DNA from: Termitidicoccus mucosus
GTDB lineage: Bacteria; Verrucomicrobiota; Verrucomicrobiia; Opitutales; Opitutaceae
Assembly: GCF_038725785.1 (NCBI RefSeq)
Contig: NZ_CP109796.1
Span: forward strand, 4,216,001-4,280,000
Reading direction: 5' to 3'
Length of the DNA stretch: 64,000 bases
Shown: one piece after another, positions 1-64,000 of the stretch
Layout of the letters: every line of letters begins with the position of its first letter
Numbering within the stretch: position 1 is the stretch's first letter
Position numbers and translations under genes: made by a program
The notes under the pieces: generated by a model
Databases searched by the model: none
Told to the model about the DNA's origin: nothing
The model's input: only the letters and a program-made list of their open reading frames with translations

Positions 1-196
1 GGGGGCTTCGTTTGCGAAACCCATGGCGAACCAGGCGCGCGGGCGGCGGCCTGGCACAAGGCCCTGCATATCGTGTTTTCAGTACATTGGCGCGGCAGCG
101 CCTGTAAGGCGAAGCCTCCGGCTGAGCCGCGGCTCGGCGGGGACGCCTCGCCCTGCCACCATTTGGGCCAATGGTGAGAGAAAATACTATATCAGA
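1..196. other. Left-edge non-coding stretch with a palindromic repeat
   Basis: I see no convincing gene here. Bases 1-22 form a short G/C stem (GGGGGCTTCG pairing with CGAAACCC) that could be the terminator hairpin of a gene outside the window. Bases 103-157 hold one copy of the 55-bp palindrome described separately. The next gene on the minus strand stops at 197. Confidence 0.5.
103..157. repeat. 55-bp GC-rich palindrome, copy 1
   Basis: An imperfect palindrome centred on GAGCCGCGGCTC with arms GGCGAAGCCTCC and GGGGACGCCTCGCC. It differs at about three positions from the reverse complement of the copy at 51502-51556 and is nearly identical to 58554-58608. This copy has the most decayed ends (TGTAAGGCG and CCCTGCC). 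Confidence 0.85.
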
Positions 197-1912
197 CTAC
201 AAATCCACTTGGAGCGGTGTGCCGATTCGGGCGGCGGCACCGGCTTGCGCACCGTTTATATACACGCGCAGGCCCGCGCCGCGGTGGAATTTTTCGCCGG
301 TCTTGTCATAAATGATGGTGAGGTCGCGGCCGTGGTAGCGCACGTTTTCGAGGCAGAACCAATCCCAGTCTTCGGGGATGATCGGGTTGACGGTGAGCAT
401 GTCGCCCTCGGCTGGGCGGAGACCGGCGAGCATGGTGATGACGAGATCGCAAAAGGTGGAGTGGTTGTAGTCCTTGCTGTGCTGCTCGGGCTGGCGCCAC
501 TGGCCTTTGTTATATACTTTGAAACGCGCGCGGGAGAGCCAGTCACCGTTGAGGGGGTTGAGGTTTTCGTCTATCCAAGGGACGAGCGTGCCGTCGTCGA
601 GGCGGAGTTTGTGCGAGCGGGCGTAGGTAAGGAAGGTGTCGAGCCAGATTGTTTTCAGCTCTGCGAAGTCGGCGGCAGCGGCGGAAACAGGAGCGCGGAC
701 ATTCCTGTCCGCGGAATCGCGGGCTGAAAAGCCCGCGCTCCTTCGCGGATCGTTGATCACGTTGGCGAGCGCGGTGAGGGTTTGCGCGGTGGCAAAGGGC
801 CAGGAGGGACCGTTCCACTGGCAGAAGCGGCGGCCGGAATAGGCGAGGAGGAAATATTTTCCGCGCTGCTCGCAGGTGGTCGGACCGAAGGGGGCGCGAA
901 ATCCGTCCCAATCGGCAAGCTGGAGCCAGGCGTCATCGCGCGCCGGCTCCGGCATGGCGTTGTCGAAATACCAGGGCGTGTAGCCGTGGAGCTCGCGGTC
1001 GGTGTTGAGACGGAGGGCGGAGGAGGAAGACGGCGGGGTTTTCCCGCGAAAGGCGACTTTGTAGAAGCGGGTATTTTCGTCCCAGAGTTTTTCGTCGCGC
1101 AGCGCAAGGATTTCGGCGGCGGTCTTTTCAAATTCGGCGGCGGTGGCGGCGTCGCCGGCGCGTTTGGCGAGGGAGGCGATGGCCAGGGCGTCGGCCGCCA
1201 TGTAGGAGTTGATGGTGGCGCGGTAGTGATTGTCGGAGTCGTGGTCCTTCCCGCCAAACTCGGCGAAGGCGGACGATTCCTCCATGCCGTCGAAGAGGTC
1301 GCGCTGCCAGAAAAGACCGTTGGGATCGCGGCGGATTTTTTCCCACTCGCGGAAGTTGTGGACGAGCTTGGGGAGGAGTTCGCGGACGAGGGCGTCGGAG
1401 CCGGTGGCGCGCGCCTGCTGGAGGAGCGAGTCGGCGAGCCAGACGGAGTAGCGGCGGAGGAATTTTTCCTCGGCGACGCCGGCGAGCCAGAAGCGCGCGT
1501 AGTCGTCGAGGTAGCGCGGGTCGCGCAGCCAGCGGCCTTCGCGGAACTGGTGGCCGACGGGGCAGCTGATGATGTTTTCCGGCCCGGCGTGCGGCACGGG
1601 CGCGAGGAACTCGGTGATGACGTGGCCGCCGGCGGCGGTTTTGCGGATGTGTTTTCTGAACGTCCACCAGCGGAAATAATACGTGCGCTCGACATCGGGG
1701 TCGGGGCAGAGGAAGCGCGGGCAGTTTTCGAGGAGGAAGGCGGCGGCGGCGGAGTTTGTAATGGATTGTGGATACAGCTCGGTGTCGCGCGCGTTGAAGG
1801 TTTCCACATAATTGGAAACAACGGAATCGGGGATGATGGCGCCGGCGCCAGCGGTGTTAATATGCAACGGGAATTGCACCATGAGCATGGCGATCAGGAG
1901 GCGGTGTTTCAT
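197..1912 (-). CDS. Secreted MGH1-like / GH63-related (alpha/alpha)6 glycoside hydrolase
   Basis: A 571-residue protein. The ATG at 1912 gives a signal peptide (MKHRLLIAMLMVQFPLHINTAGA) and is preferred over start codons further upstream. The body has the Trp-rich, helical character of the MGH1-like glycosidase fold. Visible signatures are YYFRWWTFRKH near residue 80, the DGMEESSA region, and WNGPSWPFATAQTL near residue 380, which resembles the (Y/W)xGPxW signature of GH63/GH37-type enzymes. A C-terminal beta domain follows. The substrate cannot be read from sequence. It lies 155 bp downstream of a BNR/sialidase-family gene on the same strand, with an inverted repeat between them, and is probably the last gene of the TonB/autotransporter block. 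A 52-bp palindromic element (690-741) lies inside the coding region and encodes the stretch RRSAGFSARDSADRNVRAP, which looks like an insertion. Confidence 0.85.
   Translation of the reverse strand: MKHRLLIAMLMVQFPLHINTAGAGAIIPDSVVSNYVETFNARDTELYPQSITNSAAAAFLLENCPRFLCPDPDVERTYYFRWWTFRKHIRKTAAGGHVITEFLAPVPHAGPENIISCPVGHQFREGRWLRDPRYLDDYARFWLAGVAEEKFLRRYSVWLADSLLQQARATGSDALVRELLPKLVHNFREWEKIRRDPNGLFWQRDLFDGMEESSAFAEFGGKDHDSDNHYRATINSYMAADALAIASLAKRAGDAATAAEFEKTAAEILALRDEKLWDENTRFYKVAFRGKTPPSSSSALRLNTDRELHGYTPWYFDNAMPEPARDDAWLQLADWDGFRAPFGPTTCEQRGKYFLLAYSGRRFCQWNGPSWPFATAQTLTALANVINDPRRSAGFSARDSADRNVRAPVSAAAADFAELKTIWLDTFLTYARSHKLRLDDGTLVPWIDENLNPLNGDWLSRARFKVYNKGQWRQPEQHSKDYNHSTFCDLVITMLAGLRPAEGDMLTVNPIIPEDWDWFCLENVRYHGRDLTIIYDKTGEKFHRGAGLRVYINGAQAGAAARIGTPLQVDL
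690..741. repeat. GGAGC...GCTCC palindromic element inside a coding sequence
   Basis: The outer stem GGAGC/GCTCC encloses two small hairpins: GCGGACATTCCTGTCCGC (695-712) and GCGGGCTGAAAAGCCCGC (719-736). It lies within the glycosidase at 197-1912 and keeps the frame open. The first half matches the element in rsmD at 62565-62598, and a degenerate relative sits at 58419-58469. Confidence 0.85.
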
Positions 1913-1932
1913 GGGTTGGGGAATTATTTTTT

Positions 1933-2048
1933 CTCTCACAAAGGCGCAAAGGCACAAAGAAAGTCAAAAACGGAAAGAGGAAAACAAGCCGCCGACACCA
2001 CCAATCCCTTGCCTCTTGCCTTCCATCCCCTTTGTGCCTTTGTGAGAG
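1933..2048. repeat. Inverted repeat with CACAAAGG-type arms
   Basis: The arms CTCTCACAAAGGCGCAAAGG and CCTTTGTGCCTTTGTGAGAG (approximate complements) flank a spacer of about 70 bp. It fills the gap between two minus-strand genes of the same block, so it may act as an intra-operon RNA hairpin. It belongs to the same thematic class as 46855-46952 and 62158-62235. Confidence 0.8.
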
Positions 2049-2067
2049 AATGTTTTAATGGTTGGTT

Positions 2068-3291
2068 TTATTTGCCGGCACCGTTTTTTTGGGCGGCTCG
2101 TTTTTGGGAGAGGAAATCCCACAGCGCGGCGTCGGTTTCGGAGAGCTTGAAGCGGACGGCGACGACGTAGTTGCCCTCGTCGCCCTCCGTGTATTTGGCG
2201 TAGGTGGTGGCCACGAGGGTGGCGTCGGGGAGGACTTCGAGGCCGGGGTAGCCGCAGTCGTCCATGAGGCGCCCGGGGAAATTTTTCCCGCGGCGGTGAT
2301 TGTGGATGAGTTTGACGCGATAGAGGCCGGGTTTGCCGTTGACGATGTCGTCGTAGCGCCCGACCCACGCGACGAAGTGGTTGTTGGTGGGGCTGGTTTT
2401 GCGGCCGACGTCGCGGAAGACGACGACGAGGCGCCCGTCGGGCGTGTAGCTGGCCTTGTGGCGGTCGCCCCAGAGGGTCCGGGGGAGTTTTTTCTCCTTC
2501 GACCAGGTGCGGCCCTCGTCGTCGCTGGTCATGAAGAGGGACTCGTGCCTGGCGTCCTCGCGGATGAGGCAGAGGAGCTGTTTGCCGTCGGGCGAGCGGA
2601 CGATCTCGGGCTCGCAAAGGCGGAGGCCGGGGAGGTCGCGGACGATCTCGTAGTCGGACCAGGTGAGGCCGCCGTCGGTGGAGAAACTTTGCGCGAGGAC
2701 GTTGGAGCGTTTCTCCTTGGTCTCGCCGGGGCGACGGATGTTGGTCATGGCCAGGAGCCGCCTGCCGCCGTCAACGGGCTTCACGTCGGTGAAGGGCATG
2801 ACGGAGGGGCCGAGACCGGCGCCGGCGGGCTGCATGGGCGACCACGTTTTGCCGTCGTCCTCGGAGTAGGCGCGCCGCATGACGCCCTTTTGCTGGGCAA
2901 AGACGACGAGGCGCGCCTTCCCCTCCGGGTCGGCGAGGCGGTAGATGGCGGGGCAGTTGCTCGTTGTCTTCCAATTTTCCGGCACGGGGAGGAGGTCGCT
3001 CCACGTGAGGCCGCCGTCGTCGCTGCGCTTCATGGGGCCGCAAGGCCCGCCGTGGCCGATGGTCCAGACGCAGTAGATGGTCCTGCCGTCGGGCAGCAGC
3101 ACGGTGGTGGGGTGGCCCTGGTAAATCTCCGTCGTGCCGCGCGCGACGACGACGTGGCGCGCGGCGGCTTCGGCGGGGCCGGAGAGATCCACCGTCGCCA
3201 GCGGAAAATCCGCCGAGGGAGGAATGACGGATGCCATCGCGAAGGCATGGAGAAAAAGGAGGGCGGCGGGGAGGAGGCAGCGTGTGGTCAT
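2068..3291 (-). CDS. Secreted BNR-repeat / sialidase-family protein
   Basis: A 407-residue protein with a signal peptide (MTTRCLLPAALLFLHAFAMA). The ATG at 3291 is chosen for this reason. Four Asp-box motifs are visible: SDDGGLTW, SEDDGKTW, STDGGLTW and SDDEGRTW, as expected for a six-bladed sialidase-type propeller. No clear F/YRIP motif is seen at the N-terminus, so true exo-sialidase activity is unproven and other BNR-fold hydrolases are possible. It is very similar along its length to the protein at 15002-16207 (shared blocks IYQGHPTTVLLPDG, CVWTIGHGGPCGP and NHFVAWVGRYDDIVNGK), so the two are paralogues from a duplication. It lies 120 bp downstream of the TonB receptor and upstream of the MGH1-like glycosidase, on the same strand. 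Confidence 0.88.
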   Translation of the reverse strand: MTTRCLLPAALLFLHAFAMASVIPPSADFPLATVDLSGPAEAAARHVVVARGTTEIYQGHPTTVLLPDGRTIYCVWTIGHGGPCGPMKRSDDGGLTWSDLLPVPENWKTTSNCPAIYRLADPEGKARLVVFAQQKGVMRRAYSEDDGKTWSPMQPAGAGLGPSVMPFTDVKPVDGGRRLLAMTNIRRPGETKEKRSNVLAQSFSTDGGLTWSDYEIVRDLPGLRLCEPEIVRSPDGKQLLCLIREDARHESLFMTSDDEGRTWSKEKKLPRTLWGDRHKASYTPDGRLVVVFRDVGRKTSPTNNHFVAWVGRYDDIVNGKPGLYRVKLIHNHRRGKNFPGRLMDDCGYPGLEVLPDATLVATTYAKYTEGDEGNYVVAVRFKLSETDAALWDFLSQKRAAQKNGAGK

Positions 3292-3370
3292 GGAAGTGGG
3301 ATGGAGCAATGGCTTAGTTTGTGGGAAACCCCACGCGGACCTCAAGGCCGCAGCGTGTAATGATGCCGAT

Positions 3371-3381
3371 AATGATATAAA
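3371..3381 (-). promoter_or_regulatory. Shared AATGATATAAA element, possible promoter part
   Basis: The 11-mer (minus strand TTTATATCATT) occurs 80-90 bp upstream of the BNR gene starting at 3291 and again at 13191-13201 upstream of another BNR gene. It sits in A/T-rich sequence between TonB stop and BNR start. A role as core promoter or binding site is a guess. Confidence 0.3.
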
Positions 3382-3411
3382 TTTCCCGACACGGGCCGGC
3401 GACGGCCGGAG

Positions 3412-6400
3412 CTAGAACTTGAACGTGTTGGTCCAAGTGATGCTGCGCGGGGCGACGGTTTCGTAGGCGGAGCGGCGGATGGCGGCGTTATTGTCGGGGC
3501 GGCGTTCGTGAAAGCCCCACAGGGCGTCCGGGCGGGTCAGCATTTGCTGCCGGTCAAAGAGGTTGGTGACGAGGAGCTGGGAGGTCCACAGGAGGCGTCC
3601 GAACCGGCGGGTGTAACTGCACAGGAGATTGGCGCGGACGAGGGCGGGGCGCTTGTGGAGGAGGCGGGGGGCATCCTCGGCGTAGCCGTTTTCATAATAA
3701 TAAAAATCGTTGCGCTCCCACTCGCCGATGACGGTCAGGCCGAGGCGCAGGCCTTTGAGCGGGCCGCGCTGGAGGGTGTAGGTGTTGGTCAGGTTGAGGC
3801 TTACCTCCGGGTAGCCGGTGGTGCGTTCGCCGCGGAGCGAGGTGGTGGCGGCTTGCAGGGGAGTGACGCCGGTGAGCTGGTATTCCGACATGGGGCGGCC
3901 CACCTCGCCGGTGTTGATGCGCGCGGGGCCGGCGTCGGATTGCAGGAGGGTCTGGATGCCGCTGGCGCGGAAGTGGCCGTTGTCGGGGTCGGGATCGGCG
4001 TAATACAAATCGGCGGGGTTGCTGAGTTTTTCGACGGTGAGCGGCACGAAGCCGGCCTGCCCGGCGACGCCGGGGGTGGAGCTGAAAGACGCCTCGCGGA
4101 CATACACGACGGGGCCGTTTTTGCCATAGGTGAGGCGTCCGTCCTCGGTGACGTGGAATTTGTCGTTATATAAAACATTATACTGGGTGTCGTTGCCGAT
4201 GGTGCCGCGGATGAAGGCGGCGGAGAGGCGGGTCTGCCAGCCTTTCATGGGGGAGGCGACGACGGAGACTTGCACGCCGTAGGATTTTTTCTTGATCGCG
4301 ATGTAGCGCCCGCGCTGTTCGCCGGAGTAGCCGTTGATGCCCTCGGGATTGATCAGGCTCATCATTTCGCTGCGCAGGGCGTAGGGTTCATCCTCGGCCT
4401 GCAATTCGTAGAAGGAGATGGAGCCGGAGACGCGGTTGCGGTCGTCGCCGATTTTCAGGCCGACCTCCTCGCCGAGGGAGTGGGAGACGGGAAGCGGGGC
4501 GCCGTAGGGGTCGGCCATGATGTTGAGCGCCATTTCGGGGAGGTTGTAGGTGTCGGAAACGAGGGCGTAGGCGCGGAGCCAGCGGTTGAGGTCGTAGTTC
4601 AGCCCGGCGGAGAAGCTCCAGGTCTTGCCCTCGGCGACGAGCGCCGTCGTCGGGCGGCTGGGCCACTGGTGATTAAACACATTCATATAACGGAGGCCGA
4701 ACAGCGAGGTGAGGCGTCCGTCGCCCCATTGCGTGTAATTGAGGGCGTAGCCGCCGCGGTTGTAGGATCGGCTGCGGATGTTGATGCCGCCGCTGCTGGC
4801 GTCGTCGGGATTGAGGCCGCGGGGGTTTTCGGGGGTGGCGGGGATGGCGTTTTCGGGGTTCATGACGTCGATGATGGCGTATTGGTATTTGGCCACGTCG
4901 GGGTTGGCGTTGTTCATGTTGCCGGTGAACGTGTCGAGGTAACGCCCGGAGCGGAGGTCGGGGAGCGGATCGTTGACGGCGCCGCCGCTGACGACCCACC
5001 AGGGGATGGTGGGCCTCATGCGGGAGCCGGAGGCGTTGCGGCGGAGGTTGCCGTCGGCGTCGGCTTGGTAATAGGTGTAGCCGAGGTTGACGTAGCGGGC
5101 CTCGGTGTAGTCGGCGGCGATGGAGGTCTGGCTGCGGGCGAGGCCGCCGAAGAAGGTGTTGGTGAGGAGAGCGGAGACACGGAAGGACTTGGAGTGGGAA
5201 GGCTGGCTGGCCCAGCCGTGGCGGGTGCTGTTGGAGTTGGGTTGCATCACCCATTCATCCAGATTGGAGGGATTGCCCGACGCGACGGACTCGGGGGCGA
5301 AGAGATTGCCGCCGCGGCCATACAGGATGCTGTCGCGGTCCTGGTAGCCGGCGGAAAGCTGGGTGGAAAACCATTTGCTCCATTTGGTCTCGACGATGGC
5401 GGAGACCATGGTGGCGGTGCGTTCTTCGCTGTAGCTGGCGCCCCAGTAGGAATCAAGATTTTCCCAGTCGATGCGCCCATTGGCGATGGTGCCGGCGCCG
5501 GCGGCGGCGGCGGGGTCGGTCGGCGCGTCCATCTGGCCGGTGGTCATGAGGTAGCGGACGGACAAACCGTGGCGGGCGTCGGCGGCGGCGCTGCCGAGGT
5601 TGAGAGTCAGGCCGGCGGGGAGGAGCCGGTCAAAGTGCGTGTATTTGCCGGTGAGCCGGATGACGGTGTGGTTGCCGAGGCGGACGGCGGCCTGCATATA
5701 GGCGCCGGTGAGCGGGCCTCCGATCCAGAGGCGGTGGTCGCCGAGTTTTTCCGAGAGCACGGAGGCAACCAGCGCGAAACGCCGGGTGCCGAGCGTCTGT
5801 TCGAGCGTGGCGCTGTATTGGCCGTCGTCATTGATGCGGAATCGGATGGTCGAACCGGGGCGTTTGTTGAAACGGGCCTGCTTGGATATGTAATTGATGA
5901 CGCCGCCGCCGCCGCCGTTTCCATACAACAATGCCTGCGGGCCGTTGATGACCTCGACGCGTTCGATGCCGAGTTTGTTGCTCATGCCGGTGCCGATGGG
6001 CGAGGGGAGCATGAAGTTGTCCTGCTTGACGGCGGCGGCGCCGAAGCCGCGCAGCGTGACGCCGGAGGAGACGCTGTCGCCGCCGGCGCGGTCCATGGGC
6101 AGGAACGCGGAGCCGCCTTCGGGGTCGCCGGCGACGGAGCCGAGGCCGGCGCCGGCGGAATAGTCGCGGAGCATTTGCTCAAGGGAGACGCTGAGCACGT
6201 CCTCCATGAACGCCTCGGTGAAGATGTCGGCGGAGATGGGGAGCTTGCCGAGCTCGGCATTGAAGCTGGTGATCGAGTTGGAGTTGAGGGCGTCGTAGCG
6301 ATCGTCGGCGCTGGCGGTGACCTCAAAAGCGTTGAGTTCCACGATCTCGCCGTCGTCGGTGCCGGCGGACGCACTTTTGTCGGAGACGGCCTGGGCGGGG

Positions 6401-6459
6401 CAGTCCGTGGAAAAAACCATGGCGGCGAGGAGAAGCGCGGGGAGGGCGGAGTGTTTCAT
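3412..6459 (-). CDS. TonB-dependent outer-membrane receptor
   Basis: A 1015-residue TonB-dependent receptor. The signal peptide is MKHSALPALLLAAMVFSTDCPAQA. The segment ELNAFEVTAS (about residues 41-50) is typical of the pre-plug region of Opitutaceae receptors. The plug domain (about residues 60-200) contains VTLRGFGAAAVKQDNF and IERVEVINGPQALLYG, and the rest is a 22-strand-type barrel ending in an aromatic residue (TNTFKF). It probably imports a glycan fragment or chelate released by the neighbouring hydrolases. No SusD-like partner is present, as is usual outside Bacteroidota. It lies between the autotransporter (upstream, 379 bp with three stem-loops) and a BNR enzyme (120 bp downstream). 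Confidence 0.95.
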   Translation of the reverse strand: MKHSALPALLLAAMVFSTDCPAQAVSDKSASAGTDDGEIVELNAFEVTASADDRYDALNSNSITSFNAELGKLPISADIFTEAFMEDVLSVSLEQMLRDYSAGAGLGSVAGDPEGGSAFLPMDRAGGDSVSSGVTLRGFGAAAVKQDNFMLPSPIGTGMSNKLGIERVEVINGPQALLYGNGGGGGVINYISKQARFNKRPGSTIRFRINDDGQYSATLEQTLGTRRFALVASVLSEKLGDHRLWIGGPLTGAYMQAAVRLGNHTVIRLTGKYTHFDRLLPAGLTLNLGSAAADARHGLSVRYLMTTGQMDAPTDPAAAAGAGTIANGRIDWENLDSYWGASYSEERTATMVSAIVETKWSKWFSTQLSAGYQDRDSILYGRGGNLFAPESVASGNPSNLDEWVMQPNSNSTRHGWASQPSHSKSFRVSALLTNTFFGGLARSQTSIAADYTEARYVNLGYTYYQADADGNLRRNASGSRMRPTIPWWVVSGGAVNDPLPDLRSGRYLDTFTGNMNNANPDVAKYQYAIIDVMNPENAIPATPENPRGLNPDDASSGGINIRSRSYNRGGYALNYTQWGDGRLTSLFGLRYMNVFNHQWPSRPTTALVAEGKTWSFSAGLNYDLNRWLRAYALVSDTYNLPEMALNIMADPYGAPLPVSHSLGEEVGLKIGDDRNRVSGSISFYELQAEDEPYALRSEMMSLINPEGINGYSGEQRGRYIAIKKKSYGVQVSVVASPMKGWQTRLSAAFIRGTIGNDTQYNVLYNDKFHVTEDGRLTYGKNGPVVYVREASFSSTPGVAGQAGFVPLTVEKLSNPADLYYADPDPDNGHFRASGIQTLLQSDAGPARINTGEVGRPMSEYQLTGVTPLQAATTSLRGERTTGYPEVSLNLTNTYTLQRGPLKGLRLGLTVIGEWERNDFYYYENGYAEDAPRLLHKRPALVRANLLCSYTRRFGRLLWTSQLLVTNLFDRQQMLTRPDALWGFHERRPDNNAAIRRSAYETVAPRSITWTNTFKF

Positions 6460-6495
6460 GGATGTCAGGCTTATTTTATTAAATTCAGTTTATTT

Positions 6496-6603
6496 TTTAT
6501 TAACCACCAATCTTCACTAATAATCGGAACACCAATGGGTGCCGGTGTCCTGTTTGTATTATTAGTATTTTGTTTTTTTAGTGAAAATTGGCGGTTAATA
6601 AAA
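6496..6603. repeat. Inverted repeat, AACCACCAATC arms
   Basis: The left arm TTATTAACCACCAATCTTCA pairs imperfectly with TGAAAATTGGCGGTTAATAA on the right. It is A/T-rich, and its arms are unlike the two repeats that follow. Confidence 0.75.
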
Positions 6604-6615
6604 TGGTTCTTATTT

Positions 6616-6705
6616 TTTAGACAGAATGGACGGAATGAAATGGAATGGACGGAATGGATTCTTCATTTTGTTCATTCTTTCCCGTTCTGTTCATTCTGTC
6701 TAAAA
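6616..6705. repeat. Inverted repeat, AGACAGAATGGACGGAATG arms
   Basis: The TTTTAGACAGAATG arm pairs with CATTCTGTCTAAAA. The left arm itself contains short direct repeats (GAATGGACGGAATG occurring about twice), giving a purine-rich top strand. Confidence 0.8.
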
Positions 6706-6720
6706 TATTGGTTCGTTTTA

Positions 6721-6820
6721 TTTAACCACGGAGGCGCGGAGGACACGGAGTTCGGAAGGAGTTTCTTTATTAAAGATCTTCTTCATGGCTCCGTGCCCTC
6801 CGTGTCTCCGTGGTTAATTT
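6721..6820. repeat. Inverted repeat, ACCACGGAGG-type arms
   Basis: TTTAACCACGGAGGCGCGGA and GTGTCTCCGTGGTTAATTTA form the outer arms, and the GGACACGGAG/CTCCGTGCCC segment extends the stem. It is thematically like the repeat at 55148-55275 (CACAGAG arms). Confidence 0.85.
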
Positions 6821-6838
6821 AATGATTCGTCTTATAAT

Positions 6839-9800
6839 TTACCAGAGGTAGCTTATATTAAGATCGAAGGCGGCGCCCTGGGTGGACTCGCCGGTGTAGA
6901 TGGAGGCGGAGGCGCCGGCGCCGAAGTGCCGGCCGAGCCGAAGGTCGGCGCCGAGGTCGAATATCTCGCGGCGGCCGCGGAGGGTGTTTTTATATACGGC
7001 GTCGGAACCGGCGACCTTGACCTCGGTGGCGCCGTCGAATTCGTAGGCAAAGCTGGCGCGGAGAAAGGGACGGAGGAGGGCCGAGCCGATTTTGTAATCG
7101 TGCCAGAGGCGCACGCCGAAGCGGCCTTCGACCGAGGCGGCGCGGGCGATGTCGTAGGCGAAGCCGGCGGCGTCGGTGGCACCATCGGTGTCGCGCGTCT
7201 GGTAGGTGATCTGGAGTTGCGGCTCCCAGTTGAGGAAGCCGCCGGCGTCGAGGAAGGTGACGCCGCTCTCGAAGGAGCCGGCCCAGCCGTCGCCCGAGGT
7301 GGAGAAGCGGGGTTTGCCGGGGACATTGATGTCGTAGTCGTCGTTGGAGAGACGGAGGAGGGCGTTGAAATACCAACGTCCGGGACGGTGGGAAAGATAG
7401 GCGCCGAAGCCGCGGCTTTCGGAGGCGGTGCCGGTTTTCACACGGGCGGTGTCCTGGTCGAGGTCGGAGGTGGCGAAATCGACAAAGAAGCCGTGGGTGG
7501 CGGTGCCGGCAGCGGTGGAATATGTCCACTCGGCGCCGGCGGCGGCGCCGGTGGCGGTGTGGTGGGCGCCTTCGTAGAGGGCCCGGGCGGCGGTGAGTTT
7601 GTCGGCGGCGTGGAATCCGTTCAGCCAGAGTGAGAATCCACGGGCGCCGGCGATGGCCCCGGCACGGGAGGACTGGAGGCGGGCGCCGAGGGCGTCGAGG
7701 GCGGCGCGCCCGACAAGGAGCGAGGCGGCGTCCACGCCGAGGAGGGCGGGCACCTCGGGGGCGACGTAGGTTTCCCAGCCGATGCCGGTGGCAGGGTCGT
7801 AGCGAAGCCAGGCGGCGGTGCCGTCGTCGAGGCTGACGGGATTGGAGGTGATGGCGACGTCGGCGGCGAAGGCGCCGGCGGCGACGGGGACGAGGGTGGC
7901 GAAGTCGGTGTTGGCGGCGAGGAGGCTGGTTTGGTGGAAGTTGACGTCGAGCGCGCCGGCGAGGGTGCCGGTGATGACGAGGCGGTCGGCGACGCCGGTG
8001 CCGGGCACGGCGTAGTTGCGCCCGATGGTGAGCTCGACGGCGCTGCCGGCGCCGGCGGTGTAGTCGCCGGCAATGGTGAGCGCGCCGTAGGTGTCGGCGC
8101 CGGCGGCGCGGCCGATTTTAAGCGTGCCGTGGTTCGTGAAGGCGAGGGCGGCGAGACGGGGCTGCACGGTGATGCCGGCGCCGGTGGCGGAGAGGGTGGC
8201 GCCTTGGGCGACGACGAAAGTGTCGGCGCGGACGGGCGCGCCTTCGGCCAGGATGGCGCCGCCTTGCGCGAGGGTGAACGCGCCGGCGGTGATGGCGGCG
8301 TCCGCGAAGGTGACGACGCCGGCGCCGGTCTTCCTGACTTCGCCCGCGCCCGTGATCGTGCCGGTGAAGAGGCCCGCGCTTGCCTGGGCGAGGACCACGC
8401 CGGTGTCATTGGCGATGCGGCTGGTGAGGCTCGTCGTGTCGCCCTGCAAGGTGCCGGCGGAGACGCGAATCTCCGCGATGGTTTTCCCGCCCCCGGCGAG
8501 CACGAGCGTGCCCGCGCCATTTTTTTGGAGCGCGCCCGGGCCGGCAAGCGTGCCGGAGAGCGTCATGTCATACGCGCCCGTGTCGATGATCCCGACGGTG
8601 TCCGCCTCGACGACAAAGGTGCCGGCAAGGGCGGTGGCGGCATTGACGGCGGACTTGAGGACGCCGCCGCCGCCTTGCCTGAAGGTGATGGGCGCGCCCT
8701 CGGTGCCGAGTTGCGCGGCGTTGTTGAAGACGAGGACGCCGCCGTGGATGTCGATGCCGCCAGCGAAGACGTTTGCGCCGGTGTTTTCAAACGAGAGCGT
8801 GCCGGAGCCGGCCATGACGAGCCGGCCGGCGGCGTTGGCCACCGCGGAACTGCCGCCGATTTTCACCTCGAAGGAGGAGCGGGCGGCGATGCCGCCGCTG
8901 CCGGTGAAGGCGTAGTTTTCCGCGCCTCGTATCCACATATCAGATACGTTTACGCCGCCGCCCTGGATTTCGACGGAACGGGCGGCGGGAGTGTCGGCGG
9001 TGCCGCTGAAGACGACGCGGTCGCCGCCTGCGTAGAGGCTGACGGAGTCGAAATCGGTCCAGCTTTGCGCGCTGATGTCCCAGCGCGCGCCGGAGGCGCC
9101 GGTCCAGGTGAGGACGCGGGAGTAGTCGGCGCCGGCGTAGAGGATGAGGCTGCCGTTGGTGGCCGAGAGAACGGCGGTCTGGCGCCCGCCGAGGTCGGAG
9201 CTGCCGTTGAGGGTGACGGCGAGGTGGGGCAGGAAGTCGCCGATCGAGCCGAGGTTGAAGGTGCCGCTCTGGAGGGATTTCAGGTTGATGGTGTGGCCTG
9301 CGCCGGCGAAGGTGCCGCTGAAGTTGACGCGGTCGCTGAGGTCGTAGCCGTCGCCGGCGTCGCCGTCATACAAATACAGGTTTATGACGGCGCTGTCGTC
9401 GAGGGTGACGGAATCGGCGAGGGTGAGGTCTTGGGCGGCGGTGCCGTCGCCGGGCGTGATGTTGGTGACGCCGAGCGAAGGCGCGCCGGTGGTGATGGTG
9501 CCGGAGCCGGCGAGGACGAAGCCGGCGGCGAAGTTGCGGACGTCGGCCTCGATGCGGAGGTTGCCGCCGGCGGCCTTGAGGAGGGCGCCGGTTTCGAGGG
9601 TGAGCGTGCCGGTGCGGATGGTGCCGGCGCCGGCGAGCGCCGCGCCGTTTTTGACGAGGACGGAGCCTTGCGTGGTGGAGGAGCCGAAGACGGCATCGTT
9701 GGAGAGCTGGAACGATCCCTCGTAAACGGAAACGTTGGCGTTGGGCACGGCGGATTCGTGGGTGTCGAAGATGACGGCGCCGGCGCCGGTCTTATAGACA

Positions 9801-11494
9801 TTGAGGATGGCCCCGGCCCCGGCGCCGATGGGGTCGTGGAAGCGGATGGCGCGGTTTTCGGCGGCTTCGAGGTTGAGGGTGGAAGTGGTGCTGGCGGCGA
9901 AATAGACGGCCTGGGCATTGCCGGTGCTGGTGACGGTGAGGGCGGCCCAGGCGGTGCCGCCGGTGGCGAGGACGGCGTCGCGGTTTATGACGGCCTGCCT
10001 GCGGTTGCCCTCGAAGAGGATGTCACCGCCGGTGGCGGCGAGGGAAAAGGCGCTGTTTTGGGCGAACTGGATGGCACCGCCGCCGGTGCCTTGGGTGATG
10101 TTGTCGAGGAAGGCGATGCCGCCGGTGGCGGCGGTGATGGTGACGGCACCGCCGGCTTTGTTGTGATAAATGGCGGCGCCGGCGGAGGTGGCAATGTTGC
10201 CGGTGAAGGTGCCGGTGGCGTTGATGCGGATGTCGCCGGTGCCGTAGATGGCAGCCCCCCAGCCGGAGCCGCCGCCGCCGCCGCCAATCATGTTGGAGTC
10301 GAAGAGGAACGGAGTATTTATTTCGAGGAGGCCGGTGGCGCGGATGGCGCCGCCGGTGGAGTTGGTGTCGTGGTGGTTGGTGTTGAGGTTGCTGGTGGCG
10401 ATGAACGTGCCGGAGAGGATCTTGATGGTGCCGGAGGCGATGGCGCCGCCGTTGGCGGAGGCGACGTTTTTCTCAAAACGGTAGGTGGCGCCGGGGCCGC
10501 CGTCGAAGATGACGGAAGCCTGGTCAGGGGTGTAGATGGCGCCGCCGTGGGTGGAGGTGCCGGAGATGTTTTCGGAAAAGAGGGTGTTGCCCTTGAAGAG
10601 GAGGGTGCCGGCGGTGCCGGCAGCGGCGTCGAGGTAAATGGCGCCGCCGGACCTTAGGCGACCACGGTTGCCGGCGAAGGTGGCATCGGACTCGAAGGTG
10701 AGCGAGTGGCCGGCGTTGAGGAAGATGGCGCCGCCACCGCCGCCGGCGGTGTTGCTGAGGAAGAAAACCGGTTTTTCAAAGATGATTTTCGAGGTGACGG
10801 CGCCGGCGGTGCTGCCGAGGCCGGCGCCATTGCCATTGGCGGCGGTGGCGGCGGCCCATGTGCCGGAAACGGGGTAGAGGCCGGCGGTGTTGGCGCTGAA
10901 GATGACGGTGCCGCCAAAGGTGAGGGAAGCGCCGTCGGTGCCGACACCGGAGCCGTTGGAGGCGCGGATGGTGTTGGCGTGAAAAACGGCGTCGCCGTTG
11001 ATGCGCAGGAAGGTGGTGGCGTTGCCGGCGACGTAAGCGCCGCCGCCCCTCGTGGTGGAGTTGCCGCCGGTGACGATGAGGTGGTCGAGCGTGAGGATGC
11101 GATTGTTCGAGGCCGCGACGGCGGTGAGGCGGAGGGGGCGGATGTTGGTGGTGTCGCTGGACCAGCCGGCGTTATCAATTACGGCCCACGAGTCGGCGAC
11201 TTTGTCCTCCTGCTCGAAAGTCACGTCGTTAACCGCGAAGTTGAACGACAAAGGAGTGACGGCCCACTCGTTCACGGTGAGGCTGGTCGGCGCGCCGCCG
11301 ATGCCGGCGCCGGGGAGGGCAATCAGGCCGGCGCTGCCGGAGATGCGCACGGTGTCGCCGGCGGCGAGCGTGGGCATCGGGTCACCAGTATGGAAGGTGT
11401 GGGTCGCGGCAGGCAGGCCAGCGGCGATCAGTGCGAACGCGAGCGCGAGCGGCGCGTGGGAAATCAGCCGCGAAGCCGGGGGTATATTGTTCAT
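6839..11494 (-). CDS. Giant autotransporter with Pmp-like GGAI/FxxN repeats
   Basis: A 1551-residue type V autotransporter. It has a signal peptide (about residues 1-30), a beta-helical passenger, a pertactin-like linker and a C-terminal beta-barrel (about 1250-1551) ending in NISYLW. Roughly residues 150-520 contain repeated GGAI/GGAIY tetrads alternating with FAGN, FKGN, FSEN, FEKN, FDSN, FTGN, FLDN and FEGN, the hallmark pair of chlamydial polymorphic membrane proteins. About residues 791-980 form a module (WTGxxGxxW ... GDRVVF ... NVFAGGI) that occurs twice in the autotransporter at 29683-35274. PATR-like segments (KNGAGTLVLAGG, KTGAGVVTF) follow. The ATG lies in a very A/T-rich leader with no Shine-Dalgarno. 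Surface adhesin or surface-displayed glycan binding is likely, but unproven. Confidence 0.93.
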   Translation of the reverse strand: MNNIPPASRLISHAPLALAFALIAAGLPAATHTFHTGDPMPTLAAGDTVRISGSAGLIALPGAGIGGAPTSLTVNEWAVTPLSFNFAVNDVTFEQEDKVADSWAVIDNAGWSSDTTNIRPLRLTAVAASNNRILTLDHLIVTGGNSTTRGGGAYVAGNATTFLRINGDAVFHANTIRASNGSGVGTDGASLTFGGTVIFSANTAGLYPVSGTWAAATAANGNGAGLGSTAGAVTSKIIFEKPVFFLSNTAGGGGGAIFLNAGHSLTFESDATFAGNRGRLRSGGAIYLDAAAGTAGTLLFKGNTLFSENISGTSTHGGAIYTPDQASVIFDGGPGATYRFEKNVASANGGAIASGTIKILSGTFIATSNLNTNHHDTNSTGGAIRATGLLEINTPFLFDSNMIGGGGGGSGWGAAIYGTGDIRINATGTFTGNIATSAGAAIYHNKAGGAVTITAATGGIAFLDNITQGTGGGAIQFAQNSAFSLAATGGDILFEGNRRQAVINRDAVLATGGTAWAALTVTSTGNAQAVYFAASTTSTLNLEAAENRAIRFHDPIGAGAGAILNVYKTGAGAVIFDTHESAVPNANVSVYEGSFQLSNDAVFGSSTTQGSVLVKNGAALAGAGTIRTGTLTLETGALLKAAGGNLRIEADVRNFAAGFVLAGSGTITTGAPSLGVTNITPGDGTAAQDLTLADSVTLDDSAVINLYLYDGDAGDGYDLSDRVNFSGTFAGAGHTINLKSLQSGTFNLGSIGDFLPHLAVTLNGSSDLGGRQTAVLSATNGSLILYAGADYSRVLTWTGASGARWDISAQSWTDFDSVSLYAGGDRVVFSGTADTPAARSVEIQGGGVNVSDMWIRGAENYAFTGSGGIAARSSFEVKIGGSSAVANAAGRLVMAGSGTLSFENTGANVFAGGIDIHGGVLVFNNAAQLGTEGAPITFRQGGGGVLKSAVNAATALAGTFVVEADTVGIIDTGAYDMTLSGTLAGPGALQKNGAGTLVLAGGGKTIAEIRVSAGTLQGDTTSLTSRIANDTGVVLAQASAGLFTGTITGAGEVRKTGAGVVTFADAAITAGAFTLAQGGAILAEGAPVRADTFVVAQGATLSATGAGITVQPRLAALAFTNHGTLKIGRAAGADTYGALTIAGDYTAGAGSAVELTIGRNYAVPGTGVADRLVITGTLAGALDVNFHQTSLLAANTDFATLVPVAAGAFAADVAITSNPVSLDDGTAAWLRYDPATGIGWETYVAPEVPALLGVDAASLLVGRAALDALGARLQSSRAGAIAGARGFSLWLNGFHAADKLTAARALYEGAHHTATGAAAGAEWTYSTAAGTATHGFFVDFATSDLDQDTARVKTGTASESRGFGAYLSHRPGRWYFNALLRLSNDDYDINVPGKPRFSTSGDGWAGSFESGVTFLDAGGFLNWEPQLQITYQTRDTDGATDAAGFAYDIARAASVEGRFGVRLWHDYKIGSALLRPFLRASFAYEFDGATEVKVAGSDAVYKNTLRGRREIFDLGADLRLGRHFGAGASASIYTGESTQGAAFDLNISYLW

Positions 11495-11517
11495 ATATAA
11501 TTAAATACGATAATTTT

Positions 11518-11619
11518 TTACGGCAATTGATCGAGGGGGAGGCGGGCTTTCAGGCCGCCGGGCGGACGGAGTTGTTGGTTGTGTTCGAGGAGGGCGGCAT
11601 GGCCGATGCGGTTGATCAC
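11518..11619 (-). pseudogene. Remnant of a BNR-enzyme C-terminus
   Basis: Directly downstream of, and overlapping by four bases, the stop of the BNR gene at 11616-13058, a different frame reads VINRIGHAALLEHNQQLRPP followed by GGLKARLPLDQLP and a stop. It aligns without gaps to an internal stretch of that same BNR protein (NHRIDYISLIEYKKQLHLLG then GLNAAIPLDRLP). By eye the DNA is about 70% identical over 90 bases. No start or upstream part is present. The simplest reading is a leftover 3' end from a tandem duplication or from fusion of the C-terminal extension onto the intact copy. Confidence 0.6.
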
Positions 11620-13058
11620 TTCGTTTGTTTTCCCGCAGCCGCCGCCTTGCTCTTCGCGCGGATTTTTTCGCGCTGGATTTTTTTCTGCTCCGGGGTGAAG
11701 AGGCCGGAGAGTTCTTGATTAAAACCCTTGTTGATGCGGTTGATTTTTTCGTTTTTGGCCGCTTGGTGGAGCGAGGTGTCGGACTGCGCGGCGGCAATGT
11801 CGGCGGATTGTTTTTCGAGGAGCGCCTGAATTTGTTTTTTCTGGCCGGCGGAGAGCGAATAATCGCGATCCAATTCCTCCAGCCGCGCGCGGATTTTTTC
11901 GGCGAATGGAGGCTCCGGGCTGCCGGAGGGCAGCCGGTCGAGGGGGATGGCGGCGTTCAGGCCACCGAGCAGGTGGAGCTGTTTTTTGTATTCGATGAGG
12001 GAGATATAATCTATGCGGTGATTGTTCTTCGGGGCGCGGGCGACGACGAGCGGCTTGCTCCAAGTGGCGCCTTCGTCGCGGGAGGTGGCGAGGACGAGTT
12101 CGCGGCGCTGCCAGCTCGCGAGGGCGAGGGAGCGCTGGCCGGAATCCGCACCGCCTTGCATGGGCGGGACCCAGCCCTCGGAATCCTGCCAGGGATTCCA
12201 GACGAGCACGAGGCGTCCGTCGGAAAGGCGCAGGATGGCGGCGGGCGAGGAGCTGGCGCGGACCGGGGTCGGACGCAGGGGTGTCCAAGTGAGTCCGTCG
12301 TCGGTGGAGCGGGATTCCCAAAGGGTGCCGAGATTGGTGCGGAAGAGAATCCAGACGGCGCCGGCGGGGTCGCGCAGTTGTATCATCACCGGCTCGACGA
12401 GGCCGTCGTGGTTTCCGTTGGAGTTGGGAAGGTCGAAGCGGGCGGGGAGCTCGCGCCAGGTGCGCCCGTCATCGGTGGAGCGGAGCACGGCGACGGTGTG
12501 GCGGCCGGGTTTGGGCGTGCGGTATTGGGCGAGAAGGAGCAGGGTTTTGCGCGGGGTTTCAACGATGTTGCGCGGCGGGAAACCGATGGTGAGCGCGGGG
12601 TCGGAAATCATGGCGGGCGACGACCAGGTTTTGCCCTCGTCGGTGGAGCGGGTGGCGAAAAGCTGCCCGCCGGTCAGGCGCGGGTTGTAGTCGCGGGTTG
12701 TCTTGTCCCAGAATTCGCCGAGTTTTTCCGGGGTGTGGGGCGCGCGGAGGATGACAATCCACGCGCCGGCGGAGGTGACGCCGATGCGGACAATGCGCAG
12801 CGCGGGCCGGAAGCCGGGGGCGACGGGGATGACGGTCGGGAAGGTCTTCATGCCGTCGGTGGAGACGAGGAGGTCGCTTCCCGCCGAGGCGGCGAGGATG
12901 CGCCCGTCAGGGAGGGCGTAATGGCAAAGACCGCGCGGGGACGGGCGGAGCGGGACGAAGCCGTTGCCGGGGATGAGGTGGTCGGCGGAGTTGAAGGACT
13001 CGGCCGCGCCGGCGGCAAGCGCGAGGAAAAGCAGGAGAAGTGCGTATATTTGTTTCAC
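11616..13058 (-). CDS. Secreted BNR/sialidase-family protein with CpxP/Spy-like helical C-terminus
   Basis: A 480-residue protein. The signal peptide is MKQIYALLLLFLALAAGAAE. Five Asp-box-like motifs are seen (STDGMKTF, STDEGKTW, STDDGRTW, STDDGLTW, SRDEGATW), giving a propeller over about residues 25-375. After PLDRLPSGSPEPP the last 100 or so residues are charged and helical (KIRARLEELDRDYSLSAGQ, QIQALLEKQS, LFTPEQKKIQREKIRAK), resembling Spy/CpxP LTxxQ-type regions. The extension is absent from the other BNR proteins here. An operator-like palindrome lies at 13125-13141, 67 bp upstream of the ATG. The exact glycosidic substrate is unknown, and the family name does not prove sialidase activity. 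Confidence 0.85.
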   Translation of the reverse strand: MKQIYALLLLFLALAAGAAESFNSADHLIPGNGFVPLRPSPRGLCHYALPDGRILAASAGSDLLVSTDGMKTFPTVIPVAPGFRPALRIVRIGVTSAGAWIVILRAPHTPEKLGEFWDKTTRDYNPRLTGGQLFATRSTDEGKTWSSPAMISDPALTIGFPPRNIVETPRKTLLLLAQYRTPKPGRHTVAVLRSTDDGRTWRELPARFDLPNSNGNHDGLVEPVMIQLRDPAGAVWILFRTNLGTLWESRSTDDGLTWTPLRPTPVRASSSPAAILRLSDGRLVLVWNPWQDSEGWVPPMQGGADSGQRSLALASWQRRELVLATSRDEGATWSKPLVVARAPKNNHRIDYISLIEYKKQLHLLGGLNAAIPLDRLPSGSPEPPFAEKIRARLEELDRDYSLSAGQKKQIQALLEKQSADIAAAQSDTSLHQAAKNEKINRINKGFNQELSGLFTPEQKKIQREKIRAKSKAAAAGKQTK

Positions 13059-13124
13059 GGCGGGGAAAGGGGGATGTGTCGGCAGGAACGCACACCCGGT
13101 GCCGACGGAAAAGGAGGGCCTGTC

Positions 13125-13141
13125 GGTTTCCCAAGGATACC
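13125..13141. promoter_or_regulatory. Operator-like 17-bp palindrome GGTTTCCCAAGGATACC
   Basis: It fits GGTnYCCnnnGGnnACC; the half sites GGTTTCC/GGATACC are complementary at six of seven positions. It lies 67 bp upstream of the BNR gene start (13058) and differs from the 16291 site only in two central bases. Confidence 0.65.
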
Positions 13142-13190
13142 AATGAAACTCCGTATCCGGACCAAAACCAAAATGTATAATAATATCAGC

Positions 13191-13201
13191 AATGATATAA
13201 A
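13191..13201 (-). promoter_or_regulatory. Shared AATGATATAAA element, second copy
   Basis: Identical 11-mer to 3371-3381, here about 135 bp upstream of the BNR start. The neighbouring minus-strand sequence TTATTATACAT resembles a -10 region. Functional assignment is tentative. Confidence 0.3.
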
Positions 13202-13342
13202 TCTTCCGGCATTCGGCATCATGCGCCCCGGCGGCGGCGGATTAGGGCATTTTTCGTCCCCCGCTATTTTGAATGTCAGATTGGAAGAAACATCAGGCCT
13301 CTTCGGGGAATCATGATGCACAGAATATTCCGATCCGCACCG

Positions 13343-13425
13343 GTTTGAGCGGCACGGGCGACCCGCCCGTGGGTTTAGCGACGCGGTGGCGCCGCCCACG
13401 GACAGGTCGCCCGTGCCGCTCAAGC
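13343..13425. repeat. GC-rich inverted repeat, GAGCGGCACGGGCGACC arms
   Basis: A perfect outer stem of 19 bp (TTGAGCGGCACGGGCGACC and its complement ending at 13423) encloses a second stem CCGTGGG/CCCACGG. It sits between convergent signals of the epimerase stop (13534) and BNR promoter. No second copy was seen in the window. Confidence 0.85.
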
Positions 13426-13533
13426 CACGCTTCCGTCCGGCATCGAAAGCAGTGGATAATCTGCGCTTGCGAAGCCCCGCACGGCGAAAAGCCGCGACGT
13501 CCCCGGTTTTCCCGCCGCTGTCACCGGCTCGTG

Positions 13534-14721
13534 TTATTCGACGAGGGTTTTATATATGCAGAGGTGGCGGTAGGTTTGGCCGGGGCGGAGGATGGTGGAG
13601 GGGAATGCCGGCTGGTTGGGGCTGTCGGGGTAGTGTTGCGTTTCGAGGCAGAAAGCGGTGCGGTGGGCGTAGGTTTTGCCGTGTTTGCCTTTAAAAGTGT
13701 CGTTCAGAAAGTTGCCGCCGTAGAACTGGATGGCGGGCTGGTCGGTGCGGACTTCGAGGACGCGGCCGCTGGCGGGTTCAACGGCGCGGGCGGCGAGGTA
13801 GAGCTTGCCGGTGCCGGCGTCGGTGGCGGGGCGGTCGAGGATCCAGTTGTGGTCGTAGCCGGCGCCGTTTTTGAGTTGGGTGAAGTCGGCGTTGATGCGG
13901 GCGCCGATGGGGACGGGCGCGCGGAAGTCCATGGGCGTTCCTTCGACGGCGGGGAGTTCGCCGGTGGGGATGAGGTCGGGGGCGACGGGAGTGTAGTGGC
14001 TGGCGTGGAGGGTGAGGAGATGGTCGTTGATGGTGCGGAGGCGGTCGCCATCGGTGCCGTCGCGGGTGCCGTGGAGGTTGAAGAAGGAGTGGTGAGTGAG
14101 GTTGACGGGGGTGGGTTTGTCGGTGGTGGCTTCGTAGGTGATTTTGAGTTCGTTGTCGTCGGTCAACGTGTAGACCATTTTGACTTGGAGGTTGCCGGGG
14201 AAGCCCTGGTCGCCGTCTTGCGAGAGGTGGGTGAACTCGAGGGTGCGGTGGTCGGGTTGCCTGGTGTCCCAGACGAATGACTGGAAGCCGCGCGGGCCGC
14301 CGTGAAGGGCGTTTTCGCCGTTGTTGGCAGGGATGGCGTAGTGCGCTCCGTCGAGGGTGAATCTGCCTTTGGCGATGCGGTTGCCGTAGCGGCCGATGGC
14401 GGCGCCGAAGTAGGGTTCGGCAGAGGCGACGTAGCCTTGGACGTTATCGTAGCCGAGGACGATGTCGTCGAATTTCCCGGCGCGGTCGGGGGTGAGCCAG
14501 GAAACGACGCGGGCACCATAACTTGTCACGGCGATCTCGACGCCGTTTTTGTTCGTGAGGACGTAGAGATCGGATTTTTTCCCGTCAATTTCCTGCTGGA
14601 AGTCGGTACGGAGCAGGCCGGATTTGGTGATGGGGATGACGGTATGTTCGATTTTGATGCAGGCGGTCATGGCAAACAGGAGGGAGATGGCCAGCAAGGC
14701 CGGGATGGTTGTTGTTTTCAT
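13534..14721 (-). CDS. galM: Lipoprotein aldose 1-epimerase (galactose mutarotase family)
   Basis: A 395-residue GalM-family protein that interconverts alpha and beta anomers of free aldoses. The conserved motifs are clear: GENALHGGPRGFQSFVW with the first active-site His, VNLTHHSFFNLHG with the second His, IQFYGGNFL, and ETQHYPDSPNQPAF carrying the catalytic Glu. Unlike cytoplasmic GalM it begins with a signal sequence ending in a lipobox-like AMTAC (Cys about residue 21), so it is probably anchored in the periplasm. The ATG at 14721 is used because it begins this signal. It lies between two BNR genes in the glycan block, consistent with equilibrating sugars released by the hydrolases. Confidence 0.92.
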   Translation of the reverse strand: MKTTTIPALLAISLLFAMTACIKIEHTVIPITKSGLLRTDFQQEIDGKKSDLYVLTNKNGVEIAVTSYGARVVSWLTPDRAGKFDDIVLGYDNVQGYVASAEPYFGAAIGRYGNRIAKGRFTLDGAHYAIPANNGENALHGGPRGFQSFVWDTRQPDHRTLEFTHLSQDGDQGFPGNLQVKMVYTLTDDNELKITYEATTDKPTPVNLTHHSFFNLHGTRDGTDGDRLRTINDHLLTLHASHYTPVAPDLIPTGELPAVEGTPMDFRAPVPIGARINADFTQLKNGAGYDHNWILDRPATDAGTGKLYLAARAVEPASGRVLEVRTDQPAIQFYGGNFLNDTFKGKHGKTYAHRTAFCLETQHYPDSPNQPAFPSTILRPGQTYRHLCIYKTLVE

Positions 14722-14764
14722 AGCGAGAAGGACATGGGGGACGGAAGGATCTAAAAATACATTT

Positions 14765-14843
14765 TTGAACAGAAGGAAACAAAGAAGAACCAAGAAGACA
14801 TCTTGTATAGTCCTCTTGGTTCCCTTCGGTTTCTTCCGTTCAA
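14765..14843. repeat. Inverted repeat, GAACAGAAGGAAAC arms (copy 1)
   Basis: TTGAACAGAAGGAAACAAAG pairs imperfectly with CGGTTTCTTCCGTTCAA, and AACCAAGAAGA/TCCTCTTGGTT extends the stem. The same arm sequence occurs at 21778-21859. Confidence 0.85.
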
Positions 14844-14863
14844 GATAATGGTTGATTTTTATT

Positions 14864-14934
14864 ATCCACAGATTGCGCAGATTGGCACGGATTTTTTAAA
14901 TTAGAAACGGTGAAAATCCGTGTAATCTGTGGAT
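14864..14934. repeat. Inverted repeat, ATCCACAGATT arms
   Basis: ATCCACAGATTGCGCAGATT pairs with AATCCGTGTAATCTGTGGAT; CACGGATTTT/AAAATCCGTG forms the inner stem. It lies 70 bp from the end of the BNR gene at 15002 and may double as a terminator. Confidence 0.85.
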
Positions 14935-15001
14935 AGCTTCGAGGTTCCTGATTCCCCTTCGTTCTCCCTGGTGCCTTCTGTTCGATTTTTTGGCTCTTCC
15001 C

Positions 15002-16207
15002 TCACTTCTGCTTTTTCTTCGCCAGCTTGAGGAGCATCTGGTCGGTCTCCTGCAAATTAAAGCGGACGCTCACCACGGAGTTCAGCTCCGGGCCGTCGGT
15101 GTATTTGGTATAAGTGGTCGCGACAACGGTGCCGTCGGGCAGCACCTCGACGCCGGAGTAGCCGCAATCCCAGTCGCGGAAGCGTCCGTTGGGCATGTTC
15201 CAGCGGTGGTTGTTGATCAGCTTTATGCGGTAGAGCCCTTTTTTCCCGTTGACGATATCATCATATCTGCCGACCCACGCCACAAAGTGGTTTCGCGTCG
15301 GACTGGGCCGGCCGGTGTCGCGGAAACACACGACGAGGCGGCCGTCCGGCGTGTATTTTGCTTTATGGCGGTCGCCCCACAGGCCTCTCGGCAAAAACTT
15401 CGGCTTCGACCAGGTGCGGCCCTCGTCGTCGCTGGTCATGTAGAGCGACTCGTGCTTTACGTTTTCGCGTATGAGGCAGAGAAGTTGTTTGCCATCGGGC
15501 GAGCGGACGAGCTCCGGTTCGCAGGGCTTGCGGTCGGGGATGTCGAGCACGACGCGCCACGGCGCGCTCCAGGTGAAGCCGCCGTCCTCGGAGATGCTTT
15601 GCGCAATGACATTGGAAGTCTTGTCCTTGGTTTCGCCCGGCCGGCGGATGTTGGTGACGCCGAGCAGACGCTTGCCGCCGTCGATGGGCTTGATGTCGCA
15701 AAACGGCATCGCGGTGCCGCCGAGGCCCGACGGTCTCATGGGCGACCAGGTCTTGCCCTCGTCCTCGGAATACGAGTAGTGCATGGTCTTGCCCTCGTCG
15801 GGGCCGTGCCCGGCAAACACGAACAAGCGCGCCACGCCCTTGGGATCCACGAGCCGGTAAATCGTCGGGCAGTTGCTGGCCTTGCTCCAGTTCTCCGGCA
15901 CGGGCAGCAGGTCGCTCCAGGTTTTCCCGCCGTCGTCGCTGCGCTTCAACGGGCCGCACGGGCCGCCGTGCCCGATGGTCCAGACGCAATACATGGTCTT
16001 GCCATCGGGCAACAGCACGGTGGTCGGGTGGCCTTGGTAAATCTCCTCGGTGCCGCGCGCGACCACGACCTGGCGCGAGGCGTCGCCCGACAGGTCTAGC
16101 GTGGGGATGGGCATCTCGCGCGACGCGGGGACATACCCCTGCGCCCGCGCCGGGACGGACGCGAGCAGCGCGGACAACAGGACAATGCAAAGGGAGGACG
16201 ATTTCAT
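15002..16207 (-). CDS. Secreted BNR-repeat / sialidase-family protein (paralogue of 2068-3291)
   Basis: A 401-residue protein. The ATG at 16207 begins the signal peptide MKSSSLCIVLLSALLASVPARA. Asp boxes are SDDGGKTW, SEDEGKTW, SEDGGFTW and SDDEGRTW. It shares most of its sequence with the protein at 2068-3291, including GTEEIYQGHPTTVLLPDGK, NIRRPGETK, CEPELVRSPDGKQLLCLIRE and CGYSGVEVLPDGTVVATTY. As in the paralogue, no obvious F/YRIP arginine motif is present, so the glycosidic bond cut is uncertain. It lies 120 bp downstream of the GH3 gene, and an operator-like palindrome (16291-16307) lies in that gap 84 bp upstream of its start, suggesting its own controlled promoter. Confidence 0.88.
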   Translation of the reverse strand: MKSSSLCIVLLSALLASVPARAQGYVPASREMPIPTLDLSGDASRQVVVARGTEEIYQGHPTTVLLPDGKTMYCVWTIGHGGPCGPLKRSDDGGKTWSDLLPVPENWSKASNCPTIYRLVDPKGVARLFVFAGHGPDEGKTMHYSYSEDEGKTWSPMRPSGLGGTAMPFCDIKPIDGGKRLLGVTNIRRPGETKDKTSNVIAQSISEDGGFTWSAPWRVVLDIPDRKPCEPELVRSPDGKQLLCLIRENVKHESLYMTSDDEGRTWSKPKFLPRGLWGDRHKAKYTPDGRLVVCFRDTGRPSPTRNHFVAWVGRYDDIVNGKKGLYRIKLINNHRWNMPNGRFRDWDCGYSGVEVLPDGTVVATTYTKYTDGPELNSVVSVRFNLQETDQMLLKLAKKKQK

Positions 16208-16290
16208 AGGCAATGAGGGTCTGCGAGGGAACTCGGGGAATATCCCCACATGAACACGCCCGCCCCTGCCGGTTTCAATCACGACCTGCC

Positions 16291-16307
16291 GGTTTCCCGC
16301 GGATACC
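16291..16307. promoter_or_regulatory. Operator-like 17-bp palindrome GGTTTCCCGCGGATACC
   Basis: It fits GGTnYCCnnnGGnnACC and is identical to the 13125 site except for central bases. It is 84 bp upstream of the BNR start at 16207 and 20 bp after the GH3 stop. Confidence 0.65.
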
Positions 16308-16327
16308 GCGCAGGGGAATTGCCCGTG

Positions 16328-18463
16328 CTAGATCTCGAAAATCCCCCGCAACGGCAGGTCGCGCGACGAAGGCCCGACCAGCACCTCGAATTCGCCCGGC
16401 TCCACCTTCCAGCCATGCGCGTCCGCATCCCAAAAACCGAGCGCGCCCGCGTCCATCTCGATCGTGACGGATTGCGATTCGCCGGGCGCGAGCGAGACGC
16501 GCTTGAATCCCTTCAGCTCCTTCGGCGGGCGCGGCACGCTGCTCTTCACGTCGGCCACATACAGTTGCGCAATTTCGTCGCCGGCGCGCCGGCCGGTGTT
16601 TTTGAGCGTGAAGCTGACACCAATGCGCCCGCCCTCCATCCGCTTGATCGCGAGGCTGCCGTATTCAAATTTTGTATACGACAGACCGTGCCCGAAAGCA
16701 AAGCGCGGCTCGATCTTTCCTGCGTCATACCAGCGATACCCGGTGAACACGCCTTCCTTGTAGTGTATATTATACACGTCGATGACGGTTTTGTTTTCGC
16801 GGCTCATGAACGAGCCGAGCCGCTTCCGCTCCACCATCGCCGCGGGAAAACTGGCGCCGATGTCGTGAGGCTTGTCGGCATAGGCATGGCCGGGCGAGTC
16901 CGCGAAGTGTTTTTCAATGGTGAACGGCAGCTTGCCCGACGGATTGATCCTGCCCGCCAGGACGTCCGCCAGCGCGTCCGCGCCCGTTTGCCCGCCGTAA
17001 AAGGCGTGCACGATGGCTGCGGCCGGAGGAGCCCAATCCATTTCCACGCCGCCGCCGGCGATCACGCACACGACGGTTTTCGGGTTCAGCGCGACGCAGC
17101 GCCGGATGAGCGCGTCGTCGGGCAGCACAAACGGGCGGTCCCGCCCCTCGCGCTCCGCACCGCCGCCCTCGAGCGGAAATCCGGGAAACACCAGCACCAG
17201 CGAGGCCGATTTGATCTGTTCGTCAGTCGGGGCATCCACGGCGGCGACCCGGCCCGGAAACAATTCCTCCATCGCTCGCGCGCAGCTTTTGCTGTCGTAA
17301 CCTTGGACAAACGCCGCGCCGCCGCCGGCGAGTCCCTCCCGCGCGGCGTTGTTGCCGGTCACGAGCACGGTGCCTTTCACCGCCGCGGGGGAGATCGGGA
17401 GGACGCCGTTGTTCTGCAATAACACAATGCCGCGATCGTTCACGGTCCGGGCAACTCCGGCACGCTCCTTCCATCGGCCCATTAATTCCGGTTTATGAAA
17501 ATCCGGCTCATAGAATCCGGCGGCGATGCAGGTTTTTAATATGCTCAGCGCCATGCGGTCTATGGCCGGCGAGCCAAGCAGTTTTTCGCGGGCCCGGCGC
17601 AGGCTGAACCCGTCGGGTTTTTCGAGATCGTTGCCCGAGGCCGCGAGCTTTTCGCCGTCCCAGGTCGAGGCCCAGTCCGTCATGCACAGCCACTGGAAGC
17701 CAAGCCGGCCGCGCAGCAGGCCGTTCACAATGGCGGAATCCTGGCCGGCCCACTCGCCGTTGACCTGGTTATATGAAGTCATCACCGCCCACGCGCCCGC
17801 ATCCACCCCGGCCTTGAAGGGCGGCAGGTAGATCTCCTGGAGCGTGCGCTCGTCGATGACCGAGTTGCTGCTGCGCCGGTAATGCTCCGCCTCGTTTCCT
17901 ATAAAATGCTTGAGCGTCGCGCCCACGCCCCGCCCCTGCAATCCGCGCACGTAATTCTCCACCATGCGCGAAACGAGAAACGGGTCCTCGCCGAAGTATT
18001 CGAAATTCCTTCCGCCCACGGAAAGCCGGTAGCCGTTCATGCCCGGCCCGAGCAGCACATGCACGCCGCCCGCGCGCATCTCCTCGCCGATCGCGGCGGC
18101 GTAGGCGGCGGCGAGCCCGCAGTCCCAAGTCGCCGCCAAGGTCATCGTGCAGGGAAACGCGGTGGTTTTTTCATAAACCTCCGTGGGCGTGCCCTTGATG
18201 ATGCGGATGCCGGCCGAGGCATCGGCGAAATGCACCGGCGGGATGCCCAGTCGCGGCACGCCGCTGATGCCAAAGGAGTTCCCGCCCGCCACCATCTCGA
18301 AACGTTCCTCCGGCGTGAGCAGCGCCAGCAATCGCCCGGCCTGCGCGACGGCGGCGGCGGGAGCCGCGGGACGCCTGAGCAGGGCGGCCACTCCGGCGTC
18401 GGGCGCGGCGGAAAGGGAGAGCGCGATTGACAGCAACACAAGCGAGGCGGGGAGATGTTTCAT
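16328..18463 (-). CDS. Secreted GH3-family beta-glycosidase
   Basis: A 711-residue GH3 enzyme. The ATG at 18463 starts the signal peptide MKHLPASLVLLSIALSLSAA. The N-terminal (beta/alpha)8 domain contains FGEDPFLV, the substrate-binding KHFIGNEAEHYR motif and MTDWAS with the expected nucleophile Asp (about residue 255). The middle alpha/beta domain includes the RGIVLLQNNGVLPI segment and VVCVIAGGGVEMDW. The C-terminal fibronectin-III-like domain (about 600-705) includes AGDEIAQLYVAD and PPKELKGFKRV. It probably releases terminal beta-linked glucose, xylose or another sugar; sequence alone does not decide. It is the first gene of the minus block and shares the 199-bp divergent region (operator at 18567) with the glycosidase at 18663. 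Confidence 0.94.
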   Translation of the reverse strand: MKHLPASLVLLSIALSLSAAPDAGVAALLRRPAAPAAAVAQAGRLLALLTPEERFEMVAGGNSFGISGVPRLGIPPVHFADASAGIRIIKGTPTEVYEKTTAFPCTMTLAATWDCGLAAAYAAAIGEEMRAGGVHVLLGPGMNGYRLSVGGRNFEYFGEDPFLVSRMVENYVRGLQGRGVGATLKHFIGNEAEHYRRSSNSVIDERTLQEIYLPPFKAGVDAGAWAVMTSYNQVNGEWAGQDSAIVNGLLRGRLGFQWLCMTDWASTWDGEKLAASGNDLEKPDGFSLRRAREKLLGSPAIDRMALSILKTCIAAGFYEPDFHKPELMGRWKERAGVARTVNDRGIVLLQNNGVLPISPAAVKGTVLVTGNNAAREGLAGGGAAFVQGYDSKSCARAMEELFPGRVAAVDAPTDEQIKSASLVLVFPGFPLEGGGAEREGRDRPFVLPDDALIRRCVALNPKTVVCVIAGGGVEMDWAPPAAAIVHAFYGGQTGADALADVLAGRINPSGKLPFTIEKHFADSPGHAYADKPHDIGASFPAAMVERKRLGSFMSRENKTVIDVYNIHYKEGVFTGYRWYDAGKIEPRFAFGHGLSYTKFEYGSLAIKRMEGGRIGVSFTLKNTGRRAGDEIAQLYVADVKSSVPRPPKELKGFKRVSLAPGESQSVTIEMDAGALGFWDADAHGWKVEPGEFEVLVGPSSRDLPLRGIFEI

Positions 18464-18566
18464 GAGTCCGGCTTTATTTGAGAAAGATTTTTCGGCGGGA
18501 AACCGCAATTCATGGGGAATGTGACAACAACCCCGTCGTCGCTGGCTCTGGCAAGCTGCCACGGGT

Positions 18567-18583
18567 GGTTCCCAAAGGGAACC
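18567..18583. promoter_or_regulatory. Perfect operator palindrome GGTTCCCAAAGGGAACC in a divergent promoter
   Basis: The half sites GGTTCCC/GGGAACC are perfectly complementary around AAA. It is 104 bp upstream of the GH3 start and 80 bp upstream of the divergent glycosidase start at 18663, so one site could control both directions. Confidence 0.7.
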
Positions 18584-18662
18584 GATTGAGGAGGATTGTC
18601 CATCCCCCGGCATGCGCTGTTTTATATTCAAAACTCCCCGAGGATTTCCCCCGCCACTTTTC

Positions 18663-20573
18663 ATGAGCCATCCGATCAAAAACTTCACGCGTCACGGCAT
18701 TCCCGCCCAAGGCTGGAACACCTGGAACACGCGCAGCGTGCTCAGCCATGTGCTCATGCCCGAGGCCCTCGCGCTCAACCTCTCCTTCTGCCACTACGGC
18801 ATGCTGAAGCTCGTCGCGGACGCGTTTTTCGAGGTGCGCGAGCAGGGCGCATCCGCCGGCGTGCGCCTCGTGGAGTCGGAAGTGTCGCTGCCGCCGCGCC
18901 GCGTGGGCGTGCAACCGGGCCGCCACGCCTACGACGCGAGCTACACCGCGGTCACCGTGCTTCTGGGCGAGGTTTCCATCCTCGTGGAAACCGCCGCCAC
19001 CGACGAACGCGAAATCGTCATCCTCGCCACGCCGCTTTCGCAGGCCGCGCACCGGCCGGTGTCGATGATCGTGGAGGCCGCCGTGCTTTGGAACCGCCCC
19101 GGGCACGTCGGGCAGGCTGCCCCGTGCGAATGGCGCGCCGCCTGCGGCGGCGGCGAAGTGGGTATCCATTGTACAAATACACCCGTCCGCGACCCCAACG
19201 CCGGCTGCCGCTCCCCGTATTGGGTGTTCGAGCTCACCGGCCCGGCGGGCATCTCCGCCGGGGGCGCGCCGCGCCCGCTCGACGAGATCACCGCGCTCAT
19301 CGCCGGCGCCCGCGCGCGGGAAAACGCCTCCCACCAAAGCTACGGCGAATTTGCCGGGCTCCACGCCGCCTACCAGGCCTGCCTCGCATGGAACACGTTT
19401 TTCGACCCCGCCTTCGACCGCGTGCTCACGACCTCGTCGCGCCCGTGGAACGTCCTCCGCCTCGGCTACGGCCTGTTCTGCTGGGACACTTTCACCTTTG
19501 CATGGATGCAACTCGCCGACTGCCCCGCGCTCGCCCGCAACTCCATGCTGGAGGTGTTCCGCGAGATGGTGGACGGAAAATTCGTCCCCAATGTCGTCAA
19601 CGGCAGCGGACGCCGCTCCTGGGACCGCTCGCAGCCGCCGCTCGCCGGCATCACCATGCTCGCCATCCACGAATCCGCGCCCGACCTGCCTTTTCTGGAA
19701 AACATCTGGCCCGCGCTCCTCGCCTGGAACCGCTGGTGGCACGAGGCGCGCCGCAACCCTAGCGGCCTGCTCTCCTGGGGTTCCAACCCCGTCGAGCCCA
19801 AGACCGGCGATCTCGCCGAGTTCATCCAGCCCGCCACGCCCTTCGGCGCCTCGCTCGAATCCGGCCAAGACAACTCGCCCATGTATGACGGCGTGCCGTT
19901 CGACGAGGACTCGCACCTCATGATGCTCAGCGACGTGGGGCTGGCCTCGTTGTATATAACCGACTGCCAGTCCCTCACCATCCTCGCGCGCCGCCTCGGC
20001 CGCGACTCCGACGCCGCCGAGCTCGACGAACGCGGCGGCCATTATGCAAAAAAACTCGCCGCGCTCTGGAACCCCGGCGCGGGCATCTTCCAGAACCGCC
20101 GCACCGACACCGGCGAGTTCAGCCCGCGCCTCTCCCCCACCCTCTTCTATCCCCTGCTGGCCGGCGTCGCCACCGGGGAGCAGGCGGACTCGATGGTGGA
20201 CAACTACCTGCTCAACCCCGGGAAATTCTGGGGCGAATGGGTCCTCCCCGCCGTGCCGCGGGACGATCCCGCGTATCCGGAACAGCACTACTGGCGCGGC
20301 CGCATCTGGGCCGTCCTGAACTTCCTCGTCTATCTCGGCCTCAAGCGCGCCGGCCGCGACGACGCGGCCGACCAGCTCGCCCGGCGCTCCCGCGAGCTTT
20401 TCAAGCGAAACTGGGACGCGCGCCACGGCGTTTTCGAAAACTACTCCGCCGTCACCGGCAAGGCTGCGGAGGAGAAATTCTGCGACCCCATGTGTGCATG
20501 GAGCGGCCTGCTCGCCTTCATGGAGTTCATGGAAAACGGACGCATCCCGCTCCCGTCCCTCCTCCGCCCCTGA
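18663..20573 (+). CDS. MGH1-like / GH63-related glycoside hydrolase, apparently cytoplasmic
   Basis: A 636-residue protein. The ATG at 18663 (MSHPIKNFTRHGIPAQGWNT) is chosen because the upstream in-frame start has no support. No signal peptide or lipobox is visible, unlike the other glycosidases here, which suggests an intracellular enzyme acting on imported oligosaccharide. The (alpha/alpha)6 features are CWDTFTFAWMQLAD (about residue 285), NPSGLLSWGSNP, and YWRGRIWAVLNFLVYLGLKR near residue 545, the GH63-type YWRGxIW signature. It begins the plus-strand unit with a URO-D protein (102 bp on) and an MFS permease, under a putative operator 80 bp upstream. The substrate is unknown. Confidence 0.86.
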   Translation: MSHPIKNFTRHGIPAQGWNTWNTRSVLSHVLMPEALALNLSFCHYGMLKLVADAFFEVREQGASAGVRLVESEVSLPPRRVGVQPGRHAYDASYTAVTVLLGEVSILVETAATDEREIVILATPLSQAAHRPVSMIVEAAVLWNRPGHVGQAAPCEWRAACGGGEVGIHCTNTPVRDPNAGCRSPYWVFELTGPAGISAGGAPRPLDEITALIAGARARENASHQSYGEFAGLHAAYQACLAWNTFFDPAFDRVLTTSSRPWNVLRLGYGLFCWDTFTFAWMQLADCPALARNSMLEVFREMVDGKFVPNVVNGSGRRSWDRSQPPLAGITMLAIHESAPDLPFLENIWPALLAWNRWWHEARRNPSGLLSWGSNPVEPKTGDLAEFIQPATPFGASLESGQDNSPMYDGVPFDEDSHLMMLSDVGLASLYITDCQSLTILARRLGRDSDAAELDERGGHYAKKLAALWNPGAGIFQNRRTDTGEFSPRLSPTLFYPLLAGVATGEQADSMVDNYLLNPGKFWGEWVLPAVPRDDPAYPEQHYWRGRIWAVLNFLVYLGLKRAGRDDAADQLARRSRELFKRNWDARHGVFENYSAVTGKAAEEKFCDPMCAWSGLLAFMEFMENGRIPLPSLLRP

Positions 20574-20583
20574 CACCAACTCC

Positions 20584-20659
20584 ATCTTTCTCTTTCCTCC
20601 TTATCTTTCTCCCCGCTCGTTCCTGACGAAAGAGAAAGATAAAGAGGAAAGAGAAAGAT
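20584..20659. repeat. Inverted repeat, AGAAAGATAAAGAGGAAAG arms (copy 1)
   Basis: Arms of 28 bp (20584-20611 and 20632-20659) match at 27 positions around a 20-base loop. The arm is almost purely pyrimidine on one side and purine on the other. A related repeat is at 57408-57516. Confidence 0.9.
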
Positions 20660-20675
20660 ATTAAATCCCGCCCTC

Positions 20676-21758
20676 ATGATAAACGACATCGACAGACGCA
20701 TAAATCGCTACCTTGAGTTTTATAAAAAGGAGGAGCCCGCCCTGCTGCTGCACGTGCGCTGCCTGAACCGGATGGCCGACCCGGGAAAACAGTCCTATCT
20801 CAACACCCTCTGGCATTCGGACTTTCATAAAAAGGAACACCGGGAAAAATTCTTCGACGACCTTTACGACGAAGTCATGGACGAAAACCGGCTCCACCCG
20901 CTGGCGGATGATTATTTGCCCTCGGGCAAGATTGTCTGGGGGCCGATTTTCAGCGTCATCATCAAAGACCGGCCCATCAACGCGCAGGAACACTCAAGCT
21001 GGCTCGAACCCTGCCTTCCCGACCTGGGCGAAATCGACCGCCTCCGGTTCAAACTGGATGAGAACAATTTCTGGTGGCAGTTATACAAAGAAGCCAAGGA
21101 AAACCTCTCCCGGCGGCTGGAGTTTGTCACCCCGGTCTATCATCAGGGAATCCTCGATCTCGCGTGGGATTTGCGCGGGAATGACCTGTATACCGACTTC
21201 TATGAAGACCCGGAGCAGGCTCTGAAACTGGTCGAATTCTGCACCGATGCGCTCATCCGCATCGGCGACGCCTCGCGTGCCATCCGCCCCGCCGACGCGC
21301 GCACCGATTACTGGGTGCCGGGCTGGGGTTTCAACGCGCTGGTGCCCGGCTACGGCGGCATCACCACCTGCGACACTTCCTGCCAGCTCAGCCCGGAATT
21401 CTTCCAGGCCTTCGAGGTGCCGTATATGGAGAAAATCCAAAACCACGCCCCCGGCTGGCTGCTGCACTCGCATTCCGTGGGCGCGCGGCACCAGCGGACT
21501 TATGCAACGCTGCCCGGGCTGGAAATCCTCCAGATCGTGGCCGATCCCAACATCCCCACGCCCGCCGAGAGCATGCCCGACATCGTGGACCGGATCGGAC
21601 TGAAGCCGGTCATCATCACCACCACGCCCGACATGATATATAAAAACATCGACGCCCTGAAACGCGCGCGCGCCGTCATCCGAGCCAGTGTCGCCGATGA
21701 AAAGGAAGGCGCGGAGCTGCTTGCCTTCGTGCGCCGCCATTCGCGGATTTCCGACTAG
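20676..21758 (+). CDS. URO-D-superfamily protein (methyltransferase-like), lacking H-x-C
   Basis: A 360-residue protein with a uroporphyrinogen-decarboxylase-like TIM barrel, as in MtaA/CmuA-type corrinoid methyltransferases. URO-D-like segments include TDFYEDPEQALKLVEFC (about residue 175) and the GWLLHSHSVGARH stretch (about residue 265), where zinc-binding family members carry H-x-C. Here it is H-S-H. No corrinoid protein gene is nearby, and heme synthesis genes are absent, so a classical hemE role is unlikely. It lies between a glycosidase and a permease on the same strand, which suggests sugar-linked metabolism. Its reaction is unknown. Confidence 0.8.
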   Translation: MINDIDRRINRYLEFYKKEEPALLLHVRCLNRMADPGKQSYLNTLWHSDFHKKEHREKFFDDLYDEVMDENRLHPLADDYLPSGKIVWGPIFSVIIKDRPINAQEHSSWLEPCLPDLGEIDRLRFKLDENNFWWQLYKEAKENLSRRLEFVTPVYHQGILDLAWDLRGNDLYTDFYEDPEQALKLVEFCTDALIRIGDASRAIRPADARTDYWVPGWGFNALVPGYGGITTCDTSCQLSPEFFQAFEVPYMEKIQNHAPGWLLHSHSVGARHQRTYATLPGLEILQIVADPNIPTPAESMPDIVDRIGLKPVIITTTPDMIYKNIDALKRARAVIRASVADEKEGAELLAFVRRHSRISD

Positions 21759-21777
21759 AAGAAAACCAACCATTAAT

Positions 21778-21859
21778 TTGAACAGAAGGAAACGAAGGGC
21801 ACTAAGAAAACAATAATCATAAAAGGTATTCTTCACTCCCTTCGTTTCCTTCTGTTCAA
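21778..21859. repeat. Inverted repeat, GAACAGAAGGAAAC arms (copy 2)
   Basis: Perfect 22-bp arms (21778-21799 and 21838-21859; the core is GAACAGAAGGAAACGAAGGG). It lies between the URO-D and MFS genes and shares its arms with 14765-14843. Confidence 0.9.
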
Positions 21860-21874
21860 TAAAAAACCATTTTT

Positions 21875-23260
21875 ATGAATAACCCGACCACCCCCGAAAC
21901 CGCGCAGGCCGCCGCGCCCGCGACAGCCATCGCCGATCCGCTTGGCCGCGGCGCGCACCCGGGCCCATGGCGCTTCGCCCCGTGCATCGGCACATGGCAG
22001 GGCTTGATAAACCCGGTGCTCGTGAGCGTGCCGGTGATCCTCCTCAAGTCGATGGGCGTCTCCAACACCGTCATCGGCTGGGCCTCGTTCGCCACCCTGC
22101 CCATGGCGGTCAAGTTTCTCTTCGGCCCGGTGATCGACGCCAACAAGACCAAGCGGTGGTGGATTCTCCGCTCCGGCGAATGGCTCATGGTCAGCCTCGT
22201 GCTGCTCGCGCTGTCGCTGATGCAGTCGTCGTTTTCCCTCTGGCTTTATCTCAGCGCGCTCACGGTGCTGGCCGTGGCAAAATCATTCCAGCAAATCGCC
22301 CTGCAAGGCTTTTTCACGCTCTCGCTCACCAAAACCGAGCAGGCTCTCTTTTCCGGCCTCGATCCCGTGTTCGGGCGCGTGGCCACGGTGATATCCGGCT
22401 CCGTGCTCATAGCGCTCGCCGGCATCGTCGGCGAGCGCTATGGCGATCCCCGGATCACGTGGGGAAGTTATTTCGGCATCCTTATCATCATTTTCGGCCT
22501 GCTTTATATATATACCCGCAAGACGTTTCCCCATCCGGCGGCCGACCACGCGCACCGCGATTCCTCCGGCAAGACCGCCGCGCTCCCCTTTGCCGACGTG
22601 CTCAGGAATTATTTTTCCCTGCCCCATTTGTGGGCGGGAATCGTCTATATCTTTTTCCTGCGCTCCGGCGAAACGTTCATCGCCAAGATGGGGCCGGCCT
22701 TCCTCATGGACAAGCCGGATGCCGGAGGACTGGACTTGTCGATCCCCGAGGTCGGCGTGCTCACCGGCGTCATGTCCATCTGCGCGATGGCCGGCGGCAC
22801 GCTGTCGGGCGTGCTCTTGAGAAGCCGCGGCCTGCGCAAGGTCGTGTGGCCGTTCACGCTGGCGGCCATCTTCCCGAGCATGGTCTATGTTTACCTCTCC
22901 CTGCACAGTACCGCGCACCATGCGATCACGATTGATTTCGCATTCATTGGTATAAACCGCGCCTGGCAATTCGACTGGGTGCTGGCGCTGCTGCTGGGCA
23001 TAGAGAACTTCGGCTTCGGCCTCGGGTTTACCGTGATGAATTTTTTCATGTTCCGCATGGCCGCGGGATCAAAGTATCCCGCCTCCATCGTCGCATTGAA
23101 CGCCTCGGTGATTTATCTGAGCTACCTGATCTTCGGCGCCATCAGCGGCGTGATTCAGGAAACCGTCGGCTACGCCTGGCTGTTCGCCCTCAGCATCCTC
23201 GTTTCCCTGCCGGCTTTCGCGGCGATACCGTTTCTGAATTACAAGCTGGACGAACGCTGA
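21875..23260 (+). CDS. MFS permease, AmpG/PAT-like
   Basis: A 461-residue membrane protein with about 12 hydrophobic segments. After a cytoplasmic N-terminus (residues 1-30) come WQGLINPVLVSVPVILLKSM, VIGWASFATLPMAVKFLFGPVID and ANKTKRWWIL, the loop pattern of the PAT/AmpG branch of the major facilitator superfamily. That branch includes the muropeptide importer AmpG. The context (glycosidase and URO-D genes upstream) favours uptake of a sugar or oligosaccharide. It is the last gene of the plus-strand unit; a long hairpin (23291-23417) follows and may terminate both it and the convergent regulator. Confidence 0.87.
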   Translation: MNNPTTPETAQAAAPATAIADPLGRGAHPGPWRFAPCIGTWQGLINPVLVSVPVILLKSMGVSNTVIGWASFATLPMAVKFLFGPVIDANKTKRWWILRSGEWLMVSLVLLALSLMQSSFSLWLYLSALTVLAVAKSFQQIALQGFFTLSLTKTEQALFSGLDPVFGRVATVISGSVLIALAGIVGERYGDPRITWGSYFGILIIIFGLLYIYTRKTFPHPAADHAHRDSSGKTAALPFADVLRNYFSLPHLWAGIVYIFFLRSGETFIAKMGPAFLMDKPDAGGLDLSIPEVGVLTGVMSICAMAGGTLSGVLLRSRGLRKVVWPFTLAAIFPSMVYVYLSLHSTAHHAITIDFAFIGINRAWQFDWVLALLLGIENFGFGLGFTVMNFFMFRMAAGSKYPASIVALNASVIYLSYLIFGAISGVIQETVGYAWLFALSILVSLPAFAAIPFLNYKLDER

Positions 23261-23290
23261 AACGATCCCAGTGAGGGAGACGGGGCCGCC

Positions 23291-23417
23291 GTAGCGCAGG
23301 CCTCCTGCCTGCCGTCGAATTTTTTTGCGCGAAGCGCGGCATTCTTTTTGAAAAAAGAAAAGGGCCAGCGGCGCTTCGCGCTTTCTTTTTCGACGGCAGG
23401 CAGGATGCCTGCGCTAC
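23291..23417. repeat. 127-bp inverted repeat between convergent genes
   Basis: The outer arms GTAGCGCAGGC...CTGCCTGCCGTCGAA and TTCGACGGCAGGCAGG...GCCTGCGCTAC pair. An inner stem GCGCGAAGCGC/GCGCTTCGCGC and an A-rich loop (TTTTTGAAAAAAGAAAAG) follow. It lies between the MFS and regulator stops, so a bidirectional terminator role is plausible. Its size and loop suggest a mobile-type element. Confidence 0.85.
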
Positions 23418-23433
23418 GCCATGCGCCCCCGCG

Positions 23434-24594
23434 TCACCACGCGCCGGCCTTTGGCGACCCGATCGACGAACCCCGGATCAAATCCGGCGTGATGCGGACT
23501 TCGAACGCCCCCGCCGCGGGATCGCCCGTCAGCCGGAGGACCGCCTCGAACAAGGCCGTGCCCAGTTTGGCGGCGGGAACAAAATGCCGCGTCGGCAGCG
23601 GATACAAATAATTGAGAAACGGCTCGTCGCTGCGCGAGGCGATGGAAATGTCCTGCGGCACGCGCAATCCCCGCGAGGCGAGGTAGCTGAACGCCGTCAC
23701 ATAGGAGAGCGAGTTGCTCAGCAGGATGCCGGTCGGCGGCGACTTCATGCTCAGGATGCGCGCCATTTCGCGCATGATTGCCGACGTGCTCTTTGACGGC
23801 CGGCAGATGACCAGCGGCTCGGCGTCATCGTAGGCGGAAATCGCAGTGCGAAAACCGCGCTCGCACGCCACCTCGCCGCCATGCTCGGTTTTTTCCAAAA
23901 ACAGCGCCAGCCGCCGGTGCCCCTGACGCAGAAACTCCAGCGCCGCCTCATGGCACAGCGCGCGATAATCGACATCGACGCTAGGCAGGCGCACCCCGGC
24001 CAGGGCCGTCCCCGACACCAGCGCGAGTTCGCCGCTGCCGGCAAACCATTCCTGCAATGGCCGGTGCGAACGGCTCAATATCCAGCAACGCCCCGGATGC
24101 GTGTCCACCAGCCGCCGCAGCGACTGCCCGGCCTGCTGTCCGAAATACCGCCAGCCCGCCATGACCTCCATTTCGAAGCCGGCATCGTGGGCCAGCGCCA
24201 TGAGCCGGTTGATCCAGAGCACGGTGAAGGGCCGCGCCGTCTCGATCGATTCCGGCAGCAGCAGGGCGATGCGTTTCGCCGGCCCGGAGCTGGCGCGGAT
24301 ATGGAGCTTGCGCGGGACGGGGGTGTTGACCCGGTTGTCCAGCGTGTGGATGGACCCCTCCTCGCGCAAAATCGAGAGCGCCTTGCGCACGGTTTTCCGG
24401 CTGACGCTGAGCCGCTCCGCCAGCTGCCGCTCGCCGGGCAGGACGTTCCGCCAGGTTTCCTTGCGCACTTTTTCTCGCAATATGTCCGCGACCTGCGCGC
24501 TGATGGATCGGTATTTCGGGGGCATGGTGATGGTGGAAAGAAAAGCCTCAGCCTGAGAGAGTGTGTCCGCCAGAGGCATCACCAATGATGACAT
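23434..24594 (-). CDS. GntR-LacI hybrid transcriptional regulator
   Basis: A 386-residue regulator. An N-terminal GntR-type winged helix (about residues 25-95; RSISAQVADILREKV, LPGERQLAERLSVSRKTVRK) joins a LacI/periplasmic-binding-type sensor (about 110-380; KRIALLLPES, CERGFRTAI, ISIASRSDEP). The ATG at 24594 is favoured: it is preceded by GGGAG at suitable spacing, whereas the ATG at 24624 would put the operator-like palindrome 24598-24614 inside the coding region. With the chosen start the palindrome covers the ribosome-binding site, a sign of autoregulation. The same motif lies upstream of glycan genes, making this the best candidate for their regulator, with a sugar as effector. Confidence 0.88.
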   Translation of the reverse strand: MSSLVMPLADTLSQAEAFLSTITMPPKYRSISAQVADILREKVRKETWRNVLPGERQLAERLSVSRKTVRKALSILREEGSIHTLDNRVNTPVPRKLHIRASSGPAKRIALLLPESIETARPFTVLWINRLMALAHDAGFEMEVMAGWRYFGQQAGQSLRRLVDTHPGRCWILSRSHRPLQEWFAGSGELALVSGTALAGVRLPSVDVDYRALCHEAALEFLRQGHRRLALFLEKTEHGGEVACERGFRTAISAYDDAEPLVICRPSKSTSAIMREMARILSMKSPPTGILLSNSLSYVTAFSYLASRGLRVPQDISIASRSDEPFLNYLYPLPTRHFVPAAKLGTALFEAVLRLTGDPAAGAFEVRITPDLIRGSSIGSPKAGAW

Positions 24595-24597
24595 CTT

Positions 24598-24614
24598 GGT
24601 CTCCCGAGGGAACC
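24598..24614. promoter_or_regulatory. Operator-like palindrome GGTCTCCCGAGGGAACC over the regulator's start
   Basis: It fits GGTnYCCnnnGGnnACC and abuts the preferred ATG (24594) of the GntR-LacI gene, overlapping its GGGAG Shine-Dalgarno. This position suits negative autoregulation. Confidence 0.65.
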
Positions 24615-24678
24615 GAAATGTCATGCTCTCTGCGCGGCACTGCCGATCATTCTTGAGGCAATGGACCGCCGGGGCTGT

Positions 24679-25746
24679 CTACCGCCAGCGCTCCAGTTTG
24701 CTGACGATGTATTTTTGCTCCTCCATCCCGTTTGTCGCGAGGCACAAATAGATCCCCCGCGGGTGAATCCGCTCCATAAAGGCATCGAGTTCGGATGGTT
24801 CCAGATCCACGACGACGCCCTTGCCTGCATGCTGGATTTTCTCGATCAGCCCGCACCATTGCATGATGGGCTTGTCCCCGCCCACGCCCTGCACCCACTG
24901 GATTCCGTCGATTTCCTTGATGGCCAAAAAGTCGTCCAGATGGCCGGCCACTCCCCTGCCGTCCATGTGCAGAATGTTGCGCCCGGCGAGCCGCACCTCC
25001 TCGAGAATCGACGGCAGCGCGAACTCGCGGAAGAATTCGCGCGACAGCATCGAGGACAAGTCCGCACTGGGAATATGAAATGATTCTTGCGACGGGATGC
25101 CGATCCACGTCGTCGAAGGCTGCCCATGATCGCGCAGGATTTTATTAAAGTGACCGAATACAAAGGCGAAGTGCGAGGCGCAGCGGGCGATGAATGTTTT
25201 CACGCCTTCGGGATCGTCATACATTTCCACAAGCAATCGCTCCGTCCCGAGAAACGCGTCGGCGCAGTCCACGCCGGTGTGTATGTCGGTGTAGCCCACG
25301 AGGTATTTGCCCGTGCAGCGGGAAAGCGCGAGGAGCGTCATGCATTCGAGTTTCTTGAAATATTCATTGTCCGTGGAAAACCGGATCCTTCCGAGTTCCC
25401 GGCAACTCCGGGCCGTGGGCCTCGCCCATGTGGTGACATCCCCGAATTCCACCTCGCAGCCGAGCATGCAGGGATACGCATTCGGGCCGAGATTCGGCCA
25501 AAAGAGAGGAAAGGTTTCCGCGACAAACTCCCGCCCCGCGATGTCCCGCTCGAATTTCCCGACTTGGTATTCCGCGTCGAACCACTTGTCCTTGGGCGAG
25601 GGCCAGCGTGACGAATCATCGACGACATTATATTGCTCGTTATGCGCCGAGAAACGCACCGGGGGGCGGTCGAGCAGTTCATTCGCATACCATGCGTTCA
25701 CACGCTCCATGCATTTTTCGAAGTCGGGCTTGGTTTCCAGGATCAT
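24679..25746 (-). CDS. URO-D-superfamily protein, second copy, lacking H-x-C
   Basis: A 355-residue TIM-barrel protein of the URO-D/methyltransferase superfamily, only distantly similar to 20676-21758. Its features are YTDIHTGVDCADAFLGTERL, MYDDPEGVKTFI, WIGIPSQESFHIPSADLSSM, and NILHMDGRGVAGHLDDFL where zinc-dependent relatives have H-x-C-x; here it is H-M-D. The end is GIYLCLATNGMEEQKYIV. The ATG at 25746 is preferred to an upstream TTG at 25758, since neither has a good Shine-Dalgarno. It lies 18 bp from the SSS symporter stop and 84 bp before the regulator start, so it probably closes a dehydrogenase-symporter-URO-D operon. Its reaction is unknown. Confidence 0.8.
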   Translation of the reverse strand: MILETKPDFEKCMERVNAWYANELLDRPPVRFSAHNEQYNVVDDSSRWPSPKDKWFDAEYQVGKFERDIAGREFVAETFPLFWPNLGPNAYPCMLGCEVEFGDVTTWARPTARSCRELGRIRFSTDNEYFKKLECMTLLALSRCTGKYLVGYTDIHTGVDCADAFLGTERLLVEMYDDPEGVKTFIARCASHFAFVFGHFNKILRDHGQPSTTWIGIPSQESFHIPSADLSSMLSREFFREFALPSILEEVRLAGRNILHMDGRGVAGHLDDFLAIKEIDGIQWVQGVGGDKPIMQWCGLIEKIQHAGKGVVVDLEPSELDAFMERIHPRGIYLCLATNGMEEQKYIVSKLERWR

Positions 25747-25764
25747 GGCGATAGACAAATATAA

Positions 25765-27375
25765 TCAGAATACCAAATACATGCCGACAAACGCGGCGAG
25801 ATACAACAGCCACCACAGACCGTAACGCCTATGCCACGGCCTTGGTCCGGCCATTCTGGCGGATGACATGGGGACGGCATCCAATATTTTCAGTTTTTCC
25901 GGAGATGGCGCAGGAGTAAGCAGACTCACGACCACAAAAACGGTCACGAGCAAAATGGCAAAAAAAGGCAGCAGGTGGTAAAAGTGCATGGATGCAATGC
26001 GCTCCGGAAGGAGCCATTTGCAACCCGGAAGCGTTGATGTGACGATATAATATGCCCCGAACGCGGCGCCGGTGGCGAGTGTCGCCACGCATCCCTGCCC
26101 CGTCCCCCTTCGCCAGAAACGCCCCAGCAAATAACAGAGCCCGCAGGGCAGCGTCATGAATCCCCCGAATTTCAATAGCAGGCTGAAAATCCCCTGCTCG
26201 GCCGCAAGGAAAACCGGAGCGGCGGCGATTCCCCAAATAATGTTCGCCGTGGCTGCCGATTTGCCCACGAGCAGCGCCTCGCGTTCAGGGGCCTTTTTTC
26301 GGATGGCCGGATACAGGTCGATGGAAACGATGCTGGACATCGCATTGATGCCGGATTCCTGGGTGTTCAGCAGCGAAGTGAGCAAGCCGGCAAATGCGAT
26401 GCCGGAAATCCCGGCCGGGAGCAGTTCCCTTATCATGGTGCTATACGCCGTGTCGGGCGCGATGCCGGGGAACAACTGCGCGGCGAGCAGTCCTGGAACG
26501 ATAAAAAGCGCGAATCCGCACATTTTCAGAAAAGCCCCGAGCAGCATCCCGGCCTGCGCGTGCTCCAGATTTTTCGCGCCGAGCACACGTTGCAGCATGC
26601 TAATATTTGAGAACGCCCACAGGCATGATGCCAGCAACTGCCCCGTAAACATGGCGGTCCATGGGAATTCCGGATCACTGTGCGGGCGGAGCAGCTCAAG
26701 CGTTTCCGACGGAGCGTTCTGGAAAAGCACCGCCAGTCCTCCCAGTTTGATGATGCCCACGATTGATACGGTGAGGCTGCCTATGATTATAATCGCAGCC
26801 TGCAACATATCGACGACCACCACGGCCGTAAGCCCGCCCACAACCGCATAAACCCCGGCGGTGCATGCGATGATGCAACCGGTGATATAAATGTTGGCCG
26901 TGTTGATCTCGATGCCGAGCAGGCTGAGAATGGCAAGCGAACCCGTGTACATGCTCAGCGGGCTGATCACGACGGCCAGCAGGACAAAGATCCCTCCATA
27001 AAAGAACTTGGCCCACCGGTTATAGCGCAGCTCGAGGAACTGCGGAAGCGTGGTGATATTTGAGCGCAGATAAAGGGGAACAAATACGACTGCCGATATA
27101 GTCAGGCCCAAACCACCCAGCAGATCCGGCGTCAAGGCGGCCACGCCGATCCGGTAGGCCATGCCCGTGCCGCCGATGAACGCGCCGATCCCGACGTTGG
27201 TGGAAAAAAGCGAAAACCCGACCATGACCCACGTGAACTGGCGCCCGCCGAGGAAATACCCCTCGCTGGTCTTCGACTTGTTGCGTCCCACCCAAATCCC
27301 CAGCGCGGTAATCCCGGCGAGGTAGGCGATCACCACCGCGAGATCAAGCAGGTTGAATTTTGACAACTCGCTCAT
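25765..27375 (-). CDS. Sodium/solute symporter (SSS family)
   Basis: A 536-residue integral membrane protein of the SSS/SGLT family that imports a solute with sodium. About 13-14 hydrophobic segments are visible. Family traits are EGYFLGGRQFTWVMVGFSLFS near residue 40, the GLTAVVVVDMLQAAIIIIGS segment (about 195) and SGIAFAGLLTSLLNTQESGINAMSSI (about 320). The likely substrate is a sugar or sugar acid, from context only. It starts four bases after the stop of the Gfo/Idh/MocA gene, so the two are translationally close, and it is followed by the URO-D gene. Confidence 0.93.
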   Translation of the reverse strand: MSELSKFNLLDLAVVIAYLAGITALGIWVGRNKSKTSEGYFLGGRQFTWVMVGFSLFSTNVGIGAFIGGTGMAYRIGVAALTPDLLGGLGLTISAVVFVPLYLRSNITTLPQFLELRYNRWAKFFYGGIFVLLAVVISPLSMYTGSLAILSLLGIEINTANIYITGCIIACTAGVYAVVGGLTAVVVVDMLQAAIIIIGSLTVSIVGIIKLGGLAVLFQNAPSETLELLRPHSDPEFPWTAMFTGQLLASCLWAFSNISMLQRVLGAKNLEHAQAGMLLGAFLKMCGFALFIVPGLLAAQLFPGIAPDTAYSTMIRELLPAGISGIAFAGLLTSLLNTQESGINAMSSIVSIDLYPAIRKKAPEREALLVGKSAATANIIWGIAAAPVFLAAEQGIFSLLLKFGGFMTLPCGLCYLLGRFWRRGTGQGCVATLATGAAFGAYYIVTSTLPGCKWLLPERIASMHFYHLLPFFAILLVTVFVVVSLLTPAPSPEKLKILDAVPMSSARMAGPRPWHRRYGLWWLLYLAAFVGMYLVF

Positions 27376-27379
27376 GGGG

Positions 27380-28666
27380 TCAGGCCGGTGTCCCGGCTGA
27401 TTCGTCGAAATGCTTCAATGCGCGAGAGGAAATCAACGGCATATGGTCCTCCAGCAAGCCCGCCGATGCGGGCGCATCGCCGAAATCCGGCACCGGCAGC
27501 ACCGCCCCCTCCTTGAGCGCCGATTCATGGGCGACGATACCCGGGGCGTTGTAGGCGGCGGCCCGCCACGCATGATTCGGCGGGAGCAGGCCGGTCGTCA
27601 CGGCACGACAGAAATCATCGACCAGAAACTGGTGCGAACCGAAATGCCCGTTGGGCAGGGTGCGGAACGACTCGGGCAGGCGTTCATTGGGATGCACCAT
27701 GGAGGAATATGAGAAAAAATCCTCCTGCTCGCCAGTCCGCAATCCAGTCCCGTTGTCCGCGCCGCCCGCCGGCCCCCTGCCGCATTGCAAGAACTCGCCA
27801 AGCGGAAACAGGCGGCGGTCGTGTGTCGCCCAAATCAACGAATCGCCCTGCTCCTCGAAGTTGGCCTTTGTGCCAAACAGTGTCACACGCACGCCGTTTC
27901 CCCGCCCATAACCGACGCGACGAAATTCGTTCAGCCTCGCCATGCCCCCGTCGGCGGTGCGCAGAAGCGCAGTTTCGTTGCTGAACACGTTGTTCCACTC
28001 ATTGGCTCCCTCGCGGAAAATGCCGTCGTCATGACGATCCCGCCAGCCGAGCGCGCTCACTTGGGTGAATTTTGAGCCGGTGACGCCGATTATCATGCTG
28101 GCGGAATGCGTCGGATAAAGCATCGGGGGAAAACCCGCCACGCGTTTCCAGCCATCCCCGCCACTATGCTGGAACGCACCATAAAAACCATGCTCCATGT
28201 CATGCATATATTCGCCCTCGCCATATACAAAAAGCCCGAAGTCGCCGCGCCGCCAGCGATGCCGGCAGTATATGTTTGACGGATAATAATAGCTGGTTTC
28301 GCCAAGCATATAGGTGAGCCCGGTGCGCCGCACCGCGTCGGTCAGCGCGGCCAGCTCGTCGAGTGCCTGCGCCGCGGGCACGGCGCAATACACATGCTTG
28401 CCCGCCGCCAGCCCCGCGAGCGCCAGCGGGGCGTGCAGGTGGCGTTGCGTGAAAATCGCAATCGCATCGACATCCTTGGCGGCAATCGCCTCCGTCGCCG
28501 AGACAAACACACGCCCGATTCCAAATTCAGACGCCACCTCGGCCAGCCGGCCCGGCAGTGCTTCGGCCAGAGACAATTGCGCCACGGCCGGGTGCGCTTG
28601 AAAGAGGGGGATGAACCTGCGGGAAAAAACACCCGCGCCAATGACGCAGAGATTGAAGGTTTTCAT
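27380..28666 (-). CDS. Gfo/Idh/MocA-family dehydrogenase
   Basis: A 428-residue NAD(P)-dependent oxidoreductase. The ATG at 28666 gives MKTFNLCVIGAGVFSRRFIP with the Rossmann GxGxxxxR-type loop. Further features are FVSATEAIAAKDVDAIAIFT, RHLHAPLALAGLAAGKHVYCAVPAA where EKP is usual (here CAVP, a notable change), and a C-terminal alpha/beta domain (YGEGEYMHDMEH, GSHQFLVDDFC). Such enzymes oxidise or epimerise sugars and cyclitols. The missing lysine of EKP could mean altered catalysis or use of another residue. It heads the operon with the symporter and URO-D gene, and is divergent from the AraC regulator. Confidence 0.88.
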   Translation of the reverse strand: MKTFNLCVIGAGVFSRRFIPLFQAHPAVAQLSLAEALPGRLAEVASEFGIGRVFVSATEAIAAKDVDAIAIFTQRHLHAPLALAGLAAGKHVYCAVPAAQALDELAALTDAVRRTGLTYMLGETSYYYPSNIYCRHRWRRGDFGLFVYGEGEYMHDMEHGFYGAFQHSGGDGWKRVAGFPPMLYPTHSASMIIGVTGSKFTQVSALGWRDRHDDGIFREGANEWNNVFSNETALLRTADGGMARLNEFRRVGYGRGNGVRVTLFGTKANFEEQGDSLIWATHDRRLFPLGEFLQCGRGPAGGADNGTGLRTGEQEDFFSYSSMVHPNERLPESFRTLPNGHFGSHQFLVDDFCRAVTTGLLPPNHAWRAAAYNAPGIVAHESALKEGAVLPVPDFGDAPASAGLLEDHMPLISSRALKHFDESAGTPA

Positions 28667-28790
28667 ATGATGAGGCCGGAGCCGCCCGGGGAATATACGG
28701 ACAGGAACCGTGCGCGCATCATAGCTGGTCATGGGAAAGTCCGCCTCTTGTCGGTTGACCAAAAACTCCGGGATTCTCAGGTTACCGGTC

Positions 28791-29669
28791 ATGCCCGTCG
28801 CCTGCCCCGCTTCACATGCCACCGCCCGCAATTCGCTCGGATTCGCGGGCGCGCGACGCCCGCCGCATCTCGCGATACGAGGCCACCAGCATCAGGACAT
28901 CGAGCTGAATTTCATACCTGACGGCACCATGACCTACCTTCTCGGAGGGCAGCTTGTCACCGTGCCCGCCGCGCGTCTGGCGGTGCTATGGGCGGAAACG
29001 CCCCACCAAGTGGTCGCACTCTCCGGGACGGCTGATTTTTTTTGGTTCACCCTCCCGTTTGCCTGGGTCATACAGCTCGGTCTCCCACCGGGCATGATCG
29101 ATCGCCTGCTTTCCGGCCACCTGCTGGTCGCGCAGGACGGCAATGCCGCCGATGAACGCCAGTGCGTGCGCTGGCTGGACGCGTTGCGTGAAACGGGCGA
29201 CGCCATCAGGCAGGCGGTCCGGTTGGAGCTTGAAGCCGCGCTCTGGCGCATGTCGCTCGCCCCGTCGGCATCGGCTGCCTATGCAGGGAATGACACAAAC
29301 AACCGCCGGTTGCCGGCGAGCCATCTTGCCTTGCATATACAACGGATGGCGGGGGTCATTGCCACGGGATACACTGGAGAGTTGTCGATCAGCGATATTG
29401 TCCGTCCCACCGGATTGAACGAAAATTATGCCATGACCCTGTTCCGCCAGATATGCGGGATGACATTGCGGGATTATGTCACCCGGCACCGGCTTTCCCA
29501 TGCGCGCCGCATGCTGGCCACGACATCGGAAAAGGTAATCACCATCGCGATGGAAAGCGGGTTCGGCTCGATGAGCCGTTTCTACGAAGCGTTCAAGAAA
29601 GCCGAAGGGTGCTCGCCGGAACATTTCCGCAAACGCCAGTCCGCCACGCTGTCGGGCATGATGCCGTGA
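28791..29669 (+). CDS. AraC-family transcriptional regulator
   Basis: A 292-residue protein from the ATG at 28791; an ATG at 28731 is also possible, and the start is uncertain. The N-terminal cupin-like sensor includes HLAIRGHQHQDIELNFIPDG and TYLLGGQLVTVPAARLAVLW. The C-terminal double helix-turn-helix (about 200-285) includes LSISDIVRPTGLNENYAMTLF and ITIAMESGFGSMSRFYEAFKKAEGCSPEHFRK, the AraC signature. It is divergent from the dehydrogenase-symporter-URO-D operon and probably activates it in response to a sugar ligand. Its stop is only 13 bp from the stop of the convergent autotransporter gene. Confidence 0.9.
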   Translation: MPVACPASHATARNSLGFAGARRPPHLAIRGHQHQDIELNFIPDGTMTYLLGGQLVTVPAARLAVLWAETPHQVVALSGTADFFWFTLPFAWVIQLGLPPGMIDRLLSGHLLVAQDGNAADERQCVRWLDALRETGDAIRQAVRLELEAALWRMSLAPSASAAYAGNDTNNRRLPASHLALHIQRMAGVIATGYTGELSISDIVRPTGLNENYAMTLFRQICGMTLRDYVTRHRLSHARRMLATTSEKVITIAMESGFGSMSRFYEAFKKAEGCSPEHFRKRQSATLSGMMP

Positions 29670-29682
29670 AATGGATAAAGAT

Positions 29683-32600
29683 TTACCAACTCACCCGGAC
29701 GACTGAGTTAAAAGTATGCCGGATGGTATCGTTGTCATGGTCTCCCGCCGGAATGTAATCAAAGTCATACGCAAGCGCGAACAGCATCCTTCGTGAGAGG
29801 GCCATGCGCAGCCCCACCCCCGCGGTCACTCCGCTGGAATCATATTCATCGCCCCGGATTTGCAGGCGCGCGTTCGGATAATCAACCAAGGTCGCCCAGG
29901 CGTCGGTGATTTTGGTGTGAACGCGCTGGCGCCAGCCCGCGCTCAAGTCCACCATGCCGGGCAGGCCCCAAGCCGTCGTGATTTCCTTGCTGGCGTCGCA
30001 GCCGAACACGGCCTGCACGGTGCGGGCGCCCATGTTGTCCAGCCGCACGGCACCCTTGCCGGTTTCGGCGTAATGGCGGAAGTCGAGGCTCATGTAGTGC
30101 AGCCCGACCGACGGGCGCAGGCTGCCGTTCGCGAACAATGGCAGCATGCAGCCGACCTCCATCTTGGCGCCGGCGTGGTCCATGTTATAGGAGCCGGTGA
30201 CGATGTTGCCGTGGTCCTCGCGGCGCTCGGTGTCGGCGGAACCGGAGCCGAGGTTGAAATCGGCGGTGGCGTAAACATTTCCCCGCCGGATCGCGCCATA
30301 CAATCCCAAATGCGGCAGGCCCATGTCCGTGGTCGCGTTGTTGGTGGTTTCCAGGCGGGCGGCGGTGTAGCCCGCGTAAATGCCGGCCATGATGTTCCGC
30401 TCGGAAATCCAATCGTAACCGACAATGCCGCCGTAGGAGGCGGCGGTGTAGCCGAGATGCCCGGCATCGTCGCCATACTCGGCGAACGAGCCGATGGCGC
30501 GGAACCAGAGCGCCCGCCCGCCCGGGCCCTCCTCCTTGCCCAGCAACGGGGCGATGAACTCCTCGCTGATGTGGGTATAAACGGCGCGCGTGGCCGCGAG
30601 CATGGCATCGAAGCCGACGACGATGTCCTTGCCCGGCTCCAGCGCCTTGTTGTAGGCGGTGACGACCAGCGTGTCGCCGTTGACGATGTCCGCCACCATG
30701 AACATGCCGCCTTGGTGAGGATCGTAGGCGGGCAGGTTCGGGATGCCGCCGTAGGCGACGGCGGCGGTGTAGATGCCGGTGGGCATGATGCCGTCGAGGC
30801 GGATTTCGCCGCCGTTCATGAAATTCAGCGTGCCGGAAAGCGCCACCGAGCTCATGCCATTGTTGGTGGTCGGGGCGAACACCAGCGCGCCGCCATCCAC
30901 GTCCAGGTTGTTCGCCAGCGTGCCCGGATATACTATTTTCAACCAGCCGCCTTCCCCGACCATGACATCCGCGGCCGTCCCGCCGAGCGCGCCAACCGCG
31001 GCGGCTGTGATTTTGGAATCCGCGCCGACAACGAAAGTCCGCAGGGTGTTGGCGCCGTTGAGAGACAGCGTGCTGGAGGTGAACAGCACGCGATCACCCC
31101 GCAGGCTCCCGCGCACCTGGCCCGAGCCGACACCCTGAAACTCCAGCACCGAGCCGTCGCGGATGTCCACGGCGTCGGCAATGGACTCGGCCCTCCTGGC
31201 GATCGTGCGAGCGTTGTTTATCTCCAGGTCGACAGTGTTGTTGCCCGAGAGGGCCAGCGTGCCCGTGCCCTCAATGACAAGGCGGTCGCCGCTGATTTTT
31301 CCGGAAAACTCCACGCCGCGCCCGTTGGTCTCGATGGCAAGCGTGTTCGTGCCCGCCGCGATGTCGTTGGCGACAGCCAGCCCGTCCGCCTCGATGTCCA
31401 GTGTCGCGGAGGATGCCGCGACCGCCAGCGTGCCGGAGCCAAGCGCATCGTTGTTGGCCAGCCCGAGCCGTCCTTCCTCCAGAATGATGCCGCCCGTGTG
31501 CGAGCTTGAACCGGAGAGCGTCCATTTGCCCGCGCCCTGCTTGACGACCGTGCCCGCGCCGGCGAAACCGCCGGCAAAACCGGTGTCGTCGCCGATGCTC
31601 ATCGCGAGCCTGGCGGTGCCAAGCTCGACCGTGCCCGCGCCTTGCAGCCGCGCGAGTGTCTGATCGTGTCCGTCGAGGTCGAGTGTCGCGCCGGCGTCCA
31701 ACACGATGGTCGCGTCCGCCGCCGCCGTGAGCACATCCGCCGCCCCGGCGCGCAACACGCCGCCGCGCACCGCGAGCGTGCCGGAAAAGCCGCTGGTGTC
31801 CGCGCCGAGCACCACCGCGCCGTCGCCGGTCTTGGCCAGCGTGGAGTCCGCCGCGCCGGTGAGCGCGCCGCCCAGCGCCAGCGTGTGGCCGGCGCTGTCG
31901 ATGGCGCCGGTGACGCCTGATGCGACGGAGACAGTGTCATCGAGCGCCAAGTCCGCCGCCGCCCGGAGCGTGCCGCCGCCGAGGAAAGTGATGCCCGTGC
32001 TGTCCGACGTGGTGAGCTGGTCGCCCCGGCTGAAGGCGAGCACGCCGCCGTCGATCTGGACGCCGCCGGCGAAGGTGTTTGCCCCGTTCGCCAGCGTGAG
32101 CGTGCCGCTCCCGGTTTTCACCAGTCTGCCCGTGGCATCGGTGATGTGAGCGACGCCGCCCGCGTCCGGCTGCACGTTGCCCGCGTCGGCGTGGATGCCG
32201 CCGCCGGTGAACGTGTAATCCGCGCCGCCGCCGACCGTCATGTCGGCGACACGCACCTCCTCCGCGTCAACGAAAATGCTCCGGCTGCCCGGCTGCCCGG
32301 CGTCCGTGGCGCCGTCGAAGATGACGCGGTCGCCGTAGCTGAACTGGTTCACTGCGCCACCGTCCGTCCAGCTTGCCGCCGCCAGGCTCCAAGTGGAGCC
32401 GCTGTTGCCCGTCCATGTCATCACGCGGGACTGGTCGGCGGTCGTGACCAGTTGCAGCACGCCGCCCGCGTCGGTGAGCGCCGCCGAGAGCCGCCCGCCG
32501 GGGAGCAGCGTCATGCCGCTGAGCGTCACGCGCCCCGCGCCGGGCGCGGCGAGGCCGGTGAGGTTGCCGAGGTTGAACGTGCCCGAGGCGAAGGAGGCCA

Positions 32601-35274
32601 GATTGATGCTGTTGACGCCGCTGATGCTGGCCGCGCCCTCGTCAATGACGCGGTCGCTCTTCAGGTAGCCGCCGGTGTCGGCGTCCTTGAACAAACCCAG
32701 GCGCAGGATTGCGTCTCCGGTCAGGGTGAGGTTGTGCACGGTAAGCGTGCCCGCTTGCGCGCTGTCGAGACCGGCGTCGAGGATGCCGCCGGCGGCAACC
32801 TTGACCGAGCCGCCCGCGCCCGCCGTGCCCGAGCCGCCGAGGGTCGCGCCGGAGGCCACGGTAATATTTCCGCCAAGCACGGCGGTTTCCGCCAGCGTGA
32901 GCGCGCCTCCGGCCACCGCGACCGAACCGGAGAAGCCTGCGTTGCCGCCGGTGAGCAGCACGGAGCCCGCGCCGGTCTTGCGCAGAGCCGCGCCCGCCCC
33001 GCCCGAGGCGAGCGTGCCGCCGTGGACGAGGGCGGCGCCTTCGTCCACCAGCAACTCGGCGGTTTTTCCGGCGGCGATGGCGATTGTTTCCGCCAGCGTG
33101 CCGCTGGCGGAGGAAATTGCGCGCAACGTGCCTGAATCGGAAAACAGGATGCCACCCGTGCCGGACCCAAGCTGCGCCGCGCGGTCAAAGGCAATCACGC
33201 CGCCCGCGATTTCGATGCCGCCCGCGAAGGTGTTCGTCCCCGTGTTGGCGAAGACCAGCTCGCCCGCGCCGCTTTTTTTCAACTTGCCCGTGGGCGTAAA
33301 CGCCGCGGTGTCCACCGCGGCGGCATCGGCCTCGATGCCGCCCTCGCCCCGGAACACATAACGCGCCGTCCCCGACACCTCCATGCCCGAGACCACCACG
33401 CCGCCGGCCTCGATGGTGATGTCGCGGTTGGCGGGATTGGCGGCGTCGGCCTCGCCGTCGAAGACGACGCTGTCGGCGTTGAAAAAGCGATCCTCGACCA
33501 GCCCGCCGGCGGCGGCCCAGTTGCGCTGCGCGCCCGTGGGGCGGCGCGTCCATTCGCCGCCCTCCGCGCCGGTCCAGTGCATGACGAGGTTGTTGACGGC
33601 GGTGTTGGTGATGACGAGGGAACTGCCATCGAGGGAGAGCTTGGCGTCGCTGCGGGGGCTGTTGGCCGCGCCGGCGATGGTGAGGGAGAGGTTGGCGAGA
33701 CTGGCAATGCCCGAGCCCGACCACTCCATGAGCGTGAACGTGCCCGTGGCCAGCAGACCGACGTTGACGGTGGCGGGGCCGGTGAGGGCAAGGTTGCCGG
33801 TGACGCTGAGTTTGCTGGCCGAGCCGCCGGCGAAGAGGTCGTGGTTGAAGGTGACGCCGGTGCCGGCGGTGACGTTGCCGAGCACGGTGAGCGTCTCCGC
33901 GGCGGCGGCGGTGTCGTTGCCCGCGGCGAGGGTCGCGCCATCGGCGAGCGTCACGCTGGTGCGCCCGGCAAGGATGGCGCCGGCCTGGTTGCGGGTGACG
34001 AGCGTGCCGGAGCCGCCGAGGGTCGCGCCGCCGGCGACGGTGACGGAGCCGCCGAGCTGGGCGTTCTGGTTGCCGAGGAACAGAGAGCCGGCGCCGATGT
34101 TGACCTCGCCTTGGAAATAGGAGTTGTCGGCGTGCAGCACGAGCCTGCCCGCGCCGGTGCCGGCCAGGTCAAGTTTTCCGGTGGCGCCGCTGGCGTCGGA
34201 CGACGCGATGGAGTCCCACGAGGAGGGATTGCCGGCCTCGCCGATGGAGACGGTGACGTTGTCCGCAATTTCGAACCGGAGGCGGGTGCCCCCCGTGGCC
34301 GAGAAATAAAAGCCGCCCGCCTTGGCCGCGGGCGTGAAGGCGATGGTGCCGGATTGCGCCGCGGTGATTTCCGTCGCCGTGAGCACCGAGCCTTTCGCGA
34401 CATTGCCCGAATAGATAAAATCGCTGATGCCGGTCGTTCCGGTGAACCGGAGCGAGATCCCGTCAACATCGGCGGCGCCTGCGTTGGCCGTGTCATAGAT
34501 CGCGCCGCCGCCAACTCCGGCGAAATTGCCGCCAAATCCAACCGTGTCCCAAAACTCAACCGAATGATTGCCCTGCGTCGCGGCGGCGCCGCCCGCCCGC
34601 GCCGCCCAGTTGCCCGAAAAAACGCTCTCCCTGAGCACGCTTATCGGCGCGTTGCCGCTTATCGGCATGCCAAGCGCCCCGCCAAACCCGGAGCTCGTGG
34701 CCGTGCCGTCGGCGTAGTTGCCGGTAAATATTCCCGAGTTTACGGTGATGCTGCTGTAAGCCCTGAACACCCCGCCGTTGGGCGCGTGGTTTTTTTCAAA
34801 CAACACGCTGTCCAGCACCACCGCACCCGTGTTGGAGGCTGTCCGGATCGCGCCGCCGCCGGTGGCGTTGGAGGACGAGTTGCCGATGAAGGAGACGTTG
34901 GTGAAATACAATCTTACGCCGCCCCCCAGGTAAAACACCCCGCCCTGGCCGGAGGTCTGGTTGTTCAGGAACACCAAGCGCCCGGTCGAGCCTGTCGGCG
35001 CGATCGTGAACATCCTGCTGGTGGCGGGGGCGAAAACGCCGCCGTTGGCGGTCGAAACGGCGTTGGAGATGGTGACGGTGACGCCGTCGGCGATATTATA
35101 GGTGGTGTCCTGGGGCGCCTGGCGGATGGTGGCGTCATACATCATGTCCGCATCGAAGTTAAAGATGCCGCTGACCGGCGGCTGCTCCTGCGCCGGGGCG
35201 GACGGTGAGAGCGCCAAGGCGGCGAGGGCCGGCGCGCATGCGCGGAGAAAGATTGTGCGTTTTGCGTTCTTCAT
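29683..35274 (-). CDS. Giant autotransporter with Pmp-like repeats and two duplicated passenger modules
   Basis: A 1863-residue autotransporter. It has a signal peptide (MKNAKRTIFLRACAPALAAL and following), a beta-helical passenger, and a C-terminal barrel (about 1580-1863) ending in VVRVSW. Residues about 110-300 carry GGAI/GGVF tetrads with FIGN, FEKN, FTGN, FSGN and FGGN, the Chlamydia Pmp-type pair. A module of about 190 residues (WTGxxGxxW ... VVFDG ... YxFxGxGGI ... NTFAGGI) occurs at about 561-755 and 950-1130, and once in the autotransporter at 6839-11494. PATR-like KTGAG/KSGAG segments recur between modules. An A/T-rich promoter-like TATATAAAATC lies about 75 bp upstream. It is the last gene of the second glycan block. 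Confidence 0.93.
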   Translation of the reverse strand: MKNAKRTIFLRACAPALAALALSPSAPAQEQPPVSGIFNFDADMMYDATIRQAPQDTTYNIADGVTVTISNAVSTANGGVFAPATSRMFTIAPTGSTGRLVFLNNQTSGQGGVFYLGGGVRLYFTNVSFIGNSSSNATGGGAIRTASNTGAVVLDSVLFEKNHAPNGGVFRAYSSITVNSGIFTGNYADGTATSSGFGGALGMPISGNAPISVLRESVFSGNWAARAGGAAATQGNHSVEFWDTVGFGGNFAGVGGGAIYDTANAGAADVDGISLRFTGTTGISDFIYSGNVAKGSVLTATEITAAQSGTIAFTPAAKAGGFYFSATGGTRLRFEIADNVTVSIGEAGNPSSWDSIASSDASGATGKLDLAGTGAGRLVLHADNSYFQGEVNIGAGSLFLGNQNAQLGGSVTVAGGATLGGSGTLVTRNQAGAILAGRTSVTLADGATLAAGNDTAAAAETLTVLGNVTAGTGVTFNHDLFAGGSASKLSVTGNLALTGPATVNVGLLATGTFTLMEWSGSGIASLANLSLTIAGAANSPRSDAKLSLDGSSLVITNTAVNNLVMHWTGAEGGEWTRRPTGAQRNWAAAGGLVEDRFFNADSVVFDGEADAANPANRDITIEAGGVVVSGMEVSGTARYVFRGEGGIEADAAAVDTAAFTPTGKLKKSGAGELVFANTGTNTFAGGIEIAGGVIAFDRAAQLGSGTGGILFSDSGTLRAISSASGTLAETIAIAAGKTAELLVDEGAALVHGGTLASGGAGAALRKTGAGSVLLTGGNAGFSGSVAVAGGALTLAETAVLGGNITVASGATLGGSGTAGAGGSVKVAAGGILDAGLDSAQAGTLTVHNLTLTGDAILRLGLFKDADTGGYLKSDRVIDEGAASISGVNSINLASFASGTFNLGNLTGLAAPGAGRVTLSGMTLLPGGRLSAALTDAGGVLQLVTTADQSRVMTWTGNSGSTWSLAAASWTDGGAVNQFSYGDRVIFDGATDAGQPGSRSIFVDAEEVRVADMTVGGGADYTFTGGGIHADAGNVQPDAGGVAHITDATGRLVKTGSGTLTLANGANTFAGGVQIDGGVLAFSRGDQLTTSDSTGITFLGGGTLRAAADLALDDTVSVASGVTGAIDSAGHTLALGGALTGAADSTLAKTGDGAVVLGADTSGFSGTLAVRGGVLRAGAADVLTAAADATIVLDAGATLDLDGHDQTLARLQGAGTVELGTARLAMSIGDDTGFAGGFAGAGTVVKQGAGKWTLSGSSSHTGGIILEEGRLGLANNDALGSGTLAVAASSATLDIEADGLAVANDIAAGTNTLAIETNGRGVEFSGKISGDRLVIEGTGTLALSGNNTVDLEINNARTIARRAESIADAVDIRDGSVLEFQGVGSGQVRGSLRGDRVLFTSSTLSLNGANTLRTFVVGADSKITAAAVGALGGTAADVMVGEGGWLKIVYPGTLANNLDVDGGALVFAPTTNNGMSSVALSGTLNFMNGGEIRLDGIMPTGIYTAAVAYGGIPNLPAYDPHQGGMFMVADIVNGDTLVVTAYNKALEPGKDIVVGFDAMLAATRAVYTHISEEFIAPLLGKEEGPGGRALWFRAIGSFAEYGDDAGHLGYTAASYGGIVGYDWISERNIMAGIYAGYTAARLETTNNATTDMGLPHLGLYGAIRRGNVYATADFNLGSGSADTERREDHGNIVTGSYNMDHAGAKMEVGCMLPLFANGSLRPSVGLHYMSLDFRHYAETGKGAVRLDNMGARTVQAVFGCDASKEITTAWGLPGMVDLSAGWRQRVHTKITDAWATLVDYPNARLQIRGDEYDSSGVTAGVGLRMALSRRMLFALAYDFDYIPAGDHDNDTIRHTFNSVVRVSW

Positions 35275-35378
35275 AAAGTTACCCTTTCTGAGTTTTTAGA
35301 AACACGGCGTGCCGTCCGTTTTGCCGCCTGGGTTGCTGGTGATTTTATATACGTTTATGGCTGGATTCGGCACGGGCC

Positions 35379-38087
35379 TTATTCCGCGCCCTTTTCGCCA
35401 AAGGGAATCGCGTCAGTCCTGAAGGGCGGGGCGGGCAGGCCGTCCTGGTTGCGCAGGCTGGCCGCGCCGGCCAGACGCCATCCGTAGCGGACGAACGCGG
35501 GCGCTTTCACCGATGGGGAAGTCACGACGACCGAGGAGCCGTCCACCTCCGCGCTGGCGGGTTTGTATTTTCCATCGCTCCCGGCCAGCTCAAAGCCGCC
35601 GGGTTTGGGTGCGGCTGAAACCAGCCCGCCGGGGCAGTTGGCAAAATCGATGCGGAATCCGTTCGCGACCGGTTGCGCGCCGCGCGGCACCGGGCCGGCA
35701 TCCTGAACGCTTTGCTTATATGCGTTTTTCAACGCGAGCCGCGCCAGCCGGTTTGCCGCCGCCTGCTTGTTTTTCGGGCGGGGTGCTTCCGGATCGCCGA
35801 TGTCGATCGTGACTGCCTGGCCAGTGGCGGGAAGAAGCAGCGCCCTGGACTGCGCTTCGCGAAAATACGCCCATCGTTCCGTGTGCCTGGACTTCGTCTC
35901 GCCGTAGGTGCTGAGCTGCAACCAGTAGAATGGCAGATCATCCTGCGCGAAGGCTCGCCGCCAGCCCTTGATCAAGGAGGCAAAATACTGCGCGTATTCG
36001 TCTGGATTGCCGCTCATCGCATCAGTCTCGCCGGTGGCCAGAATCACCCCGGCCAATGCATAGGGCGCGAGCGGATGAATCATGCCGTTGTAGATGCCGC
36101 CTAGCGCGGTGTTCTGCCCCGGTCCGGACGGGCGGCGCGGGCGCGGTTTATCAAACGGCTTTCCATCGACGTTCGCCTTGGTCTGGGCGTCCTTCCACGC
36201 GTTCATATCAGCGGTGAATTTTTCCAGTGCCGCCGGATAGTCGCGGAGCGTCGCCTCCCAGCGCTTATGCAACGCGGCAAATGCCGGGCCGAGGCGCGGA
36301 TCGCTCGACTCCGCGCCCAGCCACGCCTCGACGGGGGCGTAGCTCCACGAGCAATTGATAATGCCAACGGGAACATCCAGTTGTTTATAAAGATCGCGCG
36401 CAAAAAAATATCCCAAGGCGCTGAATTCCCCGACAGTTTTTGGATTGGCGGACGTCCATTTGCCACCCGCCACCTCCTCCGCCGTTTCCTTCGACCTCCG
36501 CTCAATCCTGATTTCGCGGATTTCCGAGAAACTGGCCGTCGCGATCACGTCCGCCGCATTCTGCGCGTCGCGCACCGGCATCTCCATGTTGGACTGCCCG
36601 GCGGCCAGCCAGACCTCGCCGACCACCACGTCGTTCGCCACCAAGGTTTCCGTTTTTCCCGAGACGGCCAGCTCCACGCCCTGCTTGCTTGGCGCGAGCG
36701 CGGCCAGCGTCGCTTTCCAGCGTCCGCTGGCATCCGCGGTGGCGGAAACTTTCTGGCCCGCGAATGAAACGGTGACGTTTTCGCCCGCCGCCGCCCGCCC
36801 CCAAACCGGAACAGGCCTGCCGTGCTGGAGAACGGCGTGGTCGCGAAACAGCGGCGCAAACTCCAGGCCGGCCCGGATGCTGGCGGCGGGGGCCGTCATT
36901 CCCTTCTCCTTCAAAAACGCCAGGTCAAAGCACACCAGCGTGAGTTTTTCGGAATAGATTTCTTTCCCGTTTTCATACAGGAGCAGCACCTTGCCGTCGC
37001 GCGTCATCGCGAGGTCGGAATACCCAGAAAAGCCGGGCGTGATGAGGCAGGATTCGTCCCACGTGTCGCCGTCGTCATGACTCAGCCGCACGGTGAGGCG
37101 GGCGCGGGAGCTGAAAACGGTCCTGCCCTTTTCGGGGGTAATCTTGCCCTGGTCGAGATTGGAGAACACCACGCGCCTGTCCTCCTGCCCGAAGACTTCC
37201 GAGCACGCCAGCAGGCTGCCCTGGTTGACGGGGTCGGGCAGGCTTTCTTCAATTTTCGGCTCGCTCCAGGTGAGGCCGCCGTCGCTGCTCAGGCTGGTGG
37301 CACGGAAATAGCCGTCGTGCCAGCGCATGTTTATCATCAGCTTGCCGTCGGAACGCTCGATAACGGTGCTCTCGCTCAATTCGCCGATGGTGTGCGGCAC
37401 GATGCCGCCGGGCTTCCATGTTTGCCCGTGATCGTCGCTGTAGATAACGCCCGTCCGCCGCTTCACGCCGTCCTGCGGCGGCCCGGCGGGCTTTAATGGC
37501 ACAACCAGGCGTCCGGAGCGCATTTGCAGGCCGTGCCCCGGCCCGGTCAGCATGTGGACCCACTTGAAACCGATGCGCTTGCATTGCGCGTCCACCACGT
37601 CCGTAATCTCGCGCGGGGCCGTGAACGACAGGCCGTCGTCCGTGCTTTTCATATAAAACAGTTTTTTGCCGTCCTCGCACAGGAGCAGGTGCACATCGCC
37701 GGTCTGACGGTCCGCGATGGGCACGGGATTCCCGATGGTTATCCTGCCTTCATCGATTCCATGCACGCGCAGAATCGGCCCCCAAGTGCGCCCGCCGTCC
37801 GTGCTCCGGCGCAGCAGGATGTCAATCGCGCCGTTGTCGCTGGAGCTGTTTCGCCGTCCCTCGCAGAAGGCGAGGATGGAGCCCTTGGTCGTAACCACCA
37901 TGGCGGGAATCCGGTAAGTATGATACGCGCCCCTCCCGCCAATAAACAAATCCTGTCCCCAAAATGCGGGAGCGCCCGCGGGCTCGCCGCCCCGCGCCGG
38001 GACAACGGAAAACATACCGGCAAACGCGGACGCCAGCAGCAAGACCGCGTGATAATACGGAAACATAAATGATATGATTTTGTTCAT
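35379..38087 (-). CDS. Sialidase (GH33) fused to sialate O-acetylesterase
   Basis: A 902-residue bifunctional enzyme. It has a signal peptide, then a GH33 sialidase domain (about residues 45-385) with YRIP (arginine of the triad, THTYRIP-type) and Asp boxes STDGGRTW, STDDGLSF, SDDHGQTW, SSDGGLTW and SHDDGDTW. A second domain (about 410-895) of the SASA/SGNH type has WLAAGQSNMEMP with the presumed Ser nucleophile, NCSWSYAPVEAW and LGGIYNGMIHPLAPYALAGV. The pair would remove O-acetyl groups and cleave terminal sialic acid from host or other glycoproteins. The ATG at 38087, with AGGGAG upstream, is preferred over a GTG at 38096 that overlaps the GH27 stop. Downstream of GH27 by six bases. Confidence 0.93.
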   Translation of the reverse strand: MNKIISFMFPYYHAVLLLASAFAGMFSVVPARGGEPAGAPAFWGQDLFIGGRGAYHTYRIPAMVVTTKGSILAFCEGRRNSSSDNGAIDILLRRSTDGGRTWGPILRVHGIDEGRITIGNPVPIADRQTGDVHLLLCEDGKKLFYMKSTDDGLSFTAPREITDVVDAQCKRIGFKWVHMLTGPGHGLQMRSGRLVVPLKPAGPPQDGVKRRTGVIYSDDHGQTWKPGGIVPHTIGELSESTVIERSDGKLMINMRWHDGYFRATSLSSDGGLTWSEPKIEESLPDPVNQGSLLACSEVFGQEDRRVVFSNLDQGKITPEKGRTVFSSRARLTVRLSHDDGDTWDESCLITPGFSGYSDLAMTRDGKVLLLYENGKEIYSEKLTLVCFDLAFLKEKGMTAPAASIRAGLEFAPLFRDHAVLQHGRPVPVWGRAAAGENVTVSFAGQKVSATADASGRWKATLAALAPSKQGVELAVSGKTETLVANDVVVGEVWLAAGQSNMEMPVRDAQNAADVIATASFSEIREIRIERRSKETAEEVAGGKWTSANPKTVGEFSALGYFFARDLYKQLDVPVGIINCSWSYAPVEAWLGAESSDPRLGPAFAALHKRWEATLRDYPAALEKFTADMNAWKDAQTKANVDGKPFDKPRPRRPSGPGQNTALGGIYNGMIHPLAPYALAGVILATGETDAMSGNPDEYAQYFASLIKGWRRAFAQDDLPFYWLQLSTYGETKSRHTERWAYFREAQSRALLLPATGQAVTIDIGDPEAPRPKNKQAAANRLARLALKNAYKQSVQDAGPVPRGAQPVANGFRIDFANCPGGLVSAAPKPGGFELAGSDGKYKPASAEVDGSSVVVTSPSVKAPAFVRYGWRLAGAASLRNQDGLPAPPFRTDAIPFGEKGAE

Positions 38088-38092
38088 TGGGT

Positions 38093-40198
38093 TCACTCTC
38101 CCTGCTTGTTTTTATCCACTATTTTTTCAGCCCTGCGTATTTTGACCAAAAGCACCCCGTGCCGCGGGATTTCGGCGGAAAATTCGCCCTCGAACGAACC
38201 GAGATCCTGCTGCCTCCATAAATCGCGCACGACGCGCGCGCCGTGGATGCCAAGGTTATCCCAGCGCGCGGTCACTTTTGCGGGCAATTCCCCCCGGTTG
38301 AACAAACCGACGGCCACCGAGCCATCCGCCAGCGGTCGCGCCCACACTTCGAGATTGCGATCCCGGGCCACGCGCCGGGCCGCCCGGCCCAGAGGATCCT
38401 GATTCACGGCAATGACCTCATCATTGGTGAGCAGATTGAGCGTGAAATCGTCAAGCTTGGTGAGGTCGCATCCGATGAGCAGAGGCGCGGCCAGCAAACT
38501 CCAGAGCGACACATGCGTGTATTGTTCGTCCGGCGCAAGCCGTGAGGCGCGACGAGCCGCATGCCATCCCACGTGCCCGACGACAAGCATGTCGGGATCG
38601 TTCCAGCGCCCCGGCCCGGTGTATTGAGCCAGTTCGCTTTGCGAAAAACCAATGCCCGACATGCTCGACCATGTATCAATGATATCGCGAGTAGTGCGCC
38701 ACAGATTGGCACCCACATCCGCGCCCCATTCCCAGCTATCGCCAAGTCCATACTGGCACATGCTGAACACGATGTCGCGCGGCTGTTTCGCGAGCGCCTC
38801 GTGCATGACGATGAACGGCCTTTGCAGTTCCGTCTTTGATATGCGGTCGTATGGCGGTGTGAAAAAACGGTAGGAACACCAGTCGTATTTTAATAAATCG
38901 AATCCCCACTCCGCGAACCGCCGCGCGTCCTGCTCCTCGTGCCCGAAACTCCCGGTGCACCGGCCGCAGGTGAGGGGACCGGGCGAACTGTAAATGCCAA
39001 TTTTCAAGCCGAGCGAATGCACATGATCGACCAGCCCCTGCATGTCGGCAAAACGCGGATTCGCGTTGATGCGTCCCTCCCCGTCGCGCGCCGGACCCGC
39101 CAGCCGGGGCAGATCATCCGCGCCAGGAATTTTTAGCGGTGCATAGCCGCGCTCGATGGCGCGCTCCGCCAGTTTCTCCCAAAGCGCATCATCCGGCGGC
39201 GGCCGCGTCATCCAAAAATCATCTATATTGATATACGACCACCCGTGATTCCGGAGCCCGTGTTTGACAAACAGATCGGCCGTGGTCCGCACATCCTCCG
39301 CGGTCACATGGTCGGCAAAACAGTTCCAGCTGTTCCACCCCATCGGGGGTGTCAGCGCGAGCGTGTCACCAACCACAAAGGTGATTTCGCGGGTCGCCGT
39401 CCCGAGTGCGTTGCTTGCGCTGACGGACACGGGGTATTTGCCGGGCCGCGCGACTTTTCCCGAGAAACGCCCCGTCGCCGCGTCCAGCGCCAATCCCGAA
39501 GGCAGGTTTGTCGCGGAAAAGCGCATGGGCCCGTCCCCCGTTGACGCGACCTGAAAGAGCACGGGGCTGCCCGGGCGCACGCCGAAGACCGCCGCGCCAT
39601 TGATGCGCGGTTCCCGCGGCGTCGGCGGCGTAAGGATATAGGGTTTCTCACGCGGAGGGATCACCGCCTTGGGCGCCTCGCCTTCGTATGAAATCCGCGC
39701 GTCGGCCCAAGCCGTGTGCACATTGAAATAATCAGGCGACTGCACGGCCAGAACCAATGATTTGATTCCCTTAATATCCAAGTTTATCTCTTTTGCCGCC
39801 TCGCCGCGCTTGATTGGCGCGCCTTCATATAACATGCGGCCATCGCCCAGGATTTCATACCAGACCGGACCGGGATCGGGGGAGTCGTCGGTGAGCCCCG
39901 TCCATGCGGTAAAGCGGGTGGCGCGCCCATCCAGCTCGATTTGCAAACGCGAAATGCCATGCATGCCGAACCCGTCCGCGAATTTCCTGCCTCCAATCGA
40001 AATCGGGTTGCCGGAAACGGTCTTTCCCGGTTTCGGCGGCGGAGCGATGCGCGAGCGCACATGCACCACACAATCGAGGTCCAGCGCGGAAAGCGGCGTG
40101 CCTTCCGCCCCTTGGAGACCGATGGCGGGGAGGAACGCGGCGGCCACGATCGGGATACATTTTATATAATCATTCATGCCGGGGGGCCGTTGAGTCAT
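38093..40198 (-). CDS. Secreted GH27 alpha-galactosidase with NPCBM and Ig-like domains
   Basis: A 701-residue protein. It has a signal peptide, an NPCBM-type carbohydrate-binding domain (about residues 25-165, DGFGMHGISRLQIEL, TAWTGLTDD), a putative Ig/He_PIG domain (about 190-285) and the GH27 barrel starting at LALTPPMGWNSWNCF. The catalytic nucleophile is the Asp of LLKYDWCSY and the acid/base the Asp of RWNDPDML. It should release terminal alpha-galactose. The ATG at 40198 follows the TonB stop by one base (TAATATG) with an upstream AAGGG, so translation may be coupled; an ATG at 40177 is an alternative. The sialidase starts five bases after its stop. Confidence 0.92.
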   Translation of the reverse strand: MTQRPPGMNDYIKCIPIVAAAFLPAIGLQGAEGTPLSALDLDCVVHVRSRIAPPPKPGKTVSGNPISIGGRKFADGFGMHGISRLQIELDGRATRFTAWTGLTDDSPDPGPVWYEILGDGRMLYEGAPIKRGEAAKEINLDIKGIKSLVLAVQSPDYFNVHTAWADARISYEGEAPKAVIPPREKPYILTPPTPREPRINGAAVFGVRPGSPVLFQVASTGDGPMRFSATNLPSGLALDAATGRFSGKVARPGKYPVSVSASNALGTATREITFVVGDTLALTPPMGWNSWNCFADHVTAEDVRTTADLFVKHGLRNHGWSYINIDDFWMTRPPPDDALWEKLAERAIERGYAPLKIPGADDLPRLAGPARDGEGRINANPRFADMQGLVDHVHSLGLKIGIYSSPGPLTCGRCTGSFGHEEQDARRFAEWGFDLLKYDWCSYRFFTPPYDRISKTELQRPFIVMHEALAKQPRDIVFSMCQYGLGDSWEWGADVGANLWRTTRDIIDTWSSMSGIGFSQSELAQYTGPGRWNDPDMLVVGHVGWHAARRASRLAPDEQYTHVSLWSLLAAPLLIGCDLTKLDDFTLNLLTNDEVIAVNQDPLGRAARRVARDRNLEVWARPLADGSVAVGLFNRGELPAKVTARWDNLGIHGARVVRDLWRQQDLGSFEGEFSAEIPRHGVLLVKIRRAEKIVDKNKQGE

Positions 40199-40199
40199 A

Positions 40200-43100
40200 T
40201 TAGAATCGCCCTTCCACGCCCACCATGATATAAGACGGGGTGACGTAGCGTTGATAGCTATCTGCGTAGGCCGGCGTGTCGGACGCGCGGCGATATACAT
40301 AGCGGTCGCCGGCCAGGATATCATTCCAATTTACATAGACGGAAAATGCCCGTGAAAAACTGTATTTTGCGTTGAGGCCGCAGAGCAGGTAGGAGTCCTG
40401 ATAATCATAAACCTTGTCGGGGAGAACGGGCATGTAATTGGCGTTGGATGTGCCTGGCGCGACGGCGACCATCCCTTTTTTGGTCTCGGCCTGATAGGCG
40501 AAGGAGAAGCGGAGCGAGAAGCGCGGGCGGATATAATTCACGCCCCAGGAAAGCGCGTCGGGGGTGAAGCCGGTAAAATCCTCGGCGTTTTTCCCACCCA
40601 CTTCCAAGTGCGTATAATTTACCCATACCTGCGTTTTCTGAAGCCATTGCGGGAGGAAGAGCAGGTCCTGCCGATAGCTGAATTCCACGCCGGTCAGGTG
40701 AGCGTCGCCCCAGTTGACCCAGCGGTTTAGCACGTAGCCCTGCTCAAGCATGTAGGCGATGTCATTCTCGGCTATGTCGTAGCCCTGAAGAACCTCCTCG
40801 GTGGCGGCCGGAGCCTCTTTCCCGAAAAAATTGGTCACGCGTTTGTGGTAAACGCCGACGGAGCCGAAGCCGCCCTTGAAGAGGTAGGAGTCGAGCGAAA
40901 GGTGGAAGCTGTCCGCCGTCCACGGCTTCAGCCCGGGATTGCCCACCGTAATGGTGCGCGCCAGCTCCGGGTCGCTCGTCCCGGGATCCGGAATGGTGAT
41001 GCCGGCCACGACGTAGCTCACGTCCGGCCTTCCGATGGTGCGGGCGTAGGCGGCGCGGGCCACGAGGTTGGCGGTGAGGGCATAGTTGATGTTGAGGCTG
41101 GGATAAAAGCCGTCGTAATCCTGCCCCTCGTGGAGGGCGCGCTCCTGCCACTTGAGCCGCATTTGCTCCTTGGTGTCGTTGGTGACAAGCAGGTAGCCGC
41201 CGGCGGGGTCTTGGATACGGTTGCCGTTTTCGTCCTTCAGGTAGATGGCGGAGTCGTCGCGGCGCACGCTCCAGCCATCGAGCTTGGTCTTCTCATAGCG
41301 CACGCCGCCGGTCATGCTCAGCCGGTTTTGAAAGAGACGCAGGTCAAATCGCAGGTATCCCGCGGAGACGTCCTCGATCATTTTCTTCGAGTTTTGCGCG
41401 AGGTTTTGGATGGCGGAGTCGTTCAACGAGAACCAGCCGTCGTCCTGGTGCTCCAGAAACAGGTTGTATAATTTCACCGGGCTGATCCAGCGCACAGGGT
41501 GACCGTTCATCGTCACGCCGATGGCCTCGTCCATCACGTCATATTGCGACATGGATTGCCCGTAGGGGCCGTTGAAGGCGTAGGGGTCCGTCCTGCGGCG
41601 GTCGTCCTTTTCGAGCCGGTTCATCGACGCGCCGGCCTTGAGCTGAAACTGGCGGCTGAAAATGCGGGTCACATCGACACGGCCCGAATACAGGTCGGTT
41701 TTATACACGCCGTACTCGTTGCGGACGGAGTTGAGGTTGTAGGTTGCCCCATCGTAGGGATCCACGACCTCGGGATTGGTGGCGCTGTTGGTCGTGATGG
41801 TGTAGCTGGTCGGGAGGATGCTGTCGCCCTCGCCGATGCCGTCGCCGCGCATGTTGAGGCTGATGCGCGAGGCGTAGTAGCCGTTGAAGTAGCCCTTGCC
41901 CTCGTTGGTGCGCGTACGGATGGCGTGCGAATAATAGCCCTTCGCGTCCACGTGCCACTTCGGACCGCGATGCTTGTATTGCAGGGTCGCGTGGGTGTTC
42001 TCCGTCGCGTTTTCGTAGTTGAGCGACGTATTGCCGCCCATCTCGATGACGCCCCTGCCCGCCTTGGAGGAGGTGTAATGAGCGGGGTCGTCGCTGACGG
42101 GATCGTAGGCGTTGGAGGAGTGGAAGCGGGTGGTCAGGCGGCTGGTGGCCGTCTCGGCCGTGGTCTCGCGGTATTGGAGGCTGAGCGACAGCGTGTCGTT
42201 TCGCGCGATTTTCCATTCCATCGCGGCCTGAAGGTTCTCAATCGCGGTAATCTGGGCGATCTGCGACCACTGGGCGGTCGCCAGCGCGATGTCCTTTGGC
42301 ACGTCGTTGCCCTGCGCGTCCTTCACCGAGTATCTCAGGTTCCAAAGGGCGTTTTCGTTCGGTGTGTCCTCGGCGGGACGCTGTCTCCACGACCGCGAGG
42401 CTCCCAGGCTGAAGGCCAGCCTCTTGCCCACCGGCACCACCAGCATCACACTGGCGGACGGCTGCTTGGTTTTGGGCGAAAGTTGCCGCACCGGCTGCCG
42501 GCTGCCGCCGTCGAAGGACAATCCCTCCTTGTTGTTAAAATTCATATACAACTGGTAGTCGAGGTAGGCGCGCTTCGTTCCCAGCAAGCTCTTGCTCACG
42601 AGGTTCAGCGAACCACCCAGACCCGAGGCCGGCATGTCGGGCGTGGGCACTTTGGTGACCTCGACGCGCTCGATGTTCACCATCGGCACTTCCTGCAACG
42701 CCAGCGTGCGTCCGCTGGTCGTGCCGACTCCGGTGCTGGCGATGTCGCCGCCGTCAAGCTGCATATTCGTAAATTCCGCGCCGAAGCCGCCGAGCGCGAG
42801 CTGGCCCGGGTTTTCCCCGTCGTCCACGATGGCCACGCCCGGCAGGAAACGGATGTAGTCACCGATGTTTTCCTGCCCGTAGCTGCCGAGATCCTCGAAT
42901 GCCACCACGTTTTTTATATTGGCCGCGTGGCGCTGCTCGTTCATGGCCAGCGCCTGGGCGCTCATCGCCTGGTCGGCCACCACCTCGAATTTTTCCAGCA
43001 GGACAACATCGTCGCCGGCGGCGGTGCCGCCACCGCGTACGGAGCCAAGGAGCGCGAGCTGGAAATCGCGGACGGCGGTTTTGCCCGGCGCCACCGTCAC

Positions 43101-43433
43101 GGTGGCGGTTTGCGAATCGAATCCCAGATACGAGACCTCCAGTGACACCTCCCCGACCGGCATCTGGGGAAAAAAGAAGCGCCCTTCATCATCCGTAAGC
43201 ACCTCCTGAGGAGTACCCTTGATGCCCACCTTCACCCTGCCTACCGGAAGCCCGTTGGTCGAATTATATACAACGCCCTCGATGTTGCCAGTGCCCGCGG
43301 CTTCCGCCGGCTGGGCTTCGATCAAAGATGCGAGCGGGGCGACGACCATGGTGAGAACAAAAAGCGTCCCCCATCGAAGAATCTGGCCGGGCAATACACA
43401 CAACGGACGAGTAATGATATTCTTGGTTTTCAT
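40200..43433 (-). CDS. TonB-dependent receptor with N-terminal CarboxypepD-regulatory-like domain
   Basis: A 1077-residue receptor. The signal sequence (about 1-45) is followed by a CarboxypepD_reg-like beta-sandwich (about 48-118; GNIEGVVYNSTNGLPVGRVK, TDDEGRFFFPQMPVGEVSLE). A linker with LLEKFEVVADQ follows. The plug domain (about 160-280) contains IGDYIRFLPGVAIVD and IERVEVTKVPTPDMPASGLGG, and the barrel ends in MVGVEGRF. A large receptor of this type without SusD probably transports a glycan released by the following GH27 and sialidase genes, with which it is nearly overlapping. The 216-bp upstream gap holds a weaker operator-like palindrome at 43576-43592. Confidence 0.95.
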   Translation of the reverse strand: MKTKNIITRPLCVLPGQILRWGTLFVLTMVVAPLASLIEAQPAEAAGTGNIEGVVYNSTNGLPVGRVKVGIKGTPQEVLTDDEGRFFFPQMPVGEVSLEVSYLGFDSQTATVTVAPGKTAVRDFQLALLGSVRGGGTAAGDDVVLLEKFEVVADQAMSAQALAMNEQRHAANIKNVVAFEDLGSYGQENIGDYIRFLPGVAIVDDGENPGQLALGGFGAEFTNMQLDGGDIASTGVGTTSGRTLALQEVPMVNIERVEVTKVPTPDMPASGLGGSLNLVSKSLLGTKRAYLDYQLYMNFNNKEGLSFDGGSRQPVRQLSPKTKQPSASVMLVVPVGKRLAFSLGASRSWRQRPAEDTPNENALWNLRYSVKDAQGNDVPKDIALATAQWSQIAQITAIENLQAAMEWKIARNDTLSLSLQYRETTAETATSRLTTRFHSSNAYDPVSDDPAHYTSSKAGRGVIEMGGNTSLNYENATENTHATLQYKHRGPKWHVDAKGYYSHAIRTRTNEGKGYFNGYYASRISLNMRGDGIGEGDSILPTSYTITTNSATNPEVVDPYDGATYNLNSVRNEYGVYKTDLYSGRVDVTRIFSRQFQLKAGASMNRLEKDDRRRTDPYAFNGPYGQSMSQYDVMDEAIGVTMNGHPVRWISPVKLYNLFLEHQDDGWFSLNDSAIQNLAQNSKKMIEDVSAGYLRFDLRLFQNRLSMTGGVRYEKTKLDGWSVRRDDSAIYLKDENGNRIQDPAGGYLLVTNDTKEQMRLKWQERALHEGQDYDGFYPSLNINYALTANLVARAAYARTIGRPDVSYVVAGITIPDPGTSDPELARTITVGNPGLKPWTADSFHLSLDSYLFKGGFGSVGVYHKRVTNFFGKEAPAATEEVLQGYDIAENDIAYMLEQGYVLNRWVNWGDAHLTGVEFSYRQDLLFLPQWLQKTQVWVNYTHLEVGGKNAEDFTGFTPDALSWGVNYIRPRFSLRFSFAYQAETKKGMVAVAPGTSNANYMPVLPDKVYDYQDSYLLCGLNAKYSFSRAFSVYVNWNDILAGDRYVYRRASDTPAYADSYQRYVTPSYIMVGVEGRF

Positions 43434-43575
43434 TGGAGGGTAAATATCTTTGATGCTGTCGTTGCCCGTCGCCGGGCGGGAATGCCGGAGGAGATATACG
43501 GCGGGGAATGGGTGATGAGGGGATTTGTGACGGAAAAGTTATTTTCAAGGCGCGCCAGCGATACTTCAAAGTTAT

Positions 43576-43592
43576 GGTAACCGGAGGAGACC
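43576..43592. promoter_or_regulatory. Weaker operator-like palindrome GGTAACCGGAGGAGACC
   Basis: Its reverse complement (GGTCTCCTCCGGTTACC) fits GGTnYCCnnnGGnnACC, with half sites matching at five of seven positions. It is 143 bp upstream of the TonB receptor start, the farthest of the six sites, so the call is less certain. Confidence 0.45.
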
Positions 43593-43648
43593 GTTGCTCC
43601 CGCCGCACGGTGCATTCGATTCGGCGCGCCCTCCCTGCGGGGTAAAAA

Positions 43649-45319
43649 TCAGGGCGCGGACGGAACTGCGAAGACCCCGTTTCGCTCCAGATCGAGCACA
43701 GTCTCACGTCCGCCGGCGTGAAACCGGACGCGCGCCGGGCCGGGGCGCAGGTTGATGATGCGCAGCACCGCGCCGCTCCAGTCGGTGTCGACGCGCACGC
43801 CGCAGCCGGCACGGAAGATTTCGCGCCCATTGATGCGCGCGCCGGCGACGCCGTCCTTGCTTTCAATCGTATAAGCGTCGCCATCCCAGTGCTGGGTGTA
43901 AGTCGTGGCGTGGCCTTCGCGCCCAAGCGCGCCCCAGTGCAGCTCGTCAAACTCGACGTTGACGCCGTAGAAGCGCGACATGTATTCGAGCACGGCGAGG
44001 AGCGTGGGGCCGTAGTCAACGCGGTTTTTATACGGCGAGGGCGCGCCGGTGCGCGGGTCCCATTGCTGCGGAAATGTTTTTGTCCGCCCGGCGTTGGCGA
44101 TGAGTTTTTCGCCAATCAAGACCATCTCCGCGTTGAAGCCGTAGTTTTCAAGGGCGCGGATGGCGCGCTGGTAGGTGAGACCCATCGGCTCGCCGCTCCA
44201 GTCGTTGGGGCCGGCGCGGTAAATGGGGTCGTTGATGGCGACGGAGGGCAGCGGAAAGGGCGTCCAAAATTCGTCGGGGTTGAGCAGGTGCTCGCGCACG
44301 AAGCGCCCGGCCATTTCCGGCGTGAACACGCCGTGGTGCATTGCGCGCAGGTTGTTGTGCAGGAGGGCGGGCATGGTTTTGTTGTCGCGGTCGCGGTCGA
44401 AACAGGCGCCGCGCTTGTCGTCCCACAAATACGCGCGGAGTTTTTCGCGCACGGCGGCGGCCTTGGCGAGCCACTCGCGCTCCCTGCCGTTGCCGAGCAA
44501 AACGGAGAGGCGGGCGAGCGTGGCCCGGGCATCATAAGAATAGGCCATGAAGTCCATGCTCTCGACCGGAAACACGGGGTCGTCAGGCGGCGCCTCGCCG
44601 GGCCAGCCGCCGCGGTTGAGCTTGGTGCCGGCGAAGCGGTTGGAGTTGTCCTCGCCGGTGTCCCAGACCGACCATGTCTCAAGGCATCCGTCGCCGTCGG
44701 AGTCACGATAGCGCCAGAGATAGGCGTCGAATTTTTCCAAGGAATCGTAAAGCTGGCGGAGATAGGCGGTGTCGCGTTTTTTGTTCCAATAATAAAGGTT
44801 GAGCGCGTGGAACGGGAAACAGAAACCCTGCGTGTGCGTATAGACGGGCAGGAGTTTCTGGTCGCGGTTGTGGTGGCGGATGAGGCCGGGGTAGCGCCCG
44901 TTGGGCAGTTGCTGTTCGATGAAGAGTAGCGTGTTGTTGAACGCGGTGGTCATGTTGCGCTTGGCGTTCATCTCGCCGCCCATCGGCTGGGTTTCGATCC
45001 AGATGCCGTTATAGCCGCCGCCTTCGATGAGCACCGGGCGCCCGGCGAAACTTTTCTCATTCGCCCTGCCGGTCATTTCGGCGGCGGCATAAAGGCCCCC
45101 GAGAAACGTGTCGGAAGTTCGAAACTCCACGCTGGTCGCGACCAGGGACGCACCGGCCTGGCCTGAGACCGGCGCTGCGGCCAGGAACAACACCATCGGC
45201 AGAGCCAAGCGAAGCGTGCAAAAAAGAAAATAAACGGACCGGCAATGAAAACGCCCATTCCCCTCCGAACGAATATCGCCTCCGAGAATTTCTTTATATC
45301 GTATTTTGTTCATATGCAA
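43649..45319 (-). CDS. Secreted MGH1-like glycoside hydrolase
   Basis: A 556-residue protein. The TTG at 45319 has a GGAG six bases upstream; the ATG two codons later (45313) lacks such spacing, so a TTG start is preferred. A signal-type hydrophobic segment (VYFLFCTLRLALPMVLFLAAAPVSG) ends near residue 52, longer than usual for a signal peptide. The helical catalytic domain contains YNGIWIETQPMGGEMNAKR, WSVWDTGEDNSNRFAG, GLTYQRAIRALENYG and PQQWDPRTGAPSPYKNR. It ends with a beta-domain (WSGAVLRIINLRPG). The fold matches MGH1/GH63-related glycosidases, but the substrate is unknown. It lies 48 bp downstream of the SSS symporter. Confidence 0.85.
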   Translation of the reverse strand: MHMNKIRYKEILGGDIRSEGNGRFHCRSVYFLFCTLRLALPMVLFLAAAPVSGQAGASLVATSVEFRTSDTFLGGLYAAAEMTGRANEKSFAGRPVLIEGGGYNGIWIETQPMGGEMNAKRNMTTAFNNTLLFIEQQLPNGRYPGLIRHHNRDQKLLPVYTHTQGFCFPFHALNLYYWNKKRDTAYLRQLYDSLEKFDAYLWRYRDSDGDGCLETWSVWDTGEDNSNRFAGTKLNRGGWPGEAPPDDPVFPVESMDFMAYSYDARATLARLSVLLGNGREREWLAKAAAVREKLRAYLWDDKRGACFDRDRDNKTMPALLHNNLRAMHHGVFTPEMAGRFVREHLLNPDEFWTPFPLPSVAINDPIYRAGPNDWSGEPMGLTYQRAIRALENYGFNAEMVLIGEKLIANAGRTKTFPQQWDPRTGAPSPYKNRVDYGPTLLAVLEYMSRFYGVNVEFDELHWGALGREGHATTYTQHWDGDAYTIESKDGVAGARINGREIFRAGCGVRVDTDWSGAVLRIINLRPGPARVRFHAGGRETVLDLERNGVFAVPSAP

Positions 45320-45366
45320 AATAGTCTCCAGCGCGCCGTTCGGGCAGAGTTTCCCGAAATAAAAAT

Positions 45367-46830
45367 TTATTTATGAAATAATCCCACCACAAACCCCCGC
45401 AGCCGATCCTCTGCCGGCGCGGGCTCGAGGAGGCTGACCGCGTAGCCGACGGCGAACACCACCAGCATGGAGAAAAATCCATACCAGAGCATCGCCACAT
45501 CGGTGCCCCGCCATAACCAGATCGCAGATGCAAAGCCGGCCAGCATGCCAATCAAGGCGCCGCGCGCGGTGGCGCGCCGGAAGAGCATGCCGAGCAAGAA
45601 TGTGCCGACCAGGCTTCCGCCAAACAAATTGCCTATCAAAATCGATGCCTCCAGTATATTGCCGAATTTGTCACCGAAACACGCCAGCGTCGTGGCCAGC
45701 GCGCCCAATAGAAAAGTGCACCAGCGCCCGGCACGCACCCCCGGTTTCCGCGACGTCACACGGGGCCACACATCGGTCAGCGTCACCGTCGCCATCGAGT
45801 TCAACACCGCGCTCATGGTGGACATCGCCGCCGCGAGAATCGCCGCCACCAGCACGCCTTTTATCCCATGCGGGAGCTCTTCGATGATGAATTTCGGAAA
45901 AATATCATTCGGTCCGATATCCGAGGTAATCTTTCCCGGATAAGCCTGATAGAAGGCAAACAGGGCCGCACCAATAAAAAATATCGCAAAACCAACCGCG
46001 GCCGCGGCGATCATCGAGGTGATCATCGCCAGGTTGGACTGGCGTATGTTCGCGGTCGTCAGATAGCGCTGCACCTCCGCCTGATCGACGCCGAACTGGC
46101 TGAGCGTAAACACCGTTCCGCCAAACAGAGCGCCGAGGAAGGTGTAGGACTCCGTCAGGCTCCAGGAGAAGTTGAAGAAATTCAGCCGCCCGTGCTCGTT
46201 GGCGATGGCGATGACCGCAGGCACGCCTCCGTCCACCTTGCTGCAAACCAAACCGAGCACGAAAAAGATCGCCCCGATGAAGATTCCCAGTTGCAGCGTG
46301 TCCGTCCATATGACGGCCTTGATGCCGCCCGCTGTCGTATATAATACGGTGATCAATCCCACCGCGATGACAATGCCGCCGGGCGAAACCCCGATCATGC
46401 GCGCCAGCACCAAGGCGGGCGCATACATGCAAATCGCCAGATAACCCGACTTGAGCAGCAGGAACAAAACGCTCGCCATCAACTTGACGCGGACATCGAA
46501 ACGGCGCTCGAGGTATTCATAGATTGAATAGACATTCAGCCGGAAAAACATCGGCAATATGATGCCGCAGATCACACCGAGCACGATTGGCATGGCCAGC
46601 CGATACTGGAGGAACTGCAAATTGCCCGAAAACGCCATGCCGGGACCGCCCAGAAACGACACCGCGCTGACAATCGTCGCAATGCCGGAAAACATCGCCG
46701 CATACCACGGCACGTTGCGGTCGCCGAGAAAATAGTCCTTCAAGGATTTCTGTTTCCCGGCGAACAGCGCCGCCACGCCGCAAACCATGGCGAAATAGAC
46801 GAGGAGGATTATATAATCGAGGGTATTCAT
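45367..46830 (-). CDS. Sodium/solute symporter (SSS family)
   Basis: A 487-residue SSS-family protein with about 13 hydrophobic segments. Family marks are KSLKDYFLGDRNVPWYAAMFS (about residue 30), YTTAGGIKAVIWTDTLQLGIF (about 170), FGVDQAEVQRYLTT, and GVLVAAILAAAMSTMSAVLNS (about 330). Sodium-coupled uptake is expected. Sialic acid is a reasonable guess because a NanM-like mutarotase gene lies upstream and a sialidase gene downstream, but SSS substrates cannot be told from sequence. It lies 123 bp after the NanM-like gene and 48 bp before the MGH1-like glycosidase. Confidence 0.92.
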   Translation of the reverse strand: MNTLDYIILLVYFAMVCGVAALFAGKQKSLKDYFLGDRNVPWYAAMFSGIATIVSAVSFLGGPGMAFSGNLQFLQYRLAMPIVLGVICGIILPMFFRLNVYSIYEYLERRFDVRVKLMASVLFLLLKSGYLAICMYAPALVLARMIGVSPGGIVIAVGLITVLYTTAGGIKAVIWTDTLQLGIFIGAIFFVLGLVCSKVDGGVPAVIAIANEHGRLNFFNFSWSLTESYTFLGALFGGTVFTLSQFGVDQAEVQRYLTTANIRQSNLAMITSMIAAAAVGFAIFFIGAALFAFYQAYPGKITSDIGPNDIFPKFIIEELPHGIKGVLVAAILAAAMSTMSAVLNSMATVTLTDVWPRVTSRKPGVRAGRWCTFLLGALATTLACFGDKFGNILEASILIGNLFGGSLVGTFLLGMLFRRATARGALIGMLAGFASAIWLWRGTDVAMLWYGFFSMLVVFAVGYAVSLLEPAPAEDRLRGFVVGLFHK

Positions 46831-46854
46831 GAAATTTGTTTTTATTCACCACTC

Positions 46855-46952
46855 TACGAGGCGAAGCCGAGTGGCCTGACAAGGCGCGAAGAGCACAAAG
46901 GAAAGAACTTGTTGGAAACAATCCTTTGCGATCTTTGTGCTGTTGCGGTGAG
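46855..46952. repeat. Inverted repeat, CACAAAGG-type arms
   Basis: The AGCACAAAGGAAAG arm pairs imperfectly with CTTTGCGATCTTTGTGCT. The outer part includes a small stem CCACTC/GAGTGG. Thematically like 1933-2048 and 62158-62235. Confidence 0.7.
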
Positions 46953-46953
46953 T

Positions 46954-48069
46954 TTATTGATTTGCTTTTTTCATTATATAAACGTTGCGCGCCCGGAGGC
47001 CGGGCGCGGGCTCCCCGCCGGCCACGAGCCAGCGGCCGCCCAGATCCGCCACCGCCACGGATGCCGCGCCGAGGGGCATCCTGCCGGCGGCGCGCCATCG
47101 GTTTGTGCCCGCGTCGTATAGCGCCATGTGGTCCGGCAGGGCGGGAGCCGGATTCGCATCCGGCCCCGTCATCCGCGCGAGGTGGCTTCCGTCGGAGCCG
47201 CCCATCACGACCATCTCGCTGTCGGCCGTGCGCGCCGCCGCGGGCAGCAGCGCGCGCCAGGGCAGCGGCGCGACAGGCGACCACGCGCCGGTTTCAAAAT
47301 CATAGGAAAAACCGTCCGCAAGGTAGTCCGTCTCCACCACGCGGCCCGCGGCCTCCGCCCGCCCTCCGAATACGAACAGCCGCTCGCCCGCGCCCGCGCG
47401 CAGCACCGCCGCCGCCGCGCCGAAGCGCGGCGTGCCCGGCAATGACGGCAGCTCGCGCCAGGCCGCGCCGGTTTCCCCGCCCGTCGCGGCGGCAAGGTCG
47501 AGCTGCATGAGCCGGCGCGACGCGCGCCCGCGGTTTTCCCCTCCGATAATATATATTTTTCCGCCCCGGTAAACGGCGGCGGCGTTGGCGGACGGCCCCG
47601 GCAGCGGCGGGAGCGGCGTCCGGACAACACGGCCCGCAGCCCCGTCCCATTTCAATATAAACACGTCCGCGACCGGGCCGGACTCGCCGTTTCCGCCCAT
47701 GATCACGATCCCGTGTTCCGTCGTGACCGACGCGCCCTCGCCGAGGCCGGCGGGCAGCGCCGCCGCGTCGATCTCCCAAGCCGCGCCCTCGGGTGCGTCG
47801 GCGGGACGCGTGAACACACGGCGCGCATACGTCTTTTTTCCACCCTGGCTTGCGGGCACGGGGAAATACGAACCGCCGGCGAGGATGACGCGGCCGTGGC
47901 TCAGCCCGGCATACATGGCCTTCAGCCCGGCCGGTTCCGGCAGGTCGGCGGCGCGCACCCAAGTGAAATCCGCATCGGTTGGCGGGATCACGGGCGCGGA
48001 GAAAGCTCGGATGCCGGCAAACAGGCACACGGCGGGTGCGATGAAGGGATGTTTTTTGAAAAAACGCAT
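46954..48069 (-). CDS. Kelch-propeller protein, N-acetylneuraminate epimerase (NanM)-like
   Basis: A 371-residue secreted kelch-repeat protein. The ATG at 48069 begins a signal peptide (MRFFKKHPFIAPAVCLFAG). Kelch-type blades show as GRVILAGGSYFP, GIVIMGGNGESG, KIYIIGGENRG, RLFVFGGRAE, EMVVMGGSDGS and RWLVAGGEPAPG. NanM converts alpha-sialic acid released by sialidase to the beta form. The sialidase and SSS symporter nearby support that role, but no NanA/NanK/NanE genes are in the window. It is the first gene of the second block, with an operator-like palindrome 77 bp upstream of its start. Confidence 0.82.
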   Translation of the reverse strand: MRFFKKHPFIAPAVCLFAGIRAFSAPVIPPTDADFTWVRAADLPEPAGLKAMYAGLSHGRVILAGGSYFPVPASQGGKKTYARRVFTRPADAPEGAAWEIDAAALPAGLGEGASVTTEHGIVIMGGNGESGPVADVFILKWDGAAGRVVRTPLPPLPGPSANAAAVYRGGKIYIIGGENRGRASRRLMQLDLAAATGGETGAAWRELPSLPGTPRFGAAAAVLRAGAGERLFVFGGRAEAAGRVVETDYLADGFSYDFETGAWSPVAPLPWRALLPAAARTADSEMVVMGGSDGSHLARMTGPDANPAPALPDHMALYDAGTNRWRAAGRMPLGAASVAVADLGGRWLVAGGEPAPGLRARNVYIMKKANQ

Positions 48070-48388
48070 GAGCGAGCGGGTAAGGCGGGGGAATATCGGA
48101 CTGCATGGACACAAATCCAAGCGAGTCGAACAAACAACATGCGTCGGTATCCCGAGGTGACCACGATGCCCCGAAAGCCCCCCGTCCGCGCGGGCCTTCA
48201 AAACAAAGCTTGAAACAAACCGCCGCCCGCTCACTTAGTTTGCGCAGCCATGCGGGACACCGATGGCGGATCGCGGGGTTTGCGCCCCGTTCCGTAGGTG
48301 TCGCAATCACGCCGGCCCGCGCCGGCATACGCTGCAATCAGAACCGTGGCCGCTCCGGTGCAACGACGGCGAGAAACCATCATCCATC
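48070..48388. other. 319-bp divergent gap between NanM-like and SugE genes
   Basis: It holds the operator-like palindrome 48146-48162 for the minus gene. For the plus gene there are small GC hairpins (CGGGGTTTGCGCCCCG near 48275, GCCGGCCCGCGCCGGC near 48312). I could not match a known guanidine riboswitch in this leader. Confidence 0.45.
48146..48162. promoter_or_regulatory. Operator-like palindrome GGTATCCCGAGGTGACC
   Basis: It fits GGTnYCCnnnGGnnACC with the central CCCGAGG shared with the 24598 site. It is 77 bp upstream of the NanM-like gene and would connect the second glycan block to the GntR-LacI regulator. Confidence 0.6.
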
Positions 48389-48715
48389 ATGGCCTGGCTT
48401 TACCTTTTTGTCGCAGGATTATTCGAAATCGTCTGGGCGCTCGGCATGAAGCAGTCCGACGGGTTTACGCGGCTGTGGCCGAGCGTGATCACGTTCGTGT
48501 TCATGCTGCTGAGCTTCGCGCTGCTTGCGCTCGCGATGAAACAACTGCCCCTGGGCACGGCTTACGCGGTGTGGACCGGCATCGGCGCGGCGGGCGCGGC
48601 CATCGCGGGCATGTGTTTCATGGGCGAGCCGCGCGACGCCCTCCGCATCCTGTGCGTCGCGCTCATCGTGGGCGGCGTGATCGGCTTGAAATTGCTGGCC
48701 AAGACAAATGCCTGA
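48389..48715 (+). CDS. sugE: Small multidrug-resistance exporter, Gdx/SugE-type
   Basis: A 108-residue SMR-family protein with four transmembrane segments. The ATG at 48389 gives [20 protein letters not shown] with the essential membrane Glu (residue 13) followed by [23 protein letters not shown] is the conserved TM3 region and GVIGLKL closes TM4. These features match the guanidinium exporter Gdx (formerly SugE) rather than EmrE. It works as a dual-topology dimer. It is transcribed away from the NanM-like gene and 136 bp ahead of the rhomboid-like gene, so may or may not be cotranscribed with it. Confidence 0.9.
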
Positions 48716-48851
48716 CCCACCCCACCGGGGCGTGCCCGTCCCGACCGCCGCGCCCTTTCAATTTGAAATGGCGGGTCCACCAATTTTTTTCCCATCCCCG
48801 CGCTTTTCCCTTCGCGCCGCCGGGTCCAGCCGTTAAAGACGAGCCCCAATC

Positions 48852-49667
48852 ATGTCATGGCTCCATCGCATCGAGCGCTGGCTCGAACCTTTCGCCATCC
48901 GCAACATCACGATCTACATCGTCGCCGGGCAGCTTCTCGCGCTCGGCGCCGCGATGCTCCGGCTGATCGATCCTTTTCTGCTGCAACTTTATCCCGCGCT
49001 CGTGCTCGAAGGCCAGTGGTGGCGGCTCGTCACATTTGTGTTTCTGCCGCCGATTCCCGTCTCGACCTTCGGCGTCATCGGGGCGGCGTTTGCGCTTTAT
49101 CTGCTCTACCTCTACGGCACCGCGCTTGAGCACCATTGGAGCACGGTCCGCTACAACCTCTTTCTTTTCATCGGCTACGCGCTCACCGTCGGGCTGTCCT
49201 TCATCACGCCCGGCTATCCCGCCAGCAACACCTTCATCGCCGGGTCGCTCTTTCTCGCCTTTGCGTTTCTCTTCCCGGACTTCACGCTCCACCTGTTTTT
49301 CATCCTGCCGGTGCGCATCAAGTGGATCGCGCTCTTCACGTGGATCCTATACGGCTACAGCTTCATCACGGGCGGCCTCGCGACCCGGCTCACCATCATC
49401 GCCGCGGTCGGAAACTTCCTTCTCTTCTTTGCCCGCGCCATCTGGCAAAACGCGCGGCACGGCCGCCGCCGCATGGCCGGGCAGGCGCGGCGCATCGCCA
49501 CGGCCAACGAGCCCCGCCACCGCTGCCACGTGTGCGGCAAGACCGACCGCACCCATCCGCAGGAGGACTTCCGCTACTGCTCCAAGTGCGCGGGCGACTA
49601 CTGCTACTGCTCCGAGCATATCCGCAACCACGAACACATCGTCGCCGAGCCGCCGGCCAAATCCTGA
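48852..49667 (+). CDS. Rhomboid-like membrane protein with C-terminal zinc motif, catalytic Ser motif not seen
   Basis: A 271-residue membrane protein with about six hydrophobic segments. EGQWWRLVTFVFL (about residue 55) closely resembles the rhomboid L1-loop WR signature. However, the protease GxSG motif is not visible; the corresponding stretch is NTFIAGSLFLAFAF, so it is likely a pseudoprotease or derlin-like protein. The C-terminal tail carries Cys/His pairs (CHVCGKT, YCSKCAGDYCYCSEH, and HEH) that look like a zinc-ribbon or double zinc knuckle. It is 24 bp upstream of an M50 protease, forming an apparent operon with it and the PrmB-like gene. Its function is unknown. Confidence 0.8.
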   Translation: MSWLHRIERWLEPFAIRNITIYIVAGQLLALGAAMLRLIDPFLLQLYPALVLEGQWWRLVTFVFLPPIPVSTFGVIGAAFALYLLYLYGTALEHHWSTVRYNLFLFIGYALTVGLSFITPGYPASNTFIAGSLFLAFAFLFPDFTLHLFFILPVRIKWIALFTWILYGYSFITGGLATRLTIIAAVGNFLLFFARAIWQNARHGRRRMAGQARRIATANEPRHRCHVCGKTDRTHPQEDFRYCSKCAGDYCYCSEHIRNHEHIVAEPPAKS

Positions 49668-49690
49668 ACCCTCCCGCCCGCCGCCAGCCC

Positions 49691-50335
49691 ATGAATCTCT
49701 CACCCGGACAACTCACCGCCGCGCTCATCTCCTACGCCATCGTCATCGTGAGCCTCAGCGCGCACGAATGGGGCCACGCGTGGACGGCCGACCGGCTCGG
49801 CGACGACACCGCGCGGCGCATGGGACGCGTGACCTTGAACCCGCTCGCGCACATCGACCTCATCGGCACCGTCGTCATCCCATTCATCGCCATTCTCACC
49901 GGCATTCCCATCATCGGCTGGGCCAAGCCCGTCCTCATCAACCCGGACAACCTCCCCCGCACCTCGCAACGCGCCTGGGTCACCATCGCGGGCCCGGCGA
50001 TGAACCTCCTCCTCGCGCTGGCCGGCACCATCGTATTCGCGCTCGTCGTCCGCGCCGCACCGGACGCGCCCTGGCTTCCCGGCCTGCTTTCCAGCATCAT
50101 CGTCATCAACATCAGCCTGATGGTGTTCAACCTCCTGCCTGTGCCGCCGCTCGACGGCTCGAAATTCCTCATGTATTGGTTCGGCATGAGCGAGCGCGCC
50201 TACATCGCGTTCGCGCGCTACGGCTGGCTCATCCTCATGGTGCTTTTCAACATCCCGCAAACCCGCGGCTTTCTCGGTTCGCTCATCGGCCACGCGCTCA
50301 AACCCTTCGTCGCCCTCCTGCAATTCCTGACGTGA
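49691..50335 (+). CDS. M50-type site-2 protease
   Basis: A 214-residue zinc metalloprotease of the M50 family. LSAHEWGHAWTADRLGD carries the HExxH motif (residues about 25-29) in the first membrane segment, and NLLPVPPLDGSKF (about 155) gives the NPxPxxDG-like third-ligand motif. The short form without PDZ domains resembles SpoIVFB/FtsH-independent membrane proteases. It might process a membrane-anchored signal protein; its target is unknown. The ATG at 49691 is used, and its stop overlaps the GTG start of the PrmB-like gene. Confidence 0.92.
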   Translation: MNLSPGQLTAALISYAIVIVSLSAHEWGHAWTADRLGDDTARRMGRVTLNPLAHIDLIGTVVIPFIAILTGIPIIGWAKPVLINPDNLPRTSQRAWVTIAGPAMNLLLALAGTIVFALVVRAAPDAPWLPGLLSSIIVINISLMVFNLLPVPPLDGSKFLMYWFGMSERAYIAFARYGWLILMVLFNIPQTRGFLGSLIGHALKPFVALLQFLT

Positions 50336-51456
50336 AAAAAAACGTCCGCAAAAAACACCCCGATGCCGACGGCGGCGTCGGCAAGGATCAAGGGTCAAGT
50401 AATACAAGTGACAAGGCCCCGCCCGCCGGGCCGCGCAACGCTCCCTGCGCGCCCCGCGCCCGCCGGCCCGCGCCATCAGCCGCCGCGCCAAGCCACACTC
50501 CGCAGTCCGCACTCCACCTTTCCCCCGCGCTCCCCGTCTCCTCGCAACTCGCCACGCTCCGCGCTTGGCTCGACTTTGCCATCGACGCCTACGAGCGCGC
50601 CGGGCTCGCCCTCGGCCAGATCGCCACCGACGCCCACGACGAGGCGCTCTACCTCCTGCTCCACACGCTCGGCTGGCCGCTCGACAGCGAACCCGCCGCG
50701 CTCGACCGTCCGCTCGACCCCGCGCAACGCATCGCCCTGCGCGCCGTCCTCCAGCGCCGCGTCGTCGAGCGCATCCCCGCCGCCTACATCACGCGCGAGG
50801 CCTGGCTCGGCGATCTGCGCTTTTACGTCGATGAGCGCGTGCTCATCCCGCGCTCCTATTTCCTGGAAATCATCCCCGGCCTCGCCGCCGGCGGCCTCGC
50901 CTTCGCCACCGACACCGCGTTTGTCCCGGAAAAAGTCCGCCGCGTCACGGATGTCTGCACCGGCTCCGGCTGCCTCGCCATCCTGCTCGCGAAGCACTTC
51001 CCCAAGGCCGCCGTCGATGCCATCGACCTGTCGCCCGGCGCGCTCGAAGTCGCGCGGATCAACGTCGATGCGCACCGCCTCGCCCGCCGCGTCGCGCTGC
51101 ATCGCAGCGACGTGTTCGACGCCGTGCCGCCCGCGCGTTACGATGTGATTCTCAGCAACCCGCCCTACGAGCCCAGCCGCATCTGCGACGCGCTCCCGGA
51201 GGAATTTCGCAAGGAGCCGCGCCTCGCGCTCGACGGCGGGCGGGACGGGCTCGACATCATCAGAAAACTCCTGCGCCAGTCCGCCGCGCGCCTTGCGCCG
51301 GACGGCATCGTGCTGATCGAGGTCGGCGGTCTGCGCCGCGCGATGGACCGGGCCTTCGCCGCGCTGGAGCCGCATTGGCTCCACACCGAGGACGGCAGCG
51401 ACTGCGTCTGTGTCATCCACGCCCGCCGCCTGGCCGCCCATGCGGACAGCCTCTGA
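50332..51456 (+). CDS. prmB: Release-factor / ribosomal-L3 glutamine methyltransferase, PrmB-like
   Basis: A 374-residue SAM-dependent N5-glutamine methyltransferase. The GTG at 50332 overlaps the M50 stop (GTGA). The methyltransferase fold includes VTDVCTGSGCLAILLAKHFP (SAM-binding, about 205) and the NPPYEP catalytic motif (about 285). The run DALPEEFRKEPRLALDGGRD and GLDIIRKLL after NPPYEP is characteristic of PrmB (modifying Gln of ribosomal protein L3) more than PrmC. An N-terminal tail of about 55 residues (KKNVRKKHPDADGGVGK then Pro/Ala-rich) is low-complexity and absent from typical PrmB, so the real start may be internal. Confidence 0.85.
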   Translation: MKKNVRKKHPDADGGVGKDQGSSNTSDKAPPAGPRNAPCAPRARRPAPSAAAPSHTPQSALHLSPALPVSSQLATLRAWLDFAIDAYERAGLALGQIATDAHDEALYLLLHTLGWPLDSEPAALDRPLDPAQRIALRAVLQRRVVERIPAAYITREAWLGDLRFYVDERVLIPRSYFLEIIPGLAAGGLAFATDTAFVPEKVRRVTDVCTGSGCLAILLAKHFPKAAVDAIDLSPGALEVARINVDAHRLARRVALHRSDVFDAVPPARYDVILSNPPYEPSRICDALPEEFRKEPRLALDGGRDGLDIIRKLLRQSAARLAPDGIVLIEVGGLRRAMDRAFAALEPHWLHTEDGSDCVCVIHARRLAAHADSL

Positions 51457-51501
51457 CAGCATTTGCCAATAATACCATTTCCGCCCGAAATTTATAGTTT
51501 A

Positions 51502-51556
51502 GGTAGGGCGAGGCGTCCCCGCCGAGCCGCGGCTCAGCCGGAGGCTTCGCCCTACC
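51502..51556. repeat. 55-bp GC-rich palindrome, copy 2
   Basis: GGTAGGGCGAGGCGTCCCCG and its imperfect complement meet at GAGCCGCGGCTC. Its reverse complement matches 58554-58608 at 54 of 55 positions. The flank TTGATAAGTCTATAAGTCAT on the right also matches the flank of the 58554 copy, so the repeated unit is longer than the palindrome. It lies between the convergent PrmB-like and WecG-like genes. Confidence 0.9.
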
Positions 51557-51635
51557 TTGATAAGTCTATAAGTCATATGATAATCAAATTCTTGCTGAGA
51601 GCAGGTCCACCGCCGAACCCATCAAGATTCTTGCA

Positions 51636-52403
51636 TCACAAGACCGGATACTTCTTCAGCCCGAGAAGCTGGCAGCCGGCCCTGAGCACGAAGAGTGGAT
51701 TATAAACCAGATAACGGCGCCAGAGACGGCGCGGCTCGACACAGAGGCGGAAAAACCACTCCAAGCCGCAACGCCGCATCCAGCGCGGGGCCTGCCGGAG
51801 CGTCCCGGCATGAAAATCAAACGCCGCGCCCACGCCGATCATCAGCGTGGCGTCGAGCGTTTCCAGATGGCGCGCCATGAACCGCTCCTGCTTCGGCGCG
51901 CCGAGCCCCACCCACATGATGTCCGGCCGGGCCGCGCGCACGGCCGCGGCGAGCCGCCTTTCATCGTCATCCGTCAGCTCGCGGAACGGCGGGCACCACG
52001 TGCCGGCAATGCGCGCGCGCGGAAACCGCCCGAGCAGCTTTTGCCTCAACAACTCCGCCACGCCTTCCGCGCCGCCGCAGAGAAAATGCGCGGCCTCGCC
52101 GTTTTGCGTGGCGCGAAAGACCTCCAGCATCAGGTCCGGGCCGTAAACGCGCCCGATGTCGCCGCCCACGCGCCACTTCGCGAGCCAGACCAGCGGCATG
52201 CCGTCGGTGGCGGTGAGCATGGCGCGGTTGTAGATGCGCTTGAGGTCCGGGTCGCGCTGCGCCTCGGAAATCCCGTGCACGGCGGCGAGGCAGACGCAGC
52301 CCTTGCGCCGCGCCTTCACCGCGTCCATGATGGCGGCGGTCGCAACCGGGAGGTTCATTGCGTGGACGGCGACCCCGAGGACATTGAAGGTGGGAATGGG
52401 CAA
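51636..52403 (-). CDS. WecG/TagA/CpsF-family glycosyltransferase
   Basis: A 255-residue enzyme. The family core is present: NVLGVAVHAMNLPVA, the ATDGMPLVWLAKWRVG segment near residue 65, RVYGPDLM, and DIMWVGLGAPKQERFMARH (about 170) followed by GVGAAFDFHAGTLRQAPRWM and GLEWFFRLCVEPRRLWRRY. Such enzymes transfer N-acetylmannosamine or a related sugar to a lipid-linked precursor in surface polysaccharide synthesis. The acceptor here is unknown. It lies 15 bp downstream of panB on the same strand. Confidence 0.93.
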   Translation of the reverse strand: MPIPTFNVLGVAVHAMNLPVATAAIMDAVKARRKGCVCLAAVHGISEAQRDPDLKRIYNRAMLTATDGMPLVWLAKWRVGGDIGRVYGPDLMLEVFRATQNGEAAHFLCGGAEGVAELLRQKLLGRFPRARIAGTWCPPFRELTDDDERRLAAAVRAARPDIMWVGLGAPKQERFMARHLETLDATLMIGVGAAFDFHAGTLRQAPRWMRRCGLEWFFRLCVEPRRLWRRYLVYNPLFVLRAGCQLLGLKKYPVL

Positions 52404-52418
52404 GGCGGAAGAGCGGGG

Positions 52419-53201
52419 TCACTCCGGGAATTTTTTCGAGCGCACGGCCTCGGCAAAAGCCGCAAACCCCTTCTGGTATTCCGCGCCCGCGTTTGCAAAT
52501 TGTTTGACGAAGCCGGGCAGATACTCGGACGGGGTGAGCCCGAGCAGATCGTGCGCGACCAGCACCTGCCCGTCGCAATGCGGCCCCGCGCTGATGCCGA
52601 TGGTCGGCACGCCCGCGGCCTCGGTGATGGCGCGCGCGCATTCGGAGTCGGTGAGCTCGATGAGCAGGGCAAACACGCCCGCCTGCTCGAGCGCGCGGGC
52701 GTCGGCGAGGAGCGCGTCGCGTTCGGCGGCGGCGGCCCCGAATTTTTTGTAGCGGCCGAGCGCGAGGACTTGCTGCGGCTTCAAGCCGATGTGGCCCCAC
52801 ACGGGAATGCCGGCGGCGGTGAGGCGCGCGACCACGGGCGCGATTTCCGCGCCGCCCTCGATCTTCACCGCCCCGGCCCCGGCCTGCTGGAGAATGCGCT
52901 GGCAGGAGGCGAGCACATGGTCGAAGGAGTAATGCGCCTCGGCAAAGGGCAGGTCGGCGGCGACCAGGGCGGCGGGGCGCGCGCGGACGACGGCCGCGGT
53001 GTGATGGCAGATGTCGTCGAGCGTGACCGGGACGGTGTGCTCGTGGCCGAGCACGACGTTGCCCAGGGAATCGCCCACGAGAATGATATCGACGCCCGCC
53101 GCGTCGGCATAGCGCGCCGTGGGAGCGTCATAAGCCGTGACGACGACGATGGGCTGCCGGCCCTTGAGTTTGCGAATGCTGTGCGTGGTGGTTTTCGGCA
53201 T
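52419..53201 (-). CDS. panB: 3-methyl-2-oxobutanoate hydroxymethyltransferase
   Basis: A 260-residue PanB, the first enzyme of pantothenate synthesis, using methylene-tetrahydrofolate to convert alpha-ketoisovalerate to ketopantoate. Motifs are clear: VVTAYDAPTARYADAAGVDI, ILVGDSLGNVVLGHEHTVPV, ADLPFAEAHYS, VKIEGG, PVWGHIGLKPQQV and IGISAGPHCDGQVLVAHDLLG. Full length. No panC lies next to it in this window; the downstream gene is the WecG-like glycosyltransferase. Confidence 0.96.
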   Translation of the reverse strand: MPKTTTHSIRKLKGRQPIVVVTAYDAPTARYADAAGVDIILVGDSLGNVVLGHEHTVPVTLDDICHHTAAVVRARPAALVAADLPFAEAHYSFDHVLASCQRILQQAGAGAVKIEGGAEIAPVVARLTAAGIPVWGHIGLKPQQVLALGRYKKFGAAAAERDALLADARALEQAGVFALLIELTDSECARAITEAAGVPTIGISAGPHCDGQVLVAHDLLGLTPSEYLPGFVKQFANAGAEYQKGFAAFAEAVRSKKFPE

Positions 53202-53431
53202 TTGTTTTTGCGGTTATGAGGCTAAAAACCGTCATTGCAAGGTAGCACAGGCACGACGGGCCGCGAGCCTTCGGCCCCGAAACCAGTGCAAAAACACGCC
53301 GGCTTTCCTGCGCAACCACGCAGGCCGCACGCGGCATTAAAGGACGCGCGGAAAGAAAAAATGGCGCGCACGGGTGTTTTATATTGAAAAATCGAACCGA
53401 AATTGCCGTTAGTTGGACTAACCCTCTCGAA

Positions 53432-53701
53432 ATGATTTTGCGTATCCTGAAAAACCTGTTTCGCCGTCCGCCTATCCGCATGGGCCGGGTGGATAACAGT
53501 CGGATTCGCACCACGACCATCCGCAATTCGGGTTTCGTGAGTTTTATTTCCGCGACGGGCAGCCTGAGGGCGCGCAACACCGACCACTACGACGCGCGCC
53601 TGCGCCGCCGCCGTTTTTTCAAGAGCCTGGTGATCGCGACTCTAAGCGCCGGCGGTGCATGGATCGTGATCGAAAGCGCCCGCGCTCTGACGCTGTTCTG
53701 A
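53432..53701 (+). CDS. Small basic protein with C-terminal membrane segment, unknown function
   Basis: An 89-residue frame from the ATG at 53432; the frame is open upstream to a TTG at 53384. It is rich in Arg (RIRTTTIRNSG, RLRRRRFFK) with one hydrophobic stretch near the end (SLVIATLSAGGAWIVIESA). I do not recognise a family, and there is no Shine-Dalgarno. It sits between panB and the lipoprotein genes on the opposite strand. It could be a real small tail-anchored protein; coding evidence is moderate. Confidence 0.45.
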   Translation: MILRILKNLFRRPPIRMGRVDNSRIRTTTIRNSGFVSFISATGSLRARNTDHYDARLRRRRFFKSLVIATLSAGGAWIVIESARALTLF

Positions 53702-53791
53702 GCGGGGCGGAAAGCGCAAGGCGACCCGGCATGGCCGATTTTCGCCGGAGGCGCGCGCCAGCGCGCCGCGTGGCGCAGGCTTCCGGCCGCC

Positions 53792-55000
53792 TCACTTCGT
53801 CAGTTCGCTGCGGTAGACGACCGTGTCGCGCGGAGCTTCGCCGAGGGTCGTGGTCGCGGCGACCGTGACGGTGAACTGTTGCGTGAGACTGTCGATGGCG
53901 CGACCACTGGCGTCGAGGAAGGTGAGCGTCGCCGGGTAGTCGCCGGGCGCGAGCTTGAGCGCGTGGAAACTCAGGTAGCGCGGCAGGTTGTCCCACTGGC
54001 GCGTGTCGGCGTCGGGCGTCGTGGCGGCGGAGGTGAGCTTGCTGATCAGGCCCACGGCGGCGAGCGCAAGGGCGGCCGTGCCGGAGTCTTCCCCGCGGCT
54101 GTTGGCGGCGATGACCGCGCCCATGAGGGCGACGTCGCCCACGGTATTGGCGCCGGTTTTGAAGACGGCCTTGTTGCCCAGAATATGGTCCATCACGCGT
54201 CCGCCGCGCGTGATGGCTTGAAAAAAGAGATCGTCGTAGGCCGGCAGCATGACGGTGCGCCCGGCGATTTCGAGGCGCGCGGCGGACGCGGTGACGGGGC
54301 CGGCCTGGAAACGCAGCATCTCGCCGTATTGGCCGGCGGCGACTTTGCGCGGGCCGCGGCCGAACTCGACGAAAAAGAGCACGTTGGCCGACGGGTCGTA
54401 GGGCAGGGGCTCGGGGCGGCTTTGCGCGCGGGCGCTGGCGACGGCGCGGGCGAGCGCGTCGGAGCCGTTGCCGCCGAGTTTCGCCGTGACGTAGCCATCG
54501 AGGTAGTCGCAGAGCACGTAGTCGCCGGCATAGGTCTTTTCCTCGGCGTCGCTGTCGAGCAGCTCGGCGGTGCGGAAGAGCGCGCGGGCGTTGTCGGGCT
54601 CGCCGTCGCGCCAGTAGAGGATGGCCCGGTAGTAGTTGGCCATGACGCGTTCGTAGGGTTCGCCGATGAAGGGCTTGTCGGACTCGTTGCGGAACATGCG
54701 CCGGGACTTGGCGGCATCGGCGCTGATATTGCCGTAGTTGGCGGCGGCGGTCATGAGGGCGTCGTCGAGCAGGGATTTCGTCTCGCCGGGTTCGCCCCGG
54801 CGCAAGGTGGTGGCGGCGAGGCGATACTGGTAGAGAACTTTGTCTTTCTTGGGCGCGGCGTCGATATAGGCCCGGCCGTCCACGATCGGGTCGCCGGTCG
54901 GCGTGATGCGGGGCATCGTGGGCGCGCTGGCGCAGCCGGCCAGAAAGAGCAGGGCGATGGCAAAGGCGGCAAAGGTGCTGGCGGTTGCGCGGGTTTTCAC
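53792..55000 (-). CDS. Lipoprotein of unknown function, COG3014-like
   Basis: A 402-residue protein. The GTG at 55000 gives a lipoprotein signal (FAAFAIALLFLAGCASAP) with the lipobox LAGC (Cys about residue 22); earlier frame extension shows no signal. The helical region (about 40-190) has TPR-like features (YRLAATTLRRGEPGETKSLL, RALFRTAELLDSDAEE), followed by YVLCDYLDGYVTAKLGG and a beta-rich end (DYPATLTFLDASGRAI). It loosely resembles the COG3014 group; this match is from memory of the pattern and uncertain. It is alone on its strand, with a large inverted repeat upstream. Confidence 0.7.
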   Translation of the reverse strand: MKTRATASTFAAFAIALLFLAGCASAPTMPRITPTGDPIVDGRAYIDAAPKKDKVLYQYRLAATTLRRGEPGETKSLLDDALMTAAANYGNISADAAKSRRMFRNESDKPFIGEPYERVMANYYRAILYWRDGEPDNARALFRTAELLDSDAEEKTYAGDYVLCDYLDGYVTAKLGGNGSDALARAVASARAQSRPEPLPYDPSANVLFFVEFGRGPRKVAAGQYGEMLRFQAGPVTASAARLEIAGRTVMLPAYDDLFFQAITRGGRVMDHILGNKAVFKTGANTVGDVALMGAVIAANSRGEDSGTAALALAAVGLISKLTSAATTPDADTRQWDNLPRYLSFHALKLAPGDYPATLTFLDASGRAIDSLTQQFTVTVAATTTLGEAPRDTVVYRSELTK

Positions 55001-55437
55001 GGGTTTCCGGACAATGGCAGATAAGGAAGACGCGGGCGAAAGCGAGGAAGTGAAACGAGTTTGGCGGAAAAGTGAAGCACGGCGGCGGCTCTTTGATTGC
55101 ACGGCGGGAAAAAGATTTGGGTTCCTGTCTATTTTGAATGGCTGTTTTTCATGGCAAAGAAGCAAAACCAAGTCACAGAGCACACAGAGCTCCGACACAG
55201 AGTCCACAGAGGTTCGATTTTGAACTTCCTCCGTGAACTCTGTGTCCGCGCTCCGTGAACTCTGTGACTAAAACAACCGGACTTTTCATCGAAAATAGCG
55301 TCGAACCAAGATTTGAGACAGCGGATGGCGGCGAATGTTGACGCGCTTTGGGCTCGTGCCCGGCGGGCGGCGGCGGACGTCTTTTCCTGTTGCCGCCATT
55401 TGCGCTCGTCCGCGGTCAATGCTATGCTGGCGGCACC
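55001..55437. other. 437-bp gap with a long inverted repeat
   Basis: It contains the CACAGAG-type inverted repeat (55148-55275). The remainder, including the region just before the DUF1328 gene (55276-55437), shows no gene or site I can support. Confidence 0.55.
55148..55275. repeat. Inverted repeat, GTCACAGAGCACACAGAG arms
   Basis: AAGTCACAGAGCACACAGAG pairs with complementary GTGAACTCTGTGACT, and CGACACAGAGTCCACAGAGG with CCTCCGTGAACTCTGTGTCC. Each arm contains an internal direct repeat (CACAGAGNNCACAGAG). Thematically like 6721-6820. Confidence 0.85.
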
Positions 55438-55605
55438 ATGCTGCGTTATTCACTTATCTTCCTGATTGTGGCCATCATTGCGGCGGTGCTGGGATTCGGC
55501 GGTTTGGCAGGCACGGCCGCGTCAATCGCGAAAATCCTGTTCTTTGTGTTTCTGGTGATTTTCGTGATTTCGCTGCTCATCGGACGCAGGCCGCCGACCG
55601 CCTGA
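55438..55605 (+). CDS. DUF1328-family small membrane protein
   Basis: A 55-residue protein. The ATG at 55438 gives [20 protein letters not shown] followed by [22 protein letters not shown], the typical two-helix YtjA/DUF1328 pattern with the [17 protein letters not shown] core. Widespread and of unknown function, often stress-related. It is convergent with the SulP transporter gene. Confidence 0.88.
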
Positions 55606-55641
55606 CCGGCAAACACGGGGCGCCCGGCCCGGGTGGCGGAT

Positions 55642-57381
55642 TCATTGGTTTTCCGCCTTCGTTTCGCGCGCCTCGGCCAGGGCTTTCGCGGCCATCTGTT
55701 TTCGCAACTGCCGGAAATGCTGCATGCCGGTGCGCACCGAGGTGAACAGGTTTTGGCGGCCGATCTCGTTGATCACGCCGGATTGCTCGAGCGCCGCCCG
55801 GAAGCCTTTGTGCGGGCGCGCCAGCGCGAGCGTCACGCCCCGCGCACGCAGGCCGGCGCACAGTTCCCGCAGCACCTCCAGCCCGGTCACGTCGGTCTGC
55901 CCGACCATCTCCGCGACAAAGAGCACGGCGGCGGGCGCTTTTTCCGCGTCCACCAGTTTCAGCACGCGCTCCTTGAAATAGTCGGCGTTGAAGAACAGCA
56001 GCGGGGAGTCGAAGCGATACACGACCACGCCCGGCACGGTGCGGGCGTCGGGATGGGTGCGCACGTCCACCTGGCCGTCCACGCCGCGTTTCCAGCCCAG
56101 CACCGCGTCCGCCGGGCGGTAGAGAAGCTGGAGCGTGCGCAGCAGCGTGAGGCCGATGGCGAAGATGATGCCCGGCAGCACGCCGATCGTCAGCACGCCG
56201 ATGGTCGTGGCGATCGAGAGCCAGAACTCAAACCGGCTCGCGCGCCGCACCAGCCGCAGCGCCTTCAGGTCGATCAGCCCGAATCCCGCCACCACGAGCA
56301 CCGCGCCCAGCGCCGGCGCCGGCACCCAGGACAGCGGCACGGTCAGGAACAGCAGCACGCACACGATGGCGAGCGCCGCGACCACGCCGACGAGGTGGCT
56401 CCTGCCGCCCGCGAGGTCGTTGACCGCCGTGCGCGAGTCCGCGCCGCTGATGGGAAAGCCTTGGCAGAGCGCCGAGCCGATGTCGGCCACGCCGAACGCC
56501 ATGAACTCGTGGTTCGGGTTGAGCGCGCCTCCGCTTTTGTTGGCGAAACTCCGCGCCGTGAGCATGCCGCTGCAAAAACTGACCACCGTGATGCTCACCG
56601 CGCCCTCGAACAGGCGCGCCAGCGAGCCCGCATCGACCAGGGGCAGACGCGGCAGGGGCAGGCTGGCCTCGATGTGCCCGGTGAGCGCCACGCCGTGCCG
56701 GTCGAGATGGAGCACAAACGCCGCGGCCGCGCCCGCCACGATCGCGAGCAGCGGCGCGGGCCAGCGCGGGCGCAGCCGTTTCACCCCGACGGTGACCGCC
56801 AGCGCGAACAGCCCCGCCGCGAGCGTCGGCCAGTGTATCTCGTCCAGCCGCACGGCGGTTTGCCAAAGCCCTTCGAAAAATCTGGAGTGAGGGGCGGCGT
56901 AGCCGAGGATTTTTGCCAGTTGTCCCGCGATGATGCTGATGCCGATGCCGTTGAGGAAGCCGACCAGAATCGGGCGGGAGAGGAAATTGGCCACAAAGCC
57001 GAACCGCAGCATGCCCGCCAGAATCGAGCACACGCCGACCATGAGGGTGAGCACCGCGCACAACGCGACCGTCTGCTCCGGGCCCGCCACCGCCAGCGGC
57101 ATCAGCACCGCGCCGACCAGGGTGCACGTGGCCGCGTCCGGCCCGACCTGCAACTGCCTCGACCCGCCCACGAGCGCGTAAAGCAGCATCGGCAGGATGC
57201 ACGAATAAAGCCCGACCTCGGGCGGCAGCCCGGCGAGTTGCGCGTAGGCGATGGCCGTCGGCACCTGGACGGCCGCGACCGAGAGCCCCGCGAACACATC
57301 GCTTTGCAACCAGTCCTTCTGGTAATGCCGCAACGAGGCCAGCCCTGGCATGAACCGGTTGATGAATTTTTCGGCAGGCAT
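55642..57381 (-). CDS. SulP-family anion transporter with STAS domain
   Basis: A 579-residue membrane protein. The SulP/SLC26 core begins with WLQSDVFAGLSVAAVQVPTA and AYAQLAGLPPEVGLYS (about residues 25-60), includes FLNGIGISIIAG (about 155) and continues through about 12 hydrophobic segments to residue 415. A cytoplasmic STAS domain (about 440-545; VVVYRFDSPLLFFNADYFKER, DVTGLEVLRELCAGLRARG) follows. It may move sulphate, bicarbonate or a dicarboxylate. The STAS serine/aspartate region reads DVTGLEV rather than the DxSGV common in anti-sigma antagonists. It is preceded by an inverted repeat at 57408-57516. Confidence 0.93.
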   Translation of the reverse strand: MPAEKFINRFMPGLASLRHYQKDWLQSDVFAGLSVAAVQVPTAIAYAQLAGLPPEVGLYSCILPMLLYALVGGSRQLQVGPDAATCTLVGAVLMPLAVAGPEQTVALCAVLTLMVGVCSILAGMLRFGFVANFLSRPILVGFLNGIGISIIAGQLAKILGYAAPHSRFFEGLWQTAVRLDEIHWPTLAAGLFALAVTVGVKRLRPRWPAPLLAIVAGAAAAFVLHLDRHGVALTGHIEASLPLPRLPLVDAGSLARLFEGAVSITVVSFCSGMLTARSFANKSGGALNPNHEFMAFGVADIGSALCQGFPISGADSRTAVNDLAGGRSHLVGVVAALAIVCVLLFLTVPLSWVPAPALGAVLVVAGFGLIDLKALRLVRRASRFEFWLSIATTIGVLTIGVLPGIIFAIGLTLLRTLQLLYRPADAVLGWKRGVDGQVDVRTHPDARTVPGVVVYRFDSPLLFFNADYFKERVLKLVDAEKAPAAVLFVAEMVGQTDVTGLEVLRELCAGLRARGVTLALARPHKGFRAALEQSGVINEIGRQNLFTSVRTGMQHFRQLRKQMAAKALAEARETKAENQ

Positions 57382-57407
57382 GGGGTGAGGGGGCGGATGG
57401 GCTCTTA

Positions 57408-57516
57408 ATCTTTCTCTTTATTCTTTCCTCTTTATCTTTCTCCCCTCCGAAAATGCCTGTTTTTCCAACCCGTTGGAAGGGAGAAAGAGAAAGATAAAGA
57501 GGAAAGAATAAAGAAG
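57408..57516. repeat. Inverted repeat, AGAAAGATAAAGAGGAAAG arms (copy 2)
   Basis: The left arm TCTTTATTCTTTCCTCTTTA and following pairs with GATAAAGAGGAAAGAATAAAG on the right. It has the same arm word as 20584-20659. It sits in the gap between divergent SulP and phosphatase genes. Confidence 0.9.
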
Positions 57517-57594
57517 GATGGAGAACGGGAGCGATTTTTCGGGGCCGCATTTTGACGGTTGGCGGGCGGGGACGGGAGCGCATGATGGCGCGGC

Positions 57595-58263
57595 ATGAGA
57601 ACCCTTGCGATTGGCGATATCCACGGCTCGCTTGCCGCCCTGGAGACGCTGGCATCCGCGCTTTGTATCAAAAAAGACGATACACTGGTGATGCTGGGCG
57701 ACTACGTGGACCGCGGGCCGGATTCGCGCGGGGTGGTCGAGTACCTGCTCGCCCTGCGCGGGCGCGCGAACCTCGTCACGCTGCTCGGCAACCACGAAAT
57801 CGCGATGATGGATTCCCGGCGGGACCGGAAGATGCTCGCGCAATGGCTCGCGCTTTTCGGCGGCGAGGCGACGCTCGCCTCCTACGGCGTGCCCGCGCTC
57901 GGGGAGGTGCCGAGCGCGCATTGGGAATTTTTCAAAAGCTGCCGGGCGTATTATGAGACGGACACGGATTTTTTCGTCCATGCGGGCGCCGCGCCCGACC
58001 TGCCGCTCGACCGGCAGCCGGCGGACATGCTTTTTTGGAAACGCTTTGAAAATCCCGCGCCACACTGCTCGGGCAAGCGCATGATTTGCGGCCATACGAT
58101 CCAGTCCGGCGGGGTGCCGCGCGACCTCGGCCACGCCGTGTGCCTCGACACCGCCGCCTATGACGGCGACGGCTGGCTCACCTGTCTCGACACGCGCGCC
58201 AACCGCTACTGGCAGGCCAACAACCGCCGCGAGTTGCGCGAGGGAATGCTCGGACGTGGCTGA
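57595..58263 (+). CDS. Metallophosphoesterase, serine/threonine-phosphatase type
   Basis: A 222-residue enzyme of the PPP-like metallophosphoesterase group. The metal-binding motifs appear in order: GDIHGSLAALE (residue 7), GDYVDRGPDSRGVVEYLL (about 35), LLGNHEIAMMD (about 63), and a distal ICGHTIQSGGVP (about 163) with its His ligand. It could dephosphorylate proteins or diadenosine polyphosphates (ApaH-like). The ATG at 57595 has no Shine-Dalgarno. It is divergent from SulP, with a large repeat cluster downstream. Confidence 0.93.
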   Translation: MRTLAIGDIHGSLAALETLASALCIKKDDTLVMLGDYVDRGPDSRGVVEYLLALRGRANLVTLLGNHEIAMMDSRRDRKMLAQWLALFGGEATLASYGVPALGEVPSAHWEFFKSCRAYYETDTDFFVHAGAAPDLPLDRQPADMLFWKRFENPAPHCSGKRMICGHTIQSGGVPRDLGHAVCLDTAAYDGDGWLTCLDTRANRYWQANNRRELREGMLGRG

Positions 58264-58403
58264 TACCAATTCCGAATGAAATTCACTCTTCTGGAGGGCC
58301 GAGCTCCTGCGAGGCCGTCGCGGAAAAACGTCACGTATAACCCCGACGGCCTCGCAGGAGCTCGGCCCTCCAGCAAAAGGTGATTTTCATTGAGAAATGG
58401 TAT
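58263..58403. repeat. Large inverted repeat with 30-bp perfect core stem
   Basis: The arms 58291-58320 and 58344-58373 are perfectly complementary (core CTGGAGGGCCGAGCTCCTGC). The outer flanks also pair: ACCAATTCCGAATGAAATTC against ATTTTCATTGAGAAATGGT. The ends are ATACCA/TGGTAT, like the borders of the repeat at 58554. It has MITE-like architecture without an ORF. Confidence 0.9.
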
Positions 58404-58655
58404 GATGCCGTAGCCAAAGGAGCGCGGGCATGGCGGACTGTCGCTGACGCTCGAAACCTGCCCGCGTCCCGGTTTCTCACGGTTCTGTTAAAGCGTTATT
58501 CCAGTTCGGAAATGGTATGATACCAGTTCCCAGTCATTTATAGATTTATCAAGGGTAGGGCGAAGCCTCCCGCTGAGCCGCGGCTCGGCGGGGACGCCTC
58601 GCCCTACCGAAAAGATAATTTTTGGTCGTAAAGGGTATTATTTCAGGCATCGGCC
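58264..58655. other. 392-bp repeat-filled gap
   Basis: No gene. From left to right: the inverted repeat ending at 58403, a degenerate GGAGCGCGGGCA hairpin (58419-58469), then a GGTATGATACC junction (about 58514) and the third 55-bp palindrome (58554-58608) with A/T-rich flanks. The gap lies between the phosphatase and the esterase stop codons. Confidence 0.65.
58554..58608. repeat. 55-bp GC-rich palindrome, copy 3
   Basis: GGTAGGGCGAAGCCTCCCGC to CGCCTCGCCCTACC around GAGCCGCGGCTC. It differs from the reverse complement of 51502-51556 at one position. The left flank (AGTCATTTATAGATTTATCA) matches the right flank of that copy, and GGTATNAT-like words border both copies. Confidence 0.9.
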
Positions 58656-60032
58656 TTACTTTTTCACCCCGGCCCGCTCCAGGAGCCATTCGTCGATGGC
58701 GACGTTTTCCTCGGGGATGGTGTTGTGGCCGGTGATGAGGGCGAGGTTCAGCGCCTTCGGGGCTTTTATGACATTATAAGCGGCGAACATCGAGGTGGGC
58801 GGGCAGGTTTCATCGTTGTAGCCCCACGAATAAAGGCCGGGGGCCTTGATGCGGCGGGCGAAGTTGACCGCGTCGTAATAGGCGGTGGTGGCGATCTTGG
58901 CCGGGTTTTGCGCGTGGAAGCCGGCGGTGCCGGTTTTCGAATCGGGACGGAACATGTGCGGCCAGCCGCCCGCGCGGCCGTGCAGGTAGCCGGTCACGTC
59001 GCAGTAAGCCGGATACACGGGCGCGACCGCGGTCACGCGCGGATCGAGGCCGGCGGTGACGAGGGAGAGCTGGCCGCCCTGGCTGCCGCCGGTCACGAGG
59101 AGGTTCTTGCCGTCGTGGTTGGGGAGCGAGAGGAGGTAGTCGTTGGCGCGCACGCAGCCGAGGTAAACGCGGCGGTAGTAGTAGGCGTCCTTGTCGTCGA
59201 GGTTGTAGGCCCAGTAGGCTTTGAGCGCGCCGGTGCGCATCTGGTCGTAGGCGTAGGCGGGCAGGTCGACGGGGATGCCGTGGATGCCGATGTTGAGCGT
59301 GATGACGCCGCGCGAGGCGAGCTCGGTGCTGACGGGCACGTAGGGGCGCACGCCGGCGCCGGGCACGCGGAGGATGGCGGGATAGCTGCCGGGGGCCTTC
59401 GGCTCGCAGAGGATGCCGTAGATGCGGCTGGTGTAGCGGCTGTCGCCGCCGATGACGCGGAAGCTGACGTGGTAAACGTTCACGTCGCTCGTGCAGTATT
59501 CGGGGAGCAGGGTGCGGGTGGGCTCCATCGGCACGGTGGCGAGCTCGGCCTTGCCGGCGTCCCAGAACGCGTCGAAGTCGTCCGGCTGGGCCTGCGTGGG
59601 CTGGATTTTCTCGGGGGAAAAGGCGGCGGTGGCGAGGCCGCGGTAGGTCTTGCCGCCGACCGTGGCGGTGACGATGCAGCGAATCAGGCCGGGCTCCTTC
59701 AGCGTGCCGGCGTCCACGACGAGGCCGCCCGCGGGGACGGCGACGCCGGTTTTCTCGACGGCGGGGGGCATCTGCTCGGGGCCGACCTTGTAGGAGACGG
59801 TCGCGCCGGCGAGCGGGTTGTTGTCGGCGAGCACGCTGATGGTGAATTTCGCGGGCTGGCCGGTCGCGTAGGTCCAGTCGGCGTGGTCGGGCGCGACGAC
59901 GACTTGCACGGTGGCGAGGCGCGCCTGCGCAAACGCGGGCACGGGCTGGACCGGCGAGGCGGCCGGGGCGGCAAAGGCCGCGCTCGCGACGATGGCGAGC
60001 CCGGCGGTGAGGAGGGCGGGTAGTTTTTTCAT
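58656..60032 (-). CDS. Secreted acetyl xylan esterase (AXE1-like), alpha/beta hydrolase
   Basis: A 458-residue protein. It has a signal peptide (MKKLPALLTAGLAIVASAAFA), an N-terminal Ig-like beta domain (about 40-140; VQVVVAPDHADWTY), then an AXE1-type acetyl-esterase domain. The catalytic triad candidates are the Ser in VTGGSQGGQLS (about residue 305), the Asp in NDETCPPTS (about 400) and the His in GHNTIPEEN (about 430). GVRPYVPVSTELASRGVITL and GIPVDL are family-typical. It should deacetylate carbohydrate esters. It is not close to other glycan genes and is flanked by repeats upstream of its stop. Confidence 0.92.
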   Translation of the reverse strand: MKKLPALLTAGLAIVASAAFAAPAASPVQPVPAFAQARLATVQVVVAPDHADWTYATGQPAKFTISVLADNNPLAGATVSYKVGPEQMPPAVEKTGVAVPAGGLVVDAGTLKEPGLIRCIVTATVGGKTYRGLATAAFSPEKIQPTQAQPDDFDAFWDAGKAELATVPMEPTRTLLPEYCTSDVNVYHVSFRVIGGDSRYTSRIYGILCEPKAPGSYPAILRVPGAGVRPYVPVSTELASRGVITLNIGIHGIPVDLPAYAYDQMRTGALKAYWAYNLDDKDAYYYRRVYLGCVRANDYLLSLPNHDGKNLLVTGGSQGGQLSLVTAGLDPRVTAVAPVYPAYCDVTGYLHGRAGGWPHMFRPDSKTGTAGFHAQNPAKIATTAYYDAVNFARRIKAPGLYSWGYNDETCPPTSMFAAYNVIKAPKALNLALITGHNTIPEENVAIDEWLLERAGVKK

Positions 60033-60186
60033 AGGTTATCGCGGATTGTGGGAAAAAGGGGGGCGATGATGCGAAAAAGAAAGGATGTTTTGTTGCAAAG
60101 ATATGGCCGAAGGGGATGTTTGCACGGTTTAGGCTCGCAAGCAGGGTGTTATTTGGAATGCGTTGGCCTCTACTCGCAACACTCAT

Positions 60187-62133
60187 ATGGCCCTTTGGGA
60201 ATACAAAATTATCACCAGCGGCGCTCACGGTTTCGCCAATCCGTCGCTGCTGGAAAAACATCTCAACACACTCGGCAAGGACGAGTGGGAGATCATCCAC
60301 TTTCAAACCCAGCCCGACAATCCCCTCGCTTTCCACGGCCTCGCGCGCCGCTCCACGCAGCGCGACTGGACGCCGCCGGAGACGCCGGCCGCGGCGGCGG
60401 GCGCGCCGCCCAAGCCGGCGGTGTCGCTGTTTGATGCGCCGTCCGCGCCGCCGGCCCAGCCTGCGGTTTCGCAGGCGCCGGCCCAGCCGCCCGCGTCACT
60501 GCCGTCGTCCGCGCCGTCCTCCGCGGATCTGCCCCCGCCGGTCCCGACGCCCGGCAACGCCCCGGCCGGCGTCGCCGCCGACAAGTCCGCCATCCGGCCC
60601 GTCCGCGACACCGAGCGCGACCTCGATCCCGACGCGCAGGACGAGGACGACTCCGCCGACAACGATTGGGACAACCTCGAGGACATGGACGACGACCTGC
60701 CGACATTCTTCGACGCGCTCAAACCCCACTTCCGCCGCAATCCCAAGGGCCCCGGCTCGTCCGTCAGCATCGAGTTTCTCGCCAAACGCTGGGAGCAGCG
60801 CGAGGCCGACCTCGTCGGCGCATTGAAAGAGTGCGGTCTCTCCATCCCGGAAACCGAGGAGGCCGACCCGGAGTATTTCGAGTTCGAGGAAGACCTTTAC
60901 TGGGTAAACCGCAACAACCGCGGCCAGCTTTTCATCAACACCCGCGAAAAACCGCGGCCCGTCTTCCGGGTCGTCCAGGCCACGCCGCTGTCGCCCGACG
61001 ATCCCGCCGCCGCCGAGCTGGCAGCCGAACGCGAGGCCGAGAAAGCCGAGATTGAAAAACGCAAGGCCGAGCGCGCGGCCCGCCAGGCCGCCGCCGAGGC
61101 CGCGGCCGCCGCCCGCGCCGAGGAAGCCGCCAAGCGCCGCGCCGCGCACGAAGCCGCCGCGAAAGAGCGCGGCGAAGCTGATGCCGCCGGTGAGACCGGC
61201 CCGCGTCCCGAACCGGCCCCGGCTGGCGACGACGCGCCGTCCGCAGGCGCCGCCGAGGCCGGCGGGCCGCTGCCCGAAGGCGCGGCGTTGCTTGCCAAAA
61301 TCCGCCCCATGATGCGCCGCAACCGCCGCGGCCCCGGCTACTCCGGCAGCATCGGCTTCCTCGCCCGCGCCTTGCACGAGGAGGAGGAAACGCTTGCCGC
61401 CGCCCTCGCCGCGCTCGGCCTCCACCCGCCGGCGACCGCCGGCGAAAAACCGGTTTTCGTCGAGATCGGAAACGGCCTCTATTGGCTCAACAAAGACAAC
61501 CGCGGCGGCATCTGGATCAACGGACGGGAAAAGAAAGAGCAAAAACCCAGGCTGGACGCCGGGGAGACCAAGGCAAACCCGGAGGCCGCGGCTGAAGAAA
61601 AACCGGGCGCCACCGAAAACGAGGCGCCCGCCTTGCCGGATGCCCCCGCCGCCGAGGAACACGCTGCGGGCGCCGGCACGCCGCCTCCTGCGGCGCCCCG
61701 GCCGGAATCCGAAGCCGCCGCAGCTCCTGAATCGCCCGCCGAAGAATCCGGCGAGCTTCAGCTTCAACTTGAAACCCCGGCCGAAACCGCCGGGGGCTCC
61801 TCCGCGTCGTCGGCCTCCTCCGACAACCTCGCGCTTTCCGCCGTCCGCCTGCTGATGAAGCCCAACAAGCGCGGCAGCGGCGTATCCGGCGAGACCGGCT
61901 TCCTGGCCCGGGCGCTGGACAAGCCCGAGGCCGAGTTCATGGGCACGCTCATCGCGACCGGCCTGGTGGTGCCCGAGGACAGCGGGCAGAAACCGATCTT
62001 TGTCGAGCACGACGGCGAGATTTACTGGTTCAGCAAATACCCGAAGGACGGCACGATCTGGCTCAACGCCAAGCCGGCGAGGTCCGCGGCGAAAAAGAAA
62101 TCCGCCGCCCGCACCCGCGCCAAAAGCAACTGA
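60187..62133 (+). CDS. DUF4177-type protein with three copies of an unrecognised 85-residue domain
   Basis: A 648-residue protein from the ATG at 60187. Residues 1-50 (MALWEYKIITSGAHGFANPS, GKDEWEIIHFQ) look like a DUF4177 domain. Three related units follow at about 171-258, 364-449 and 548-633. Each begins RRNxRGPGxSGSIGFLARAL-like, has L..ALxxxGL, and ends with FVE....LYWLNKDNRGxIWINxREK. They are separated by Ala/Pro/Glu-rich linkers, including a charged helical stretch (REAEKAEIEKRKAERAARQA). The unit's small Trp/Asn end suggests a winged-helix-like fold, but I do not recognise it. No membrane segment. Just upstream of rsmD on the same strand. Confidence 0.88.
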   Translation: MALWEYKIITSGAHGFANPSLLEKHLNTLGKDEWEIIHFQTQPDNPLAFHGLARRSTQRDWTPPETPAAAAGAPPKPAVSLFDAPSAPPAQPAVSQAPAQPPASLPSSAPSSADLPPPVPTPGNAPAGVAADKSAIRPVRDTERDLDPDAQDEDDSADNDWDNLEDMDDDLPTFFDALKPHFRRNPKGPGSSVSIEFLAKRWEQREADLVGALKECGLSIPETEEADPEYFEFEEDLYWVNRNNRGQLFINTREKPRPVFRVVQATPLSPDDPAAAELAAEREAEKAEIEKRKAERAARQAAAEAAAAARAEEAAKRRAAHEAAAKERGEADAAGETGPRPEPAPAGDDAPSAGAAEAGGPLPEGAALLAKIRPMMRRNRRGPGYSGSIGFLARALHEEEETLAAALAALGLHPPATAGEKPVFVEIGNGLYWLNKDNRGGIWINGREKKEQKPRLDAGETKANPEAAAEEKPGATENEAPALPDAPAAEEHAAGAGTPPPAAPRPESEAAAAPESPAEESGELQLQLETPAETAGGSSASSASSDNLALSAVRLLMKPNKRGSGVSGETGFLARALDKPEAEFMGTLIATGLVVPEDSGQKPIFVEHDGEIYWFSKYPKDGTIWLNAKPARSAAKKKSAARTRAKSN

Positions 62134-62157
62134 GAACGCGAGGAGCCGCCCAAAAAA

Positions 62158-62235
62158 TTAACCGCAAAGAGCACAAGGAGCGCAAAGATTGGAGAATATA
62201 GTTTTCTCTGAGTTCCTTGCGTTCTTTGTGGTTAT
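62158..62235. repeat. Inverted repeat, CGCAAAGAGCACAAGG arms
   Basis: TTAACCGCAAAGAGCACAAG pairs with CTTGCGTTCTTTGTGGTTAT. It lies between the DUF4177 gene and rsmD, so it may reduce read-through between them. Confidence 0.85.
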
Positions 62236-62275
62236 AAAACCAGACCCTGAACCGCGGCGAAGCCGTCCTTGAATC

Positions 62276-62905
62276 ATGCGCATCACCGGAGGCATCGCCC
62301 GCGGCATTCCGCTCGCGGTTCCCAAGGGTGACGCGGTGCGCCCGGCGACGGACGGGATGCGCCAAGCGGTTTTTTCGAGCATCGCGTCGCGCGTGCCCGG
62401 CGCGTGGTTTCTCGATCTTTGCGCGGGCAGCGGCGCCTACGGCCTCGAGGCCGTGAGCCGCGGCGCGGCGGGCGGCGTGTTCGTGGAAAAAAACGCGAAG
62501 GCCGCCGCCTGCCTGCGGCGCAACATCGAGGCCGTCGCCCAAAGCGCCGCTGCCGGCTCTTCCGGGAGCGCGGGCATTCCTGCCCGCGACACCGCTCCTC
62601 ACGCTATCGCCGCCCGCCTCGCCATCGCGCAAACCGACGCGCTCACTTGGACACCCGCGCCCGGCGCGCCGCCGCCCGATCTGGTTTTTATCGATCCTCC
62701 CTACGAAATCATCCCGGAATTTGCCCCGCGCATCTTCGCGATGCTGGCCGCGCTCCTCGCGCCGCATCCCGATCCCGTGATCATCTTCGAGATGCCCGGC
62801 GAGCTCACCCTCGCCGCGCCCGCCGGCTGGGAATGCGCCAAACGCCTCGGCAAAGGTGCCCGCCAGCCCACTGCGGCGTTTTATAAAAAGAGCGCGGCCA
62901 TGTAG
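62276..62905 (+). CDS. rsmD: 16S rRNA (guanine966-N2)-methyltransferase
   Basis: A 209-residue RsmD methylating G966 of 16S rRNA. Motifs are MRITGGIARGIPLAVPKG, VRPATDGMRQAVFSSI, FLDLCAGSGAYGLEAVSRGA (SAM-binding) and LVFIDPPYEIIPEF (the catalytic DPPY). An insert, SSGSAGIPARDTAPHAIAAR, sits between the helical region after the SAM motif and the strand before ALTWTP; it is encoded by a palindromic element (62565-62598). The typical enzyme lacks this loop. No partner coaD is adjacent here. Confidence 0.93.
   Translation: MRITGGIARGIPLAVPKGDAVRPATDGMRQAVFSSIASRVPGAWFLDLCAGSGAYGLEAVSRGAAGGVFVEKNAKAAACLRRNIEAVAQSAAAGSSGSAGIPARDTAPHAIAARLAIAQTDALTWTPAPGAPPPDLVFIDPPYEIIPEFAPRIFAMLAALLAPHPDPVIIFEMPGELTLAAPAGWECAKRLGKGARQPTAAFYKKSAAM
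62565..62598. repeat. GGAGC...GCTCC palindromic element inside rsmD
   Basis: The outer GGAGC/GCTCC encloses GCGGGCATTCCTGCCCGC (62570-62587). It shares the architecture and most bases with 690-741. It is translated in frame as SGSAGIPARDTAP within RsmD. Confidence 0.88.
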
Positions 62906-62942
62906 GAGTCCCGCAAGCGAGGCTCCATTTCGTATTCTAGAA

Positions 62943-63101
62943 CAATTTTCGTTTATTCTGTCGCAAATAAACAGCGGCCCCGTAGGGCCTGACCTTGCGT
63001 CAGGCCGCGATGTTTCCAGTGCGCAACGCGGCTCCTTCATCCATGCCATCCCGGCTCGACGCAAGGTCGAGCCCTACATGCGACAGAATAAACGAAAATT
63101 G
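62943..63101. repeat. MITE-like element with 23-bp perfect terminal inverted repeats
   Basis: The terminal arms 62943-62965 and 63079-63101 are perfect complements (core AATTTTCGTTTATTCTGTCG). Inside is a second imperfect stem, GTAGGGCCTGACCTTGCGTC with GACGCAAGGTCGAGCCCTAC. No ORF. It lies between the rsmD stop (62905) and the dehydrogenase stop (63121). Confidence 0.9.
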
Positions 63102-63120
63102 CTCTATTATATCCAAAACC

Positions 63121-64000
63121 TCAATACGCCACCCCGGCCGCGCTTCGCCAGCGGTCGAGCGTGTCGAGGTTGCCGAGCGTGTCGGCCCAGCTCATCGGCG
63201 CGGCCTCCACGCGGCCGGCGGCGATCGCCTCCGCCACCACGTCGGCCTCCAGCGCGTATTCGTCGCCGGCAAAGGGCAGCACGATCTCCTCCGGCGCCGC
63301 CGCGCCCTCGCGGTGCAGCCAGATGCGCGCGTCGGCGTCGCCGTTGCGCGTCGGCTTCCACGGCCACGGCACATGCAGCCAGCCTTTTGTGCCGTAGATG
63401 CGCGCGCTGTTGTCCTGTTGCAGGCCGATTCCGGCCGACACCTGCGCGATCATCCCGGTCTCGAACCGCAGCGTCGCCGCCGTGTAAACATCCACGCCTG
63501 TCTCCGGGTGCGCCAGCCCCGCGCCCGTCACCTCCACCGGGTCGAGAAACGCCTTTCCCGCCGCCGCGCCCGCGACGAGGCGCGACAACGACACCGGGTA
63601 GCAGCCCACGTCGAGGATGCCGCCGCCGCCCAGCTCCCGCGCCCACAGGCGCGACTTCGGATCGAAGGGCCGGTTGATGCCGAACGCCGCCTGCACCAGC
63701 CCCACGCGGCCCAGCGCGCCGTCGCGCACCAGTTCCGCGATCTTCAAGGTCTGCGCGTGGCAGCGATACATGAACGCCTCCATCAGGAACACGCCGTGCC
63801 GCCGCGCCGCGTCGATCATCCGCGCGCCCTCCGCGCGGCTCATGCCGAGCGGTTTTTCGCAGAGGATGTGCTTGCCCGCCTCCGCCGCCTTCAGCACCCA
63901 TTCGAGATGCCCCGGGTGCGGCGTGGCGACATACACCGCGGCCACCTCCGGGTCGGCCAGCAGCGCCTCGTAGCTGCCATGCGCGCGCGGGATGCGGTGC
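63121..64000 (-). CDS. Gfo/Idh/MocA-family dehydrogenase, partial
   Basis: The gene runs off the right edge; 293 codons of it are in the window. The frame continues upstream through AHGSYEALLADPEVAAVYVA into the edge, so a GTG at 63945 is not the start. Visible features are YVATPHPGHLEWVLKAAEAG, HILCEKPLGMSRAEG with the family EKP motif, and GGGGILDVGCYPVSLSRLVAG, giving the NAD(P)-binding second half and the alpha/beta substrate domain of trans-1,2-dihydrobenzene-1,2-diol or glucose-fructose-type dehydrogenases. A substrate is not implied. The MITE-like repeat lies directly downstream. Confidence 0.9.
   Translation of the reverse strand, partial: HRIPRAHGSYEALLADPEVAAVYVATPHPGHLEWVLKAAEAGKHILCEKPLGMSRAEGARMIDAARRHGVFLMEAFMYRCHAQTLKIAELVRDGALGRVGLVQAAFGINRPFDPKSRLWARELGGGGILDVGCYPVSLSRLVAGAAAGKAFLDPVEVTGAGLAHPETGVDVYTAATLRFETGMIAQVSAGIGLQQDNSARIYGTKGWLHVPWPWKPTRNGDADARIWLHREGAAAPEEIVLPFAGDEYALEADVVAEAIAAGRVEAAPMSWADTLGNLDTLDRWRSAAGVAY

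Follow-up and report, generated by a model that had tools for sequence, protein, structure and literature searches.

The window analyzed here comprises 64,000 nucleotides of Termitidicoccus mucosus (contig NZ_CP109796.1, positions 4,216,001 to 4,280,000) and carries, on its forward strand, an open reading frame (60187–62133) that starts with an ATG at 60187, closes with a TGA at 62131–62133, and encodes a protein of 648 amino acids. Upstream of this gene, in divergent orientation, lies an AXE1 acetyl xylan esterase, and downstream lies RsmD (Pfam Cons_hypoth95). The protein contains three homologous units of about 89 residues each, separated by long linkers (Table 1). In the preliminary description, the linkers were characterized as Ala/Pro/Glu-rich; this fits linker 2, whereas linker 1, between units 1 and 2, contains a predicted long helix.

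Table 1. Features of the gene, its upstream region, and its product, with positions in the window
Feature	Position	Strand	Basis
Whole gene, 648 aa	60187..62133	+	Reading frame; orthologues
Conserved upstream element, 22–59 nt 5' of start codon; weak form in window	60128..60165	+	Alignment of orthologous loci
N-terminal WEYK domain, residues 1–62, predicted beta-alpha-beta-beta; distant DUF4177/sP36 relative	60187..60372	+	Profiles, model
Acidic linker, residues 63–169, low pLDDT for most part	60373..60693	+	Full-length model; charge count
Unit 1, residues 170–258, acidic	60694..60960	+	Profiles; charge count
Helix of 56 residues predicted in linker 1, residues 273–328, Ala/Glu/Lys/Arg-rich	61003..61170	+	Full-length model
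Unit 2, residues 364–452, basic; modelled winged helix, mean pLDDT 90	61276..61542	+	Profiles, model
Linker 2, residues 453–544, Ala/Pro/Glu-rich, low model confidence	61543..61818	+	Full-length model
Unit 3, residues 545–634	61819..62088	+	Profiles, structural alignment
C-terminal tail, short, basic, residues 635–648	62089..62130	+	Translation

The presence of three copies of one unit, first proposed from the letters of the window, is borne out by profiles that owe nothing to the window. Specifically, single-unit profiles made from the orthologues' first, second, or third units, with the window copies excluded, each match all 3 places in the window protein with 49.5–154.7 bits, while the best scores of the same three profiles in 500 shuffles are 1.2, 3.8, and 4.9 bits. 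The window's own copies share 39% (copies 1 and 2), 24% (1 and 3), and 40% (2 and 3) identity. The motif originally given for the unit (RRNxRGPG ... GFLARAL ... LYWLNKDNRGxIWIN) fits copy 2, but copies 1 and 3 diverge from it. Across 90 aligned units, the invariant columns are G411, W433, and N445.

The unit had also been described as unrecognized, and this holds: no profile of Pfam (run on the 90 unit copies, best E 0.0025, and on the window protein), NCBIfam, or PHROGs (run on unit 2 and the whole protein) matches it over the cut-off, and no PDB chain does so significantly. A PDB sequence search with unit 2 returns nothing at E ≤ 10, and the best PDB match of the unit profile (E 0.016) is, going by its name, a designed coiled coil. 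A search of plasmids for relatives likewise returns nothing at E ≤ 0.001. IF2_N (PF04760) is weakly matched by 8 of the 90 unit sequences (best E 0.0025), and an IF-2 chain in the PDB aligns with positions 25–56 of the unit profile at E 1.1; however, these scores are below any safe threshold and the PDB match spans about one-third of the unit.

The protein is real, conserved within Opitutaceae, and outside the libraries searched. A protein search of 57 genomes finds it in 28 of 37 Opitutaceae and in 0 of 20 genomes from other families of the order. With a unit profile of 18 rows (A2), matches are found phylum-wide in 21 of 288 genomes, all Opitutaceae, and order-wide in 12 of 132, i.e. 10 Opitutaceae and 2 weak partial matches outside the family (E 0.007 and 0.008). 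A larger profile of 90 rows (A3) matches 24 of 286 genomes class-wide, including 23 of the 30 listed Opitutaceae and a single genome outside, whose weak and partial match (E 0.0023, 37 positions) is taken as chance. In the A2 and A3 scans, the strong matches listed for each genome fall in one place.

A scan of a named genome collection confirmed 164 loci, and details were drawn from the best 80 of these, with titles naming Opitutaceae, Opitutia/Opitutae, Opitutus, Ereboglobus, Rariglobus, Verrucomicrobia/Verrucomicrobiia/Verrucomicrobiota, or plain "bacterium." Three units are detected in 73 of these best 80 loci and two in the other 7; with 20 further loci added, the counts become 92 and 8 of 100, some loci being from the same genomes. 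No account of this protein is apparent among the open-licence papers listed for DUF4177, for sP36, for winged helices in Opitutaceae, for nucleoid-associated proteins in Verrucomicrobia, and for signature proteins.

DUF4177 domains carry a WEYK motif near the N-terminus, and in our set of 58 aligned proteins W4, E5, Y6, and K7 are invariant. The DUF4177 domain of the preliminary description survives as a distant resemblance, with 43 of the 58 proteins matching this family (PF13783) at E ≤ 0.05 (best 1e-4), but the window protein itself remains under the threshold (13 bits, E 0.12; gathering cut-off 25 bits). The best curated match of the N-terminus is NCBIfam Sp36_fam (NF053529), which is weakly matched over residues 4–45 with 20.3 bits (E 3.8e-4; cut-off 50); 22 of the 58 proteins match it at E ≤ 0.01, the best value being E 3.8e-4. 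NF053529 was, judging by its name, built on sP36 of Methanosarcina mazei. Outside Opitutaceae, the N-terminal profile has two matches only among 288 genomes, in frames of 95 and 79 amino acids, and its best PDB match has an E of 0.64.

Two small proteins are worth comparing. Bacillus subtilis YjzH, a DUF4177 protein, has the same N-terminal WEYK motif and a domain of about 60 residues; it is a protein of 7.7 kDa, listed among unknown proteins from an RNA-bound fraction (PMC12456014), whereas here the domain is fused to three more units and the DUF4177 score stays below the curated cut-off. The likeness to sP36 is a weak profile similarity, and the Sp36_fam score here is far below the cut-off; by contrast with the long protein described here, sP36 has 61 amino acids, acts on AmtB1/GlnK1, forms a stable hexamer by SEC, and is proposed to be an adaptor between AmtB1 and GlnK1 (PMC10714827).

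Winged helices have the topology H1-S1-H2-H3-S2-wing-S3. The AlphaFold2 model of the unit, built from the 90 aligned copies (the full-length model is separate and comes from the 58 aligned proteins), is predicted to have this topology plus one additional short strand, in the order H-E-H-H-E-E-E (H9-18, E28-31, H32-38, H43-51, E68-70, E73-79, and E85-91). Structure prediction had been suggested as a check, with predicted disorder counting against the reading; the model reaches a pLDDT of 90.4 and a pTM of 0.82, i.e. the unit is not predicted to be disordered.

Foldseek, run with the unit model, finds nothing in the PDB at E ≤ 0.001, and a viral fold search has no match at the same value. VIA-align was run over Foldseek's 1000 best entries, of which 997 were aligned, and yields Z scores for the unit of at most 5.5, in a range where rows less than 1 Z apart are tied and any Z below 8 can reflect a mere common arrangement. 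The top row, at Z 5.5, belongs to a proteasome chain; proteasome/COP9 and ScpB chains are found among the structural matches. Sorted by title and known family, the 50 rows comprise 39 transcription regulators or repressors, TFE-alpha, or Z-alpha/Z-DNA structures (Z 4.2–5.1) and 11 that are other or unclear; the best winged-helix row has a Z of 5.1 with the unit model and of 6.0 with the full-length model. In the latter, unit 3 aligns with rows of this kind up to Z 6.0 (AdcR, 63 residues, 2.5 Å) and unit 2 with three rows of Z-alpha and MarR type (Z 4.6–5.3); no row covers unit 1. Other rows are coiled coils that align with the long helix of the linker, and one, KCTD1, extends over the N-terminus (Z 4.7).

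Because of these ties and of the low Z range, we consider it likely, rather than established, that each predicted unit folds as a divergent winged helix. Among the families that VIA-align lists, the unit resembles MarR/SlyA, ArsR/SmtB/HlyU, and Z-alpha winged helices in its helix/strand order, mostly over 57–70 residues at about 2.5–4 Å and Z 4–6, but differs from them in having no sequence family match to them, an acidic putative recognition helix, a conserved loop (RRNxRGPG) that connects helix 1 to strand 1, and three copies per chain joined by linkers. As the predicted topology and structural alignment look like those of a winged helix, the "novel domain" of the preliminary description stands as a new sequence family, but its fold is probably familiar. 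The architecture that carries this family is unusual.

Among the 90 copies, the basic columns R373 and R377 each have a net charge of +0.97, R447 has +0.91, and R439, which forms the tip of the wing, has +0.90; the loop at 378–381 is conserved and basic as well. The recognition helix of MarR/ArsR-type regulators is polar or basic; in the unit, columns 400–402, which open what we infer to be the recognition helix, are net negative (−0.68, −0.42, and −0.83). In 92 three-unit proteins, the median net charge is −4 for unit 1, +3 for unit 2, +2 for unit 3 (0 for the window's unit 3), −13 for linker residues 63–169, and −18 for the whole protein (range −49 to −3). Histone-like nucleoid proteins are strongly basic overall, unlike this protein. 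Ordinary promoter binding and histone-like DNA binding are therefore disfavored by the acidic putative recognition helix and the acidity of the whole protein.

We also find a conserved element upstream of the gene, which is absent from the preliminary description and is added here. Its consensus, GATTnnGCTCGGCAA-N7/8-GGCATTTGGGATGnnT (about 38 bp), was derived from the upstream DNA of the window and of 80 loci, the best 80 of the 164 orthologous loci, and in 45 of these 80 the CTC box sits at a distance of 58–61 nt to the start codon. Linear and asymmetric, the element has its two main boxes about two helical turns apart, and conservation drops to background on both of its flanks. Scoring of the two boxes (threshold of at least 12 of 17 letters) finds the element in 80 of 81 loci, all but L056, compared with a mean of 2.4 and a maximum of 5 in 20 rounds of letter shuffles and 0 in the reverse complement. 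The commonest shared 8-mer upstream occurs in 60% of the 80 loci (letter shuffles, at most 6 of 80); the corresponding values are 19–33% for four neighboring gene families (18–31 loci) and 31–55% in three smaller sets (11–13 loci), with start codons that are uncertain in all of these comparison sets.

The element is tied to the gene. Among the 36 Opitutaceae genomes common to both searches (G002 is outside this set), 28 have the gene, and a sequence model of the element (R1) matches there in 20 of them with E ≤ 0.01, or in 23 at any E among the rows listed; of the 8 genomes without the gene, 0 have a match anywhere with E ≤ 0.01. R1 was made partly from loci of these genomes, so these counts speak for uniqueness and not for independent discovery. 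The element is degenerate in part of Opitutaceae: of 10 genomes with the gene, 5 have a match to the consensus pattern there when one mismatch is allowed. In the window, the consensus pattern has no match even if 3 mismatches are tolerated, and a pattern made from the letters of the window itself would be expected 0.12 times by chance. In the window's own genome, R1 scores 16.3 bits (E 0.09) at the gene itself, while a stray coding match scores higher (22.5 bits). Given this weak site and the failure of the consensus pattern, the window copy rests on its position and on its alignment with relatives.

From its sequence, we regard the element as a conserved, gene-linked control element and a candidate promoter, operator, or leader. 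Several more specific roles were considered and rejected. For a regulon, the off-gene R1 matches are weak with no second strong copy seen; the best of them (22.5 bits) and its same-genus twin fall inside one coding sequence, recognized by eye as a GH1 beta-glucosidase, and five more stray matches were viewed as short sequence. As to an RNA structure, no base pair (0) is predicted by RNAalifold from 69 sequences of the element; a search of Rfam gives no match for the window at E ≤ 5 and, for L083, two chance-level matches far below the cut-off. A leader peptide (frame LGK...IWDA) was attractive because some changes are synonymous, but this frame has a stop codon directly 5' of the CTC box in 13 of 77 loci and at +30 in 15 of 77, and is open over the element in 49 of 77 loci, compared with 59 and 48 in the other frames. 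No sigma-70 promoter at consensus level is found within 59990–62300. A Shine-Dalgarno-like string lies 5' of the start codon in 8 of the 80 orthologue loci and is absent from 72, with this gene alone being scored.

How could these parts work together? Our best guess, offered tentatively, is an oligomeric, multivalent nucleic-acid binder, perhaps of RNA, that controls its own synthesis. The unit fold, the basic columns, the Sp36_fam/DUF4177 resemblance, and the gene-tied upstream element support it; the low structural Z scores, the acidity of unit 1, of the putative recognition helix, and of the whole protein, an element that is degenerate in part of Opitutaceae and has neither RNA structure nor regulon, and the distance of YjzH and sP36, both below curated cut-offs as relatives, speak against it. 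The beads-on-string architecture was originally read as typical of nucleic-acid or multivalent binding proteins, and such binding by the units is plausible, with evidence both ways that includes the acidic protein and the acidic putative recognition helix.

Under this best guess, the protein would be a multivalent binding protein, presumably cytoplasmic, with an N-terminal domain that may self-assemble by analogy with the hexamer of its distant relative sP36. In a hexameric assembly, each particle would therefore show many winged helices on flexible tethers. These winged helices would bind nucleic acid, RNA being favored over DNA by a small margin, and contact could be made via the wing and the RRNxRGPG loop, which is basic and conserved, with the recognition helix not used. 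RNA-binding proteins often limit their own level, and this protein might do the same via the upstream element. The most detailed form of this proposal, which we consider decidedly unlikely as a whole, is a new lineage-specific nucleic-acid hub. In it, six chains with three winged helices each would form an sP36-like hexamer, so that eighteen of these domains would stand on disordered tethers and bind RNA by loop and wing, not by the recognition helix. The hub would set its own level by binding the linear three-part element, of which the genome has no other strong copy, in its promoter or in its mRNA leader, which in most loci lacks an SD sequence.

A protein–protein scaffold, in which the winged helices would be docking modules and partners would be gathered on tethers, ranks close behind multivalent nucleic-acid binding and is possible, if doubtful. 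Winged helices serve as protein docking modules in PCI proteins and ScpB, and proteasome/COP9 and ScpB chains occur among our structural matches. The acidity of the protein, of unit 1, and of the putative recognition helix is also consistent with docking, as are the invariant G411, W433, and N445, none of which is basic. The distant N-terminal relative, sP36, is itself proposed to be an adaptor between two proteins (PMC10714827). However, the RRNxRGPG loop and the wing arginine are basic and conserved in copies 1 and 2, and the flanks examined contain no constant partner gene; the commonest neighbor family, an alpha/beta hydrolase, is present in 34 of 80 loci.

An unlikely alternative is a transcription regulator that binds DNA and has its own promoter as its main conserved target; between them, its three units would read an AT patch, the CTCGGCAA box, and the CATTTGGGATG box. 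A linear, asymmetric element with this box spacing, which goes together with the gene, would suit such a regulator, but there is no second strong copy, the best off-gene match in the window's own genome falls within coding sequence, the putative recognition helix is acidic, and loci with just two detected units (L053, L062, and L099) retain recognizable forms of all three element parts. An architectural nucleoid protein of a histone-like, tethered kind is very improbable: beads on Ala/Pro/Glu linkers, a basic tail, and a weak match to HC2 in 1 of 58 orthologues (E 0.011) point that way, whereas such proteins are basic and the median net charge here is −18. Least probable of all is an sP36-like adaptor for nitrogen status or at the membrane, whose winged helices would provide the regulatory output; its basis in the best curated N-terminal match is offset by that match's score (20.3 bits against a cut-off of 50), by a link between NF053529 and sP36 that we infer from a name, and by 28 listed neighbor clusters among which no amtB or glnK was recognized (by eye, first 110 residues).

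The protein and its own control element are kept by most Opitutaceae sampled, and the repeated unit is absent from the domain libraries searched. If the units do bind nucleic acid, Verrucomicrobiota would have in this protein a lineage-specific factor acting on RNA or DNA; if they do not, winged helices would have been turned into tethered protein docks. For the best guess, the conserved element offers a direct handle on autoregulation.

Synteny with rsmD, another proposed check, is not kept among the orthologous loci: tblastn with the window's RsmD gives a match in 3 of 80 loci, and in 2 of these the match follows the gene closely; 6 of the 80 have less than 800 nt downstream. The window's esterase is matched in 7 of 80 loci. 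The alpha/beta hydrolase family lies upstream on the same strand, within 120 nt in 25 loci, while two further families lie upstream on the other strand (e.g. L033 4007–4753 and L035 3428–3733), a pseudouridine synthase of RsuA type in 31 of 80 loci and a CRM-domain YhbY in 20 of 80; one example of each of these three families was confirmed with Pfam. A TonB-type receptor, recognized by eye, is present in 18 of 80 loci. The neighborhood resembles a block of chromosome that part of Opitutaceae has in common, not an operon. Between the gene and rsmD in the window lie two opposed imperfect arms of the CCGCAAAGA...CAAAGA type, at 62162–62188 (+) and 62205–62231 (−, 3 mismatches). The repeat finder gave no inverted pair there, a mean of 0.00 is expected in shuffles, and the arm pattern has one occurrence in the genome with up to 2 mismatches.
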